Source of the DNA: Atopobiaceae bacterium
Lineage (GTDB): Bacteria > Actinomycetota > Coriobacteriia > Coriobacteriales > Atopobiaceae
Direction of reading: 5' to 3'
DNA length: 64,000 nt
NCBI GenBank assembly: GCA_022482785.1
Contig: JAKVON010000003.1
Coordinates: 62,001-126,000 of the forward strand
Within the stretch, counting starts at the first letter, position 1; the number at the start of each line of letters is the position of its first letter. Below, piece by piece: positions 1-64,000 of this stretch. The notes beneath the pieces were generated by a model. That model made no database searches and was not told the origin of the DNA. It saw nothing but the letters and a program-made list of their open reading frames with translations. The position numbers were made by a program, and so were the translations under genes.

Positions 1-120
1 GATGGAGACCTCTCTCGGAAGCGTTCCGAATCCGAGCCCCTTTCCCATGGCCACGAGGTCGCGGCCATCGGCATCCCTGCAGAGAACCACGTTGTTGTTG
101 AGCTTTCGTAGCGCGAGCAT
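1..120 (-). CDS. BglG/LicT-family transcriptional antiterminator, N-terminal CAT RNA-binding domain (truncated by window edge)
   Basis: Minus-strand translation from ATG at 120: MLALRKLNNNVVLCRDADGRDLVAMGKGLGFGTLPREVSI, matching the CAT-RBD pattern (LNNNVV...G.E...MGKG.GF); GGGAGG ribosome binding site upstream. Confidence 0.8.
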   Translation of the reverse strand, partial: MLALRKLNNNVVLCRDADGRDLVAMGKGLGFGTLPREVSI

Positions 121-238
121 GCCAATCGCCTCCCTTCGTCGTATCGCAGCCAATCCCAACGTGTGCTGTGGATCCAAGCAGCACTCGGCTAATAAAAAAC
201 TCCCCAAGCCAGACGAGGCGACACCTACGTGCCGCACC

Positions 239-270
239 GGTCATGCCTTGAAGGAGCCAAGTAACAGTCC
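239..270 (-). promoter_or_regulatory. RAT-like ribonucleic antiterminator element 2
   Basis: Minus strand GGACTGTTACTTGGCTCCTTCAAGGCATGACC resembles LicT/SacT RAT (GGATTGTTACTG...GGCAAAACC); upstream of the CAT-RBD gene and followed by a GCGGCAC-GTAG-GTGTCGC hairpin and a TTTTTT tract. Confidence 0.6.
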
Positions 271-305
271 GTCGAGAAGTTGGCTATGCGATTGAGAATG
301 CCGTT

Positions 306-331
306 GGTCATGCCCGCAGAGGTAACAGTCC
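306..331 (-). promoter_or_regulatory. RAT-like ribonucleic antiterminator element 1
   Basis: Minus strand GGACTGTTACCTCTGCGGGCATGACC shares the ends GGACTGTTAC...GGCATGACC with the element at 239-270. Confidence 0.55.
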
Positions 332-341
332 AACAACTAGA

Positions 342-370
342 AACATACTCCGATTGCGATGGAAGCGCAA
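342..370 (-). promoter_or_regulatory. Putative sigma70-type promoter of the antiterminator gene
   Basis: Minus strand TTGCGC-17 nt-TATGTT just upstream of RAT-like element 1. Confidence 0.35.
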
Positions 371-400
371 CCGAAATCTCGCGGCGGCGGCACATTGAGG

Positions 401-1084
401 TCATCCATCGGACCTGCCCCAGTCCTCGCCGGTTGCCCAGAGGCCTGCGCCCGACGCCTTGGCCTCGCTCTCGAGCCGCTCGAAGAGGTCCTTGTACCTG
501 CCCTCGAGCCAGAACGTCTTGGCATAGCCGTCGCGAAGGATGATGGCATCGAGCATCTTGGAGCGGACCTCTCCCTCGTCGCCGGGATCGCTCGGCTCCT
601 GGAGCCACACCCACCGGAGGATGCGGCCGTAGCGGTCGTGGTCGACCTCGCCGGCCTGGAGCCAGACGGTATCGCCCGCGTGCACGAGGCCCTCGGTGTG
701 CCTGGCTGCCTGCCTTCCCTGGTCGGAGTTCTGCGACGCGTCGTAGGCGACGCTCTCCGGGGTGTCGATCCCCAGCAGGCGCACGTGGGTCGTCGCCCCG
801 TTGAGCTCGACCCGGAGGGTGTCGCCGTCGGACACCCAGGTGACCGTCGCGGCGACGAGGCCGTCGGCGTCGGTGGTGGCGGCCGCCGCCGTCTCTGCGG
901 CGGGGACCTCCGCCTCGGGGGTGGCGGCCGGGGTGGCAGCCTCAAGAAGGTCGTCGAGGCCGGAGACGAGGTCGACCCCGGAGAGGGCGCTCGCGAGGAG
1001 AAGCCCGCCGATCACCAGGGCGGCCGTCACGCGGCTCCGCCTGCGCTCGTCGCCCGAACCCACGCGAATGATTCTCCTGGTCAT
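401..1084 (-). CDS. Thermonuclease (SNase-like) family protein with N-terminal membrane/signal segment
   Basis: VSDGDTLRVEL...VRLLGIDTPES...DHDRYGRILRWVWL is characteristic of staphylococcal nuclease-like proteins. Confidence 0.85.
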   Translation of the reverse strand: MTRRIIRVGSGDERRRSRVTAALVIGGLLLASALSGVDLVSGLDDLLEAATPAATPEAEVPAAETAAAATTDADGLVAATVTWVSDGDTLRVELNGATTHVRLLGIDTPESVAYDASQNSDQGRQAARHTEGLVHAGDTVWLQAGEVDHDRYGRILRWVWLQEPSDPGDEGEVRSKMLDAIILRDGYAKTFWLEGRYKDLFERLESEAKASGAGLWATGEDWGRSDG

Positions 1085-1280
1085 CCTCCCCTCCCCTCGA
1101 CATGAGTTTACCGTGTGCCGTCATGCACTGGCGTCACTTCCGTGCGCGTTCGGACAAGCCGCCTACCTGCCCTTATGGTGAATCTTCGCCGATGGGGGCC
1201 TTGCGCGGAACGTGCGCGAGTGCACGGCGTCGTTCCCCCTCGGCTGGAAAACCGCAGGGAGTTGCCGCATAATCGCAGGC

Positions 1281-2540
<1,260 letters not shown>

Positions 2541-2556
2541 GCCGCCGGCCTCTCCC

Positions 2557-4625
2557 CTATTTGCCGCCGGCCGCCCGCTTGGCCGCATACTCGGCCGCGA
2601 GCTTCTCCTGGACGTCGTGGGGCACCTGCTCGTAGCCGGTGAGCTCGATGGAGAACTCGCCCGTGCCGCGCGAGAGCGAGCGAAGGCGGGTGGCGTAGTC
2701 CGCCACCTCGGCGTAGGGCACGGTCGCCATGATCCTCGCCTCGCCCTTGTCGGTGGTGTCCATGCCCTCGACGCGGCCGCGCGAGGCCGAGATGTCGCCC
2801 ATGATGGAGCCCGAGTAGCTGTCGGGCACCGTGATCTCGAGATGGGCCATGGGCTCGAGCAGCACCGGCTCGGCCTGCTCGACCGCCTTCTGGAAGCCGA
2901 TGCGGGCGGCGCTCTTGAACGCCATCTCGTTGGAGTCGACGGGGTGGTAGGAGCCGTCGTACACGGCGCACCTGACGTCGATCATGGGATAGCCGGCGAG
3001 GACGCCCTCGCGCATGGTCTCGGCCACGCCCTTGTCAATCGCGGGGATGAACCCGCGGGGGATGCGCCCGCCCACGACCTCGTCCACGAACTCGTAGCCG
3101 CCGCCGGGGTTGGGCTCGATGCGCAGCCAGCAGTCGCCGTACTGCCCGGCGCCGCCCGTCTGCTTCTTGTGACGGCCCTGGGCGCTCGCGGTGCGGCGGA
3201 TGGTCTCACGATAGGGGATGCGCAGCGGCACCGTGTGGGCGGTGACGCCGGAGCGCTCCTCGAGGCGGTCGAGCAGCACCGAGACCTGCGCCTCGCCGAT
3301 GGCTGAGATAATCGTCTGGGCGGTGTCCTCGTCGCGGGTGACCTTCATGGTGGGGTCGGCGTCGCAGGCCTTCTCGAGGAAGGAGTAGAGCTTGTCCTCG
3401 GTGCCGCGCTTGTCGGGCTCGATGGCGCAGCGGTAGAGGGAGTTGGGGAAGCGGAAGGCCGCCGCCTCGACCTTGCCGGTCACGGAGAGCGTGTCGCCCG
3501 TGATGGCATCGAGCTTCGGCACCACGACGATGTCGCCGGCCGCGGCCTCCTTGACCTCGGATATCTCACGGCCGCACATGCGGTCGAGGTGCGCGAGCCG
3601 CTCGGGCTTGCGCGTGCGGGCGTTCACGAGCTCGAGGCCGGGCCTGACGCTGCCCGCGAGGACCTTCACGAACGAGAGGCGCCCCTGCTGGGGGTCGGGA
3701 AGGGTCTTGAACACGAAGACGACGGGACGGTCGTCGCCGGGGTCGATGTTGAGGGTCTCCCCATTCACCAGCGGGACCTCGTTGAACGTCCTTGGGGACG
3801 GGAAGAACGAGACGATCTCGTCGAGAAGCGACGTCACGCCCTCCTCCACCACGCAGGAGCCGGCGAACACGGGGACGAAGAGGCGCTGGGCGATGGCCTT
3901 GCCGAGCAGGCTCTCGAGCTCGTCCTGGGTGAGCTGGCCTCCGTCGAGGTACTTGAGCATGAGCTCGTCGTCGGCCTCGGCGACCATGTCGCACAGGGCG
4001 TCGCGCGCCCTGGCGGCCGCGTCGGCGTACTCGGCGGGGATCTCGCAGATGACGGGCTTGCCGTGCTCGTCGAGATGGCGCGCCTGCATGCGCACCACGT
4101 CGATGATGCCCTTGAACTGGTCGCCCACGCCCCATGGCAGGGTGACGGCACCCAGGCGCCTGCCGAAGCGCTCGCGCAGGGTCTCGAGGGTGGTGTCGTA
4201 GTCGGCCTCCGAGCGGTCGATGCGGTTCACGAACACGGCCCGCGCGAGGTCGAGGTCCTCGGCCGCATACCAGAGGCGCGTGGTGATGGACTGCGGCCCG
4301 GCGGATGCGTCGACCACGAACAGGGCCGTCTCGCACACCGACATGGCCGCGTAGGCGTCGCCCACGAAGTCCGGGTAGCAGGGGGCGTCGAGACGTTGAG
4401 CCGGCAGCCGTTCCACTCGATGGGCGCGATCGCGGTGGAGATGGAGAAGGAGCGCTTCTCCTCCTCGGTGTCGTAGTCGAGGGTGGGCTTGGTGCCCGCG
4501 TGCCCGCCCAGCCGGTTGGTCCGGCCGGAGAGATGGAGCATGGCCTCGGCGAGCATGGTCTTCCCCACGCCGCCCTGACCGACGAGGACTACGTTCTTGA
4601 CCTTCTGGGTTGCTCCCTCTGACAT
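2557..4625 (-). CDS. Elongation factor G-like translational GTPase, reading frame disrupted near 4390
   Basis: N-terminal frame (4227..4625) MSEGATQKVKNVVLVGQGGVGKTMLAEAML...NGCRLNV continues as DAPCYPDFVGDAYAAM... in the 2557..4674 frame; EF-G domains to the end. One base appears missing at GTC[n]TCGAC. Confidence 0.85.
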
Positions 4626-4923
4626 GCGAACCTCCTTGGCTCCTGCCTACAGTCACAAGGCAGACCATACCCAAGCGACGCGAGGCGGTTCCCTTCCCCG
4701 ACGGCGGCTAGGTGAACGGCGAGACGCATGCGGGTCACGGGACGTTCGGCCCGGCCACAGGAAAATGCAGGCTGTGGCACGGTTTTCCCGCATTCGCGGC
4801 CTTTTCCGGGGAAAAGAGCAGGCTGTGGTCCACAGGCTGCAAAATCCTGCACGTGACGCGGGGCACCCCCCCGCCATGGCGACGGAGGGTGCCTGGACAA
4901 CGCTGCGAACCGGGGTTGGGTCG

Positions 4924-7900
4924 TTATCTGTCGGCGCGGCGCCTCCACAGGCCCGCAACGCCAATTCCGAGCAGTATGGCGGCACAGGCGAGGGCAGCGA
5001 GGCCGCTCGGGAGGGGGTCGCCCGTCTGCGGGGTCTGCGAGACGGCCGTCCCGCCGCCCGACGCGGAAGCCGTCGCCGACGCGGCCGAGAACGCGTTGGT
5101 GAAGACGTTTCCGCCGACCACGCCGGTAGTCGCCTCTTTGCCGTCGATCAGGATCCGGGTGGCCAGGGCACCTTCGTCATCGGTGACGACGAACGCCACC
5201 GTGTGCACCGTCGGGTCGTTCGACCAGCCAGCAACGTCGGCCGGAGCGTCGGACGAGCCGTTCGCCGCGACCTCACGCACGGTGTAGGAGTAGGTTCCCA
5301 CCCTGTCGAAGGTGATGTGCCCGAAGGAGTCCTCGGCCCCGTTCACGACCAGGCCGGGCGCGGTGCCCGCGGGCGCGGAGACCGAGACCCACTTGGAGTC
5401 GCCGACGGAGCCGTCGGGCATGTAGGCCGCGGTCGCGGCGTCGGACGCCTTGAGCATGAACCAGAACGTCGCGTCCGCGGTGGTCTTGTCGCCCGAGACG
5501 ACCTTACGCACCGAGAGCCAGGGGTCGGCGACGGTGACGGATGCGGGGTCGTAGACGTTCGCGAACGTGGTGGCGAGGAAGTCGTTGTCCGTGCCAGAGA
5601 GGGCGACCGAGGAGGCCTCGCCCGAGAGCACCGTGGCCGTGAGGACGCCGTTGACATCGGTGACCTGAACGGTCATGGTGACCGCACCGCCCGTGTTGCT
5701 CCAGCCGGCGGGCAGGGGCGAATCCTCGGCAATGGCGTACTGGTAGAGGCCAGGCTTGGTGAAGGTGATGGCGCCAAACGCGGCGGTCTGGTCGGCCTGG
5801 GAGGAAGGCGTTGAGGTGGAGACCGTGGCCGTGCCTTCCGTGTCCGTGGCGCCGTCGGGCATGGGCATGGTGGCCGCGGTGAGGCCAGCTGCCGAGGTGC
5901 CGACCGCCTTGAGCGTGTACCCAAAGGTCGCGGGCCAGTCGGGCGTGCCGGTGGTGACCGAGACCGTCTTCTTGACCGAGGGATTCACGGAGACGGGATT
6001 GAAGGTGTTGGTGATGGAAGCTGGCGTGACGGTTGGCGTGAGCGTGCCGTCCGCATTGGCCTTGACCTCAACCGTTACCTCGGCAGACGCGGCGCTGGCA
6101 CTCCATCCCGCACCAAGCGTGCCCTCGGTCACGAGGTAGTGATAGGTGCCTGGCTCGGTATAGGTGATCGGGCCGTTCTCGAAGGTGACAGCCTTGTCGC
6201 CGGTCTCCCCGGCCACGATCGACAGTGAGCCCGTAGAGATGGTCTTCCCCGCCGCGTTGGTGGGATTCGCCGTGCCATCGGTGCCCGCGATCCTGAAGCT
6301 GAAGGTCGTGGCAGGCGTGACGGCGGGCGTGAGGCTGCAGGCCACCGTCTTGGTGAAGAAGCCGGTGGCGCTCGGATCGACCGTCGTGGGCGTGTAGGCG
6401 AACCCGTTTGTGAAGGTGTTGGTGTTCGCGCCACCGTCCGAGGCCTTCGCGTCGTCGATGGTGACGGTCGCCCCGAGCACGCCGTTGGTGTTCGTGACCT
6501 CGACCACCACCCTGTGACCCTTGCCGGAGTTTGTCGCATTGGCCCCGGTCGTGTCGAACGTCCAGCCGTCCGCGTTTGTGGGCGCGTCGGTGGAGGTGGC
6601 GGAGGCAACTTCCTTCACATAGTACGTATAGGTTCCGGGCTTGGTGAACTCGATCGAGCCGAACGTGGTGTTCCCATCGCTCACCACGGTGCCGGAGGTG
6701 CCACCCGTGGTGCCCTCGGCTGCCGTGGCAGAGACCCACTTCGAGCCATCGGAGGTCGACCCGGCAGGCATGAACTCCTTCGAGGCAGCGTCACCCGCGG
6801 TCATGAGGTAGTAGAAGGTCTTCGCGGCTGGCGTCTTGTCTCCGGTGACCCTCTTCTCCACGGCGAGGAACGGGGCCGTGACGGTGACCGAGGTGACGGA
6901 GTACCTGTTCGTGAATGTGGTTGCCGTGAACGTATTGGTCACTGCCGTGCCAGTGAACTCGTTCATGCCCACCGTCGCCTTGAGAGCGCCGCCGGTGTCG
7001 GTGACGACGACCGTCATGGTGGTGTAGCCAGCGGTCTTGCTCCAACCGCTGCCGAGGTAGGTTGCGTCCTCGTCGATGGTGTAGGTGTAGGTGCCGGCCT
7101 TGGTGAAGGTGAGGGTGTCGAAGGCGACCGGACCGGGCGTCGAGGTGGCGCCATCGAATTCGACGGTCTTCTCGGCGGTGGTGGGTGCCGAGGCCGTGAT
7201 GTCCGTGCCGTTGGCGTCCACCGCGCTGGCGAGCGTCGCCGTGAACCCGAACGTCTTGGGGAAGGTGGGGTTGGTGCCAGCGTCGACCGTGATGGTCTTA
7301 TTAACGGAGGGCCTGATGGAGACGGGCGAAGTTGAATAGGTGTTGGTGATGGCGGCGGAGGTGACGGAGTCGATCGAGAGGGTTCCGTCGCCGTTGTCCC
7401 TCACCTTGACGGTCGCCGTGGAGGTAAGCGAACTCGCCGTCCAGCCCGAGCCGGGCGTGGCCTCGGTGACGGTGTAGGTGTAGGTGCCCGCCTTCTTGAA
7501 GGCGATGCTCCCGAAGGAGACCGGTTGGCTGCCCGTGGCCGAGAAGGTCGCGGTGCCGGTCGCGTTCACAGGCAGCGGCGCGGTGCCCGCGGCGGTGCCA
7601 TTCGTGTAGACAGCACTGCCGGCCGCGGCGGAGAGCGTGAAGGAGAACGTCTTCTGCGCGAACGGAATGTCCGAATCCACGGTCTTGGTGAGGATCGTGG
7701 TCTTCGAGGTGTCGAGCGTGGCCGAGGTCGCATAGGTGTTGGTGATGGCGGCGGCGGTCGTGACGGCGGCGGTGAGGCCGCCCTTGCCGTCGTCGGTCAC
7801 CGTGACCGTGGCGGTCGCGGTCCTGGTGTTCGGATCGGCGGTCCAGCCGGTGCCGGGCGTAGCTTCGGTGATGGTGTAGGTGTAGGTGCCGGGCTTGGTG

Positions 7901-10900
7901 AAGGCGATGCTGCCGAAGGAGACGGGCTTCGCACCGGTCTCGGCCGTACCGTAGGAGACGGTGCCGGTCGTGTTCGCGGGCAGGGGCGCGATGCCCGCGG
8001 CGGTGCCATCCGTGTAGACGGCGCTGCCGGCTGCGGCCGAGAGCGTGAAGGAGAACGTGCTCGCCGGGATCGAGGTCGCGGACGACACGGTCTTGTTGAG
8101 GATCGCGTTCGCGCTCGTGTCGAGCGTCCCGGAGGCGGTGTAGGTGTTGGTGATGGTGGCGGGGGTCGTGACGGAGGCAGAGAGGGTTCCGTCGCCGTTG
8201 TCCTTCACCGTCACCGTGACGTCGGCATACTTCTCGGTGGGGGTGACGCCCCAGCCCGTGCCAGGATCCGTCTCGGTGACGCGGTAGGTGTAGGTGCCGG
8301 CCTTGTCGTAGTAGAAGTTGCCGAACCCGATGGTGAGGGTCTTGTTAGAAGCGGCGGCCTGGGCGTCCACGCTGACGGTCGACGTGGTGGATGCGGCCGC
8401 GCCGCTGCTGTTGACCACGGGATTGGGCGTGCCGTTGATGCCGGCGATGGTGAACTTGAACTGCGCCGCCGGGGACGAGGTGCTCGAGACGACATGCTTC
8501 TGCGCGATGGCGGTCGTCGCGGTGTCGAGCGTCACCGGCGTGCTCGCATAACTGTTGGAGACGGTGGCACCCCCGACCGAGGTGACGGAGAGCCTGCCCG
8601 TCTGGGCATCCGCAGCAACCTCTACGGTGACGGTCTTCGCGGTGTTGTCGCACGTCCAGCCGCCGCCGGTAGTGGTCGTCTCCTTGACGGCGTAGGTGTA
8701 GGTGCCCGCCTTGGTGAAGGCGATGCTCCCGAAGTCGACCGCCTTCGTGCCGGTCGCGTTCGCGGCATAGGTGACCGAGCCAGACCCGTTGTCCTTTGTC
8801 GTGCCCTTGGTGGGCAGCGGTGCGGTACCCGCGGGGGTGCCGTCGGTGTAGGTGGCGCTGCCGGCCTCTATCGAGAAGTCGAAGGTCTTCTCGGCACCCG
8901 AGGTGTTGGTGGTGACGCTCTTGGTGAGAAGGGCCTGGGTCGCGGTGTCGAGGACTGCGGGCTCATAGTCGTTCGTGATAGCGGCAGGGGTGACGGAATA
9001 GATACTCAACGCACCCGTGTCCTTGTCGAGGCTCACGACCACCGTGACCGTCGAGGGCGACCCCGTGGTGACCCAGGCGCCCGAGTTGGCGTTGTCCTCG
9101 GAGACCGTGTAGGTGTAGGTGCCGGGGTGCGTGAAGGAGATCGATCCAAAGTTGACGGCCTGGCTACTCGCAGCCGAGAAGGTCGCGGAGCGGGTGACCG
9201 TGGTTCCCATGGTGCCCGTGGGCAGCGGGGAGGTTCCCGAGCCGGTGCCGTCGGTGTAGGTGGCGGTACCAGGCGTGAGCGTGAAGTCGAACTCGGTGCT
9301 GCCGAAATTTGTTCCCGTGACCGTCTTGTTGAGGATCGGCTCTTCTGCCGTGTCGAGCGTGACGGGCGTGTAATCGAACTCGTTGGTGAACGTGGAGGTG
9401 TTCGCCCCGCCGTTGGCAGTCGTCGTTCCGTCGACGGTAACCTCGGCCGTAAGGACGCCGGCGTTGTCCTTAACGTCGATGCTAATGGTGTGCGTCGTCT
9501 TGTCGTAGGTCCATCCCGAGGACTTCGTGGCAGGAGCGATCTCCTCCGTCTTATAGACGTAAATGCCGACATCCTTGAACGTGATGGTCCCGAACGCCGT
9601 GGCATCCGTGCTCACGACAGCGCCATCCTTCGTGCCAGCGGGCGCGGTGACGGTGATGGTCTTGGAGCCGCCCGCCTGGCCGCCGGGCATGGGCATGGTG
9701 TCTGTGGTGAGCTGCGTGTTCGTAGTGCTTACCGGCGTGAGCTTGAAGGTGAAGCTCTCGTCCGTGAGGGTCGTGTTGCCCGTGACCGTCTTGCGCACGG
9801 AGAGCCAGGGCCCCGCCACCGAGACGGAACCCGTGGCGTAGCTGTTATTGAACGTGCTGGCCAGGGGCGCGTTGGTGGTTGCCGTGCCCGTGAACGTGCT
9901 CGTGCCTACCGCCGCCTGGAGGGAGCCGCCTACGTCGGTGACGACGACCGTCATGGTGGTGGAGCCGCTCGTGTTGCTCCAGCCGGCCGGTAGCGGGGTG
10001 GCCTCGTCGACGGCGTAATGGTACGTCCCGGGCTTGGCGAAGGTGATGGACCCAAGCTTGGCCGTCTTGGTGGTGTCGCCGCTATTGAACGTAGTCGTCC
10101 CAGGTGTGTCCCCGGGAACAGGCGCGCCATTGAGGGCCTTGATCGTGTAGTTGAAGTCGACGGGATATGCCGGGGCGCCGCTTTCCACGGTGATGTTCTT
10201 GCCAACCGTGGGATAGATCGTGACCGGGGAGACCACGTAGCTGTTGGCGATGGCGCCGGCAGTCGTGACCGCTGCGGAGAGCGTGCCCTTGCCGTTGTCG
10301 GCGACCGTGACGGTGACCGTCTTCACGTCGCTGGCGCTGCCGTAGGTCCAGCCGTCGTTCGTACCGGTGGTGGTCTCGTTCACCGTGTAGGTGTAGGTGC
10401 CGGGGTGCGTGTAGGTGATCTTGCCGAAGTCGACGGCCTGGGTGCCCGCCCCCGTAAAGCTCGCGGAACCTGCGGTGTTGTTCTCGGTCGTGCCCTTGGT
10501 GGGCAGCGGCGCGGTGCCCGTGGCGGTGCCGTCGGTGTAGACGGCGCTACCGGGCGTGAGCGTGAAGTCGAACTGCTTGCTCGCGAACGAGACGTCGGAC
10601 GTCACGGTCTTGTTGAGGATCGCCGTCGCGGAGGTGTCCAGCGTGGCCGGCGTCGCAGCATATGTGTTTGTGACGGAGCCCGTGATGGACACCGCGTTGT
10701 AGGACGAGTTGTTGGTGGAAGACTCCCCCGTGACCGTCTTCGAATCGCCGGCGGACGTGAGCGTGGCGACGGCCTTGAGGTACTTGTCGCTCGTGGTTCC
10801 TGTGACGTCTTCGTTGGTCACGACGACGGTGAGGGTCTTCTCGGCGTTGTCGCACGTCCACCCGTCGCCGGATTCCGTGGACTCCTTGACTTTGTAGACG

Positions 10901-12623
10901 TAGGTGCCGGGCTTGGTGAAGATGATCGCACCGAAGGAGGCCGTCTGATCGGCCTTGGTGGAGGGCGTCGACGTGGAGGTCGTGACCGTGCCGGTGACGT
11001 CACCAGGCATGGGCATGGTGGCCGTGGTGAGACCATCGGCGGTGGTGCTCACGGGCGTGAGCTCGTACGAGAAGGTCGCGGGCCACGCCGGAACGCCATT
11101 CGTCACGCTGACCGACTTCGTGACCTGGGGCTCGATGGCGACGGCGCGCTTCACCCACACGGCATAGAGCGTGTTCGTCGTGAGGTCGGCGCCAGGGTCA
11201 AGCATCTGGTAGCTGGAGAGGACATACGGCGTCGCCTCAGCGGCGGTGTCGAACGGACCCACCTTCGTGGACGACCATCCGGCGAAGTAGTAGCCGTTGC
11301 GCGTGAGTTTGGTGGCATCCCAGGCCGTGGCGTCATAGCTCAGGGCCTGCGCCGTGGCGATCGTGACCGTGTCGCCCACAGAGTAGTAGTTCTGGTAGTT
11401 GCCGTTGACGTCAGCGCCGTCTTTCTTCGTGGCGTCGGTCGCGTTGTTCATGGGCAACACGCCCGACCCGCCGTTCGCATCGAAGTAGAGCGGATAGGCC
11501 GTCTGGAAGGTGATGTCGTCGAGAAGGCTCTGTTGCGATCCAGTCGTAGCCGCATACTGGACGAACTGGAATCGCGTGATCAGCTGACCCTTCAGGACCT
11601 TGTACGTGCCCGTATAGGTCTCCCAGGAGCCCATTCCATTTGATGCGTCCTGCTTGTCTGGGTGGAACTGGTCGGTCGTCGCCGGCGTGCTGATGACGGT
11701 AGACGAGAAGCCGATCTGGTTGGTGTCCTTGCTTCCGTTCACAACCTCCGACATGGTGCCGCCGTTGTTGGCCGTGGTCGAATAGACTGGGACGCCGTTG
11801 ACGTGGTTGGCGCTACCCACGCGCGTGGCCGTCTGGGCAGCCAACTTGGTAGGATCGGACGTGGGGCCGATGAGACCTGGAGCTGCGCGACAACGCCTTT
11901 GCCCGCTCCCGAGTGGTTGAGGGACCACTTGTAGATGGTGCCTGGAATGGTAGCGACATCCTGGTAGATTGAAGTTGTCTCGTCGATGCAGGAGACCTCA
12001 GAGTAGAGGTTGCCGTCGCCTCCCGCATACGTTCCGGTTCCGGCGTCGGTATTGCTATGGTCTGCCTGTATCTCGGCGAAGTAGCCCGACGTATTGTCAG
12101 AGTTCCACGCCTGATGCTCATGGGAACTCCATGCGAAGCTCACGGAGTCGAAGGGCGTTACGTACGCACCGTGTTTGTAGTCATAGCCAGTGGAGCAGTT
12201 CATGTAGACGAACGGCCCGCTGTTTTTGGCGGACGCAAAGCTCGATTCGTACGTCGCCAGGGACGGATACTGGAAGTCGCCGTTCAGCAGCTTGTTGGGA
12301 TACCACTTCGAAGTGGTTCCGTCATAGACGAACGTGACACTCGTGCCGTTCACGGTGGTGATGTAGGCGTCGCCGGCCGAGTTCGCATCAGGGAGTGCGG
12401 GGCTCCAGGTCGAGCCGTTATAGGTGTACGTGGTAACCACTTTGGTGGTCGCATCGGTATGCACATACATATCCCCTGCCACAGGGGTGGTGGGAAGGGT
12501 CACGGTGGTGGCGGCCAGCGCCCGCTGCGGCATCAGCACTGCACCGAGCAGCACGACAGCAATCGTCAGCGCCAGGGTGATGGCACGAGCAACCTTGCCT
12601 GTCTTCGACGGAATCACACCCAT
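4924..12623 (-). CDS. Giant cell-wall-anchored surface protein: signal peptide, adhesin-like N-terminal region, InlB-type repeat, 14 FctA/Spy0128-type isopeptide pilin repeats, xPQTG sorting signal; frame disrupted near 11878
   Basis: Start MGVIPSKTGKVARAITLALTIAVVLLGAVLMPQRALA with GGAGG RBS; 14 GxYxYxxxE motifs spaced about 110-120 aa; C-terminus TPQTGDPLPSGLAALACAAILLGIGVAGLWRRRADR. N-terminal part lies in the 11739..12773 frame, the rest in the 4924..11928 frame. Confidence 0.85.
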
Positions 12624-12896
12624 GGAAACCTCCGGCCACCGGTCTCTCCGCAACACCGGGATGAAACTTTCTCTGCGTGCAATCCACCTGGAGATGGGCT
12701 GCATTTTATGAGCGTTTCTTCCCGCCATCCCAGAACCCTCGACTGGATCAGGTGCATCTTCCAGCCGAGACATAACTTCAGTTATTGCTCAGATTAGCGC
12801 CATATCCCCTGTGTGCAGGCGAGATTGCAGATGTTTTTCCTTAAGATTGCCTAAATTCAGGTACCTGCCAACATGGATTCGCAACCCACAAAAGAA

Positions 12897-12930
12897 GGGC
12901 CGGGCGACCCTTTCCACGATCGCTCGGCCC
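12897..12930 (-). terminator. Rho-independent terminator downstream of the second surface protein
   Basis: GGGCCGGGCGA / TCGCTCGGCCC stem with one mismatch, T-rich tail on the minus strand (TTCTTTTGT). Confidence 0.65.
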
Positions 12931-12953
12931 CGATGCTCGCCTTGCAGCTGAGG

Positions 12954-15900
12954 CTATACGTTCCGACGCCTGAGCCAAGACCCGATCGCAACGACCGCGA
13001 TACCCGCCAGAACGAAGGCGATCATCGGCAATGCCTGCGTGGAATCACCCGTCTGCGGTGCGGCCGCTGACGCAGTGGGCTCTTGGTTTGGCATAGGCGT
13101 ACCGCCCGTGGACGGCGCAGGCGACGTCGGATTCGAGACGTTCGTCGACACCGTGTTCGTCGTCGTCCCCGTTGCGGACGAAAGCAAACCGCTGGGCTTG
13201 GTCGTCGACGTCGCGTACAGGGCCGTGTTCGAGATGACCGTGCCGTCGGGACAATCGCCCACGGTGACCGTGAGGGAGACCTCGACCGATTCACCCTGCT
13301 TGACACCAGCCGGAATCCACCAGCTCACATAGCTCGTCCCGTCTGAGGACTGGGCCATGGCACCACCCTGCGTCGCCGAGACGAAGGTGGTGTTCGAGGG
13401 GATGACGTCAGTGACGTAGAGGCCGGCGGTTCCGACCGTTCCCGCGTTGGTGACCGTGATCGTATAGGTGAGCTCGTCGGCCGGCTTGGCGCTCGTCTTG
13501 TCGACCGACTTGGTTGCCGATATCTTGCTCTCCCCCGCGAAGTTGGCGGTGTAGGTTGCCGCGGCGTTGAGGCCGCCCACCTTGGCGGGAACGAGCCGGG
13601 CCCCGGTGGAGACGACCGCGCCGGAGGCGTCCGTCCAGCTCACGAAGTGGTAGCCGGGATTCGCGGTTGCGGTGGAGCCCACGGCCGTGCCCGTTGCAGG
13701 CGCGACGACCTCGCTGCCGGGATCGACCGAACCCATCGAGGAATCTGCCGTGACATAGGTGATGGCGACATCGGCGTCCTCGGCGAAGTGCGCCGTGAAG
13801 GTGGCGGCGGCGTAGGTGCCGCCCCTCTTCGCCACGGCGTCCACCTGGGCCTTGGTGAGCGTGGCGCCCGTGGTGGTCGTGGAGTCGAGGCTGTTGGTCC
13901 AGCCCGTGAAGTGGTAGCCGGCCGCGGCGGTGGCCGTGGAGCCCGCGGCGGAGCCGGTCACGGCGCCGAGCGTCTCGCCCGCCGCGGCGTGGCCGTGGAC
14001 CCCGGCGGAGCCGGTCACGGCGCCGAGCGTCTCGCCCGCCGGGGAGACCGAGCCCATAGTGGCGTCGGCCGAGGCGTACGTGATGGTGGCCTGGTCCTCG
14101 GCGAAGTGCGCCGTGAAGGTGGCGGCGGCGTAGGTGCCGCCCCTCTTCGCCACGGCGTCCACCTGGGCCTTGGTGAGCGTGGCGCCCGTGGTGGTCGTGG
14201 AGTCGAGGCTGTTGGTCCAGCCCGTGAAGTGGTAGCCGGCCGCGGCGGTGGCCGTGGAGCCTGCGGCAACGCCGGTGGCGACGCCGAGCGTCTCGCTCAC
14301 AGGGGAGACCGAGCCCTTCATGGCGTCTGCCGAGGCGTAGGAGATGGTGACGGTGTTCTCGGTCCATTGGGCGTAGAGCGTGGTATTGGCAGAAATCGTG
14401 AAGGTCGCCCCGGCCGCGTAGGCCGTGCCCGTGCCGTCTGCCGAGGTGTTCCACCCGGCAAAGACGTAGTTGGTCCTCGCGAGGGGCGTCGGCTGCGGGG
14501 CCGTGGCTCCCGTGTTGCCGAGCACGGTCACCGTCTCGCCTGCGGCGAGCTGGGCCTCGGCTGCGGGCACCGCTCCCGAGGTGGCGTCATTCCCGTCGTA
14601 GGTGAGGGTAACGGGCGTGTAGATGCCGGCGTCAACGCCACTGACGTCGTCGGTGAGGGTGGCGGGGACGCCGCGCTGACTCACGGCGACATCGGTCTTG
14701 TCGGCGGCGAACAGGGTGTCCGTCTGGGCGGAGTAGGTGCTCGTTTTCGTGCCCTCGGGCAGCGTCAGCTCGACGGAGAGGTTGGTATAGGCAATGGAGT
14801 CCTGGCTCGCGTAGGTGGTGGCATCAAATCTGTACGAACCGTCTTCTCCCGTCGTGGTGGTGGCCACGAGGGTCTTCGTCGTGGCGTAATCCTGGTAGAG
14901 CTTGACCGTGGCACCCGACACGCCGGGCTCGGCGGCATCCCTCATGCCATCCCTGCTCGTGTCGTTCCACACCGTGCCGGCGACCACGTTGGGCGAGAAG
15001 CTGAAGGTGCCGATGCGGGCGATATTCTCTTGCGTGCCGTTTTGGGAGTATTTGTTGGAAGCAGAGAGGTAGCACGAGCCCAGGGAGCCGGTTCGAACGG
15101 CGGTGGAGGCGGCTCCGGAGTTCTCGGTGCGCAGTGGCATGACCAGGCTGACCGCATCGGTCTTCGCGATCTTGTCCACGGCGACCTTCACGTTCGTGAC
15201 CGCGGACCAGTCGGTGATCGCACTTCCCGCGACGAAGTTCGCGCCGTCGGTGGAGTAGGTCACGACGGGCGTGGTGGTCCCTTCCTTCGTGCCCGCCGTG
15301 ACGGCGAGAGGCCCGGTGAGGAAGAGGCTCACGTCGTTCGTCCTTCCGTCGACGGCGCCGCCTCTGCTTGGAATCGCGATCGTGGTCTCAAGGCCGTCCA
15401 TGTCGAAGCTGTCGCCCGGCACGAGCAGGATCTTGCTGCTGAGCCCGCCTTCCTGGCTGGGCTTGACCGCCTGCTCGCTCGGCTGGTAGGTCCCGTCGCT
15501 GAGTCCCGGCTGCATGAGCACGCCGCTCGTGGCGTTGGCAGAGGGCGTGACGCTATACCCCTCGACGGGGAGAGCCCAGTGCAGGGAGGTCGTGCCCGCG
15601 TTGGGATAGATACCGAGCGGGTCGTTCTTGCAGTTGTCGTTGCTGTCGTTGACCCAGTCCCAGGTGAACGTGCCGTCAATCGTCTTGTTGCCGGTTCGGT
15701 TGTAGTAGTCGTTTTGCGAGGAGGTGAGCATCCTCGCCTGGATGGCCGTCGTGTAGGTCTTGCCGCTCGCGGGATCGGAGTAGGTGTAGGTCTCGCCCTC
15801 CTTCGTGAGGTCGAGCCAGCTCCCGGAGTCCTCGATGAGCTGCAGGGTGGTGGTGGGCGTCTGGGGCTGCGCGTAGATGTCGAACGTGACCTTCCAGGGG

Positions 15901-18900
15901 GCGAACGACGAGCCGGTCTGGGTCTTCTCGCCCACGTTGTTTGACGGGTTCACCACCTTGAGGTAGCTCGCGCCGCCGATGGTGACGATGGACGAGCTGG
16001 CAGGCTTTCCGTCGACCTCTGCCGTGCCGTCAAGGAACGAGATGTTCTCCTTCGCCGCCTGTGAGAGCTTGAAGTAGAAGGCCTCCCCGCCGCGCGAGTA
16101 GAGCTTGGGGTAGCCCGACGTGCTTGCCGAGAGCGCGACGTCGGCCTCGAGGGTCGTCGTCTCTCCCTGCGTGACGGGCATCGTGATCTTGGTGGTGGGG
16201 TTGTAGGAGCTCCACGTGGTGCTCATGCCGCTCGGAACGATCAGCTCGGCTCCCTTGAGGTTCACCGGCTGGGATATGGGGACGAAATAGCCCCAGTCCT
16301 GGGCCGAATGCTTTGTCGGGGACTCGACGCAGTTGTCGTACCTCACGTTCGCGAAGTTCGTCTTGCTCCCGAAGGCGGCGTTGTCCCCCAACTTGTAATC
16401 GGACAGCTCGGAGGCGCCCCCGGCGTATTGCGCGCCGTAGAACTCCCCGCTCAGCGGATCCTTCGCCATCCTGTTGATGCCCAGCGAGAAGAGCGTCTTG
16501 TCCACGGCGACGCCGTGCTCGCTGCCGTCCCACGTGTTCGAGAGCGAGCCGATGTCGAGCGAGGCTGGGCCCGTGAGCTTGACCCCGTAGATCACCTGGT
16601 CGGCGGGAATGCCCGCGGCGGCATACAGGTCGTAGGTCGACCCTCCCGAGAGGTTGGTGGCCGTGTAGGAGTGGGACGAGGCCCCCGTCTGCAGGTTGCC
16701 GCCCGCCTTGAACTCGGCGGCGCTCATGGTGGTGACGGTCGCCGTCCAGCCCGCACCCATGACCGGCCTCATGCTGAGCCTGCCGTTCGTGAAGTACCCC
16801 ACTCCGAACTGGGCGGTGTAGGCCCAGCTCATGCTGAGCACGGGGTTCTTCAGAGTGCTGAGCACGCCCGTGCTCTTCTGCACCGTTCCGGAGGAGTCCT
16901 TCACGTCGCCCAGGAAGTCGTCGGTCACCTTGAGGGCGAAGCCCTCCCCGCCGTCGGCGTTGTCTCCGTACTGCCCGTCGTAGTAGTTGCCCGTCTTCAT
17001 CGCGCCGCACCACCACGAGGGGCAGGACTCGCCGTCCACGTAGATGTAGTTGGTCTTCGTGTCCGTCTCCTCGGCGGCGCCCGCCGGCTTGGTGTCGATC
17101 GTGTAGGTGATGGGCAGCATCGTGCCGTTGGGAACGGCGGGATCGGTCGAGAACGCGAGGTATGACATGCTCGCCGCAGCATAGGCGAACTTCGAGTAGA
17201 CGACGGAGACCTTGGTGAGGTGCTCGTCTGCGGCGAGTGGCGACGGCATGACCGAGCTGAGCGAGAAACTCGAGCGAACGCCGGTCCCAACGGTCTGCTG
17301 CGAGAGGTCGACCGTGACGCCCTTGGGCTGCTTGTTGGTGAAGTAGGTGACCGAGCCGATCTTCTGCGTGGTCATCGTATGGGTCAGGTCGCTCTTGGTC
17401 GTTGTCGCCGTGTTATCGGGGTCGAACGATTCGCTCGCAGACGAGTCGCCGGTGATCTTCAGGTCGGTGGGAAAGATCCTGGAGTCGAAGCTCGCGGTTA
17501 TCGTCGTGGGACTGCCATCCGAGGCCGGGATGTCGTAGTTGTTGCCGGAGATGCCTACCGGGATCCTGACATTCTCGAACCACGCGAGAGTGGTGAGGTG
17601 TTTGTATTGGTCGTTCGCATCCCCGAGAACGTGCGATCCTCCGCCCGGAGCAATCTGCTTGAGAACGGACGAGCCGTTCACCTGTGGGAGGTTGTTGAAT
17701 CCCACCGTCTCGCCAACCAGGTTCGTGTAATCCACCGTCATCGTGGGCTTTTGGTCGATCTTCGTGCCGTCACCCATGGTCACCGTTGCGTTGACGGGAT
17801 ATGTGGCCTGGGCAGGGAGGAGCGTCGTGGGGTCTTGGTTCTTCTGGCTCCACTTCGCGTCGTCGGCCTTGAGATGAAAACGGCCGATCACACGCCTCAC
17901 GGTGGCGTTGGAGTAATCGTCCGACCAGGAAACGGTCGCGGTCCTCTTGTCCTGGCTGATGCTCGCGGTGGCTGTGGCCGACAGGTTGACGACACCAGTG
18001 CCGGTGGCAGCGGTCCAGTCGAGCCAGGTGAATCCATCCGGCGCCGTGAGGGTGACGCTCGTGGCCTTTACCAGGCCGTAGGAATAGACGTCGGGCAGGG
18101 CGTACGAAACCCAGAGCGAGGGAGTCGTCCCGTTCTCGGCCTTTCCGTGCTCGGTAATGTACAGGCCGCTTAGGTACGACGAACTGAGCGGCCTAGAGGA
18201 CAGGGAGCTCCGCTCTGAGGCTGGCGAGAAGCACGCCGTCACCCCCGTGTAATTGTTCAACGAATAGGCGACGCCCGCGGTGGCCGTCGCCCCGCTGCCG
18301 TTGCTCGTCGTCGCGACGAAATCCGTGCTCGCGGGGATGGCGGTGGTGCCGTTGGGCGTCCAGGTGCCGTTGCGCTCGGCGTTGGCGCGGGTGTCATCGA
18401 TGCTCGACCTGTTGAGAACCACCGCGAAGCTCAGGGTGGTGGTGTTGGAGGTCGCGGGGAACTCGAGGGTGATCTTGTTGTTCATCGCGTTCGCGTTGTT
18501 GGTGACGTCGTTCTCGGCCGCCTTGATCTCGTAGTTCTCGGTCTTCGTGCCAACGGGATAGTTGGTGGTGTCCAGGCTGTAGTAGTCGGGCAGCGTGACC
18601 GTGACCGTGCTCGGGGCATCGGAGGTGCCCGGCGTATAGGTGATGTTGGGATAGACCGTCTCGTTCTCGCCGAGGACGAGGGCCGAGAGGTCGACGGCAC
18701 TTCCCTTCGCGTCCTTGATGGCGATGGAGAGCGACGGGGTCCCCGTGCCCTGCGTGGTGATCACGGGAGACGAGGAGGAGGCGGGAGCGGCGGCAGGGGA
18801 TGCCGGGGCGCCGGCGCCGTCCTGCGTAGACCCCTTCTCGGCGACGCTCTCGCACGTGGCAGGAGCGGCCGAACCAGAAGCGACGGATTCCGCGGCGGGA

Positions 18901-19166
18901 GCTGGCTGCTCAGAGACAGGGGACTCTGCCTGGGGCGACGCGGGCGTCGTCTGCTCGACCGTCGCCGGAGACGAAGACGATGAGACCGCATCGGCGAAGG
19001 CCCCCTGCGGCATGAGACCCATCGTCAGCGCGACCGCGAGGAGGATCGAGAACGCACGTCTCGCCGCCGCAAACGAGACCAGCGAGCCCATCCTGGAGGA
19101 GTCGCCCGTCACGGTGACGTCCGCCTCGCCCATCGTGTCGGCGTTCATGTTGCTCCCCATCCCCAT
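12954..19166 (-). CDS. Large LPXTG-like surface protein with SdrD-B-like domain, InlB/Listeria-Bacteroides-type repeats and DUF11 domain, APQTG sorting signal
   Basis: Signal sequence FSILLAVALTMGLMPQGAFA; VVAGTVWNDTSRDGMRDAAEPGVSGATVKLYQD (SdrD B-like); GYHFTGWTNS repeats; SATKSVDKTSAKPADELTYTITVTNAG (DUF11); C-terminus APQTGDSTQALPMIAFVLAGIAVVAIGSWLRRRNV. Confidence 0.85.
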   Translation of the reverse strand: MGMGSNMNADTMGEADVTVTGDSSRMGSLVSFAAARRAFSILLAVALTMGLMPQGAFADAVSSSSSPATVEQTTPASPQAESPVSEQPAPAAESVASGSAAPATCESVAEKGSTQDGAGAPASPAAAPASSSSPVITTQGTGTPSLSIAIKDAKGSAVDLSALVLGENETVYPNITYTPGTSDAPSTVTVTLPDYYSLDTTNYPVGTKTENYEIKAAENDVTNNANAMNNKITLEFPATSNTTTLSFAVVLNRSSIDDTRANAERNGTWTPNGTTAIPASTDFVATTSNGSGATATAGVAYSLNNYTGVTACFSPASERSSLSSRPLSSSYLSGLYITEHGKAENGTTPSLWVSYALPDVYSYGLVKATSVTLTAPDGFTWLDWTAATGTGVVNLSATATASISQDKRTATVSWSDDYSNATVRRVIGRFHLKADDAKWSQKNQDPTTLLPAQATYPVNATVTMGDGTKIDQKPTMTVDYTNLVGETVGFNNLPQVNGSSVLKQIAPGGGSHVLGDANDQYKHLTTLAWFENVRIPVGISGNNYDIPASDGSPTTITASFDSRIFPTDLKITGDSSASESFDPDNTATTTKSDLTHTMTTQKIGSVTYFTNKQPKGVTVDLSQQTVGTGVRSSFSLSSVMPSPLAADEHLTKVSVVYSKFAYAAASMSYLAFSTDPAVPNGTMLPITYTIDTKPAGAAEETDTKTNYIYVDGESCPSWWCGAMKTGNYYDGQYGDNADGGEGFALKVTDDFLGDVKDSSGTVQKSTGVLSTLKNPVLSMSWAYTAQFGVGYFTNGRLSMRPVMGAGWTATVTTMSAAEFKAGGNLQTGASSHSYTATNLSGGSTYDLYAAAGIPADQVIYGVKLTGPASLDIGSLSNTWDGSEHGVAVDKTLFSLGINRMAKDPLSGEFYGAQYAGGASELSDYKLGDNAAFGSKTNFANVRYDNCVESPTKHSAQDWGYFVPISQPVNLKGAELIVPSGMSTTWSSYNPTTKITMPVTQGETTTLEADVALSASTSGYPKLYSRGGEAFYFKLSQAAKENISFLDGTAEVDGKPASSSIVTIGGASYLKVVNPSNNVGEKTQTGSSFAPWKVTFDIYAQPQTPTTTLQLIEDSGSWLDLTKEGETYTYSDPASGKTYTTAIQARMLTSSQNDYYNRTGNKTIDGTFTWDWVNDSNDNCKNDPLGIYPNAGTTSLHWALPVEGYSVTPSANATSGVLMQPGLSDGTYQPSEQAVKPSQEGGLSSKILLVPGDSFDMDGLETTIAIPSRGGAVDGRTNDVSLFLTGPLAVTAGTKEGTTTPVVTYSTDGANFVAGSAITDWSAVTNVKVAVDKIAKTDAVSLVMPLRTENSGAASTAVRTGSLGSCYLSASNKYSQNGTQENIARIGTFSFSPNVVAGTVWNDTSRDGMRDAAEPGVSGATVKLYQDYATTKTLVATTTTGEDGSYRFDATTYASQDSIAYTNLSVELTLPEGTKTSTYSAQTDTLFAADKTDVAVSQRGVPATLTDDVSGVDAGIYTPVTLTYDGNDATSGAVPAAEAQLAAGETVTVLGNTGATAPQPTPLARTNYVFAGWNTSADGTGTAYAAGATFTISANTTLYAQWTENTVTISYASADAMKGSVSPVSETLGVATGVAAGSTATAAAGYHFTGWTNSLDSTTTTGATLTKAQVDAVAKRGGTYAAATFTAHFAEDQATITYASADATMGSVSPAGETLGAVTGSAGVHGHAAAGETLGAVTGSAAGSTATAAAGYHFTGWTNSLDSTTTTGATLTKAQVDAVAKRGGTYAAATFTAHFAEDADVAITYVTADSSMGSVDPGSEVVAPATGTAVGSTATANPGYHFVSWTDASGAVVSTGARLVPAKVGGLNAAATYTANFAGESKISATKSVDKTSAKPADELTYTITVTNAGTVGTAGLYVTDVIPSNTTFVSATQGGAMAQSSDGTSYVSWWIPAGVKQGESVEVSLTVTVGDCPDGTVISNTALYATSTTKPSGLLSSATGTTTNTVSTNVSNPTSPAPSTGGTPMPNQEPTASAAAPQTGDSTQALPMIAFVLAGIAVVAIGSWLRRRNV

Positions 19167-20187
19167 ATTTAATTCTCTTTTACGCTGCCCGTGCCTGCCA
19201 GCACGTGACCAAAGCTCCTTGCAACACGAGCCTCCCCACGCACACGCCCCAACGCGTCGAACGGCGGCTCTCCGCATCTCCTTGCTAGCACGATGTGCTA
19301 GCACGATGGTTCGAACGGCCAGATGGTATTCTCGATGCTATCGGAGACCTGTGGGCCGTTAGTCTGTCGTTCGGACACGACCGGCGGTTGTCAGGGCACC
19401 AACGACGTACCCGAGGGTTTCCTTGTCCCTTGAGTTCAGAATTGCATGATCCGGGAGGCGCGACGCCGCCTCGCCCCTTCGCCGAGGGCCGAGCGGGGCG
19501 AGCGCGTCACTCCATCGTGCGGCGCAGGGCGTCGCGCCAGCCGGCCAGCAGCCGCTCGCGCGTGGCGCCCGGGACGTGTGGCTCATTCTTGACGAGATGC
19601 CGTTCTTCATTGTTGTTCTCCCCGAGTCTCGAGGTGTTCGTGACCGCTGTAGCCCTTTGGTGCAGATTCGGTGACGCCATGCGCATGATCCCTGCTCCTC
19701 ACGGGCACAAATTGCTGCTTTTTACTGGCATTTCTCCGTGCGTTCCGAGTGCCCGTGACGTTCAAACCACCTCGCCCAAAATTGAAGGGACAGCGGCTTT
19801 GTACGGTACGAACCGCATATCTGCCGATGTAGCTACTCATGGGCCAACCTGCCATGTGTGCAGCTCAACATAGAATTATTAGGGGATATGAGGCAAAAAC
19901 TGATAAGCTCCGTGGTGTCCCATGCCTGTGAACTATCCATAACAAATGTGATTCTTGTCTGAACATAATAACGTCATGTGGTGCGTTTTACGTCGCATTC
20001 CAAAGAAGCCTGAATAAATTATTTATATGACAGCTGCACCTCGAGGCTCGTTGCAAACACACGCTTCCGAGGACCTTGACGGCTGCCCCATGCTCCCCGC
20101 TTGCGGTACCCTTGGTGGGTTGAAATCACCGCCGGCCCCATCCGACAGCCCGGCGTCATCCGTTTCGCCCTCGGGAGAGAGACCCTC

Positions 20188-21301
20188 ATGACCAGCGACG
20201 CATCCAGCACCTCCATCCACGACATCGACACCGTCGCCCTCGACGACGAGACCTCCGAGCTCGTGGTCATCGACCAGACGCTCCTGCCCAACCAGGTGGT
20301 GCTCGAGCGTCTCACCACCCGCGAGGAGGCCTGGCGTGCCATCAAGCGCCTCGAGGTGCGCGGTGCGCCGGCCATCGGGGTCTCCGCCGCCATGGCCCTC
20401 TACCTGGACGCGAAGCGCTTCCTCGCCCAGAACCCAACTGCCACCGTGGCCGCCCTCGAGGCGCGCATCGCCGATACCCACGCCTACCTCGACTCCTCGC
20501 GTCCCACGGCCGTGAACCTCTCCTGGGCCACGGCCCGCATGCACGAGGTCGCCCGCGCCGTCGAATCCAAGGGGAACGCAACGGCAGCATCGGTTGTCTC
20601 GGCACTGCTCGACGAGGCACGTGCCGTGCGCGACGAGGACATCCGCGTCTGCCGCGCCATCGGCGAGCATGGCGTCGAGCTGGTGCGAGACGGCGACGGG
20701 ATCGTCACCCACTGCAACGCCGGGAAGCTCTGCGCCGTCCGCTACGGCACCGCCACCGCTCCCATCTACGTGGGCCAGGAGCGCGGCCTCACGTTCCACG
20801 TGTTCTGCGACGAGACGCGGCCCCTGCTCCAGGGCGCGCGCCTCACGGCCTACGAGCTCATGGCCTCGGGGGTCGACACCACCCTCGAGTGCGACGGCAT
20901 GAGCCAGAGCCTCATGGCGACGGGCCAGGTGCAGGCCGCGTTCGTAGGATGCGACCGCGTGGCCGCCAACGGCGACGTCGCGAACAAGATCGGCACCTCC
21001 ATGCTGGCCTTGGCCTGCGCGCGCCACGACGTCCCGCTCTATGTGTGCGCCCCCACGGCCACCATCGACCTCGCCTGCCCCACCGGGGCAGACATCCCCA
21101 TCGAGCAGCGCGCGCCCGAGGAGGTCACCGAGATGTGGTATGCGAGCCGCATGGCCCCCTGAGGGCGTCAAGGTGTACAACCCGGCCTTCGACGTCACCC
21201 AGGCGGACCTGGTCGCCGGCATCGTCACGGAGTTCGGCGTCGCCCGCGCCCCCTACGGGGAGTCGCTTGCCGCCATCTTCGACAGGAAGGCGCACCGATG
21301 A
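20188..21301 (+). CDS. mtnA: S-methyl-5-thioribose-1-phosphate isomerase; frame disrupted at 21160
   Basis: [42 protein letters not shown] are MtnA/eIF2B-like motifs. C-terminal [35 protein letters not shown] lies in the adjacent frame after ATGGCCCCC[T]GAGGGC. Confidence 0.9.
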
Positions 21302-22137
21302 GCGACGCCCCCGCAGGCCAGGACTCCCAGCAGGTGGAGTCGATCAACTTCGACGGGATCTCGGCCCGGGTGTTCCGCTCCGCCAGCCCCGACCTCTACG
21401 TGGCGCTCGAGCCGCCCGAGGCGCGGCCCTTCGTCGTCGCCAACAACGACGAGAAGCCCGACGACATCGTCTCGTTCGTGACCGAGCGTCTGGGCCTCAT
21501 CCGAGAGATGCGCGCCGACATGGCCAAGCACTTCTCGAAGACGAAGTCGCTCGAGTGCCGCTACCAGACGGGAGACGTGGCCTACGTGCTCGGCCGCCCC
21601 TTCATGCTGCGGGTGTTTCCCACGAGCAGCGGCCGCAAGCTTCGCCACGCCGCGCGTGGCCGCGCCAACACCACGGCCTCCGTCCACACCGACGTGAGCC
21701 TCGTCGACCTGTTCGTGATCCAGACGGGAAACTACGACCAGCGCCGCCTCGCCTTCACGAGCTGGGCCTCGGGCATCTTCGCCCAGAACGCGCAGTCGAT
21801 CGTCGACCAGGCGGCAGGCATGGCCGGGATCGTCGACGCCCTCCCCGGGCCGGTGCGGGTGCGTCCCATGCGCTCGAAGCTGTTCAGGCTCGACGGCGCG
21901 CGGCGGACCGTCTGGGCGAGCGACGACCTCATCCCCTACCCCGCCGTCTGCGTGGGCTACGCGTTCATGTCCGCGATGGCCCGGGAGCTCGTCCCGGCCG
22001 CCCCCGAAGGCGCGTCGCAGCAGGAGCGCGACGCGGTCAGGGCCGAGCGCGAGGCCCTCGTCGCCAAGGGGTGCCCGGGCTGGCAGCGCGCCAGGCTCAT
22101 CATGGAGGCGGAGGACTCGCCCTACAAGAGGCAGTAG
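21298..22137 (+). CDS. Conserved hypothetical protein, possibly DUF45/YgjP-related but without a visible HExxH motif
   Basis: Intact 279 aa ORF overlapping the mtnA stop by 4 nt; segment [33 protein letters not shown] resembles the start of YgjP-like metallopeptidases. Confidence 0.55.
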
Positions 22138-22169
22138 GGGCGGCCGGCGCCTGGCGCGCACGCGAAGAA

Positions 22170-22203
22170 GAGCCGGCCCGCGGACGAATCCACGGGCCGG
22201 CTC
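22170..22203. terminator. Bidirectional terminator-type hairpin between convergent genes
   Basis: Perfect 11-bp stem GAGCCGGCCCG / CGGGCCGGCTC. Confidence 0.6.
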
Positions 22204-22226
22204 GGGGCATGCCTCTTGTGGCGGGA

Positions 22227-23693
22227 CTACTCGGTGATGGCGCCGACCTTCTCGTCGTCCTCGGCGATGATCTTGGCCTTCTTCTCGACCGGGGTCTGGC
22301 TCATCTCGTCGGCGTAGATCTTCTTGCCGGTGGGATGCTCCTCGAGCCACAGCTCCTCCGCCTTGGCCTTCCAGCTCTCGGCATAGGGGGTGGTGCGGGC
22401 GCACAGGTGGTCGACGCTCTCCGGGCTGACGTACTCGGTGCTCTTGGCGTCGGCCTCGTGCACGATCTCGGGGAGGATCTCGGGGTTCTCGAGCATGGGG
22501 CAGGGGCGCAGCATGTTGTCGTTCCAGGGCCAGTTCTTGCGGTAGGCCTGGAAGACGGGCTGCTGGAGGCACTCGAGCAGCGACTTGTCGTGGATGTTGG
22601 CGTTGGAGTAGTGGATGAAGACGCAGGGCTCCACGTCGCCGCGGGCGTTGATGTGGCAGAACACGCGGCCGCCGGCGATGCAGCCGCCCACGTACTCGCC
22701 GTCGTTCTGGAAGTCCATCGCGAAGATGGGCTTGCCGCCGGTGATGCCACGGACCTCGCGGATGCGGTGGAACATGTACTCGCGCTGCTCGACGGTGGGC
22801 ATGAGGTCGGCGTTGGCGCCCTCGCCCACGGGCATGTAGTGGAAGTACCAGGCGAAGCGGCAGCCTTTCTTGATGATGAGGTCGTAGTACTCGTCGGAGG
22901 TGACGCTCTCGACGTTGGCGCGCGTGTAGGCCGTGGAGGTACCGTAGATGAGGCCGTTCTTGTGCATCAGGTCGAAGGCGTCCATGACCTTCTGGAAGTC
23001 GCCCTCGCCGCGGCGGCCGTCGTTGGCCTCCTCGAAGCCCTCGAGCGACACGGAGAAGACGATGTTGCCCACGCGCTTGACGTCGTCGCAGAACTGCTGG
23101 TCGATGAGGGTGGAGTTGGTGAAGATGTTGAAGACGCAGTCATCGTGCTTCTCGGCGAGCTTGATGATGTCCTTCTTGCGGCAGAGGGGCTCGCCGCCGG
23201 TCATCATGTAGAGGTGGCAGCCCAGCTCGGAGCCCTCGGTGACGATCCGGTCCATGTCGTCGTAGGAGAGGTTGAGCGACTTCTCGTAGTCGGCCGCCCA
23301 GCAGCCCACGCAGTGCATGTTGCAGGCGCTCGTGGGGTCGAAGATGATGATCCAGGGCACGTTGCACTCGTTCTTGTCGGCGTTCTCGGTGCAGGTGCGC
23401 AGGCCGCGGAAGGCCGCCTCGTAGGCACCGTTGAGGGCGACCTTGCGAAGGAGCTCGGGGTCGGTCTCGTCGATCAGGTTGAAGAGGTACTCCTCCCACT
23501 TGGAGCCTGGGTAGAGGCCGGCCTTGAGGCCGCGGCTCGCGCCGGGGGCGGTGTCCTTGAGGAGCTTGGACGCCATGTTGATGAACTTGTCGAGCGACTC
23601 CTCGCGCTTCTCGCCGGAGGCCGCCTTGATGACCTGCTCGATGGCGACGCTGAAGGCCTTGCGCTCTGCCGCGTGGGCAATCTTGGACTGCAT
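22227..23693 (-). CDS. Radical SAM / SPASM-type protein
   Basis: CNMHCVGCWAADY (CxxxCxxC), GGEPLCRKKD, and C-terminal cysteines; RBS AAAGG before MQSKIAHAAERK. Confidence 0.85.
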   Translation of the reverse strand: MQSKIAHAAERKAFSVAIEQVIKAASGEKREESLDKFINMASKLLKDTAPGASRGLKAGLYPGSKWEEYLFNLIDETDPELLRKVALNGAYEAAFRGLRTCTENADKNECNVPWIIIFDPTSACNMHCVGCWAADYEKSLNLSYDDMDRIVTEGSELGCHLYMMTGGEPLCRKKDIIKLAEKHDDCVFNIFTNSTLIDQQFCDDVKRVGNIVFSVSLEGFEEANDGRRGEGDFQKVMDAFDLMHKNGLIYGTSTAYTRANVESVTSDEYYDLIIKKGCRFAWYFHYMPVGEGANADLMPTVEQREYMFHRIREVRGITGGKPIFAMDFQNDGEYVGGCIAGGRVFCHINARGDVEPCVFIHYSNANIHDKSLLECLQQPVFQAYRKNWPWNDNMLRPCPMLENPEILPEIVHEADAKSTEYVSPESVDHLCARTTPYAESWKAKAEELWLEEHPTGKKIYADEMSQTPVEKKAKIIAEDDEKVGAITE

Positions 23694-23924
23694 GGTTGGC
23701 ACACCTTTCTGTGAGGCAAGCGGGCCTAATTTTTGACCCGCGTTCAAATTATGCACCCATACACCTGAAAATGGAACCGTCTCGATGACGATTCATACAC
23801 GGAGTGGGGCATGTTGTCACGACTTCGCTTTTCAACAGGGCACAGTATACTCCCCTTGCAGGGCATTCGTGCAGGGCGAGGGATTTGTGGGCGCGCACGC
23901 CCGCGTCGCCGCTACACTTGTGGC

Positions 23925-25100
23925 ATGGGATACCGCACCTACACATGCCCCATCGCCAAGTCGTGCGGCGGCTGCGAGTGGCTCGCCGTTCCCTACCCCA
24001 TCCAACTCAAACGCAAGCAGGCCGCGGTCGAGGCGCTCTTCGCCGACGTCGTATCGGCAGACCACGCCCGCCTCCTTCCCATCGTGGGCATGGCCGAGCC
24101 GGTCGCCTATCGTCACAAGGCCGCCACGCCCTTCGCCCCGGGAACGCACGGGCGCATCCGCTCGGGCTTCTACGCGTCGGGCACCCATCGCATCGTCCCC
24201 TGCGCGCGCTGCCTCGTCGAGGCGCCCCTCTGCCGAGAGACGCTCAACGCGGTCGCCCGGGCTGCCGAGGACCTGAACGTCCCCGCCTATGACGAGGACG
24301 CCGGCAAGGGGCTGCTCAGGCACGCCATCGTGCGCGCCGGCTGGAAGACGGACGACCTGCTGCTCACCATCGTGACGAACGGCCAGGCCCTGCGCCACGC
24401 CGAGTCCTTCCTCAAGGCGCTCGCCGGCCTTGCCCCGCACGTCACGGGCATCGTCCAGAACGTGAACCAGCGACGCACCAATGCCATGCTCGGCCCCGAG
24501 TCGAGCCCGCTCTCGGGGCCCGGGACCATGCACGACCAACTCCTGGGGTGCACGTTCGAGATCGGCCCCACCTCGTTCTACCAGACCAACCCCGAGCAGA
24601 CCGAGCCCCTCTACCGCGCTGCCATCGACGGCCTTCGCCTCGAGCCCGGCATGCGCCTGCTCGACGCCTACTGCGGCATCGGCAGCATCGGCATCTGCGC
24701 CGCCAGGGCGACGCCGGGAGTCGAGGTCGTGGGCGTCGAGAAGGGCCGCGACGCCGTCGCGTGCGCCCGGAGGAACGCCGAGGCGAACGGCCTTGCCGGG
24801 CGGGCGCGCTTCGTCGCCGCCGATGCCACCGCCTACATGCGCGACGCGAAGAAGGCGGGCGCCGGATACGACGCGGTCGTGCTCGACCCGCCCCGCACCG
24901 GGTCGACCGTCACCTTCCTGGACGGGGTGTGCTCGCTGGCCCCAGCTCGCGTCGCCTACGTCTCGTGCAACCCGGAGACGCAGGCAAGGGACGTCGCGCT
25001 CCTGCGTCGAGGCGGCTACGTCCTGGACTCCCTGCAGGCCGTCGACCTCTTCCCCCACACCAGGCACGTCGAGTCGGTCGCCATCCTGTCCAGGCCGTAA
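23925..25100 (+). CDS. TrmA/RlmD-family 23S rRNA (uracil-5-)-methyltransferase
   Basis: N-terminal Cys cluster CPIAKSCGGCEW, FYQTNPEQTEPLY, DAYCGIGSIGI, DPPRTG, YVSCNPETQARD motifs. Confidence 0.9.
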   Translation: MGYRTYTCPIAKSCGGCEWLAVPYPIQLKRKQAAVEALFADVVSADHARLLPIVGMAEPVAYRHKAATPFAPGTHGRIRSGFYASGTHRIVPCARCLVEAPLCRETLNAVARAAEDLNVPAYDEDAGKGLLRHAIVRAGWKTDDLLLTIVTNGQALRHAESFLKALAGLAPHVTGIVQNVNQRRTNAMLGPESSPLSGPGTMHDQLLGCTFEIGPTSFYQTNPEQTEPLYRAAIDGLRLEPGMRLLDAYCGIGSIGICAARATPGVEVVGVEKGRDAVACARRNAEANGLAGRARFVAADATAYMRDAKKAGAGYDAVVLDPPRTGSTVTFLDGVCSLAPARVAYVSCNPETQARDVALLRRGGYVLDSLQAVDLFPHTRHVESVAILSRP

Positions 25101-25192
25101 GCCGATGGCTTGCCCCTCCCCGGCCGCACGGGTAGATAATGGGCGAAACGCCGGCCAGCCAGGCATCGGCGGAATCAATCCCTGGGGGTTCC

Positions 25193-25945
25193 ATGATAGA
25201 GATCAAGGGCGTCTCGAAGGCCTATGCGGGAAGCAGGCACAAGGCCGTCGACAACCTCAGCTGGATCGTCCCCGACGGCGCTATCACGGGCTTCATCGGC
25301 CCGAACGGCGCCGGCAAGTCAACGTCGATCCACATGATGACCGGCTCGCTCGAGCCGGACGCCGGCAGCATCCTCCTCAACGGCGTCGACATCGTCAAGG
25401 ACCCCATAGAGGCCAAGCGGCAGTTCGGCTTCGTGCCCGACGTCCCGGACGTGTTCCTCAACCTCAAGGCCATCGAGTACCTCAACTTCATGGCCGACCT
25501 CTACGCCGTCCCCACGGCGGAGAGGTCGCGCTTCCTCGGGGAGGTCCCCGCGAGGCTGGAGATCGCCGACGTGCTCGACAACCAGATCGCCGCCCTGAGC
25601 CACGGCATGCGGCAGAAGGTCATCATCATGGGCGCGCTCATTCACAGGCCCCCGATCTGGATCCTCGACGAGCCCATGGCCGGGCTCGACCCCAAGTCGG
25701 CCTTCGAGCTCAAGAAGATGATGCGCGAGCACGCGGCCTCGGGAAGGTCGGTTCTCTTCTCGACCCACGTGCTCGAGGTGGCGGAGAAGCTCTGCGACCA
25801 GATCTGCGTCATCAACCACGGCAGGCAGCTCTACCTGGGGACCCTCGAACAGCTCAAGGCCCGCCATCCCGGCATGAGCCTCGAGGACATCTTCCTCGCC
25901 ATCACCGAGGGCGGCACGGGGGACGCGACGGGGGACGCACGATGA
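25193..25945 (+). CDS. ABC transporter ATP-binding protein
   Basis: GPNGAGKST, LSHGMRQKV, ILDEPMAGLDP, STHVLE motifs. Confidence 0.95.
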   Translation: MIEIKGVSKAYAGSRHKAVDNLSWIVPDGAITGFIGPNGAGKSTSIHMMTGSLEPDAGSILLNGVDIVKDPIEAKRQFGFVPDVPDVFLNLKAIEYLNFMADLYAVPTAERSRFLGEVPARLEIADVLDNQIAALSHGMRQKVIIMGALIHRPPIWILDEPMAGLDPKSAFELKKMMREHAASGRSVLFSTHVLEVAEKLCDQICVINHGRQLYLGTLEQLKARHPGMSLEDIFLAITEGGTGDATGDAR

Positions 25946-27594
25946 GGAACTACCTGCTGCTCACCAAGACCCTCATCCTGTGCGGGCTCGACATCGGCCC
26001 GCACGACAAGGGCAAGCTGCTCGACCGAAACCTCATGGCCGGCATCTCCCTCGTGGCCATCGTCGCGATCGTCGCCGAGATCGTGAAGTCGCTCACCGGC
26101 GTCGTCGGCGCCATCGTCGCCGCCGGGGGCGACGGCCACGCATTCGTCGAGCAGGGCCTGGCCGTCGGGATGCTCGCCGCCTTCGTGATGGGCGTGCCCA
26201 TGGTGCTCTCGTCGTTCTACGTCTCGTCCGACACCACCACGCTGCTCTCCCTGCCCGTCCCCATCTCCACGATAGCCGCGGCCCGGTTCACCCGCTGCTT
26301 CTTCTATGCCTACTCGCTGGTCATGCTGTTCGCGCTGCCGACGCTCATCTCGTTCGGCCTGGCGACCGGCGCCGGGGTCGCGTACTGGGTGTTCGCCGTC
26401 GTGGTCTTCCTGCTCCTGCCGACCGTCCCGCTCGTCTACGACAGCGTCATCGCGATGCTCGTCATGCGCGCCTTCCACAGGATGCACAACAAGAGGCTGC
26501 TGACGGGCATCGGCACGGCGGTCTCCCTGGCATTCGCCCTGGTCTGGGTCTTCGTCTCCGTCTCGAAGGGCCAGGGGGACACCATGGGGATGGAGGCGAT
26601 GCTGTCGAGCCTCGGCCCGGTGGGCGCGATCTTCCCCAACGTCCCCTTCGCAGGCGCCGCCCTCGGGCAGCTCTCCGTCACGGGCCTCCTCCTCTACGTT
26701 GCCTCGTGCGCCGCCTTCGTCGCCCTGTTCCTGGTCGTCGCCAAGCTCGTCTACTACGAGAGCGTCGTCGGCATGACCGAGATGACCACCCACAACGCGG
26801 CCCTCTCGGGCAAGGATGTGGCCTCCTTCGGGCGCGTGCGCTCTCCGATGGGTGCCTACGTGCGGGTCGAGCGGGCCAAGATCCTCCACTCCCCCTTCCA
26901 GATGCAGGTGGTCCTGACCGAGCTCATGTGGCCGGCCATGTTCGTCATAGGCCTGGTCATGGCATCGACCAGGCCCGAGGGGGACGTCCTGGGAAGGGTC
27001 GCGCAGTCCGCCTCTGGCGAGCAGGCCTTCGTGATCCTGACGGCCCTCACGCTGTGCATGACCTTCTTCGCCGCCGCCACGAACCTGCTCCCCTCGATCG
27101 CCATCTCGCTCGAGGGGACGGGGCTCTCCCTGGTCAAGACCCTTCCCATGAGGCTCTCGGACAACCTCAGGGCGAAGGTCCTGGCCATCCTCCCGGCAGA
27201 CTACCTCCTCTCGAACTTCATCCCCCTCGCGGCGACGGCGTACTGCATCGCGAACGGGACGAGCCCCGCCATGCTGCCCGTCGTGGTCGTCATGGGCATC
27301 GCGGGCACCGTCGCCGTCTGCTACCTCCAGATGCTCTTCGACCTCAAGGCGCCCAACCTCAAGTGGCTGGACCCCTCCTCCGTCGGCAGGAAGGCGGGGA
27401 CGATCATCTCCATGCTGGCATGCATCGCCCTCGGCCTCGTCGTCTGCGCGGTCTCCTTCGTCCCCGTGATGCTCCTCGGGCTCCCCTCCGTCCTGTCGAC
27501 GGCCATCGGCCTCGTCGTCTCGGTCGGGCTTGCGATCGGCCTCAGGGCCTTCGCGCTGAGCTATGGGGAGCGCCGCCTGCGCCAGCTTCCGTGA
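25942..27594 (+). CDS. ABC transporter permease (multi-TM)
   Basis: Overlaps the ATPase gene by 4 nt; MRNYLLLTKTLILCGLDIG followed by multiple hydrophobic segments. Confidence 0.8.
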   Translation: MRNYLLLTKTLILCGLDIGPHDKGKLLDRNLMAGISLVAIVAIVAEIVKSLTGVVGAIVAAGGDGHAFVEQGLAVGMLAAFVMGVPMVLSSFYVSSDTTTLLSLPVPISTIAAARFTRCFFYAYSLVMLFALPTLISFGLATGAGVAYWVFAVVVFLLLPTVPLVYDSVIAMLVMRAFHRMHNKRLLTGIGTAVSLAFALVWVFVSVSKGQGDTMGMEAMLSSLGPVGAIFPNVPFAGAALGQLSVTGLLLYVASCAAFVALFLVVAKLVYYESVVGMTEMTTHNAALSGKDVASFGRVRSPMGAYVRVERAKILHSPFQMQVVLTELMWPAMFVIGLVMASTRPEGDVLGRVAQSASGEQAFVILTALTLCMTFFAAATNLLPSIAISLEGTGLSLVKTLPMRLSDNLRAKVLAILPADYLLSNFIPLAATAYCIANGTSPAMLPVVVVMGIAGTVAVCYLQMLFDLKAPNLKWLDPSSVGRKAGTIISMLACIALGLVVCAVSFVPVMLLGLPSVLSTAIGLVVSVGLAIGLRAFALSYGERRLRQLP

Positions 27595-27607
27595 GGGGGA
27601 TGCGGCC

Positions 27608-28828
27608 CTAGGCCTTGCGCTGGGCGCGGTTGTTCGTCTTGTAGCGGTACATGGTGGAGTCGGTCTCCTCGAGGATGGCCGAGACGTTGGCCATGGGCGC
27701 GAGGCCGTTGTCGTACCTCGCGCTGCTGGAGATGCCGTAGCTGAACGACTGCGGGTATTCCCGGACCTCACGCCTGAACTCCTCGCGGATCCGGGAGAGC
27801 TGGCCCTCGAGGGGAACGTCGGAGAACGAGATGACGAGGAACTCGTCGCCGCCCTCGCGACAGAGCTCCACGGGGCCGGCGACGTCGGAGAGGGCCCGCA
27901 CCGCGTCGAGGATGTAGGCGTTGCCCACGTCATGCCCGAAGGTGTCGTTCACGTACTTGAGGCCGTCGAGGTCGACGAACGCCAGCTCGAACCGGGTGCC
28001 GTTCGCGAAGCACCCGCACATCCTCTCGATGGCGTGGCGACGGTTGAACAGGCCCGTGAGGAAGTCGTGGTATGCGAGGTACTCGACCTCGCGCTCGCGC
28101 GTCACGTCGTGGAGGATGCTCACGATCGCCGGCTCCCCGTCCCACTGGATGGGCAGGGACGAGACCTCGAGGCGCAGGCCGGCATGGCCGTCGTCCCCCT
28201 CGAACACGAGCTCGCGGCGGCCCACCTCGAGGGGGTCGTCCTCCGAGGATATGTCCCTCAGCCTCTGCCGGAACTCCACGTCGAAGTTCATGTGGGCCTC
28301 GAAGTAGCGCCGGCAGGCATCGTTCATGTGGAAGATCCGCCCGTCTTCCAGGGAGGAGACCACCACCCAGTCGCTCATCAGCTCCATGAGGCGGGTGTGG
28401 AGCACCTGCCCCTGGCCGAGCCGGTCGTTCTGCTGCCCGATGACCTCCGCCTCGTGCTGGAGGCGCGTCTCCCTGTCCTCGAGCGTCGCGACCATGTCGT
28501 TGAACACCCGCGAGAGCGAGCCCATGAAGTCGAGCCTCTGGCTGTAGTCGCCCTTGGTCACCTGCTCGGCCTGCCAGACCAGGTGGGAGAGCGACCCGTG
28601 CAGGTCGCGCAGCTCGCCGGTGATGGGGTTGTCGGGGGCCGGGAGCGCGACGTCGAGGTCGCCCCTCGAGAGGCCCTCCGCGAACACGCGCTCCTCGGCG
28701 AGGTACTCGCCGAGCTGCATGAGGCCCTGGGCCAGCCGTCGCTGCTCCGGGGGGAGGGCATCGGGGTCTATGTGGGCGTTCCGGGGCGAGTAGAGGACGT
28801 CCCTCAGGTATTCGAACAGCTCATCCAC
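27608..28828 (-). CDS. Soluble PAS-GGDEF diguanylate cyclase
   Basis: HDFLTGLFNRRHAIERM...FGHDVGN...CREGGDEF; upstream PAS-like segment; no obvious TM helices. Confidence 0.85.
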   Translation of the reverse strand: MDELFEYLRDVLYSPRNAHIDPDALPPEQRRLAQGLMQLGEYLAEERVFAEGLSRGDLDVALPAPDNPITGELRDLHGSLSHLVWQAEQVTKGDYSQRLDFMGSLSRVFNDMVATLEDRETRLQHEAEVIGQQNDRLGQGQVLHTRLMELMSDWVVVSSLEDGRIFHMNDACRRYFEAHMNFDVEFRQRLRDISSEDDPLEVGRRELVFEGDDGHAGLRLEVSSLPIQWDGEPAIVSILHDVTREREVEYLAYHDFLTGLFNRRHAIERMCGCFANGTRFELAFVDLDGLKYVNDTFGHDVGNAYILDAVRALSDVAGPVELCREGGDEFLVISFSDVPLEGQLSRIREEFRREVREYPQSFSYGISSSARYDNGLAPMANVSAILEETDSTMYRYKTNNRAQRKA

Positions 28829-29357
28829 CCTGGACTCCCTTGAAGCGGCAGACGCGCGCCCCGCTCGCCCAGCAGTCGACCTCGCGCACCTTGTAGGGCT
28901 TGCCGGTGTACTCCTCGAAGATGCCGGCTATGAAGCCCTCGTCGTAGACGCACACGACCTCGTTGGTGATGGGCAGGCCGCTGCAGTCGAGGTCCTCCCC
29001 CACGGTGAGGACGAAGCTGCCGTCCCTGTCGTCGAGCATCTCCATGCGGAGGATGCCGATCCTGAGCGACCTGAGGCTCGCCTGCAGCTGGGCGAGGAAC
29101 GGGTCCATCCCGAGCGTGAGGTCGAGGGCATTCCTCGCATACTCGTGCCCGACGAGCTCGCCGGCGGCGCGAAACACGTGGTCGGCCTGCTCCTGGCCCA
29201 TCTCGGTGACGAGCACGTGGTTCATGGAGTACTGCAGGAGGCGATAGACGAGCACCGGCATGTCCTCGCCGAGGTTCTCGCGGCCCTCCTTGATGTCGCC
29301 GATCGACGCCCAGGAGAAGTCCGCATGCTTCGGCTCGGCCTTGAAGACGTTTTCCAT
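28821..29357 (-). CDS. V4R (4-vinyl reductase-like) small-molecule-binding domain protein
   Basis: About 180 aa; C-terminal EEYTGKPYKVREVDCWASGARVCRFKG is the typical V4R ending; overlaps the GGDEF gene by 8 nt. Confidence 0.75.
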   Translation of the reverse strand: MENVFKAEPKHADFSWASIGDIKEGRENLGEDMPVLVYRLLQYSMNHVLVTEMGQEQADHVFRAAGELVGHEYARNALDLTLGMDPFLAQLQASLRSLRIGILRMEMLDDRDGSFVLTVGEDLDCSGLPITNEVVCVYDEGFIAGIFEEYTGKPYKVREVDCWASGARVCRFKGVQGG

Positions 29358-29486
29358 CGCTGTCTCTCCCCTTGGGCGGCGCATCGACATATAGGGAAAG
29401 TCTTTCTCTTTTCGTCGCATCGTATGCATACGTTGCGACGAACGAGCTTGAATCCGGTTCGGAAGACCCTCGGGGCGAGCCGGGGG

Positions 29487-30101
29487 CTATCTGCCGGCTA
29501 TGGCGACGGTCCTGTCGTCCCTCACGCTGACGCGCCCCTCGGCGAGCAGCTGGATGGCATCCGGGTAGAGGACGTGCTCGACCTCGTGGATGTGGGCCTC
29601 GAGCTCGTCGAGCGACCAGCCCTCCTCCACGACGAGGGGCCTCTGGGCGATGATGGGGCCGGCGTCGTAGTCCGCGTTGGCGAAGTGGACGGTGACGCCG
29701 GTGACCTTGACGCCGCGCTCGTAGGCGTCCCGGATCGCATGGGCGCCCGGGAAGCTCGGGAGCAGCGCGGGGTGGAGGTTGACGACGCGGTCGGGGAAGG
29801 TGGCGAGCAGGGGCTCGTGGACCATGCGCATGTAGCCCGCCATGATCACGTAGTCGACCCCCTTGCGGAAGAGCTCGGCGGCGATCACCTCGTCGGCCGT
29901 GATGGGGTCCGCGTAGACCTCCTTGGAGAGGGTCAGGGTCTGGATCCCGGCCGCCTCGGCGCGCTTGAGCCCATAGGCGTCCGGCCGGGAGGAGACCACC
30001 ATCTCGACGGTCGCGTCGAGCGTCCCCGCCGCGATGCGGTCGATGATGGCCTGCAGGTTGGTTCCGCTTCCCGAGACGAGCACGCCGAGCCGGATGCTCA
30101 T
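29487..30101 (-). CDS. purN: Phosphoribosylglycinamide formyltransferase
   Basis: MSIRLGVLVSGSGTNLQAIID...AGYMRMV...NLHPALLPSFPG...GVTVHFAN. Confidence 0.95.
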   Translation of the reverse strand: MSIRLGVLVSGSGTNLQAIIDRIAAGTLDATVEMVVSSRPDAYGLKRAEAAGIQTLTLSKEVYADPITADEVIAAELFRKGVDYVIMAGYMRMVHEPLLATFPDRVVNLHPALLPSFPGAHAIRDAYERGVKVTGVTVHFANADYDAGPIIAQRPLVVEEGWSLDELEAHIHEVEHVLYPDAIQLLAEGRVSVRDDRTVAIAGR

Positions 30102-31168
30102 CGGTAGGTCACCCTGCCCGACCCCTCGACGCACTCGCCCATGACGAACGGCCTCTGGCCGTAGGTCTCGAGGGACTCGCAGACGGCGTCGACGTCGTCT
30201 GGGTCGCAGATGACGCACATGCCGACCCCCATGTTGAAGGTCTTGTACGCCTCGTCGGGCGAGAGGCCCGCGGCGTCGACCATGTAGTCGATGACGGGCG
30301 GGACGGACCAGGCCGGGCCCGACTCGCCGCCGCGGTCGATGGCCGCGTCGACGTCGGACGGAAGCGCGCGGTTGAGGTTCTCGGTGATTCCCCCGCCGGT
30401 GATATGGGCGAGCGCGTGGATGGGCGTCCCCGCCTTGAGCACCCTGACCAGCGCGCCGGCATAGATGGTGGTGGGGCGGAGGACGGCGTCGGCCAGGCTC
30501 TCCCCTCCCAGCTCGTCGAGCGGGCGGTTGAGCTCCTCGGCGTCCCTGCCCTCGATGGCGACCTTCCTCACCAGCGAGTAGCCGTTGGAGTGTATGCCCG
30601 AGCTGGGCAGGCCGATGATCGCGTCGCCCACGTGGACATGCTGGGGCCCGAGCATCTTGGGTCGGTCGACGACGCCCACGGCGAACCCGGCCAGGTCGTA
30701 GTCGCCCGGGTCCATGACGCCGGGATGCTCGGCCATCTCCCCACCGATGAGGGCGCAGCCGCTCTGGCGGCACCCCTCGGCGATCCCGGAGACGATCCTG
30801 GCCATGCCGTCGGCCTCGATGCGGCCGATGGCGACGTAGTCGAGGAAGAACAGGGGCTCGGCGCCCGAGACCACGATGTCGTCGACGCACATGGCAACGA
30901 GGTCCTGCCCGACCGTCTCGTGCCTGTCGAGCATCTGGGCGATGGCGAGCTTCGTGCCCACGCCGTCGGTGCCCGAGACCAGGACCGGGTCGTCCATGCG
31001 CTTGAGCGCCTTCGCGTCGAACAGGCAGCCGAAGCCGCCGAGGCCGCCGATCACCTCGGGACGGGTCGTCGTCGCGACGTCGGCCTTGATGGCGTCGACC
31101 GCACGCGCGCCCTCGTCGACGTCGACACCGGCGTCGGCGTAGCTTACGTGCTTGGCTGCCTTACTCAT
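30098..31168 (-). CDS. purM: Phosphoribosylformylglycinamidine cyclo-ligase (AIR synthetase)
   Basis: YADAGVDVDEG, VSGTDGVGTKL, DDIVVSGAEPLFFLDY, LIGGEMAEHPG motifs. Confidence 0.96.
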   Translation of the reverse strand: MSKAAKHVSYADAGVDVDEGARAVDAIKADVATTTRPEVIGGLGGFGCLFDAKALKRMDDPVLVSGTDGVGTKLAIAQMLDRHETVGQDLVAMCVDDIVVSGAEPLFFLDYVAIGRIEADGMARIVSGIAEGCRQSGCALIGGEMAEHPGVMDPGDYDLAGFAVGVVDRPKMLGPQHVHVGDAIIGLPSSGIHSNGYSLVRKVAIEGRDAEELNRPLDELGGESLADAVLRPTTIYAGALVRVLKAGTPIHALAHITGGGITENLNRALPSDVDAAIDRGGESGPAWSVPPVIDYMVDAAGLSPDEAYKTFNMGVGMCVICDPDDVDAVCESLETYGQRPFVMGECVEGSGRVTYR

Positions 31169-32715
31169 GGGCCATCTCCTCCTTCAGGATGTCATCGAAG
31201 CTGTCCTCGATCAGCTGGCTCACGCCGCCGCGCGACGTGGCGGAGGCATGGGCGAGGTTGTTGGGCGCATAGCCCTCGAGGAACTTGCCCCTCGAGAAGC
31301 TCGCGGGTATCTCGACGGGATACTGTCCCGTGAAGCACGCCGTGCAGTAGCCGGCCATGGGGACGCAGTTGAGCAGACCCCCCACCGAGAGGAACGCCAG
31401 CGAGTCCGCGCCGATGAAGTCGCGTATCCCCTCAACCGACCTGTTCGCGGAGATGAGCTGGTCCTGGGTGTCGGTGTCGATGCCGTAGAAGCAGGGCCAG
31501 GTCACCTCGGGCGAGTTGATGCGGACGTGGACCTCCGTCGCGCCCGCCTCCTTGAGCATCCTCACGATCTGTCGCGACGTGGTGCCGCGCACGATGGAGT
31601 CGTCGACCATGACGATTCGCCTTCCGGCGACGTTGTCGCGCAGCGCGTTGAGCTTCATGCGGACGCCCATCTCGCGCAGCTCCTGCGTGGGCTGGATGAA
31701 CGTGCGCGCGACGTAGCGGTTCTTGATGAGGCCCTCGCCGTAGGGGATGCCGGCCTCGCGGGCGAAGCCCTCGGCGGGGGGCATGCCGGAGTCTGGGACG
31801 CCTATAACGAGGTCCGCGTCGGCGGGCGCCTCTCGCGCCAGCTGGCGGCCCATCTCGTAGCGGTCACCGTAGATCGACGACCCGTCCTTGACGGAGTCGG
31901 GGCGCGCGAAGTAGACGTGCTCGAAGATGCAGTTGGCGGGGAATGCGCCTGGGCACGCCCTGCATCGAGGTGAGGCCGTCATCGGAGACGCGGATGATCT
32001 CGCCGGGGACGACCTCGCGCACGAACTCCGCGCCGATGATGTCGAACGCGCAGGTCTCGCTCGCGACGACCCACCCGTCGTGGCCGGAGAGCCTGCCGAG
32101 CATGAGCGGCCGGATGCCGTTGGGGTCACGGAAGGCGTAGAGCGCGTTGTCGCGGACAAGGGCCATCGCGTAGCCGCCCTCCACGAGCTTCATGGTGTTC
32201 GCTATGCCCTCGCGCAGGCGGCTCGTCTGCTGGGTGAAGTAGCCGATGAGCTTGGCGGCCACCTCGCTGTCGGTGTTCGAGCGAAAGGGGACGCCCAGGT
32301 TGACCAGCTCGCGGCGGAGGTGGTCGGAGTTCACGAGGGTCCCGTTGTGCGCGAGCGCGATGATCACCTCGTTGATGGCCGAGAGGTGCGGCTGGGCCGC
32401 CTCCCAGCTCTTGGCGCCGCTCGTCCCGTAGCGCACGTGGCCGACGGCGACCTTGCCCGGCATGGCGGAGAGGTCGGCCTCGGAGAAGACCTGCCCCACG
32501 AGGCCGAGGTCCTTGCGCACGAGCACGGTGGTGCCGTCGCCCACGGCGATTCCCGCGGACTCCTGCCCCCTGTGCTGGAGCGCCCGCAGCCCGAAGAAGG
32601 TCATGCGGGCCACGTCGTGCCCGGGGGCGAAGATGCCGAAGACCCCGCACTCCTCGTGGAGGTGGTCGTCGTCGGCCCGGGGATCGGGCGTGGGGGCCCA
32701 TTGGTCTGGGAGCAT
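31161..32715 (-). CDS. purF: Amidophosphoribosyltransferase; frame disrupted near 31937
   Basis: N-terminal frame HEECGVFGIFAP...ALQHRGQESAGIA (31864..32715); C-terminal frame NCIFEHVYFARPDS...VMVDDSIVRGTT (31161..). Junction ATTCCC[C]GCCAAC. Confidence 0.93.
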
Positions 32716-32725
32716 CTCTCTTCCC

Positions 32726-33778
32726 CTAGCCCTTCTGGCTCGCCGCGATGGCCGCGGTCGCCTCTGACTTCAGGACGCAGACCAGCTCGGTGCGGCCGTA
32801 CCCGTCATAGTAGTTGCAGGTGGAGAGCGTGAGCACCCGCGTCGCCCCGTTGATGATGGAGGCTGCGTCGGCGTTTCTGGTCTGCGCCTTCCCGAGCAGG
32901 CCGTTCAGGTAGGCGTGGAAGGTCGCGTCGTCGGCGAACGAGAACTTGCGGACGTTCGTGTCGTCGGGGTCCGTGTAGTAGAGCAGCAGGGGCTCGAGCT
33001 CGTAGGTGTTGCCCTCCGTCACGTACCAGACGGTCTTCACGCTGTCGAAGAACTCCTGCTTGTCCATGTCGGCGACCTGCTTGAACATGGCGCCGTTCTT
33101 GAGGTGGTGACCGTAGACCAACGTCTGCTGGTCAACCAGGCCGGGCTTCGTGTTGAGGTAGTCCATGAAGATCTGCCCGCCCACGCCGTAGACGCCCTCG
33201 GCGTTGGTGTTGAGGTAGTGGTCGTTGTCCGATCCCTGGTAGACGGGATAGTTGACGACGGTGCCGGGAATCTGGATCCAGCCCACGACGTCGGCGTTGA
33301 TGGCCTTCAGGGAGGCCCAGTCGACCACGGGCGGGGTGGAGGTGTCGTCGCTGACCGTGGCGTACTTGGCCAGCTTCGCGTTCTCGGCGTCCTGCTGGGA
33401 GTACTGCCACTGCGAGTAGCCCCACATCCCCGCGGCCACGGCCAGGAGCACGACGCCGACGGCGATGAGGACGTTCGAGAGGATGCGGCTCGCCGAGCCC
33501 TTCTTCTTCCCGCCGCCCGACGCCCCGCCCTTGGCATGCGTGCCCGCGTGGGCCGCGGCGTGGGCCGACCTCTCGGCGCCGCCCTTCGCCTGCCTCTCCG
33601 AATAGGGCTGGCCGTTCGCGTGGTAGGAGGGCACGCTCGGCGCGAAGCCCGTCGCCTTGCGCCACGAGGGCCGCACGTTGCCCGAGCCATAGTAGTCGCG
33701 CGCCTCGTCGGTGGTCGAGACGGGCTCGCCAGGCTCGATGTCGCGCAGGTGCCTGCTCTTGCTGTCGTCCGAGCTCAC
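32726..33778 (-). CDS. Class B sortase
   Basis: N-terminal TM, VVGWIQIPGTVVNYPVYQG, LVYGHHLKNGAMF, and active-site TLSTCNYYDGYGRTELVCVL. Confidence 0.9.
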   Translation of the reverse strand: MSSDDSKSRHLRDIEPGEPVSTTDEARDYYGSGNVRPSWRKATGFAPSVPSYHANGQPYSERQAKGGAERSAHAAAHAGTHAKGGASGGGKKKGSASRILSNVLIAVGVVLLAVAAGMWGYSQWQYSQQDAENAKLAKYATVSDDTSTPPVVDWASLKAINADVVGWIQIPGTVVNYPVYQGSDNDHYLNTNAEGVYGVGGQIFMDYLNTKPGLVDQQTLVYGHHLKNGAMFKQVADMDKQEFFDSVKTVWYVTEGNTYELEPLLLYYTDPDDTNVRKFSFADDATFHAYLNGLLGKAQTRNADAASIINGATRVLTLSTCNYYDGYGRTELVCVLKSEATAAIAASQKG

Positions 33779-33801
33779 GTCGTGCTCCTTCCCCGCCCGA
33801 G

Positions 33802-34251
33802 CTACCCGAGCCTCGAGCCCACGTATCTGGCCGCTGCCGGCTTGTCGAAGTTCCCGTTCGTGATCTTGCCGAGCTCTGCCATGACCTTGCCCATGTCGCG
33901 CTTGGTCTCGGCGCCCAGCCTCGTGATGACCTCGTCTGCCTGGTCCTCGAGTTCCGCGCCCGAGAGCTGGGCTGGGAGGAGGTCGTGCAGGACCTCGGCC
34001 TGGCTCGAGAGCTCCCCGATGCGCTCCGCGTGGGCCTCGGCGCCCACCTTGCGCAGGCCGTCGAGCTCCTCGTCCATGACCTTCTGCAGCTTCTTGATGG
34101 CGGCGGTGAGGTCGGCCTCGGTGGCGTCGCGGCGCTCGTCGACCTCCACCTGCTTAACCGCCTGGTTGACCTGGCGCAGGATGGACAGGCGCGTCTTGTC
34201 CTGTGCCTTCATGGCCTTCTTGATCTGGTCGAGCAGCTCGGCCTTCTCCAT
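33802..34251 (-). CDS. GatB/YqeY domain-containing protein
   Basis: LLDQIKKAMKAQDKTRLSILRQV...; length and motif typical of YqeY. Confidence 0.85.
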   Translation of the reverse strand: MEKAELLDQIKKAMKAQDKTRLSILRQVNQAVKQVEVDERRDATEADLTAAIKKLQKVMDEELDGLRKVGAEAHAERIGELSSQAEVLHDLLPAQLSGAELEDQADEVITRLGAETKRDMGKVMAELGKITNGNFDKPAAARYVGSRLG

Positions 34252-34266
34252 GGTTGCCCTCTCTTC

Positions 34267-34740
34267 CTAGGCTTGCGCCATCCGGCGCTTGAAGTCGACG
34301 ACCCTCTCCCGGTACTCGGGCATGGTGGCGCCCAGGATCTGCGTCGCGAAGATGGCGGCGTTCTTCGAGCCGCCTATCGCCACGCAGGCCACGGGCACGC
34401 CCGAGGGCATCTGGACCATGGAGAGCAGGGAGTCCATGCCCCCGAGGTCGCTCGTCTTCATGGGGACGCCGACGATGGGCAGCGGCGTGTAGGCGGCGAC
34501 CACGCCGCCGAGGTGGGCCGCCTTGCCCGCGGCTGCGATGATGACCCTGATGCCGCGGTCGGCCGCGGAGCCGGCCCACTCGTGCACCTTGTCGGGCGCG
34601 CGATGGGCGGAGGCGACGACGAGCTCGTAGGGCACCCCGAACTCGTCGAGCTGCGCCGTGCACGCCTCCATCGCCGGAAGGTCCGACTTGGACCCCATGA
34701 TGATTCCCACGAGGGGGGTTTCCTGAGACTGCTCGGCCAT
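34267..34740 (-). CDS. purE: N5-carboxyaminoimidazole ribonucleotide mutase
   Basis: VGIIMGSKSDLPAM...VVASAHRAP...IIAAAGKAAHLGGVVA...GMDSLLSMVQMPSGVPVA. Confidence 0.95.
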   Translation of the reverse strand: MAEQSQETPLVGIIMGSKSDLPAMEACTAQLDEFGVPYELVVASAHRAPDKVHEWAGSAADRGIRVIIAAAGKAAHLGGVVAAYTPLPIVGVPMKTSDLGGMDSLLSMVQMPSGVPVACVAIGGSKNAAIFATQILGATMPEYRERVVDFKRRMAQA

Positions 34741-34904
34741 GGTGCCTCCAAGGGTTCGTGTTCCGCCCGACGCACCACGCGCTGGGCGGACATGCGCCAC
34801 AAGTATAGATGGAACCGGCGGCGAAGGCCCACCCAAAGCCGAGCGAACGAGACCGGGGCGTCCCGTCTCGCCTATACTCGATGCCAGGACGAAGGGGGAG
34901 GGCC

Positions 34905-35885
34905 ATGGCCGAGCAGGGCGAGGAGTCGACAGCCGCGGTGATTGCCGCCGGCGCCGCGAACCTGCTGATCGGGGTCTTCAAGTTCGTCGTGGCCGCCATT
35001 ACGGGGTCCTCGGCCATGATGAGCGAGGGCATACACTCCGTCGTCGACACGGGCAACGAGGCCCTGATCCTCATGGGCATCAAGCGGTCGGGCCGCGCGC
35101 CCGACGCCTACCATCCCTTCGGCTATGGCATGGAGCTCTACTTCTGGACCCTCATCGTCTCCATCCTCATCTTCGCCATCGGCGGCGGGCTCTCCTTCAT
35201 GCACGGCTGGCAGGCCATGTCCAGCCCCGACCCGCACTTCCTCGAGGAGAGCCCCCTGCTCTCCTATGTCGTCATCGCCGTCTCCGCCGTGCTCGAGGGG
35301 GGCTCCCTCGTCATCGGGCTGCGTCAGTACAACGCGGCGCGCGGCGAGATGGGCGCGATCGACTTCCTGCGCGAGAGCAAGGACCCGAGCCTCTACACCG
35401 TGGTGCTCGAGGACACGGCCGCCGAGCTGGGGCTCGCCTTCGCGTTCCTGGGGGTCTTCCTCGGCCACGCGCTCGGCATGCCCGAGCTCGACGGGGCGGC
35501 CTCCTGCGCAATCGGCGTCCTGCTCATGGCCGTGGCCCTCATCCTCCTCCACGAGACCAAGGGGCTGCTCGTGGGCGAGGGCCTGCGCCCGAGCGAGGTC
35601 CACGAGATACAGCGCCTCGTCGAGGCGACCCCCGGGGTCCTGGCCTGCGGGCGCGTGCTCACCCTCTACTTCGGCCCCCACGCGCTGCTGGTCGCCATGG
35701 ACGTCGACTTCGACGATTCCCTCGGCGACGGGCAGGAGGTCGAGGCGGTCGACGCCATCGAGGCCGCCGTCCACGAGAGGTTCCCGCAGACGGCGCGCAT
35801 GTTCGTGGAGCCGACGAGCGCGGCCCAGGCGTGTGCCACGAGGAAGCGCCAGGAGCGCTTCCTGGGAGAGCGCGGCGAGCTCTAG
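34905..35885 (+). CDS. Cation diffusion facilitator family transporter
   Basis: GSSAMMSEGIHSVVDTGNEALILMGI...YHPFGYGMELYFW. Confidence 0.9.
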   Translation: MAEQGEESTAAVIAAGAANLLIGVFKFVVAAITGSSAMMSEGIHSVVDTGNEALILMGIKRSGRAPDAYHPFGYGMELYFWTLIVSILIFAIGGGLSFMHGWQAMSSPDPHFLEESPLLSYVVIAVSAVLEGGSLVIGLRQYNAARGEMGAIDFLRESKDPSLYTVVLEDTAAELGLAFAFLGVFLGHALGMPELDGAASCAIGVLLMAVALILLHETKGLLVGEGLRPSEVHEIQRLVEATPGVLACGRVLTLYFGPHALLVAMDVDFDDSLGDGQEVEAVDAIEAAVHERFPQTARMFVEPTSAAQACATRKRQERFLGERGEL

Positions 35886-36051
35886 GGCCTCGCGTGCACG
35901 GGCCGCGAGCGGTACTGGTCGCACGTTCGCGTCGATACCGCCATTCCTCCGTGAGCGGTCGGATTCTCCCCGCGAACGTGACTTATCGACAAGGTCTATG
36001 CTGTTTGGCAAGCGCTGGTCCATCAGTCCGCGTCCCCTAAAGGAGAGAACC

Positions 36052-36924
36052 ATGAAAAGCTCTTCCAACGTCTTCCTCTATCGTCGCCAAGGCTCCTACA
36101 TCCCCCGCGTCGCCGCCGTCCATGACCTCTGCGGATACGGCAAGTGCTCGCTGGGCGTAGCCATCCCCGTGCTCTCTGCCGCCGGCTGCGACGTGTGCCC
36201 CGTCCCCACGTCGCTCTTCTCGGCCCACACCAAGTTCCCCACGTTCTACATGCACGACACCACCCCCATGCTCGGCGAGTACCTCGACGCATGGCAGAAG
36301 GAGGGCATCGGGCTCGATGCCGTCTACTCCGGGTTCCTCGGGGCGGCGGAGCAGGTCGCGAGCATCAGGCGCCTCTATTCCGAGCACCCCGGCGCCCTGC
36401 GCGTGGTCGACCCCGTCATGGGCGATGCCGGCAGCATGTACCCCACCTACACCCCCGAGCTCTGCGCGGCCATGGGCGAGCTGGTCGACGGCGCCGACGT
36501 GCTGACCCCCAACCTCACCGAGGCCTCCATCCTCACCGGGATTCCCTACCAGGGGCAGGACGTCTCCGAGGAGTTCGTGCGCCAGAACATGGAAAGGCTC
36601 GTGTCGATGGGCGCCAAGTCCGTCGTGATCAAGGGCGTCGTCCGCGGCGACGGCCTCATCCGCAACTACCTCGGCGGGGCGGACATCGAGTTCGAGGAGC
36701 TCTCCGACCGCCTGCTCCCCTTCATGCTGCACGGCACGGGCGACCTGTACTGCTCGAGCCTGCTCGGCGCGCTCATGTGCGGGAAGAGCCTCAAGCGCGC
36801 GGTGCAGTTCGCCGGCGCGTTCGTGACCGACGCCATGCGCGTGACCAGGGAGCAGCCCGACTACGAGGTGCGCGGCGTCAGCTTCGAGAGCGTGCTCGGC
36901 GAGGTCGCGATGCTCCTCGGGTAG
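36052..36924 (+). CDS. Pyridoxamine/pyridoxal kinase family protein
   Basis: VAAVHDLCGYGKCSLGVAIPVLSAAGCDVCPVPTSLFSAHT...VVDPVMGD...LTPNLTEA...HGTGDLYCSSLLGAL; AAGGAGA RBS. Confidence 0.9.
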   Translation: MKSSSNVFLYRRQGSYIPRVAAVHDLCGYGKCSLGVAIPVLSAAGCDVCPVPTSLFSAHTKFPTFYMHDTTPMLGEYLDAWQKEGIGLDAVYSGFLGAAEQVASIRRLYSEHPGALRVVDPVMGDAGSMYPTYTPELCAAMGELVDGADVLTPNLTEASILTGIPYQGQDVSEEFVRQNMERLVSMGAKSVVIKGVVRGDGLIRNYLGGADIEFEELSDRLLPFMLHGTGDLYCSSLLGALMCGKSLKRAVQFAGAFVTDAMRVTREQPDYEVRGVSFESVLGEVAMLLG

Positions 36925-36957
36925 GGGCGATCCACCTCGGCGGGCGGCCTCGCGACC

Positions 36958-37803
36958 CTATTGGGCCGATGCCGTCGCGGCCGTCGTGGCGGCATCCGTC
37001 GAGGCGGCCGAGGTCGTTGCGGCCGTCGTCGTGGAGATGATCGTCGTGGAGCTGTTCGATATCTGCGACTTGATCTTGGCGGCCAGGTCGGAGTCGATGC
37101 CCGAGATGGTGCACGACCAGCTGAACCCGTTGTTCGTGTCGGCGAGGTTCTTCGTCCACGTGAAGGTCACGAAGCTCTTGATGTCGCCGGTGGGCTTGAT
37201 GAGGCCGAGGGCGGCCGACTTCTGGAACTTGCCGTTGGCGTCCTCGTGAACGCTCACGTGGTAGACGACGGTGTTGATGTTGGGGTTGAGCAGGGAGTTG
37301 ATCGCGAGGGCCGTCGCCTGGATCTGGCTGCCGGACAGGCACTCGAGGGCATCCGCCGAGCTCGTGTCTATGACGGTGACCTCGATGCGGCCCGTCGTCT
37401 CGTCGGCCTCGTCGACGGTATAGTCGTCCGGGAACTGCGTGAAGCCGTTGCCCCACTCCACGCCCCCCTCGAGGGCGGCCGTGACGGTCCTGACGCTCAC
37501 GTCGTTCGAGAGATCCGCCGTGCGCGCGCGGCGGATGACGCCGCAGCTCACCTGCGCGACGATGACGAGCACGAGCACCACGACCACGAAGGTGGTGGCG
37601 ACCTTCCTGATGATCTTCTCGACGTTAGAGCCTGAGGGGTCCTCGTCTGCCAGGGGGTCGATGTCGAGCGCCTTGCCGGTCTTCTTGCGGTGGTGACGCT
37701 CCTTGCGGGCGGTCGAGGCGTTGGTGTGGCCCGTCTCGTCGACGTCGGCAAAGAGCTTCGTGACCTCGCTCGCGCTGGGCGCCTCGGATCTCTTCCTCGC
37801 CAT
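36958..37803 (-). CDS. Hypothetical membrane protein with Ser/Thr/Ala-rich tail
   Basis: Intact ORF with a central TM segment VATTFVVVVLVLVIVAQVSCGVI. Confidence 0.65.
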   Translation of the reverse strand: MARKRSEAPSASEVTKLFADVDETGHTNASTARKERHHRKKTGKALDIDPLADEDPSGSNVEKIIRKVATTFVVVVLVLVIVAQVSCGVIRRARTADLSNDVSVRTVTAALEGGVEWGNGFTQFPDDYTVDEADETTGRIEVTVIDTSSADALECLSGSQIQATALAINSLLNPNINTVVYHVSVHEDANGKFQKSAALGLIKPTGDIKSFVTFTWTKNLADTNNGFSWSCTISGIDSDLAAKIKSQISNSSTTIISTTTAATTSAASTDAATTAATASAQ

Positions 37804-37938
37804 GCCGATGCCTTTCGTCGCCGCCGCGCGACCCCATGGGGCCGGCGTTCACCTTTTCCCTCAGCCGCCCATTATAGGCGAGCTCTCCCCGCGGCCTCCC
37901 TCGCGCCCGCTCGCGACAACATCCCCATGCGCGAGCGG

Positions 37939-38631
37939 CTACTCCCCGGGCTCGAGCCTCCGCGCGATGGCGTCGCACGCGAGCGCGCCCACGACGGTCT
38001 TCGCGTCCTCGATGCGGCCGTCGAGCACCGCGTCGACCAGCTCCTCGACCCTGACCAGGTCGACGTTGATGAACTCGTCGTCATCGGGGCTCGACTCGGA
38101 CGCATGGAGGCCGGTCGCCATGTAGAGGTGTATGAGCTCGTCCGCGAAGCCGGCGCTCGTGGCGATCGTGGTGAGGTAGGCGATCTTGTCGGCCACGAGG
38201 CCCGTCTCCTCCGTGAGCTCGCGCGAGGCGCAGGCCAGGGGATCCTCCCCTGGGGCGAGCTTTCCCGCGGGGATCTCCAGGGTGACGCGCGCGAGGGCCG
38301 TGCGGTACTGCCTCACGAGGCAAATCCGGCCGTCGTCGGTGAGGGCCACGATCGCGACGGCGCCGGGATGGCGCACGACGTCGCGAATCGCCTCCCGTCC
38401 GTCGGGAAGCGACACGCGCAGGCGGCTCACGTCGAATATCCTTCCCGACCAGGCCGTCTCCTCGGATTCGATGCGCTCCTCGAGGGACGTGTCACGCGGG
38501 TCGTCCCCGGAGAGGACGAGCGCGCGGCGCGTCGGCTCCCCGGAGTGGTGGTCGTTGTCCCTGCGGTCCCCGTCGAACGTGACGTCCTCGGGCTCGACGG
38601 GCCGCTCGGTCGCCCTGCCTTTCCGTGCCAT
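37939..38631 (-). CDS. NUDIX hydrolase (ADP-ribose pyrophosphatase-like)
   Basis: NUDIX box region GEDPLACASRELTEETGL. Confidence 0.88.
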   Translation of the reverse strand: MARKGRATERPVEPEDVTFDGDRRDNDHHSGEPTRRALVLSGDDPRDTSLEERIESEETAWSGRIFDVSRLRVSLPDGREAIRDVVRHPGAVAIVALTDDGRICLVRQYRTALARVTLEIPAGKLAPGEDPLACASRELTEETGLVADKIAYLTTIATSAGFADELIHLYMATGLHASESSPDDDEFINVDLVRVEELVDAVLDGRIEDAKTVVGALACDAIARRLEPGE

Positions 38632-38633
38632 GC

Positions 38634-39941
38634 CTACACCTCCCAGGCCCCGCGGCCGCGGAGCGCCCGGAGGCCGATGTCGTGACGATAGGTCTTGCCC
38701 TCGAAGTCGATGAGCTCGCATGCCTGGTAGGCGAGGTCGCGCGCGTCCTCGAAGGTCGAGCCGAGGGCGGTCACGTCGAGCACGCGCCCGCCGGCCGTCA
38801 CGAGCCTGCCCCGCGCGTCGAGGGCGGTGCCGGCATGGTAGACGGTCACGCCGCCGAGCTCCTCGGCCTGCTGGATGCCGGAGATGGGCCTGCCCTTCTC
38901 GTAGGGGCCGGGATAGCCCGCGCTCGTGAGCACCACGGAGACCGCCCAGGACTCGCTCCACCCGATCCGGACGCGATCGAGCGTGCCGGCGTCGACGGCG
39001 AGGAACGCCTCGACGAGGTCGGCCTCCATCCGCGGGAGCACGACCTGCGTCTCGGGATCGCCGAAGCGCGCGTTGAACTCCAGGACCTTGGGGCCGTCCT
39101 TCGTGAGCATGAAGCCGCCGTAGAGGCAGCCATGGTAGTCGATGCCGTCCTCCGCGAGCTGCGCGACCACCTTCTCCTCGATCTCGATCATCGAGGAGAG
39201 CTCGTCGTCCGTCACGATGGGAACGGGCGAGTAGACGCCCATCCCACCCGTGTTGGGGCCCTTGTCCCCCTCGAGGGCGCGCTTGTGGTCCTGCGAGGTG
39301 GCGAGCGGAACGAGGGTCCTGCCGTCGGTGAGGGCGAGCAGCGAGCACTCGGGCCCCTTGAGCATCTCCTCGACGACGACCTCGCTGCCTGCCTCCCCAA
39401 AGCGGCCCGAGAAGCACTCGCGCACGCCGGCGAGGGCCTCCTCCGTGGTGCCCGCGACGATGACGCCCTTGCCGGCCGCCAGGCCGTCCGCCTTCACGAC
39501 GCAGGGCCCGCCAAGCTCGCGCACGTACTCGGCGGCGGCACCCTCCTCCTCGAAGGAGCGGTAGGCGGCCGTGGGGACGCCGGCGCGCTCCATGACCTCC
39601 TTGGCGAAGCGCTTCGAGCCCTCCATCCGCGCGGCGGCCCTGTTCGGCCCGAAGACGGCGATCCCCGCCTCGCTCACCGCGTCGGCGACGCCGTTCACGA
39701 GAGGGGCCTCGGGGCCTATGACCACCAGGCCGATGCCGTTGTCCCGCGCGAACGTCGCGACCGCCTCGGGCGAGTCGACGTCGAGCTCGACCGGCTGGGC
39801 CATGAGGTCCATGCCGCCGTTGCCGGGGGCGACGTAGAGTGCCCCCGAGCGCTCCGAGGAGGCCAGCTTCTTGAGGAGCGCGTGCTCGCGCCCTCCCCCG
39901 CCGAGCAGCAGGATGTCTACGATTCCGTCGTTCTCGCCCAT
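38634..39941 (-). CDS. purD: Phosphoribosylamine--glycine ligase
   Basis: ILLLGGGGREHALLKKL...VVIGPEAPLVNGVAD...GKGVIVAGTTEEA...ARFGDPETQ. Confidence 0.96.
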   Translation of the reverse strand: MGENDGIVDILLLGGGGREHALLKKLASSERSGALYVAPGNGGMDLMAQPVELDVDSPEAVATFARDNGIGLVVIGPEAPLVNGVADAVSEAGIAVFGPNRAAARMEGSKRFAKEVMERAGVPTAAYRSFEEEGAAAEYVRELGGPCVVKADGLAAGKGVIVAGTTEEALAGVRECFSGRFGEAGSEVVVEEMLKGPECSLLALTDGRTLVPLATSQDHKRALEGDKGPNTGGMGVYSPVPIVTDDELSSMIEIEEKVVAQLAEDGIDYHGCLYGGFMLTKDGPKVLEFNARFGDPETQVVLPRMEADLVEAFLAVDAGTLDRVRIGWSESWAVSVVLTSAGYPGPYEKGRPISGIQQAEELGGVTVYHAGTALDARGRLVTAGGRVLDVTALGSTFEDARDLAYQACELIDFEGKTYRHDIGLRALRGRGAWEV

Positions 39942-39981
39942 ATCGCCAGAGCTCCTTGTCCCGATGTGCCTTGTTCCTATC

Positions 39982-40857
39982 CTAAGCCTGGTATGCCAGG
40001 GAGGAGGGCAGATATCCCATCGCGACGAGACCGATGCCCCCATGAGTGGTGATGACGGGCCCCGCGTCGAACGTCCCGACGAGGTCCACCTTGTAGCCCG
40101 CCTCCTCGACCATGGAGAGGAGCTGCTTGCAGCCCTTTCGGTTCCTTGCCTGGAGGAGGCTCACCCGTATCGCGTCCCCCTTGGGGCGATGGCTCTCGAC
40201 GTCGCGCACGCAGTAGCGCAGCGCCCTCTTGAGCCCCTTCGCCTTGTGGGCGGGCACGAGGTTGCCCTCGTCGTCGTCGCTCAGCTGTATCTTGATGTCG
40301 AGCAGTGCCGTCGCCGTCCCCACCGCCTGCGGGAGCCTCCCGTTCTTCACGAGGTTGTCGAGGGTGTCGGGCACCGCGAGGAAGCGGACGTACGGCCTGA
40401 TCGCATCGAGGTGCTCGACCGTCGCGGCGAGCGTCTCCCCCGCGTCGCGCATCCGCATCGCCTCGAGGACCATGAGGCCGTGGCACATGGCGACCTTCCT
40501 GGTGTCGTAGGCGACCACCTCGGCGTCCACCTGTCCGGCGGCGACGCCGGCCGACTGCACGGTCCCCGAGAGGGCGCCGGCTATGTGCAGGGAGAGAATC
40601 GCCTTTGCCCCCTTCGAGACGAGGCCCCCGTACGCCGCGATGAAGTCCTCGGGGCTCGGCTGCGAGCTGCGGGGCAGGACGGGCGAGGCGAGCATCCTGT
40701 CATAGAACTGCTCGGAGGTGAGGTCGAACTGGTCTCTGAGGGTCTCGGTGCCGAACATCACGTAGAGGGGCACGACGGTGACCCCCTTGGCCTCGAGTTC
40801 CGAGACGGGCAGGTCGCAGGTGCTGTCGGTCACGATCTCGAATTGGTGCTCGGGCAT
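39982..40857 (-). CDS. DegV family fatty-acid-binding-type protein
   Basis: FEIVTDSTCDLPVSELEAKGVTVVPL...QPSPEDF. Confidence 0.9.
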   Translation of the reverse strand: MPEHQFEIVTDSTCDLPVSELEAKGVTVVPLYVMFGTETLRDQFDLTSEQFYDRMLASPVLPRSSQPSPEDFIAAYGGLVSKGAKAILSLHIAGALSGTVQSAGVAAGQVDAEVVAYDTRKVAMCHGLMVLEAMRMRDAGETLAATVEHLDAIRPYVRFLAVPDTLDNLVKNGRLPQAVGTATALLDIKIQLSDDDEGNLVPAHKAKGLKRALRYCVRDVESHRPKGDAIRVSLLQARNRKGCKQLLSMVEEAGYKVDLVGTFDAGPVITTHGGIGLVAMGYLPSSLAYQA

Positions 40858-40884
40858 GGCTGGTCCCTTTCTCGAAAGGCGGCG

Positions 40885-41769
40885 TCACTCTCCAAGACGT
40901 GGCGTATGGACGGCTTTGGGGACGAAGGCTATTCCGACGGACCCGAGGCCCGCCGTCGAGACGACCGACGGGCTCGCGTTGAGGATGCCGGCACGCCTGC
41001 TGTCGAACTCGTTGGTGACCAGGGGCTTCTCGACGAGCCTGAGGTTTCGCGGCATGCCGGCGTTCACCTCGACGTACTCGAGTGGCCCGACCTGCCCGGC
41101 ATAGCGGCTCATGAGTCGGGCGATGCGGCCCGTGAGGTCGGCGACGTCCGCCGTGCGGGCCTCCTCGACGAGCCCGCGCGCGTCGAGGCGCACGAGGGGC
41201 GTCGTCCCGAGCATGCGCGAGAGGATCCCCGCGGAGCGGCGCAGCGTGCCGGAACGCACCGAGAGGGGCGCGCGGGGAACGAGGCAGAGGCACGTGGCGG
41301 CGGCGACGCCCTGCGCCCGGGCGATCCCCTCGTCCGCGGTCGCGCCCGAGTCGCGCGCGTCGCGCAGGGCGTCGACCACGATGGCGAGGCCGGCGGAGGC
41401 CAGCCCCGTGTCGATGACGTCGACGCGGACGTCATGCTTGACCGAGCGTGCCGCGGCGCGCGCCGAGCCGACCGTGCCCGAGACGCCCTGCGACGGGTGC
41501 ACGGAGACGACCCTCTCGAACCCGGCCCCGGCGAGCTCCTCGTAGACGGCCATGAACTCGCCGGCCGACGGGCAGAACGGGAGGGGGTCCTCCTTGGAGA
41601 GGGCGAGGCGCACGTAGAAGTCCTCGGACGAGACGTCCACGAGGTCGCGAAGCTCGACCGCGCCCATGCGCACGTGCTGGCCCACGAAGGCGACGTCATG
41701 GCCTTCGAGCCAGTCTCGGGCAAGGTCACAGGTGCTGTCCGTGACGATGGCGAAGCGCGTGGGCGACAC
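40885..41769 (-). CDS. DegV family protein (second copy), GTG start
   Basis: SPTRFAIVTDSTCDLARDWLEGHDVAFV...PSAGEFMAVYEEL. Confidence 0.85.
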   Translation of the reverse strand: MSPTRFAIVTDSTCDLARDWLEGHDVAFVGQHVRMGAVELRDLVDVSSEDFYVRLALSKEDPLPFCPSAGEFMAVYEELAGAGFERVVSVHPSQGVSGTVGSARAAARSVKHDVRVDVIDTGLASAGLAIVVDALRDARDSGATADEGIARAQGVAAATCLCLVPRAPLSVRSGTLRRSAGILSRMLGTTPLVRLDARGLVEEARTADVADLTGRIARLMSRYAGQVGPLEYVEVNAGMPRNLRLVEKPLVTNEFDSRRAGILNASPSVVSTAGLGSVGIAFVPKAVHTPRLGE

Positions 41770-41774
41770 GACCC

Positions 41775-43061
41775 CTACTTCCAGTGCCTGTTGATCGTCT
41801 GCTCGCGGTCCGGACCGACGGCGACGATGGAGACGCGCACGTCGGCGAGCTGCTCGATGAAGTCGAGGTAGTCCTTCGCCTCTCGGGGGAGTTGGTAGAA
41901 GTCGCGGCAGCCGGAGATGTCGCACTTCCAGCCGGGGAGCTCCTCGTAGACGGGCTTTGCGTGGTAGAAGACGCTCTGGTGCTCGGGGACGGTGGTGTAG
42001 CGCTTGCCGTCGCACTCGTAGGCCACGCACACCTTGATGGTGTCGAGGCAGCCGAGCACGTCGAGCTTGGTGATGGCGAGGTCGGTGAGGCCGTTCACGC
42101 GGGCGGCGTAGTTCACGACCACGGCGTCGTACCAGCCGCAGCGACGCTTGCGGCCCGTGGTGACGCCGAACTCGTGGCCGACGGAGGAGAGCTTATCGCC
42201 CACCTCGTCGCCCTCGGGGAGCTCCGTGGGGAACGGGCCGGAGCCGACGCGGGTGAGGTAGGCCTTCGCGATGCCGAGGACGCGGTCGATGTTGGTCGGG
42301 CCCACGCCGGAGCCCGTCACGGCACCGCCTGCGGTGCAGTTCGAGCTGGTCACGAACGGGTACGTCCCGTGGTCGATGTCGAGCATCGTGGCCTGGGCGC
42401 CCTCGAACAGTATGTTCTTGCCAGCCTCGAGCTCCTCGTTCAGGAAGAGCGAGCTCTCGCAGATGTAGGGCTTGATGCGCTCGGCCATGGGCAGGTAGGT
42501 CTCGCAGATCTTCTCGACGGTATAGGTGGGCATGCCGTAGACCTTCGCGAGGATCGCGTTGGTGGAGACCAGCGCGCTCTCGAGCTTCTCGCGGAAGATC
42601 TTCTCGTCGAGCATGTCCTGGACGCGCAGGCCGATGCGGTCCATCTTGTCCTTGTAGCAGGGCCCGACGCCGCGCTTGGTGGTGCCGATGAGGTTCTTGC
42701 CCAGTCGCTTCTCGTTGGCCCCGTCGAGGTCCTTGTGGTAGGGCATCACGATGTGCGCGTTTCCGCTGATCTTGAGCAGGTCGCACGAGACGCCCTGGCC
42801 CTCGAGCATGTCGATCTCGGAGAGGAGGATCTCCGGGTCGACGATGCAGCCGTTGCCTATGACCGGCACGACCCCCTCGTACATGACCCCGGAGGGGACC
42901 TGGTGCAGGGCGAGCTTGTGGCCGTTGGCGATGACCGTGTGGCCGGCGTTCGCGCCGCCCTGGTACCTCACGACGCAGTCGAAGTCACCGGAGATGAGGT
43001 CCGTGACCTTGCCCTTGCCCTCGTCTCCCCATTGCGTGCCCACCAGGACTGATGCCGGCAT
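41775..43061 (-). CDS. purA: Adenylosuccinate synthase
   Basis: MPASVLVGTQWGDEGKGKVTDL...YQGGANAGHTV...IGTTKRGVGPCY. Confidence 0.97.
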   Translation of the reverse strand: MPASVLVGTQWGDEGKGKVTDLISGDFDCVVRYQGGANAGHTVIANGHKLALHQVPSGVMYEGVVPVIGNGCIVDPEILLSEIDMLEGQGVSCDLLKISGNAHIVMPYHKDLDGANEKRLGKNLIGTTKRGVGPCYKDKMDRIGLRVQDMLDEKIFREKLESALVSTNAILAKVYGMPTYTVEKICETYLPMAERIKPYICESSLFLNEELEAGKNILFEGAQATMLDIDHGTYPFVTSSNCTAGGAVTGSGVGPTNIDRVLGIAKAYLTRVGSGPFPTELPEGDEVGDKLSSVGHEFGVTTGRKRRCGWYDAVVVNYAARVNGLTDLAITKLDVLGCLDTIKVCVAYECDGKRYTTVPEHQSVFYHAKPVYEELPGWKCDISGCRDFYQLPREAKDYLDFIEQLADVRVSIVAVGPDREQTINRHWK

Positions 43062-43147
43062 GGCGGTCTCCCTTGATAGAGGTCTCTCCCGCCGGCTCTC
43101 TGCGCGGCGGTGCTCCTAGTATAGGCCTGCCCGTCGTGCGGGCCGCC

Positions 43148-44548
43148 CTATTCCTCGTGGTGGGTGTCGACCTCCACGAACTTCGTCGAACCCGGAAGGA
43201 ACATGAGGTCGATGATGCCCAGGGGGCCCGAGCGGTTCTTGGCGACGACGAACTGGGTGACGTCCTTGTCGGGGCGGTCGCCGCGCTCCGCCTCCTCGTC
43301 GGTCATGGAGCGGTCGAGCAGGATGACGATGTCGGCGTCCTGTTCGATCGAGCCCGACTCGCGCAGGTCGGAGAGCTGCGGGCGCTTTCCCTTGCGGTCC
43401 TCGACGAGACGGTTGAGCTGCGAGAGGGCGATGACGGGCACGCCGAGGTCCTTCGCCATGATCTTGATGCCGCGGCTCATCTCGCCAACCTCGGTGGCGC
43501 GGTTGCCCTCGAAGCGACGGCCCGGCGGCGACGAGAGCAGCTGGAGGTAGTCCAGGATGACGACGCCCCTCTCCTTGCCGCGGAGCATGCGGCGCGCCTT
43601 GGCGCGGATCTCCGTCACCGTGGTGGCGGAGTGGTCGTCGATCATGATGTCGAGCTGGGAGAGCTCCTGGGTGGCCTTGAGGATGTCGGTCCACTGCCCC
43701 TGCCGGATGTTGGCGGAGCGGATGTCCTGCAGGCCCACGCGCGCCTGCGCCGAGAGGAGCCTCTGCGCTATCTCCGTGCCGCTCATCTCGAGCGAGAAGA
43801 AGGCCACCGAGGCGCCCTTCGCAGCCGCGTTCACCGCGAGGTTGAGCGCGAAGGAGGTCTTGCCCACGCCCGGGCGGGCGCCGACGACCACCATCTGGCC
43901 CGCGCGCAGCCCGAGCAGCATGCGGTCGATGCTCTTGAAGCCCGTCTCGACCCCGAAGACGTGCGACTGGTCCTGGCTCATCTCGCCGAGGTCCTGGTAG
44001 AGCTTGCCCATGACGTCCTCGAGCGTCTGGTAGCTGGTGCGGACCTCGCGGTCTGTCACGCCGAGGAGAAGCCTCTCGGCCTGGTCGACGACCTCCTTCG
44101 TGTCCTCGGGGGCGTCGAAGGCGAGCGCCGTGATCTGGGAGGAGGCCTCGATCATCTGGCGCAGCGTGGTGTCGCGACGGAGTATCTCGACGTAGCGCGG
44201 GAAGCCCGCGAGGGCGAAGGTCCCGTCGCCGAGGGTGAGCAGGCGGGGCATGCCGCCAACGCGCTCGAGGTCGCCGGAGCTCTTGAGGTGGTCTGCGAGG
44301 GCGACCTGGTCCACCGGCTGGTTGGCGTCGAAGAGCTCGCGCATCGCCGCGAAGAGCCTGCGGTTCGAGGGAAGGTAGAAGTCCTCGGGATCGAGCTTGT
44401 TCTCCCCGCCGAGCGCATCCTGGAGGATGTCCTCGGAGAGGAGCATCGCGGAGAGCACCGCCGATTCCGCGTCGCGGTTCTGCGGCATCGACCTGCTCGC
44501 GATGTCCCCCAGGTCGGAATTGCCGATTTCCTCGTAGGCTGTGCTCAC
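43148..44548 (-). CDS. dnaB: Replicative DNA helicase, GTG start
   Basis: MPQNRDAESAVLSAMLLSEDI...VVGARPGVGKTSFALN...ALSQLNR; GGGGAGAG RBS before GTG at 44548. Confidence 0.95.
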   Translation of the reverse strand: MSTAYEEIGNSDLGDIASRSMPQNRDAESAVLSAMLLSEDILQDALGGENKLDPEDFYLPSNRRLFAAMRELFDANQPVDQVALADHLKSSGDLERVGGMPRLLTLGDGTFALAGFPRYVEILRRDTTLRQMIEASSQITALAFDAPEDTKEVVDQAERLLLGVTDREVRTSYQTLEDVMGKLYQDLGEMSQDQSHVFGVETGFKSIDRMLLGLRAGQMVVVGARPGVGKTSFALNLAVNAAAKGASVAFFSLEMSGTEIAQRLLSAQARVGLQDIRSANIRQGQWTDILKATQELSQLDIMIDDHSATTVTEIRAKARRMLRGKERGVVILDYLQLLSSPPGRRFEGNRATEVGEMSRGIKIMAKDLGVPVIALSQLNRLVEDRKGKRPQLSDLRESGSIEQDADIVILLDRSMTDEEAERGDRPDKDVTQFVVAKNRSGPLGIIDLMFLPGSTKFVEVDTHHEE

Positions 44549-44886
44549 GTGTCTCGCTCTCTCCCCTCGCGACATGGGGCAGGCGCAAGCCCCGTGGCTG
44601 AAGGATAGCAGCTCGTGACGAAGTCCCCGCGACTCGTCAAGCTGGCGGCGACGAAGCGGCTAGCTGGTCGTTGACGAAACCACACCCCCATGAACTGCCA
44701 ACTCGCCAGTTTTCACACTTTTCAACATTTTTACGATTATTTTTCCGGAATGTCCGAGAAATGGCACGGATGTTCGGACGATACATTGAATATGCCATTT
44801 CCCTGCGATAACAATGTGCTCGTACGCGGGTCACATTCAAATACTCGCAGGTAATCAATGGTTAGGACAAACCCTCTATAGAAGAA

Positions 44887-44916
44887 GACCCCCACGCCAA
44901 GATGCTCGTGGGGGTC
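44887..44916 (-). terminator. Rho-independent terminator downstream of rplI
   Basis: GACCCCCAC / GTGGGGGTC 9-bp stem followed on the minus strand by TTCTTCT. Confidence 0.75.
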
Positions 44917-45011
44917 TTTCAAAAAGCCTCAACCTGCTGCTTAGGTAGTCGAGGTCTTGTTTCTTGTGTTGAAACCGCTGTTACGAGGGTCATAGTTTTC
45001 GACAGCGAAAG

Positions 45012-45581
45012 CTATTCCTCAGCGGTCTCGACGGCAGCCTCGGCAGCGTCCTGAGACTCCTCGGCGGTCGCCTCGGAAGACTCAACCTCCGCTTCAGGCT
45101 CCGCAGCCGCAGCCTCGTCGGCCTTAGCGACGTCCTCGGCCGATCCGACCGCGAGGAAGAACTTGGAGGAGATGGAGCGGTAGAGGTCGATGGTGATCTC
45201 GTGCGTGCCGGCGGTCTTGATGGCGCGGTTGAGCTCGATGCGCTTGCGATCGATGGTGATGCCGAGCTGCTCGGAGACGGCATCGGCGATCATGGCAGCG
45301 GTGACGGAGCCAAAGAGCTGGCCCTCCTCGCCAACCTTGGCGCTGATGCGGACGGTCTTCTCGTCGAGTGAGGCCTTGAGGGCCTGCGCCTCGGAGACGC
45401 GCTTCTCCTCGCGCTTCTCGATGTTGTGGCGACGCTCATCGAGCTGCTTGATGTTGCCTGGGGTCGCGGGAAGGGCGATGCGCTTGGGGAACAGGTAGTT
45501 CTCCGCATAGCCTTGGGCGACGTCGACGACGTCGCCTTCCCCGCCCTTGCCCCGAAGCTCACCCAGAAGGATGACTTTCAT
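45012..45581 (-). CDS. rplI: 50S ribosomal protein L9
   Basis: MKVILLGELRGKGGEGDVVDVAQGYAENYLFP; extended acidic C-terminal tail. Confidence 0.95.
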   Translation of the reverse strand: MKVILLGELRGKGGEGDVVDVAQGYAENYLFPKRIALPATPGNIKQLDERRHNIEKREEKRVSEAQALKASLDEKTVRISAKVGEEGQLFGSVTAAMIADAVSEQLGITIDRKRIELNRAIKTAGTHEITIDLYRSISSKFFLAVGSAEDVAKADEAAAAEPEAEVESSEATAEESQDAAEAAVETAEE

Positions 45582-45628
45582 GGACACTCCTTTGCTTGGC
45601 CGACGGGCGAGCCGCCGGCTGATGCTTA

Positions 45629-45892
45629 CTAGTCGCGGTTACGGCCGCCGCGGCTCGACACCACGGGGACGGTGTAGGGCAGCAGTGCCATCTCGCGTGC
45701 GCGCTTGATGGCGACGGCGACCTCGTGCTGATGCTGCGTGCAGGCGCCAGTGACGCGGCTGGGCTTGATCTTGCCACGGTCGGTCATGTACTTGCGGAGG
45801 AGCTGAGTGTCCTTGTAGTCGATGAACTCAGTGTTCTCCTTGCAGAACTGGCAATACTTGCGACGCGGCTGACGCTGATACTCAGTAGCCAT
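45629..45892 (-). CDS. rpsR: 30S ribosomal protein S18
   Basis: [62 protein letters not shown]. Confidence 0.96.
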
Positions 45893-45936
45893 GTCTCATT
45901 ACCTTTCTTCTGGCGAGCGTGAGGCTCGCCCAACTG

Positions 45937-46450
45937 CTAGAACGGGATGTCCTCGTCGTAGACGTCGGCCTTGGGCGGCGTCTGGACAGGGACGCGATGG
46001 TGCGGAGACGGGCGCAGGGGCCTGCACGGGGGCAGGGGCTGGGGCGGCAGCAGGCTGCGCGTATCCCTGGGAGTACCCTTGGGAAGTCCCCTGGGGATAT
46101 CCCTGGGAAGCCCCCTGAGAGCCCCTGCTCGAGAGAAACTCGATCTCGTCGACGATGACCTCGAGCTTGCTTCTGCGCTGACCCTCGCGCTCCCACGAGC
46201 TGTAGCGGAGCTTGCCTTCGATGGCCACCTTCGATCCCTTGGAGATGAAGCGGCTGACGGCCTCGGCACGCGTGCCGAACATGACGCAGTCCACGAAGTT
46301 CGGGACGTCCTCCCACTCGCCGGTCTGCTGGTTGCGACGACGGTCGTTCACCGCGACGCCGAAGGTCATGAGCGGCGATCCGCCCTGCGTCTGGCGCAGC
46401 TCGGGGTCGCGTGTCAGGTTGCCCGTAATGGTGACTCTGTTGATGCTCAT
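45937..46450 (-). CDS. ssb: Single-stranded DNA-binding protein; frame disrupted at about 45988
   Basis: MSINRVTITGNLTRDPELR...; acidic tip DEDIPF occurs in the adjacent frame after CGTCCC[T]GTCCAG. Confidence 0.92.
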
Positions 46451-46499
46451 ATGGCTCACTACCTCTCGTGGCGGGTCTTAGGCCCGCCCTTCCATGAAA

Positions 46500-46794
46500 C
46501 TAGTCGCGGTCCGTGCGAGCTACGACCATGTGGCGCTTCACCGCATCGTTGATGCGGAGAATGCGGTCGAGCTCGGCGATCTGCGTTGGGTCTGCATGGA
46601 AGTCAATGAGGGTGTAGTCACCCTCCGTGAGCTTGTCGACGGGGAACGCGAGCTTGCGCTTGCCCCAGTTGTCAACGTTGTCGACCTGGCCGCCCTGCTC
46701 TGTGATGGCGACGTCGATGCGCTTGAGGACCCCGGCGCGGGTCTCCTCGGTGATTGCAGGGGTCGACGAAGAACAGCAGTTCATATGCCTTCAT
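46500..46794 (-). CDS. rpsF: 30S ribosomal protein S6; frame disrupted at about 46758
   Basis: MKAYELLFFVDP in one frame, AITEETRAGVLKRIDVAITEQGGQVDNVDNWGKRKLAFPV in the next; junction GACCCC[T]GCAATC; AGGAGGTGA RBS. Confidence 0.92.
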
Positions 46795-46818
46795 TTTGTC
46801 ACCTCCTCTGGGCTTGTG

Positions 46819-46847
46819 GCCCCGGCTCGTGAAGGTGCGTCCGGGGC
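46819..46847 (-). promoter_or_regulatory. Leader hairpin directly upstream of rpsF, candidate S6:S18 autoregulatory element
   Basis: Perfect GCCCCGG / CCGGGGC stem in the rpsF leader just before the RBS. Confidence 0.35.
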
Positions 46848-47123
46848 AGGAAAGGTTCGAGTCGGTATGGTAACACAGGTTTGCCCAGCTTCCGCAAGTA
46901 AACACATCTCGTTGCGGTGCCCCCGGACGACTTCACGCCCTCCCAACGCCTCTCGAGGTAGCGTATCAGCCTCCTCCGACACGAATCCGACGGTCCACAG
47001 GCCCTTCCTTACAGGATTTGGGGTCTCGGCCGCTCAGCCTTGCCTGTCGTCGGATGTCGACACTCCCTCCATTTCACGAGAGCAACAGATGGCGGCTCGT
47101 TGGGACGGGCCGCGGGCCGCGAG

Positions 47124-47278
47124 CGGTACTGGTCGCAGGCTCGCATCAGTACCACAAAAGTGCGAGTAGAAGCCATCCGTACGCGACAAAACCGCAGGTC
47201 GTCGCCATCCGAAAGTGGTACTGATCGTACTTCGTCTTCCGCAGCGTGGTACTGGTCGCACTCTCGCATCAGTACCAC
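47124..47278. repeat. Dispersed intergenic palindromic repeat, copy A (two units)
   Basis: Contains CAGTACCACAAAAGTGCGAG, GACAAAACCGCAGGTCGTCG, GTGGTACTGATCG, and the 9-bp inverted pair GTGGTACTG...CAGTACCAC. Confidence 0.7.
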
Positions 47279-47340
47279 GACAAAAAGGGCGGGGGCCGCC
47301 ATGACGACGACCCCCGCTCGTTGCCTTCGATGAGGTGACG

Positions 47341-48588
47341 CTACTCGGCCTCGTTCTCGCCGTCGTCCTTGGGGAGCTCCTCCTGGCCGGCGGGCTCGAG
47401 CTTCTCCGTGACGTCCGCGGGCGCGGTGCGCACGGTGGGGTCCTCGGAGGCCTGCGCGCTCTCCTCCGCCACAACGAGCTCCTCCTCCGGGGCAGGCTGC
47501 CCGCCATCCGCAGGCTCGGGCGCGGGCTCGAGCGCGGGTTCAGGCACGGGTTCGGGTTCGGGTTCGGGCGAGGGCAGCTCCTGCTGGGCGGGCGCGACAG
47601 GTGCCGGCTGGACGTCCGCCGATGGCGGCTGCGGCGTCTGCGAGTCGGGCTGCCCCGGGTTCTGCGGGGCCTGCGAGCCGTCGGTCGTCGGCAGGGGCGC
47701 GGGCATCGGGTCTGCGGACTTCCCCCACGAGACGACGTCGAACTGGCGCATCCAGAGGCCGACGGCGTTGTAGGTGAGCAGCGCGAAGGTCACCCCGATA
47801 ACGACCAGCAGATAGACGACGAGGACGAGGAGAATCACGAACAGGGGGTTCGAGAAGGGCTGGAGCAAGGCGGCCACGATCTGCCTCACCGCCGCCGACG
47901 ATCCGGTTCCGTACCCGTACCCGTAGCCGTAGGGGGTCGCAAGGCCGGTTCCGTACGAGCTGAGGCCGCTCGAGTAGCTCGAGGCGAGCGAGGTGGCGTT
48001 GATCACGGCCGGAAGGTACGACACGAACAGCACCAGCCCAGCCACCACGGCTGCGCCACAGGCGACGAGGCTGCCGAGGATTCTGATGCCGAAGATCCTC
48101 ATGACGCCGCCGAAGTCGTGCCTGACCATCTCCCAGATCCTATTGAGCTGGAAGCCGGGGGTTATCTTCTGGTATACGGTCGCACGCACCTCCGCGATTA
48201 TGATCACGATGCCAAGGACGATGTTGCAGAGGAAGACCAGGAACAACACGAAGCTCTGCACGCTCGAGTTGAAGCTGAATATCCACGAGACGAGCGACTC
48301 CGCGACTCCGAGGGCAAGGCCCCACACGAGGCTCGACCAGGAACGCGAACCACCCGTCTTGATGCAGCCGCCCACGTCGACGTTGGTCTGCTTGGGCGCG
48401 GAGTCGACGTTCCAAGCGGTGAGGCGAGCCCACTCGAGCTGGTAGCCAAGAACGGCGAGGGGTCCCGCGACGGGGACGAGAAGGGAGACGGCAAGAAGGA
48501 GAACCGGCTTGTACCAACCCTTGTCACGCGTGAGCATCCGCCAGGAGCGCGAGAGGTAGTGGGAGTTGTCTATCGTCGTATGGGGCAC
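47341..48588 (-). CDS. Multi-TM DUF4013-like membrane protein with Pro/Glu-rich C-terminal tail, GTG start
   Basis: SHYLSRSWRMLTRDKGWYKPVLLLAVSLLVPVAG...; AGGAGGAAAC before GTG at 48588. Confidence 0.75.
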   Translation of the reverse strand: MPHTTIDNSHYLSRSWRMLTRDKGWYKPVLLLAVSLLVPVAGPLAVLGYQLEWARLTAWNVDSAPKQTNVDVGGCIKTGGSRSWSSLVWGLALGVAESLVSWIFSFNSSVQSFVLFLVFLCNIVLGIVIIIAEVRATVYQKITPGFQLNRIWEMVRHDFGGVMRIFGIRILGSLVACGAAVVAGLVLFVSYLPAVINATSLASSYSSGLSSYGTGLATPYGYGYGYGTGSSAAVRQIVAALLQPFSNPLFVILLVLVVYLLVVIGVTFALLTYNAVGLWMRQFDVVSWGKSADPMPAPLPTTDGSQAPQNPGQPDSQTPQPPSADVQPAPVAPAQQELPSPEPEPEPVPEPALEPAPEPADGGQPAPEEELVVAEESAQASEDPTVRTAPADVTEKLEPAGQEELPKDDGENEAE

Positions 48589-48659
48589 GTTTCCTCCTAG
48601 GGCTTCGGGGGCGAAGATTCCGTCGAGTATACCCCACTCGCGACCTCTGCCTAAAAAGG

Positions 48660-48688
48660 CAGGGGGCCGGCGCTGGGCCGACCCCCTG
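48660..48688 (-). terminator. Terminator-type hairpin downstream of tRNA-Ser
   Basis: CAGGGGG-CCGGC / GCCGA-CCCCCTG stem; minus-strand tail CCTTTTTAGG. Confidence 0.6.
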
Positions 48689-48696
48689 GTCGATTC

Positions 48697-48787
48697 TGGC
48701 GGAGGAGGAGGGATTCGAACCCTCGTACCCGCGTAGCGGGTAAACGGTTTTCGAGACCGCCGCATTCAACCACTCTGCCACCCCTCC
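48697..48787 (-). tRNA. tRNA-Ser (anticodon CGA)
   Basis: GGAGGGGTGGCAGAGTGGTTGAATGCGGCGGTCTCGAAAACCG... long variable arm, GGGTTCGAATCCC T-arm, encoded CCA. Confidence 0.93.
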
Positions 48788-48823
48788 GTAGGGTGAGCGA
48801 CGCGCGGACGTCGCGGGAAAATC

Positions 48824-48914
48824 TGGCGGAGAGTCGGGGATTTGAACCCCGGAGACGCTTTAGACGCCTACACGATTTCCAATCGTGCTCCTTCGGCCGC
48901 TCGGACAACTCTCC
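48824..48914 (-). tRNA. tRNA-Ser (anticodon GGA)
   Basis: GGAGAGTTGTCCGAGCGGCCGAAGGAGCACGATTGGAAATCG... long variable arm, encoded CCA. Confidence 0.93.
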
Positions 48915-49000
48915 ATAAAAAGGCGTAGGCAAGTATACATGAGTTGGGCCTCGTTGCGCGGACGAGCTACAAACTGCACACGAACGCGACGCATCGGGGG

Positions 49001-51253
49001 CTATGCCCTCCTCGGAACCATCCTCTTCAGGAGCCCGAGGGCCACGGCGCACACGACGGCGCCCACGCAGAGGGCCACCAGGTACTGCTGCGGGAAGCCC
49101 CACCACCGGTATCACGAAGACGCCTCCATGGGGCGCCATGAGCGTGCACCCGAGGGCCTCGGAGAGCGCCCCTGCCACCGCCGAGCCGAGGATGCATGCG
49201 GGTATGACCCGGGCGACGTCGGTCAGCACGTAGGGCAGGGCGCCCTCAGGTGATGAAGGAGAGCCCCATGAGGAGGGTCGGGAGGGCGGAGCCCCTCTCC
49301 TTCTCGTCGAAACCCTCCGGGAAGATGCGGGTGGCAAGCGCGATGCCGCAGGGAGGAACCATGCCTCCCACCATCACGGCGGCCATGAGGTCGGTGCCCC
49401 CCGTCTGGATAGAGGCGACGCCGAAGTGGTAGGCGACCTTGTTCATGGGCCCTCCCATGTCGATCGCCATCATCGCCGCGCTCGTAGCCCCTGCGGCCAG
49501 CCTGTTGCTCTGGGCGAGGCCGGCGAGCCATGCCGAGAGGGACGAGTCGATGACGGACACGAAGGGGACTCACCACCAACGTCACGGCGAGGTACATGAT
49601 GAGGAGGCTGAAGATCGGATAGATCACGATCGGCGCGACGGCGGACACGCCCTTGGGCATCTCGTCCACGAAGTTCCTCATCAGCCTGATGACGAAGGCG
49701 GAGAGCAGTCCCCGCCGCGATGGCCCCGACGAAGCCGGCGTTTCCCTGGGACGAGATGTAGCCGCCGGCAAAGCCGGCGACGAACGCCTCGCGCCCGACG
49801 AGGCTCTCCGCGAGGAAGCCCGCGAACACGGGAAGCATGAAGTTGAAGGTGGTCGAGCCGATCGTGAACAGGGCCTTGGCGAAGGGCGTGATGGAGCCGA
49901 AGGAGGCACGCGCATCCGCGGAGAGGGACCCGACGTCTATCGAGGCCCCGTCCACGAGGAACGCGAGCGCGATGAGTATGCCCCCTCCCGCGACGAAGGG
50001 GATCATCCGCCTCACCGCGGCGAGAAGCCCCTCCGTGAGGTGAGGGCGGGTCGCCCACCTGTCGCGACCGGTGCGGGCCGAGGCCTTGTCCCTTGCGGCA
50101 GCCCCCGCCTGGGTCGCGGACGCCGGCTTGTCGACGGCGGCGGGTGCGGCGGCCTGCTCGTAGGCGACCGACGGGGTCTTTCCCTCCTCGAAGACGGTGA
50201 GGAAGCCCCTGCCGTTCTTCTTCGACTGGTAGAGCGCCTCGTCCGCCCGCTCGACCATCGAGTTCAGCCCGAGGGCCGCGCCCACGCGGGCCGCGCCCAC
50301 GCTCACGCTCAGGCGCACTCCCTCGGCAGGCTCCGATTCCGCGACGAGCGCGACGAGGCGGCGAATCCTCCAGCATGCCTCCCCCGGGTCGAGGAGCAGG
50401 ACGCCGATGAACTCGTCGCCACCCCAACGCCCGACGATCCCGTCCTCCCCGACGACGCCCGTGATGGTGCGCGCGACGGACAGGAGCGCCTCGTCGCCAA
50501 CGGTGTGCCCGAACGTGTCGTTGATGCGCTTGAAGAAGTCTATGTCGAGCAGGAACACCGTCGCCCGCTCGAGCTTGCCCTCCTCCTCGAGCGTCTCGTA
50601 GGAGGAGACGAACGACTTCCTGTTCGCCAAGCCCGTCGCCTCGTCGGTCGTGGCCAGCTCGACGATTCTCTCCGGTAGTTCTGGATGACCGTCGTCGTCA
50701 TGAACACGACGACGGCGAGGATGCCGAGGAGCATCACCGACAGGGTTGCCATCTGCTGGCGCTGCTGGGTGAACATGTCCTGGGCGCGGTTCTCGACCAC
50801 GAGGTAGAGCCCCATCTCCCCGTCATAGTTCGCCTCGACGAGGCACTGCGCCTTCCCGAACGGCTCGCCGAGGCCCATCCACGCCTTGGCTTCGGTCGCG
50901 TCGCCAGACAGCTGGTCGCCGATCGCCGCGACGGCGGCGTCGGCGAACGCGTTCTGTCCCTGGCGGTCGGAGCCGGACGAGGCGAGGACGATGGTGCCGG
51001 AGGAGTCCATGAGGAAGGCCTCCTGGCCGTACCTCTCCTCGACGAGGCGCAGGGCCTCGCGGTTGGCCTGCTCGGTGGCGGCCGGATGGACGTTACGCAA
51101 GGCGCTGGCCAGGGCATAGCCGCTCTCGTTCTCGGCATATGACACCACGGCGGACTGGCTCGACCGGTAGAAGAGGACGGCGCACGCGACTATCCCCACC
51201 ACGATGATGGCCCAGACGGCGACTATCTGACTGCTGCTTCTCTTGGGGGACAC
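49001..51253 (-). CDS. Fusion: two-TM cache-like sensor + GGDEF diguanylate cyclase + PTS EIIC (fructose-type) domain; several frame disruptions
   Basis: GTG start at 51253 with GGAGG RBS. TM1 [21 protein letters not shown]2 [16 protein letters not shown], then [16 protein letters not shown]...RWGGDEF. Within one ORF (49470..50630) the GGDEF domain continues into [27 protein letters not shown]...[32 protein letters not shown] (EIIC). The remaining EIIC segments lie in alternating frames to a stop at 49001. Confidence 0.75.
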
Positions 51254-51373
51254 TGTTCCTCCGTATGGGAATGGCTCCCATACATTCTCGGAAAGATATC
51301 GTCCCCCTTATCTGGGAAAACCGCCGAACGTGCCCTCTCGTCCGTCCTATGGCGCGATGGATGTCGGCCGACG

Positions 51374-53212
51374 CTACTTGTTGACGCGTCCGGCGCGGAC
51401 GTTGGCCTTCCTGCGCTCCGTCTCCGTGAGCAGGCGCTTGCGAAGGCGCACGCTCTCGGGGGTCACCTCCACCAGCTCGTCGTCCATGATGTACTCGAGG
51501 GCCTCCTCGAGGGTGAAGCTGCGGGGAGGCGTGAGCTGCACGGCGATGTCGGCCGTCGAGGAACGCTGGTTTCCGAGGCTCTTCGTGCGGGCGATGTTGA
51601 CCACCATGTCGCCCGGCTTGCTCCGCTCCCCCACGATCATTCCCTCGTAGCACTCGTCGCCGGGACCCACGAACATGGTCCCGCGCTCCTGCAGGGTGCC
51701 GAGGGCGTAGGCGACGGCCTTGTCGGTCGACATGGAGATCATGGCGCCGTTCTGGCGGTTCCCGATCTCTCCCGCGTAGGGGCCGTACTCGAGGAAGGTG
51801 TGGTAGAAGATGCCCTCGCCGTGGGTGACGTTCAGGATGCGGTTCTTGAGGCCCATGATGCCGCGGGTCGGGATGGAGAACTCGAGATGGGTCTGGATGG
51901 AGCCGGCGTCCATGCTGGTCATGGTGCCGCCCGCATCGCCGAACACCTCGATGACCTTGCCGGAGTACTCGCCGGGGCACTCCACGACGGCCTGCTCGAC
52001 GGGCTCGAGGGTATGGCCGTGGTCGTCCTTCTTGAACAGGACGCGCGGGCGGCCCACCTGGAACTCGAAGCCCTCGCGGCGCATCGACTCCATGAGGACG
52101 GAGAGGTGCAGGATGCCGCGGCCGCAGACCTCGGTGCCCGTCTTGTCGGGAAGCTCCTCGATGCGCATCGTGACGTTGTTCTCGCTCTCGGTCGCGAGGC
52201 GCTCCTTGAGCTGCCTGCCGCCGACGATGCTCCCCTCGCGTCCGACGAGCGGGCTGGTGGAGGGCTCGAACACGACGGCGAGGGTGGGAGGGTCGATCTC
52301 GATGGGATCGAGCTCGACGGGATTCTCGGGATCGGTGTAGACGTCGCCGATGTCGGTGGAGTCGACGCCCACCACGGCGCCGATGTCGCCGGCGGTGACC
52401 TGGTCGCACTCCTTGCGTCCCAGATAGTCGAACGTGAAGAGCTGCTTGACCTGGGCGCTCTTGCGCTCGCCGTCGTTCTTCACGACCAGGATGGAGTCGC
52501 CCGTGTGGATGGTGCCGGAGTAGACGCGGCCGATGCCGATGCGGCCGACGTACTCGGAGTGGTCGATGGTGACGCACTGCATGGCCAGCGGGCCGTCCAC
52601 GTCCACGTCGGGGGCGGGCATCTCGTCGACGATCATGTCGAGCAGGGGGAACATGTCCTCGTTGCCGTCATCGGGGGCGAGCCGGGCGAAGCCGTTCATG
52701 GCCGAGCAGTACACGACGTGCTCCATGGCGAACTCGAGCTGGTCGTCGGTGGCGCCGAGGTCCATCATCAGGTCGAGCGAGTCGTTCATGGCCTTCTCGG
52801 GATTCGCGCCCGGGCGGTCGATCTTGTTGACGACGATCATGATGGAGAGGCCGGCATCGATGGCGTGGCGCAGCACGAAGCGAGTCTGCGGCATGGGCCC
52901 CTCGAAGGCGTCGACCAGGAGCAGCGCACCGTCTGCCATCTTGAGCACGCGCTCGACCTCGCCGCCGAAGTCCGCGTGGCCCGGGGTGTCGATGACGTTG
53001 ATCTTGATGTCCTTGTACTCGATGGAGATGTTCTTGGCGAGGATGGTGATGCCGCGCTCCCGCTCCTGGTCGTTCGAGTCGAGCACGCGCTCCTGGACCT
53101 GCTGGTTCACGCGGAATGCGTCGGTCGCCCTCAGCAGCTTGTCGACGAGCGTGGTCTTGCCATGGTCGACGTGGGCGATGATGGCGATGTTCCTCAGATT
53201 GTCTTGGCGCAT
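51374..53212 (-). CDS. typA: Ribosome-associated translational GTPase TypA/BipA
   Basis: MRQDNLRNIAIIAHVDHGKTTLVDKLL...RERGITILAKN...DTPGHADFGGEVER...; C-terminal domain typical of TypA. Confidence 0.96.
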   Translation of the reverse strand: MRQDNLRNIAIIAHVDHGKTTLVDKLLRATDAFRVNQQVQERVLDSNDQERERGITILAKNISIEYKDIKINVIDTPGHADFGGEVERVLKMADGALLLVDAFEGPMPQTRFVLRHAIDAGLSIMIVVNKIDRPGANPEKAMNDSLDLMMDLGATDDQLEFAMEHVVYCSAMNGFARLAPDDGNEDMFPLLDMIVDEMPAPDVDVDGPLAMQCVTIDHSEYVGRIGIGRVYSGTIHTGDSILVVKNDGERKSAQVKQLFTFDYLGRKECDQVTAGDIGAVVGVDSTDIGDVYTDPENPVELDPIEIDPPTLAVVFEPSTSPLVGREGSIVGGRQLKERLATESENNVTMRIEELPDKTGTEVCGRGILHLSVLMESMRREGFEFQVGRPRVLFKKDDHGHTLEPVEQAVVECPGEYSGKVIEVFGDAGGTMTSMDAGSIQTHLEFSIPTRGIMGLKNRILNVTHGEGIFYHTFLEYGPYAGEIGNRQNGAMISMSTDKAVAYALGTLQERGTMFVGPGDECYEGMIVGERSKPGDMVVNIARTKSLGNQRSSTADIAVQLTPPRSFTLEEALEYIMDDELVEVTPESVRLRKRLLTETERRKANVRAGRVNK

Positions 53213-53270
53213 GTGCTCTTCCTCGTTCTGTCAGCGTTGCGGATGTTGCTCCTGGTTAATCCATCCCATG

Positions 53271-53741
53271 TTAGAGCAGCGGCTCCGTCTCGCCGGCGGC
53301 CTGCGCGTCGCTCCACGAGAAGCCCTCGCCCCGGCCGAACCCGTCATAGAGCACGAAGCCCGTGAAGGCCACCTCCTGGCCCCTCTCGCCGAACTCGAGG
53401 ATGAGGGCGGGCGCATAGGCGCCGCTCTCGTCGGCGACGTCGCCGTCATAGACGAGCGCATAGCGCACGGGCCTGCCGAGGCCCGCAGGTCTGTCACCAC
53501 CGTCGCGTGCGACGCGGCGCACGTAGGCGCGTGCGGCCTCGAGGCATTCCTCGGGGCCGTCGTCCTCGAAGGCGCAGGAGGAGACCGCGCCGGCCTCGTC
53601 CTCGACGGCGACGACGGACGTGAGCTCGATGCCAGCGGCAAAGGCGTCGAGTGCCTGCCCGAGGAGGTCGCACGAGAGCCGGTCGAGCTCCTCGGAGATG
53701 GCGCCCGTCCCGCCTTGGCTGTTTCCTCTTCCCTCGGACAT
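53271..53741 (-). CDS. Conserved hypothetical protein
   Basis: Intact 156 aa ORF after internal Met MSEGRGNSQGG. Confidence 0.6.
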   Translation of the reverse strand: MSEGRGNSQGGTGAISEELDRLSCDLLGQALDAFAAGIELTSVVAVEDEAGAVSSCAFEDDGPEECLEAARAYVRRVARDGGDRPAGLGRPVRYALVYDGDVADESGAYAPALILEFGERGQEVAFTGFVLYDGFGRGEGFSWSDAQAAGETEPLL

Positions 53742-53840
53742 GGTCTCCCACCCTCTCGTCGCCGCTGTCGGCCCGATTATCATACAGCCTCACGACGAGC
53801 AGACCGGCCAAGGCGTCCTGCACCCTCCCACAGGGCGATC

Positions 53841-53922
53841 GGTACCACAAAAGTGCGAGTGGCCGCGGCGGGAGCAGGACGAAACCGCAGGTCGTCGAGA
53901 GACGCTCGTGGTACTGATCGCA
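53841..53922. repeat. Dispersed intergenic palindromic repeat, copy B
   Basis: GGTACCACAAAAGTGCGAGT...GACGAAACCGCAGGTCGTCG...CGTGGTACTGATCGCA, same order of blocks as copy A. Confidence 0.7.
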
Positions 53923-54016
53923 GTTCCGGACGACGGCACGGCACCACGGCGCGGGCTCCGTGTCCCGCAAGACAAAAGACGGGCCAGAGGACGCTGCCCT
54001 CCGGCCCGGCGAGATG

Positions 54017-54092
54017 TGGTGGAGACGAAGGGGATCGAACCCTCGACCTCAGGCTTGCAAAGCCCGCGCTCTCCCAACTGAGCTACGTCCCC
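54017..54092 (-). tRNA. tRNA-Ala (anticodon TGC)
   Basis: GGGGACGTAGCTCAGTTGGGAGAGCGCGGGCTTTGCAAGCCTGAGGTCGAGGGTTCGATCCCCTTCGTCTCCACCA. Confidence 0.95.
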
Positions 54093-54105
54093 GTGCCTCG
54101 AACTG

Positions 54106-54149
54106 AATAATCGCCCCAGCGGCGACTCGGCTCACGCTGGGGCGATTAT
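54106..54149. repeat. 16-bp perfect inverted repeat between tRNA-Ile and tRNA-Ala
   Basis: AATAATCGCCCCAGCG-12 nt-CGCTGGGGCGATTATT. Confidence 0.9.
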
Positions 54150-54158
54150 TGGCAAGAA

Positions 54159-54235
54159 ATGGTGGGCCCGACAAGGTTCGAACTTGTGACCTCCCGGTTA
54201 TCAGCCGGACGCTCTGACCAACTGAGCTACGGGCC
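54159..54235 (-). tRNA. tRNA-Ile (anticodon GAT)
   Basis: GGGCCCGTAGCTCAGTTGGTCAGAGCGTCCGGCTGATAACCGGGAGGTCACAAGTTCGAACCTTGTCGGGCCCACCA. Confidence 0.95.
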
Positions 54236-54370
54236 CATCGCGCTAGGGAATCATAACCCACACCCGCATCCGGGTCAAGGCGAAAGCTTTTTTACGGTCG
54301 AGTTGGAGGTACGTCTCCGCACGGGTACCATATGTGTGCAGGCTCGCGCAGACGATTGGGGGTAGCTCGC

Positions 54371-54883
54371 ATGATTCGCATGGATATCAAGACCATCGTG
54401 GTCGGGGCAGGACCCGTCGCCTCGCTCGTCGTCCTCAACCCCCGCGACTCCTCCGGCGCCGACACGCGCGTCCTGCCCATACGCATCGGCACGGTCGAGG
54501 CCTCGGCCATCGGCATGGCGGTGGACGGGAGCGTCCACGAGCGCCCCATGACCCACGACCTCCTCAGGGACGTCATCGCGACGCTCGGGGCGACCGTCTC
54601 GGGAATCGCGATCACCAGGGTCGAGGGCACCACCTTCTTCGCGCAGGTCAACCTCATCGAGCGCGAGGGGCAGCGCCATTCGATCGACTCGCGCCCGTCC
54701 GACGCCATAGCGCTCGCCCTGCGTACCAAGGCCCCCATCTGGGTGGCCGAGGACGTCATGCAGACGGCCTCCTACCCGGACTTCACGGCCGTCGAGAAGG
54801 ACGAGGAGAGCAAGGAGGCGGCGGAGTTCCACGATTTCGTGGAGAACCTCACCCCCGAGGATTTCTCGGCCGAGAAGCACTGA
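54371..54883 (+). CDS. Bifunctional nuclease family protein (DUF151)
   Basis: VLPIRIGTVEASAIGMAVDG...RPMTHDLLRDVI...SRPSDAIALALRTKAPIWVAEDVM. Confidence 0.88.
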   Translation: MIRMDIKTIVVGAGPVASLVVLNPRDSSGADTRVLPIRIGTVEASAIGMAVDGSVHERPMTHDLLRDVIATLGATVSGIAITRVEGTTFFAQVNLIEREGQRHSIDSRPSDAIALALRTKAPIWVAEDVMQTASYPDFTAVEKDEESKEAAEFHDFVENLTPEDFSAEKH

Positions 54884-54934
54884 GGCCGGTTCCTCCTCGC
54901 TCGTCGCCTCGCCAAAAACGATGTTCCGCCATAA

Positions 54935-54976
54935 GAAAAGGGCTGGTCGACTTCGCTTTGCCGGCCAGCCCTTCTC
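54935..54976. terminator. Bidirectional terminator between DUF151 gene and gyrA
   Basis: GAAAAGGGCTGGTC / GGCCAGCCCTTCTC stem between convergent genes. Confidence 0.75.
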
Positions 54977-54990
54977 ATGAAGTCCGCTCG

Positions 54991-57744
54991 CTACTCGTCG
55001 AGCAGGTCGTCGTCGAGGAACTCCTCCCCGCCGATGTCGACCGCATCCTCCTCCGAGCCGTCGTCGTGGATGCCGGCCTCTTCCATGTCGAAGGCAGGAG
55101 CATCGTCGACCTTGGCCGGCTTCTTGCGAGCCGAGACCATCCTCGCCAGCGCGCACACCCTGTCGTCGTCCGCGACGTTCATGACCTTCACGCCCTGGGT
55201 CGAGCGCCCGAGCTTCGAGATGTCGGTCGCCTTGACGCGGATGACCACGCCGGACTCGGAGACGATCATGAGCTCGTGCTGCGGCCCGACCACCTTCATG
55301 GCCGCGAGGATGCCCTTGCGCGGCGTCATCTGGATGGTGAAGACGCCTTGGCCGCCACGCTTGTGCTCGGGGTACTCCGAGACGGCCGTCCGCTTGCCGT
55401 ACCCCTTCTCGGTGATCACGAAGAGGTCGCCGTTGCCGTTCGAGATCTCCATGCCCAGCATCGTCGCGGCACCCTTGAGGGTGATGCCGCGGACGCCCGA
55501 GGTGTCGCGTCCCATGGCCCTGACGTCGTTCTCGTCGAACAGGATCGCCTTTCCGTCCGAGGAGACGAGGATGACCTTCTCGTGCGGATGGACCTTGCGC
55601 ACGTTGATGAGCTCGTCGCCGGACTTGAGGTTGATGGCGATGATGCCGTCGCGGCGCGTGCGGTCGTAGGCGCTCATGGCCGTCTTCTTGATCATGCCGT
55701 TCCTGGTGGCGAACATCAGGTAGTCGTCCGCCGGGAAGTCGCGGCAGGTGATGATCGCGGCGATCTTCTCGCCCTCGTCGAAGGGGAGGAGGTTGACCAC
55801 GGCCGAGCCGCGCGCCTGGCGGCTGCCCACGGGAAGCTCGTGGACCTTGAGCCGGTAGACCTTGCCCTTGGTCGAGAAGAACATCACGTAGTCATGGGTC
55901 GAGGCGACGAAGAGCTCCTCGACGAAGTCGTTGTCCTTGAGGTTCACGCCCTGGATGCCCTTCCCGCCGCGCTTCTGGGCGCGATAGGTGGCAACGGGGA
56001 GGCGCTTGACGTAGCCGGCATGGGTCACCGTGACCACCATGTCCTCCTCGGCGATGAGGTCCTCGACGTCCATCTCGACGGGCTTCTCTGAGATCTGGGT
56101 GCGGCGCTTGTCGGAGAAGCGCTCCTTGATCTCTGCGAGCTCGTCCTTGATGAGCGCAAGCAGCTTCTCCTTGTGGGCGAGGAGGTCCTCGTAGTAGGCG
56201 ATCAGCCTATGGAGCTCCTCGATCTGCTCCACGAGCTTCTGGCGCTCGAGGCCGGTGAGCCTGCGGAGGCGCATCTGGAGGATGGCCTCGGATTGCGCGT
56301 CGTCGAGGCCGAAGCGCTCGTTCAGGCGGAGCTTGGACTCGGCGTCGTCGGCGGAGGAGCGGATGATGTGGACGACCTCGTCGATGTTGTCCACGGCGAT
56401 GAGGAGGCCCTCCTTGATGTGGACCTCCTTCTTGGCCTTGTCGAGGTCGTACTTCGTGCGCCTGGTGACGACGTCGATCTGGTGGAGGATGTAGTAGTGC
56501 AGCATCTCCTTGATGGAGAGGGTGCGCGGCACGCCGTCGACCAGGGCGAGGTTGTTGACGCCGAAGGTCGTCTGGAGCTGCGAGTGCTTGTAGAGGTTGT
56601 TGAGCACGACCTGGGGAATGGCGCCGTTCTTGAGGTCGAAGACGAGGCGCATCCCCTTGCGGTTCGACTCGTCGCGCATGTCGGAGATGCCCTCGATGCG
56701 CTTCTCGTTGACGAGCTGGGCGACCTTCTCCTGGAGAAGCCCCTTGTTCACCTGGTAGGGGATCTCCGTGACGACGATTCGCTGGCGGTTGCCCTTCATC
56801 TGCTCGACGTGGCACTTCGAGCGCACCGTGATGGCCCCGCGGCCGGTGTCGTAGGCCTCCTTGATGCCCTCGGTCCCCATGATGATGCCACCGGTGGGGA
56901 AGTCGGGCCCGGGAAGGACGGCCATGAGCTCCTCGCTCGTGGCATCGGGGTTGTCGATGAGCAGGCAGGTCGCGTCGATCGTCTCGGCGAGGTTATGGGG
57001 GGCGATGTTCGTGGCCATGCCGACGGCGATGCCCGACGAGCCGTTTACCAGCAGGTTAGGGAAACGCGCAGGGAGCACGGAAGGCTCCTGCAGGCTCTCG
57101 TCGTAGTTGGGCTGCCAGTCGACGGTCTCCTTGTCGAGGTCGCGCAGCATCTCCATCGCGGAGCGCGTGAGGCGGGACTCGGTGTAGCGCATGGCCGCCG
57201 GGGGATCGCCGTCGATCGAGCCGAAGTTGCCGTGGCCGTCGACCAGGGGCAGGCGCATGGAGAAGTCCTGCGCCAGGCGGACCATGGTGTCGTAGACCGC
57301 CGCGTCGCCGTGGGGATGGTACTTGCCTATGACCTCGCCCACCGTCCAGGCCGACTTCTTGTGCGGCTTGTTGGGCGTGATTCCCGAGTCCTGCATCGCG
57401 TAGAGGATGCGGCGGTGGACGGGCTTCAGGCCGTCGCGCACGTCGGGAAGCGCTCGTGCGACGATGACCGACATCGAGTACTCGAGGAAGCTCGCCCTCA
57501 TCTCGCCGGCCATGTCGGCGGGTTTGAGCGTGCCGCCGTGGATGTCGGTGAGGTCGAGGCGCGTGCCGGCCTCGTCGGAGAGGGTGTTGGGAAGGTCGGC
57601 GCCGGCAAGGCCACTGGCTCCCGCCGTCTCGTAGGCCTCCTCGTCCTCGCCGTCCTCCTCGTCCTCGAGGTCTTCCGTCAGGTCGTCATCGTCGTCCAGG
57701 ATGTCGTCGTCCCCTGGTCCGTGGATGTTGTTGTCATCTGCCAC
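54991..57744 (-). CDS. gyrA: DNA gyrase subunit A
   Basis: [29 protein letters not shown]...[23 protein letters not shown]-terminal beta-pinwheel repeats. Confidence 0.97.
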
Positions 57745-57760
57745 TTATCTGCCTCTCTCG

Positions 57761-59761
<2,001 letters not shown>

Positions 59762-59885
59762 TCATTTCATGCGCGGGGGGCGTATGTCTTTTATTCTACT
59801 CCGAGAGGTATATAGATTCTCGGCCAGGAGAAAAATCACCGTCATACCTCTTATATTTTCAATCGAGAGGGGTTTGAGAGCGTTT

Positions 59886-60413
59886 CTAACGGTTCTTCGA
59901 CGATTCTTGCGTACTTTCTGCAATGTCCCATTTCTTGCTGGAAATCATGGCCTCTCTGACAATTCCTCTCAAATCGGGAGAGGATATCTCGGAGGAGAGA
60001 TCGTCGATCTCCCGCATCTCCTCGGCCGTGAGCTCCCTCGTCGGAATTCGTTCCCCTTCCTCTGTGGGAGAAGCCTCCACCCTCTGCTCCCTCTTGAATT
60101 TCGAGAGCCTGAAGTGGATGTCTGAGACGGGAAAGCCGATGCTTTCCAACCTCAGCAGATAGATTTCCTTGTTCGTCGAGAAGTCCTGCATGATGACGTT
60201 GGTATCGAGATAGACGACGAGCAGCGGCAGCTTGTCGTCCTCTTCCTTGAGGAACACTCCGCAGGTGTGATTTCTCTCGCGTTCGAGGCAGACCCCATAC
60301 CATGCCCTGGCCGCCCTCTGGTTGGCGGAGAGCTCGCGCCCGAGGCTCCCCGAGAGGTAGGAGCTCACCAATCCGGCGACGTCGCTCTCCCCCACCCTCT
60401 TCCTAGGATCCAT
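59886..60413 (-). CDS. DUF721/DciA-like protein
   Basis: Position between recF and gyrB, about 175 aa; SANQRAARAWYGVCLERERNHT. Confidence 0.55.
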   Translation of the reverse strand: MDPRKRVGESDVAGLVSSYLSGSLGRELSANQRAARAWYGVCLERERNHTCGVFLKEEDDKLPLLVVYLDTNVIMQDFSTNKEIYLLRLESIGFPVSDIHFRLSKFKREQRVEASPTEEGERIPTRELTAEEMREIDDLSSEISSPDLRGIVREAMISSKKWDIAESTQESSKNR

Positions 60414-61491
60414 AGCTCACCACCTTGGTGTCGACGAGCTGCTGCTTGGAGAAGTAGCCGAGGTTGGTGGTAGAGATGACGGTCTGAATCCCCTCTTGCA
60501 TGCAGCGAAGGATGGCGCCTCTCCTCTCCTCGTCGAGCTCGCTCATCACGTCGTCCAGGAGGAGCAGGGGCTTGCTTCCCTTCACCTCCTCCGCCATGCT
60601 CACCTCGGCGAGCTTCCAGGCGAGAACCAGGCTTCTCTGCTGCCCTTGGGAGCCGAAGTCTCGGGCATCCCTACCGTCGATGAAGAAGCGGATGTCATCG
60701 TGATGCGGCCCCACGAGGGTCTGCTGGCGGCGGATGTCATCCGCCCTGCTTGCGGCCATTCTCTCCCTGACGAGGAATCCCAGCTGCTCCTTGCTCATCG
60801 ACCGGCAGCCGTCGCCAAGCGCGGTGAGGTAGCGACACTCCACCTTTTCCCGGGGGAAGAACTGCGAGGATGTCCTCCGCAGGTTCTCGCTGAGGCGGGA
60901 GAAGAGCCTCAGCCGGTTGAACAGGAGGCTTGCAGCGCCGAGAGAGACGGATTCGTCCCAGGCGTCGAGCAGCGCCTCGTCGATTCTCTCCTCCTTGAGA
61001 AGCCTGTTTCTCTGCTCTATCGACCTGGTGAAAGAGGAAAGTATCCTCTGGTAGCCGTCGCTCGCCTGACATCCGAAGGAATCTATCTCGTCCCTTCTCA
61101 GGGAGGCATTTCGCTTGACGAGCGCGAGGTCGTCAGGGGTGAAGAGAATCGAGACGAGCGCGCCGGAGATGTCGGATACGCGGCATCTCTTGCCATTTCT
61201 CGAGAAATGGCGTCCCCTCTCGTCGAGTTCCACCTCGAGGTCGACGACCCGGCCGTCACCCAGGACGCGGAGTGCCGCATGCCCCTTCCCGGCGCCCTCG
61301 CGAATGAGCGCGGCCGTCGTGGGATGTCGAAAGGAGAAGCCCGTCGTCAGGAGTTGCAGGGCCTCTATCGTGTTGGTCTTCCCCGTCGCGTTGTCGCCAA
61401 GGAGGATGGTCGTCGAGGGGGAGAGCTCTATGTCCCTCGACTCGATGTTCCTGAAGTTCCTGAGGGCGAGGTCGGATGCGACGAGCGGCAC
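60403..61491 (-). CDS. recF: DNA replication and repair protein RecF
   Basis: LRNFRNIESRDIELSPSTTILLGDNATGKTNTIEALQLL...FGSQGQQRSLVLAWKLAE...LLLLDDVMSELDEERR. Confidence 0.96.
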   Translation of the reverse strand: MPLVASDLALRNFRNIESRDIELSPSTTILLGDNATGKTNTIEALQLLTTGFSFRHPTTAALIREGAGKGHAALRVLGDGRVVDLEVELDERGRHFSRNGKRCRVSDISGALVSILFTPDDLALVKRNASLRRDEIDSFGCQASDGYQRILSSFTRSIEQRNRLLKEERIDEALLDAWDESVSLGAASLLFNRLRLFSRLSENLRRTSSQFFPREKVECRYLTALGDGCRSMSKEQLGFLVRERMAASRADDIRRQQTLVGPHHDDIRFFIDGRDARDFGSQGQQRSLVLAWKLAEVSMAEEVKGSKPLLLLDDVMSELDEERRGAILRCMQEGIQTVISTTNLGYFSKQQLVDTKVVSYGS

Positions 61492-61492
61492 G

Positions 61493-62635
61493 CTACTGGT
61501 TTCTCGAGAAGAGCGGCATCATGAGGTAGAGGTAGTTGACCTTGGCAAACGACTTGAAAGAGCCGACGTTCTTGTTGCGGACGAGGCCGACCTCGAACAG
61601 GATCTCCTTCTCGCCCTCTATGGCCCCTATGCAGTCGGCGACGTACTGATAGTTGAATGCGATCGAGACGTCGCCACCCGTGACCTCGGCAGGAACGATT
61701 TCGCGCGCCTCTCCCTGGTCGGTTGCCATGGAGGTGAGCGTGAGGGTGTTGCCCTCGGCATCTATCACGAAGGAGATGAGGGGGGGCTTCTTCGCGATGG
61801 CACCGGCGGTCGCTATGACGGCGACCCTCTTGAGGGCCGCGGCAAACTCGCCGAGGTCGAGCTTGACGGAGCTCACCGTCTCGGAGGGGAGCAGGCCCTT
61901 GTAGTTGATGAAGTCGCCTTCGAGGCGACGGGAGAGGTAGGTCGTCGTGCCCGTGGAGAAGACGACCTGGTTGCTGGTGAATCCGATGAGGATGTCACTT
62001 TCGTCAGAGGGAAGAGAGAGCACCTCGTGGAAGGCGTCACCCGGGATGATGACCTTGAAACTCTTCTCCACGGACGACGTCTCGATGTTGGTGTCGCATA
62101 CGGCGACGCGATGGGAGTCGGAGGCGACCATCCTGAGGACGTTTTCTTCCAGGGTCATGAAGATGCCGTGGAAGATGGGACGGGAGGAGTCCTTCGAGGT
62201 CGCCTTGTAGACCTTGTCGACCATCGAGCTCACGAGCTCCTTGGGAAGTTCGATGGAACGCTCGAGGGCATAGTCCGGGAAGAGGAACTCCCGGTAATCG
62301 CCCGGATTGAGCACATTGAGGGAGTAGTTGCTCTTGAGGCAGCTGATGGTCAGCCCCTTCTCGTCGCCATCGAACCGAATGGCGGCGTCAGGAAGGACCT
62401 TCACGATGTTAGAGAGGATCTTCCCCGAGACGACGGCATTGCCTTCCTGCTCGATGTTGGCAGGAATCTTCGTCCTTATGTAGGTGGTCAGGTTGGTCGA
62501 TTCGAGCTCGATCGTCCCATCGGCCGCCTTGAGGTAGATGCAGGAGAGCACAGGCTGCGTCGCGCTCGAGGAGATGGCATGCGACGCGATAGAGAGAGCC
62601 TTAGCAAGGGCCGACTGGCTTACTGTGAATCTCAT
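61493..62635 (-). CDS. dnaN: DNA polymerase III subunit beta
   Basis: MRFTVSQSALAKALSIASHAISSSATQPVLSCIYLKA...; location between recF and dnaA; length 380 aa. Confidence 0.96.
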   Translation of the reverse strand: MRFTVSQSALAKALSIASHAISSSATQPVLSCIYLKAADGTIELESTNLTTYIRTKIPANIEQEGNAVVSGKILSNIVKVLPDAAIRFDGDEKGLTISCLKSNYSLNVLNPGDYREFLFPDYALERSIELPKELVSSMVDKVYKATSKDSSRPIFHGIFMTLEENVLRMVASDSHRVAVCDTNIETSSVEKSFKVIIPGDAFHEVLSLPSDESDILIGFTSNQVVFSTGTTTYLSRRLEGDFINYKGLLPSETVSSVKLDLGEFAAALKRVAVIATAGAIAKKPPLISFVIDAEGNTLTLTSMATDQGEAREIVPAEVTGGDVSIAFNYQYVADCIGAIEGEKEILFEVGLVRNKNVGSFKSFAKVNYLYLMMPLFSRNQ

Positions 62636-62855
62636 TACTAAGACCTTTCTCTTTAAAAAAGATAGTTGTTGTAATAGACCGCGTCGAAGAGATGAAAAGT
62701 GCAGAGAATACCTGTTAGAGACCTATAAACACATCATGTTGCACTGTAGAAATTCCCTTCTTTTTTCATCATTTCAAATGACGTCTCAAAATCATTGAAC
62801 GTGGATGGTGTCCTTTTCTGCCTTCTTTGACAACTTTTTTACAAAGACAGGTGGA

Positions 62856-64000
62856 TTACTCAAGGACGTTCTCCTTTATTCGCATGATCCTGTCAAAGAA
62901 AACCCTGTTCCCCTTGCCTTCCTTGTCGACCCATTCGATGCTGTGCTTCACCGTCGCATGGCTTCTGCCGCCGAACTTCTCCCCGATGTCGGCCAAGGTG
63001 TATTCGGTGAGATTCCTCGACAGCCAGATCGCGACGTGGCGCGGCTCCATCAGCTCCTTGTTTCTCTTGCTCCCGATGAGGTCCTTGTGGTTGATGCCGT
63101 AGTCCGCCTCGACGCAATGCTGAATCTCCTCGATCGTGACGATCTTCTGCTCCGAGGGGAAGGATTCCTTCACGAGCCGATGAACGTCCTCCTTCTCGAG
63201 GACATACCCGAGCTTCTCCCTCTCAGTCGCCGTTATGAGGCACTTGTGGCAGAAAGTCTTTATGGTGCGGATGTTCGTGCCGGACTTCTCCGCCATGAAT
63301 TCGAGGAGCTCTGGGCTGATGCTTCCGGAATAGAGGGAGCTGTGCTCCCTCCTTCCCTCCTCTTTCTGGCGCTCGTAGAAGGTCTTTATGAGCGTGAGCT
63401 TGAGCTCGTAGTCGGGAATCTGGATTGCGATGGGGAAGCCGCCTCCCACGCGGCTCGTGATGCGCTCGTCCATCTTCTTCTTGGTGCTCCCGAGCTGGTT
63501 CGGCTGGCGGTCGGCGGCGATGACGATCTGCTTGTCGTGGTCCTTGAGGTAGTTGAAGATGTCGAAGAAGTAGTCGATGGTCCTGTCTCGCTCCGTGAGC
63601 CACTGAAAGTCATCGATGATGAGGATGTCTATGTCCTGGTAATAGCCGGTCAGAGCCGAGAGGGCATTGTTGTTGCCGTTGTTCTTGTCGTTGAGGGCCC
63701 TGACGTAATCGTTGAGGAAGTCCCTCGACGTCTTGTAGACGCAGATCCTCGAGGGGTCGTTGAAATAGATGTAGTTGTAGATGGCCTTGAGCAGGTGCGT
63801 CTTCCCAAGCCCGCTCTTTCCGTAGATGAAGAGGGGGTTGAAGTTCTTCGACATGCCGTTTGCGACCTGTTTCGCCGCCTGAAGCGCGATTCGGTTCTCC
63901 TCGCCCTCGATGAAGGTGTCGAAGGTGAGCTCCGAGTCGTTGATGGAGATGTCCTCGACCAGGGGGTTCATGTTCCTTCTTGCGAGGGTGTCCGTGGGCG
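62856..64000 (-). CDS. dnaA: Chromosomal replication initiator protein DnaA (N-terminus beyond window)
   Basis: FNPLFIYGKSGLGKTHLLKAI...ILIIDDFQWL...HVAIWLSRNLTEYTLADIGEKFGGRSHATVKHSIEWV; frame stays open upstream of 63971. Confidence 0.97.
   Translation of the reverse strand, partial: PTDTLARRNMNPLVEDISINDSELTFDTFIEGEENRIALQAAKQVANGMSKNFNPLFIYGKSGLGKTHLLKAIYNYIYFNDPSRICVYKTSRDFLNDYVRALNDKNNGNNNALSALTGYYQDIDILIIDDFQWLTERDRTIDYFFDIFNYLKDHDKQIVIAADRQPNQLGSTKKKMDERITSRVGGGFPIAIQIPDYELKLTLIKTFYERQKEEGRREHSSLYSGSISPELLEFMAEKSGTNIRTIKTFCHKCLITATEREKLGYVLEKEDVHRLVKESFPSEQKIVTIEEIQHCVEADYGINHKDLIGSKRNKELMEPRHVAIWLSRNLTEYTLADIGEKFGGRSHATVKHSIEWVDKEGKGNRVFFDRIMRIKENVLE

Follow-up and report, generated by a model that had tools for sequence, protein, structure and literature searches.

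The window, a stretch of 64,000 nucleotides from an Atopobiaceae bacterium, carries on its minus strand a gene for a transmembrane sensor, a GGDEF domain, and a fructose-family EIIC domain. In the assembly the gene is spread over six frame segments, and its features are as follows.

51257..51262, minus strand: GGAGGA, a ribosome-binding-like sequence before the GTG start of the fusion gene (sequence)
49001..51253, minus strand: the whole sensor-GGDEF-EIIC gene, in six frame segments (end-to-end alignment with intact orthologs)
51253 and 49003..49001, minus strand: GTG start and TAG stop of the gene (sequence)
50672..51253, minus strand: N-terminal sensor, consisting of a TM helix, an outside Cache/PAS-like domain (approximately residues 31-160), and a second TM helix (AlphaFold model and Foldseek)
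50208..50654, minus strand: GGDEF domain with the catalytic motifs and without an I-site (PF00990, 106 bits; motif table)
50409..50429, minus strand: RWGGDEF active-site motif (sequence)
50046..50207, minus strand: Ala-rich linker at the position of the EIIB-EIIC linker of FruA (alignment; low pLDDT for residues 353-390 of the L015 model)
49001..50045, minus strand: fructose-family EIIC domain (TIGR01427, 297 bits with a cut-off of 158; PF02378, 57 bits)
49438..49461, minus strand: DMGGPMNK motif of EIIC, kept (motif comparison)
49242..49254, minus strand: ITEG motif of EIIC, kept, with a superfluous T at 49248 of the assembled sequence (sequence and motif comparison)
49122..49136, minus strand: APHGG motif of EIIC, kept (sequence and motif comparison)

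Segment 1 is the upstream ORF (50540..51253), which codes for two TM helices around an outside domain of approximately 130 residues. Segment 2 contains the GGDEF domain, the Ala-rich linker, and the start of EIIC, and segments 3-6 supply the remainder of EIIC. The initial annotation had proposed this arrangement, with RWGGDEF, the linker, and the EIIC start in the ORF at 49470..50630, two TM helices flanking an outside domain upstream, and the rest of EIIC in downstream frames that end at 49001; each of these elements was confirmed. By itself, this ORF (minus strand, 386 residues) matches the Pfam families GGDEF and PTS_EIIC with 94 and 27 bits, and the scores for the read-through chain are 106 and 57 bits. 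The read-through EIIC aligns with positions 15-346 of the 346 in TIGR01427 (PTS_IIC_fructo). The query for the read-through protein contained a superfluous V at position 2 and an X at three of the frame changes; the result was unaffected.

The five frame changes were located by comparison with the intact orthologs. The gene is one base short near 50668, and it has an extra A at 49709, one C too many in the CCCC at 49564-49567, an extra T at 49248 within ITEG, and one G too many in the GGGG at 49098-49101. Runs of four G or C account for two of the five sites. A path of codon usage over the window keeps most genes in one frame and concentrates the changes in the sensor-GGDEF-EIIC gene, and five indels in 2.25 kb could be taken as the mark of a decaying pseudogene in which the frame changes are real. 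However, when the protein is read through, only 3 of the 125 residues that are invariant over 13 relatives differ (M493V, A520S, and I563V), all of them mildly, and no stops are found inside the read-through segments. The indels of this assembly also extend to two genes that are unlikely to be dead. In the same genome, PNPase leaves its frame for a stretch and then returns to it (TIGR03591 positions 155-212 are in another frame), and FruA is split between frames at the EIIB-EIIC linker. Because these two genes are broken as well and so few invariant residues differ, the five frame changes are very probably assembly errors, and decay of the gene in this organism is improbable.

Both the PNPase and FruA frame changes are found on contig C6 of the window's genome, G000 (L103:1654-6904). 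Within the window, the coding signal at 45022-46767 of the minus strand hops frames in short pieces, and this region is perhaps another broken gene. A short dispersed repeat around GTGGTACTGRTCGCA (families D17 and D18) occurs at 35899-35939, 47113-47153, 47185-47233, 47236-47276, and 53878-53926. Two ORFs of 2334 and 2116 residues (4924-11928 and 12954-19304, minus strand) contain many diverged repeats and probably code for surface proteins.

Relatives were collected in one scan of an 84,980-species collection, followed by added genome searches. The sensor-GGDEF-EIIC fusion was found in at least 16 further genomes from two phyla, distributed over Coriobacteriia, Lachnospiraceae, Oscillospiraceae, and Erysipelotrichaceae. 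Intact frames of 739-891 residues are present in 15 of these genomes, and one copy is cut at its 5'-end; the order of the domains is always the same. The scan returned intact fusions from Coriobacteriaceae (L015), Oscillospiraceae/Oscillibacter (L016, L018, and L020), and Lachnospiraceae (L019, L021, L022, L024, L025, and L026), together with the 5'-cut copy, L017, which is filed under Erysipelotrichaceae. The genome searches added L096, L097, and L098, which belong to a single further genus within the window's family, as well as L106 and L107 from the family of the Oribacterium genome. As to whether orthologs might encode the two domains separately, a check proposed in the initial annotation, the relatives found have both in one frame. 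The candidate explanation that two adjacent genes had been wrongly joined is ruled out by these single frames. Since intact orthologs exist, the fusion is independent of the broken copy in the window, and it is virtually certain that the one-chain protein is real.

The fusion is rare. Of the 140 genomes searched in the window's family, 4 have it, and the same four are the only ones among 400 genomes of its class. The family of the Oribacterium genome gave 4 of 397, with a fifth match (G746) that is a plain FruA, and the genus of L021 gave 1 of 29. Record titles identify rumen samples as the source of many of the named carriers. In a tree of EIIC domains, the 17 fusion EIICs are on one side of a branch (100/100) and 14 FruA-type EIICs, almost all of which come from fusion-carrying genomes, are on the other; the coriobacterial fusions group together, including that of the window (95/93). 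The GGDEF tree agrees in outline, with three unfused cyclases (L027, L028, and L030) near or among the fusions, where L028 falls among the fusion GGDEFs with weak support. The cyclase part therefore likely arose once, although this is not proven. The simplest account would be a single ancient fusion that later underwent transfer and loss.

In the AlphaFold model of the sensor (mean pLDDT of 86), helices and strands follow one another as in a single Cache/PAS domain. The best Foldseek matches are the extracellular domains of WalK/YycG (7dud and 5is1) and the sensor of an MCP (2qhk), with modest scores (E-values from 5e-5 to 9e-4 and TM-scores of 0.4-0.6), and no Pfam family matches the sensor. 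The model and these matches place a PAS-like fold between the two TM helices. A model of the full-length chain does not resolve how the domains are placed relative to each other (pTM of 0.49), and its linker is of low confidence. GGDEF matches dominate the Foldseek search with the whole model, and the best EIIC-type match is an integrative PTTBC model (9a6a_B). The sensor sequence is poorly conserved, with 17-23% identity to that of the window. In L096 and L098 the sensor is a longer domain and GGDEF-EIIC is retained, and for this reason we regard the sensor as exchangeable and GGDEF-EIIC as the constant unit.

The catalytic motifs of the GGDEF domain, for metal binding by Asp and for substrate binding, are present in all 17 fusions, including that of the window, and we consider it highly likely from these motifs that the domain is an active diguanylate cyclase. 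As originally noted for the window, the RxxD motif of the I-site is missing. Positions -9 and -6 before GGDEF are both Gly in the window protein, none of the 17 fusions has Asp at -6, and RxxD is found in none. Product inhibition at that site should therefore be lacking, which would leave control to the inputs of the protein. The carriers that were checked possess other c-di-GMP enzymes as well. In G000, which is approximately 86% complete, there are 12 GGDEF matches and one EAL match; four other carriers have 12-31 EAL matches.

The EIIC domain is best understood by comparison with FruA. An alignment with L108 shows that GGDEF occupies the position that EIIB has in FruA. Profile searches (Pfam and TIGR) found no EIIA or EIIB domain attached to the fusion, in agreement with the initial annotation, and no EIIB gene was noticed beside the fusion in the loci examined. 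A phmmer search gave no solved relatives of the fusion EIIC by sequence. The fusion EIICs and FruA have 70 columns in common, including DMGG-NK, ITEG, and APHGG. The ADRPGL loop after TM2, which from the alternation of the helices would face the cytoplasm, where EIIB would dock, is G-x-x-AF in all 17 fusions, and its Asp is lost in every one; SIADRPGL of FruA corresponds to SLVGREAF in the window protein. ADRPGL, or a close variant of it, is found in FruA-type EIICs of Actinobacteria, Firmicutes, Proteobacteria, Deinococcus, and an archaeon. It deviates in some annotated transport EIICs too, such as FrwC of E. coli (AERSAL) and a protein of L. salivarius, Lactobacillaceae (AGKAAI), and its loss is for that reason only moderate evidence against transport.

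These properties bear on two other explanations for the EIIC domain. It may still transport its sugar with an EIIB in trans, from FruA or another system, so that the cyclase reads the transport cycle and one protein serves as permease and signaller at once. The motifs of the type found at the sugar site are retained, and EIIB genes are present in 13 of the 14 carrier genomes searched, and the window's genome has 9 PTS_IIB matches. Against this stand the loss of ADRPGL from every fusion, an EIIC with neither EIIA nor EIIB attached and no EIIB gene noticed nearby in the loci examined, and one carrier (G438) that has no PTS_IIB match, although this genome may be incomplete. We regard transport as rather unlikely. 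It is more doubtful still that EIIC serves as a membrane anchor and dimerizing scaffold that binds nothing, with the Cache-like domain as the sole input. Several of the nearest GGDEF relatives (L027, L028, and L030) are TM-sensor-GGDEF proteins without EIIC, so such a cyclase can manage without it. Nevertheless, the columns shared with FruA, with their three motifs, go beyond the needs of a scaffold, and two TM helices already come with the sensor.

No neighboring gene is conserved across all of the carriers, and most carriers share none; those observed are lineage-specific, and sugar genes adjoin the fusion in only a few. In Pseudobutyrivibrio MD2005 (L021), the gene for a lipoprotein of the sugar-binding family Peripla_BP_4 (180 bits) overlaps the fusion gene by the final few codons of the latter; next come dhaL (Dak2), dhaM (EIIA-man), and dhaK (Dak1). 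No ABC permease genes were seen near this group (L021:7673-10788). On plasmid pNP243 of Butyrivibrio fibrisolvens (L143:2792-6001, WP_338802811.1), an ortholog of this binding protein (48% identity) follows EIIC in frame, in a sensor-GGDEF-EIIC-Peripla_BP_4 chain of 1070 residues. The binding protein part retains its own Met and lipobox, and the join could thus be a one-base sequencing event. A ROK sugar kinase begins 17 bases downstream of the fusion gene in L107. Another cyclase is the convergent neighbor in Oribacterium L022, where it contains a sugar-type binding domain, and in L024, whose protein is 76% identical to it. A separate FruA-type EIIC is found in most carrier genomes.

The initial annotation had suggested that EIIC may sense or bind a sugar and couple it to c-di-GMP synthesis, and not transport it. 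This suggestion is supported in part, by three indirect lines: the motifs are kept and ADRPGL is lost, a binding protein overlaps or is fused to the gene in two species and a ROK kinase is beside it in a third, and FruA is separate in most genomes. An EIIB in trans may still allow transport. We favor, as slightly more likely than not, a membrane diguanylate cyclase with a fructose-family EIIC as its sugar receptor. Such a chain would have two inputs, the outside Cache/PAS-like sensor at the N-terminus and EIIC at the C-terminus. EIIC would bind a fructose-like sugar, which in some species a tethered binding protein might pass on to it. The output of c-di-GMP would be set by the relative position of the GGDEF domains in the dimer, and this position would shift with the conformation of EIIC or with how fast EIIC is drained through phosphorylation by the EIIB of the cell's FruA. 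The Cache-like domain would act by way of the long helix leading into GGDEF; EIIC would act from the opposite end, where its sugar-bound or EIIB-coupled states could join or part the GGDEF domains. GGDEF domains need dimerization to work, and the EIIC domains of the solved PTS families are dimers. Because known EIICs are dimers, the two cyclase domains could be kept together by EIIC at the C-terminal side and by the sensor helices at the N-terminal side. More tentatively, a former permease domain may have become the built-in sugar receptor of the cyclase, with a tethered binding protein of its own, in place of an ABC transporter, as its supplier in some species. The chain would then combine three signals into its output of c-di-GMP: the outside Cache signal, the sugar, and how far the PTS is phosphorylated.

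If EIIC is a receptor, the cell would gauge its sugar supply at the membrane, with no need to import or metabolize the sugar. The elevator movement of a transporter would then serve as an allosteric switch, with c-di-GMP as the readout for an assay. The fusion offers a simple test case for EIIC domains of the PTS as pure sensors, in rumen and gut bacteria in which surface attachment may be linked to the use of sugars. The fusion is hidden by annotation, since the one annotated relative (WP_338802811.1) is labelled merely "fructose-specific PTS transporter subunit EIIC".

A paper in PLoS Genetics reportedly describes c-di-GMP proteins of C. difficile with PTS EIIC-like domains. The open literature searched yielded no study, whether experimental or comparative, of a GGDEF-EIIC protein. 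The architecture itself is already known, since a 2022 review (PMC8846402) counts PTS_EIIC among the rare partner domains of GGDEF, EAL, and HD-GYP in Pfam v34; the passages concerned treat PTS_EIIC as a phosphoreceiver and give no study of one such protein. The Pfam profile for PTS_EIIC finds no match in L015 and L019, and Pfam tallies may therefore undercount these fusions. This conserved lineage with a fructose-type EIIC appears to be undescribed, as do the signature of its EIIC and the association with a binding protein.

The fusion resembles the transmembrane Cache-type diguanylate cyclases in its sequence of TM helix, outside PAS/Cache-like domain, TM helix, and GGDEF with an intact catalytic site, and differs from them by the polytopic permease domain after GGDEF. 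With FruA (EIIABC or EIIBC; TIGR01427) it shares a complete EIIC with DMGG-NK, ITEG, and APHGG that is preceded by a soluble domain and a linker; unlike FruA, it has GGDEF in place of EIIB, neither EIIA nor EIIB, no ADRPGL loop, and a clade of its own. In V. cholerae, the state of the PTS sets the level of c-di-GMP through EIIA-Glc and PdeS (as described in PMC8846402), which are separate proteins and involve a phosphodiesterase and EIIA, not EIIC. PTS sugars thus act on c-di-GMP through separate proteins in the known systems, whereas here the permease domain is wired to the cyclase itself.
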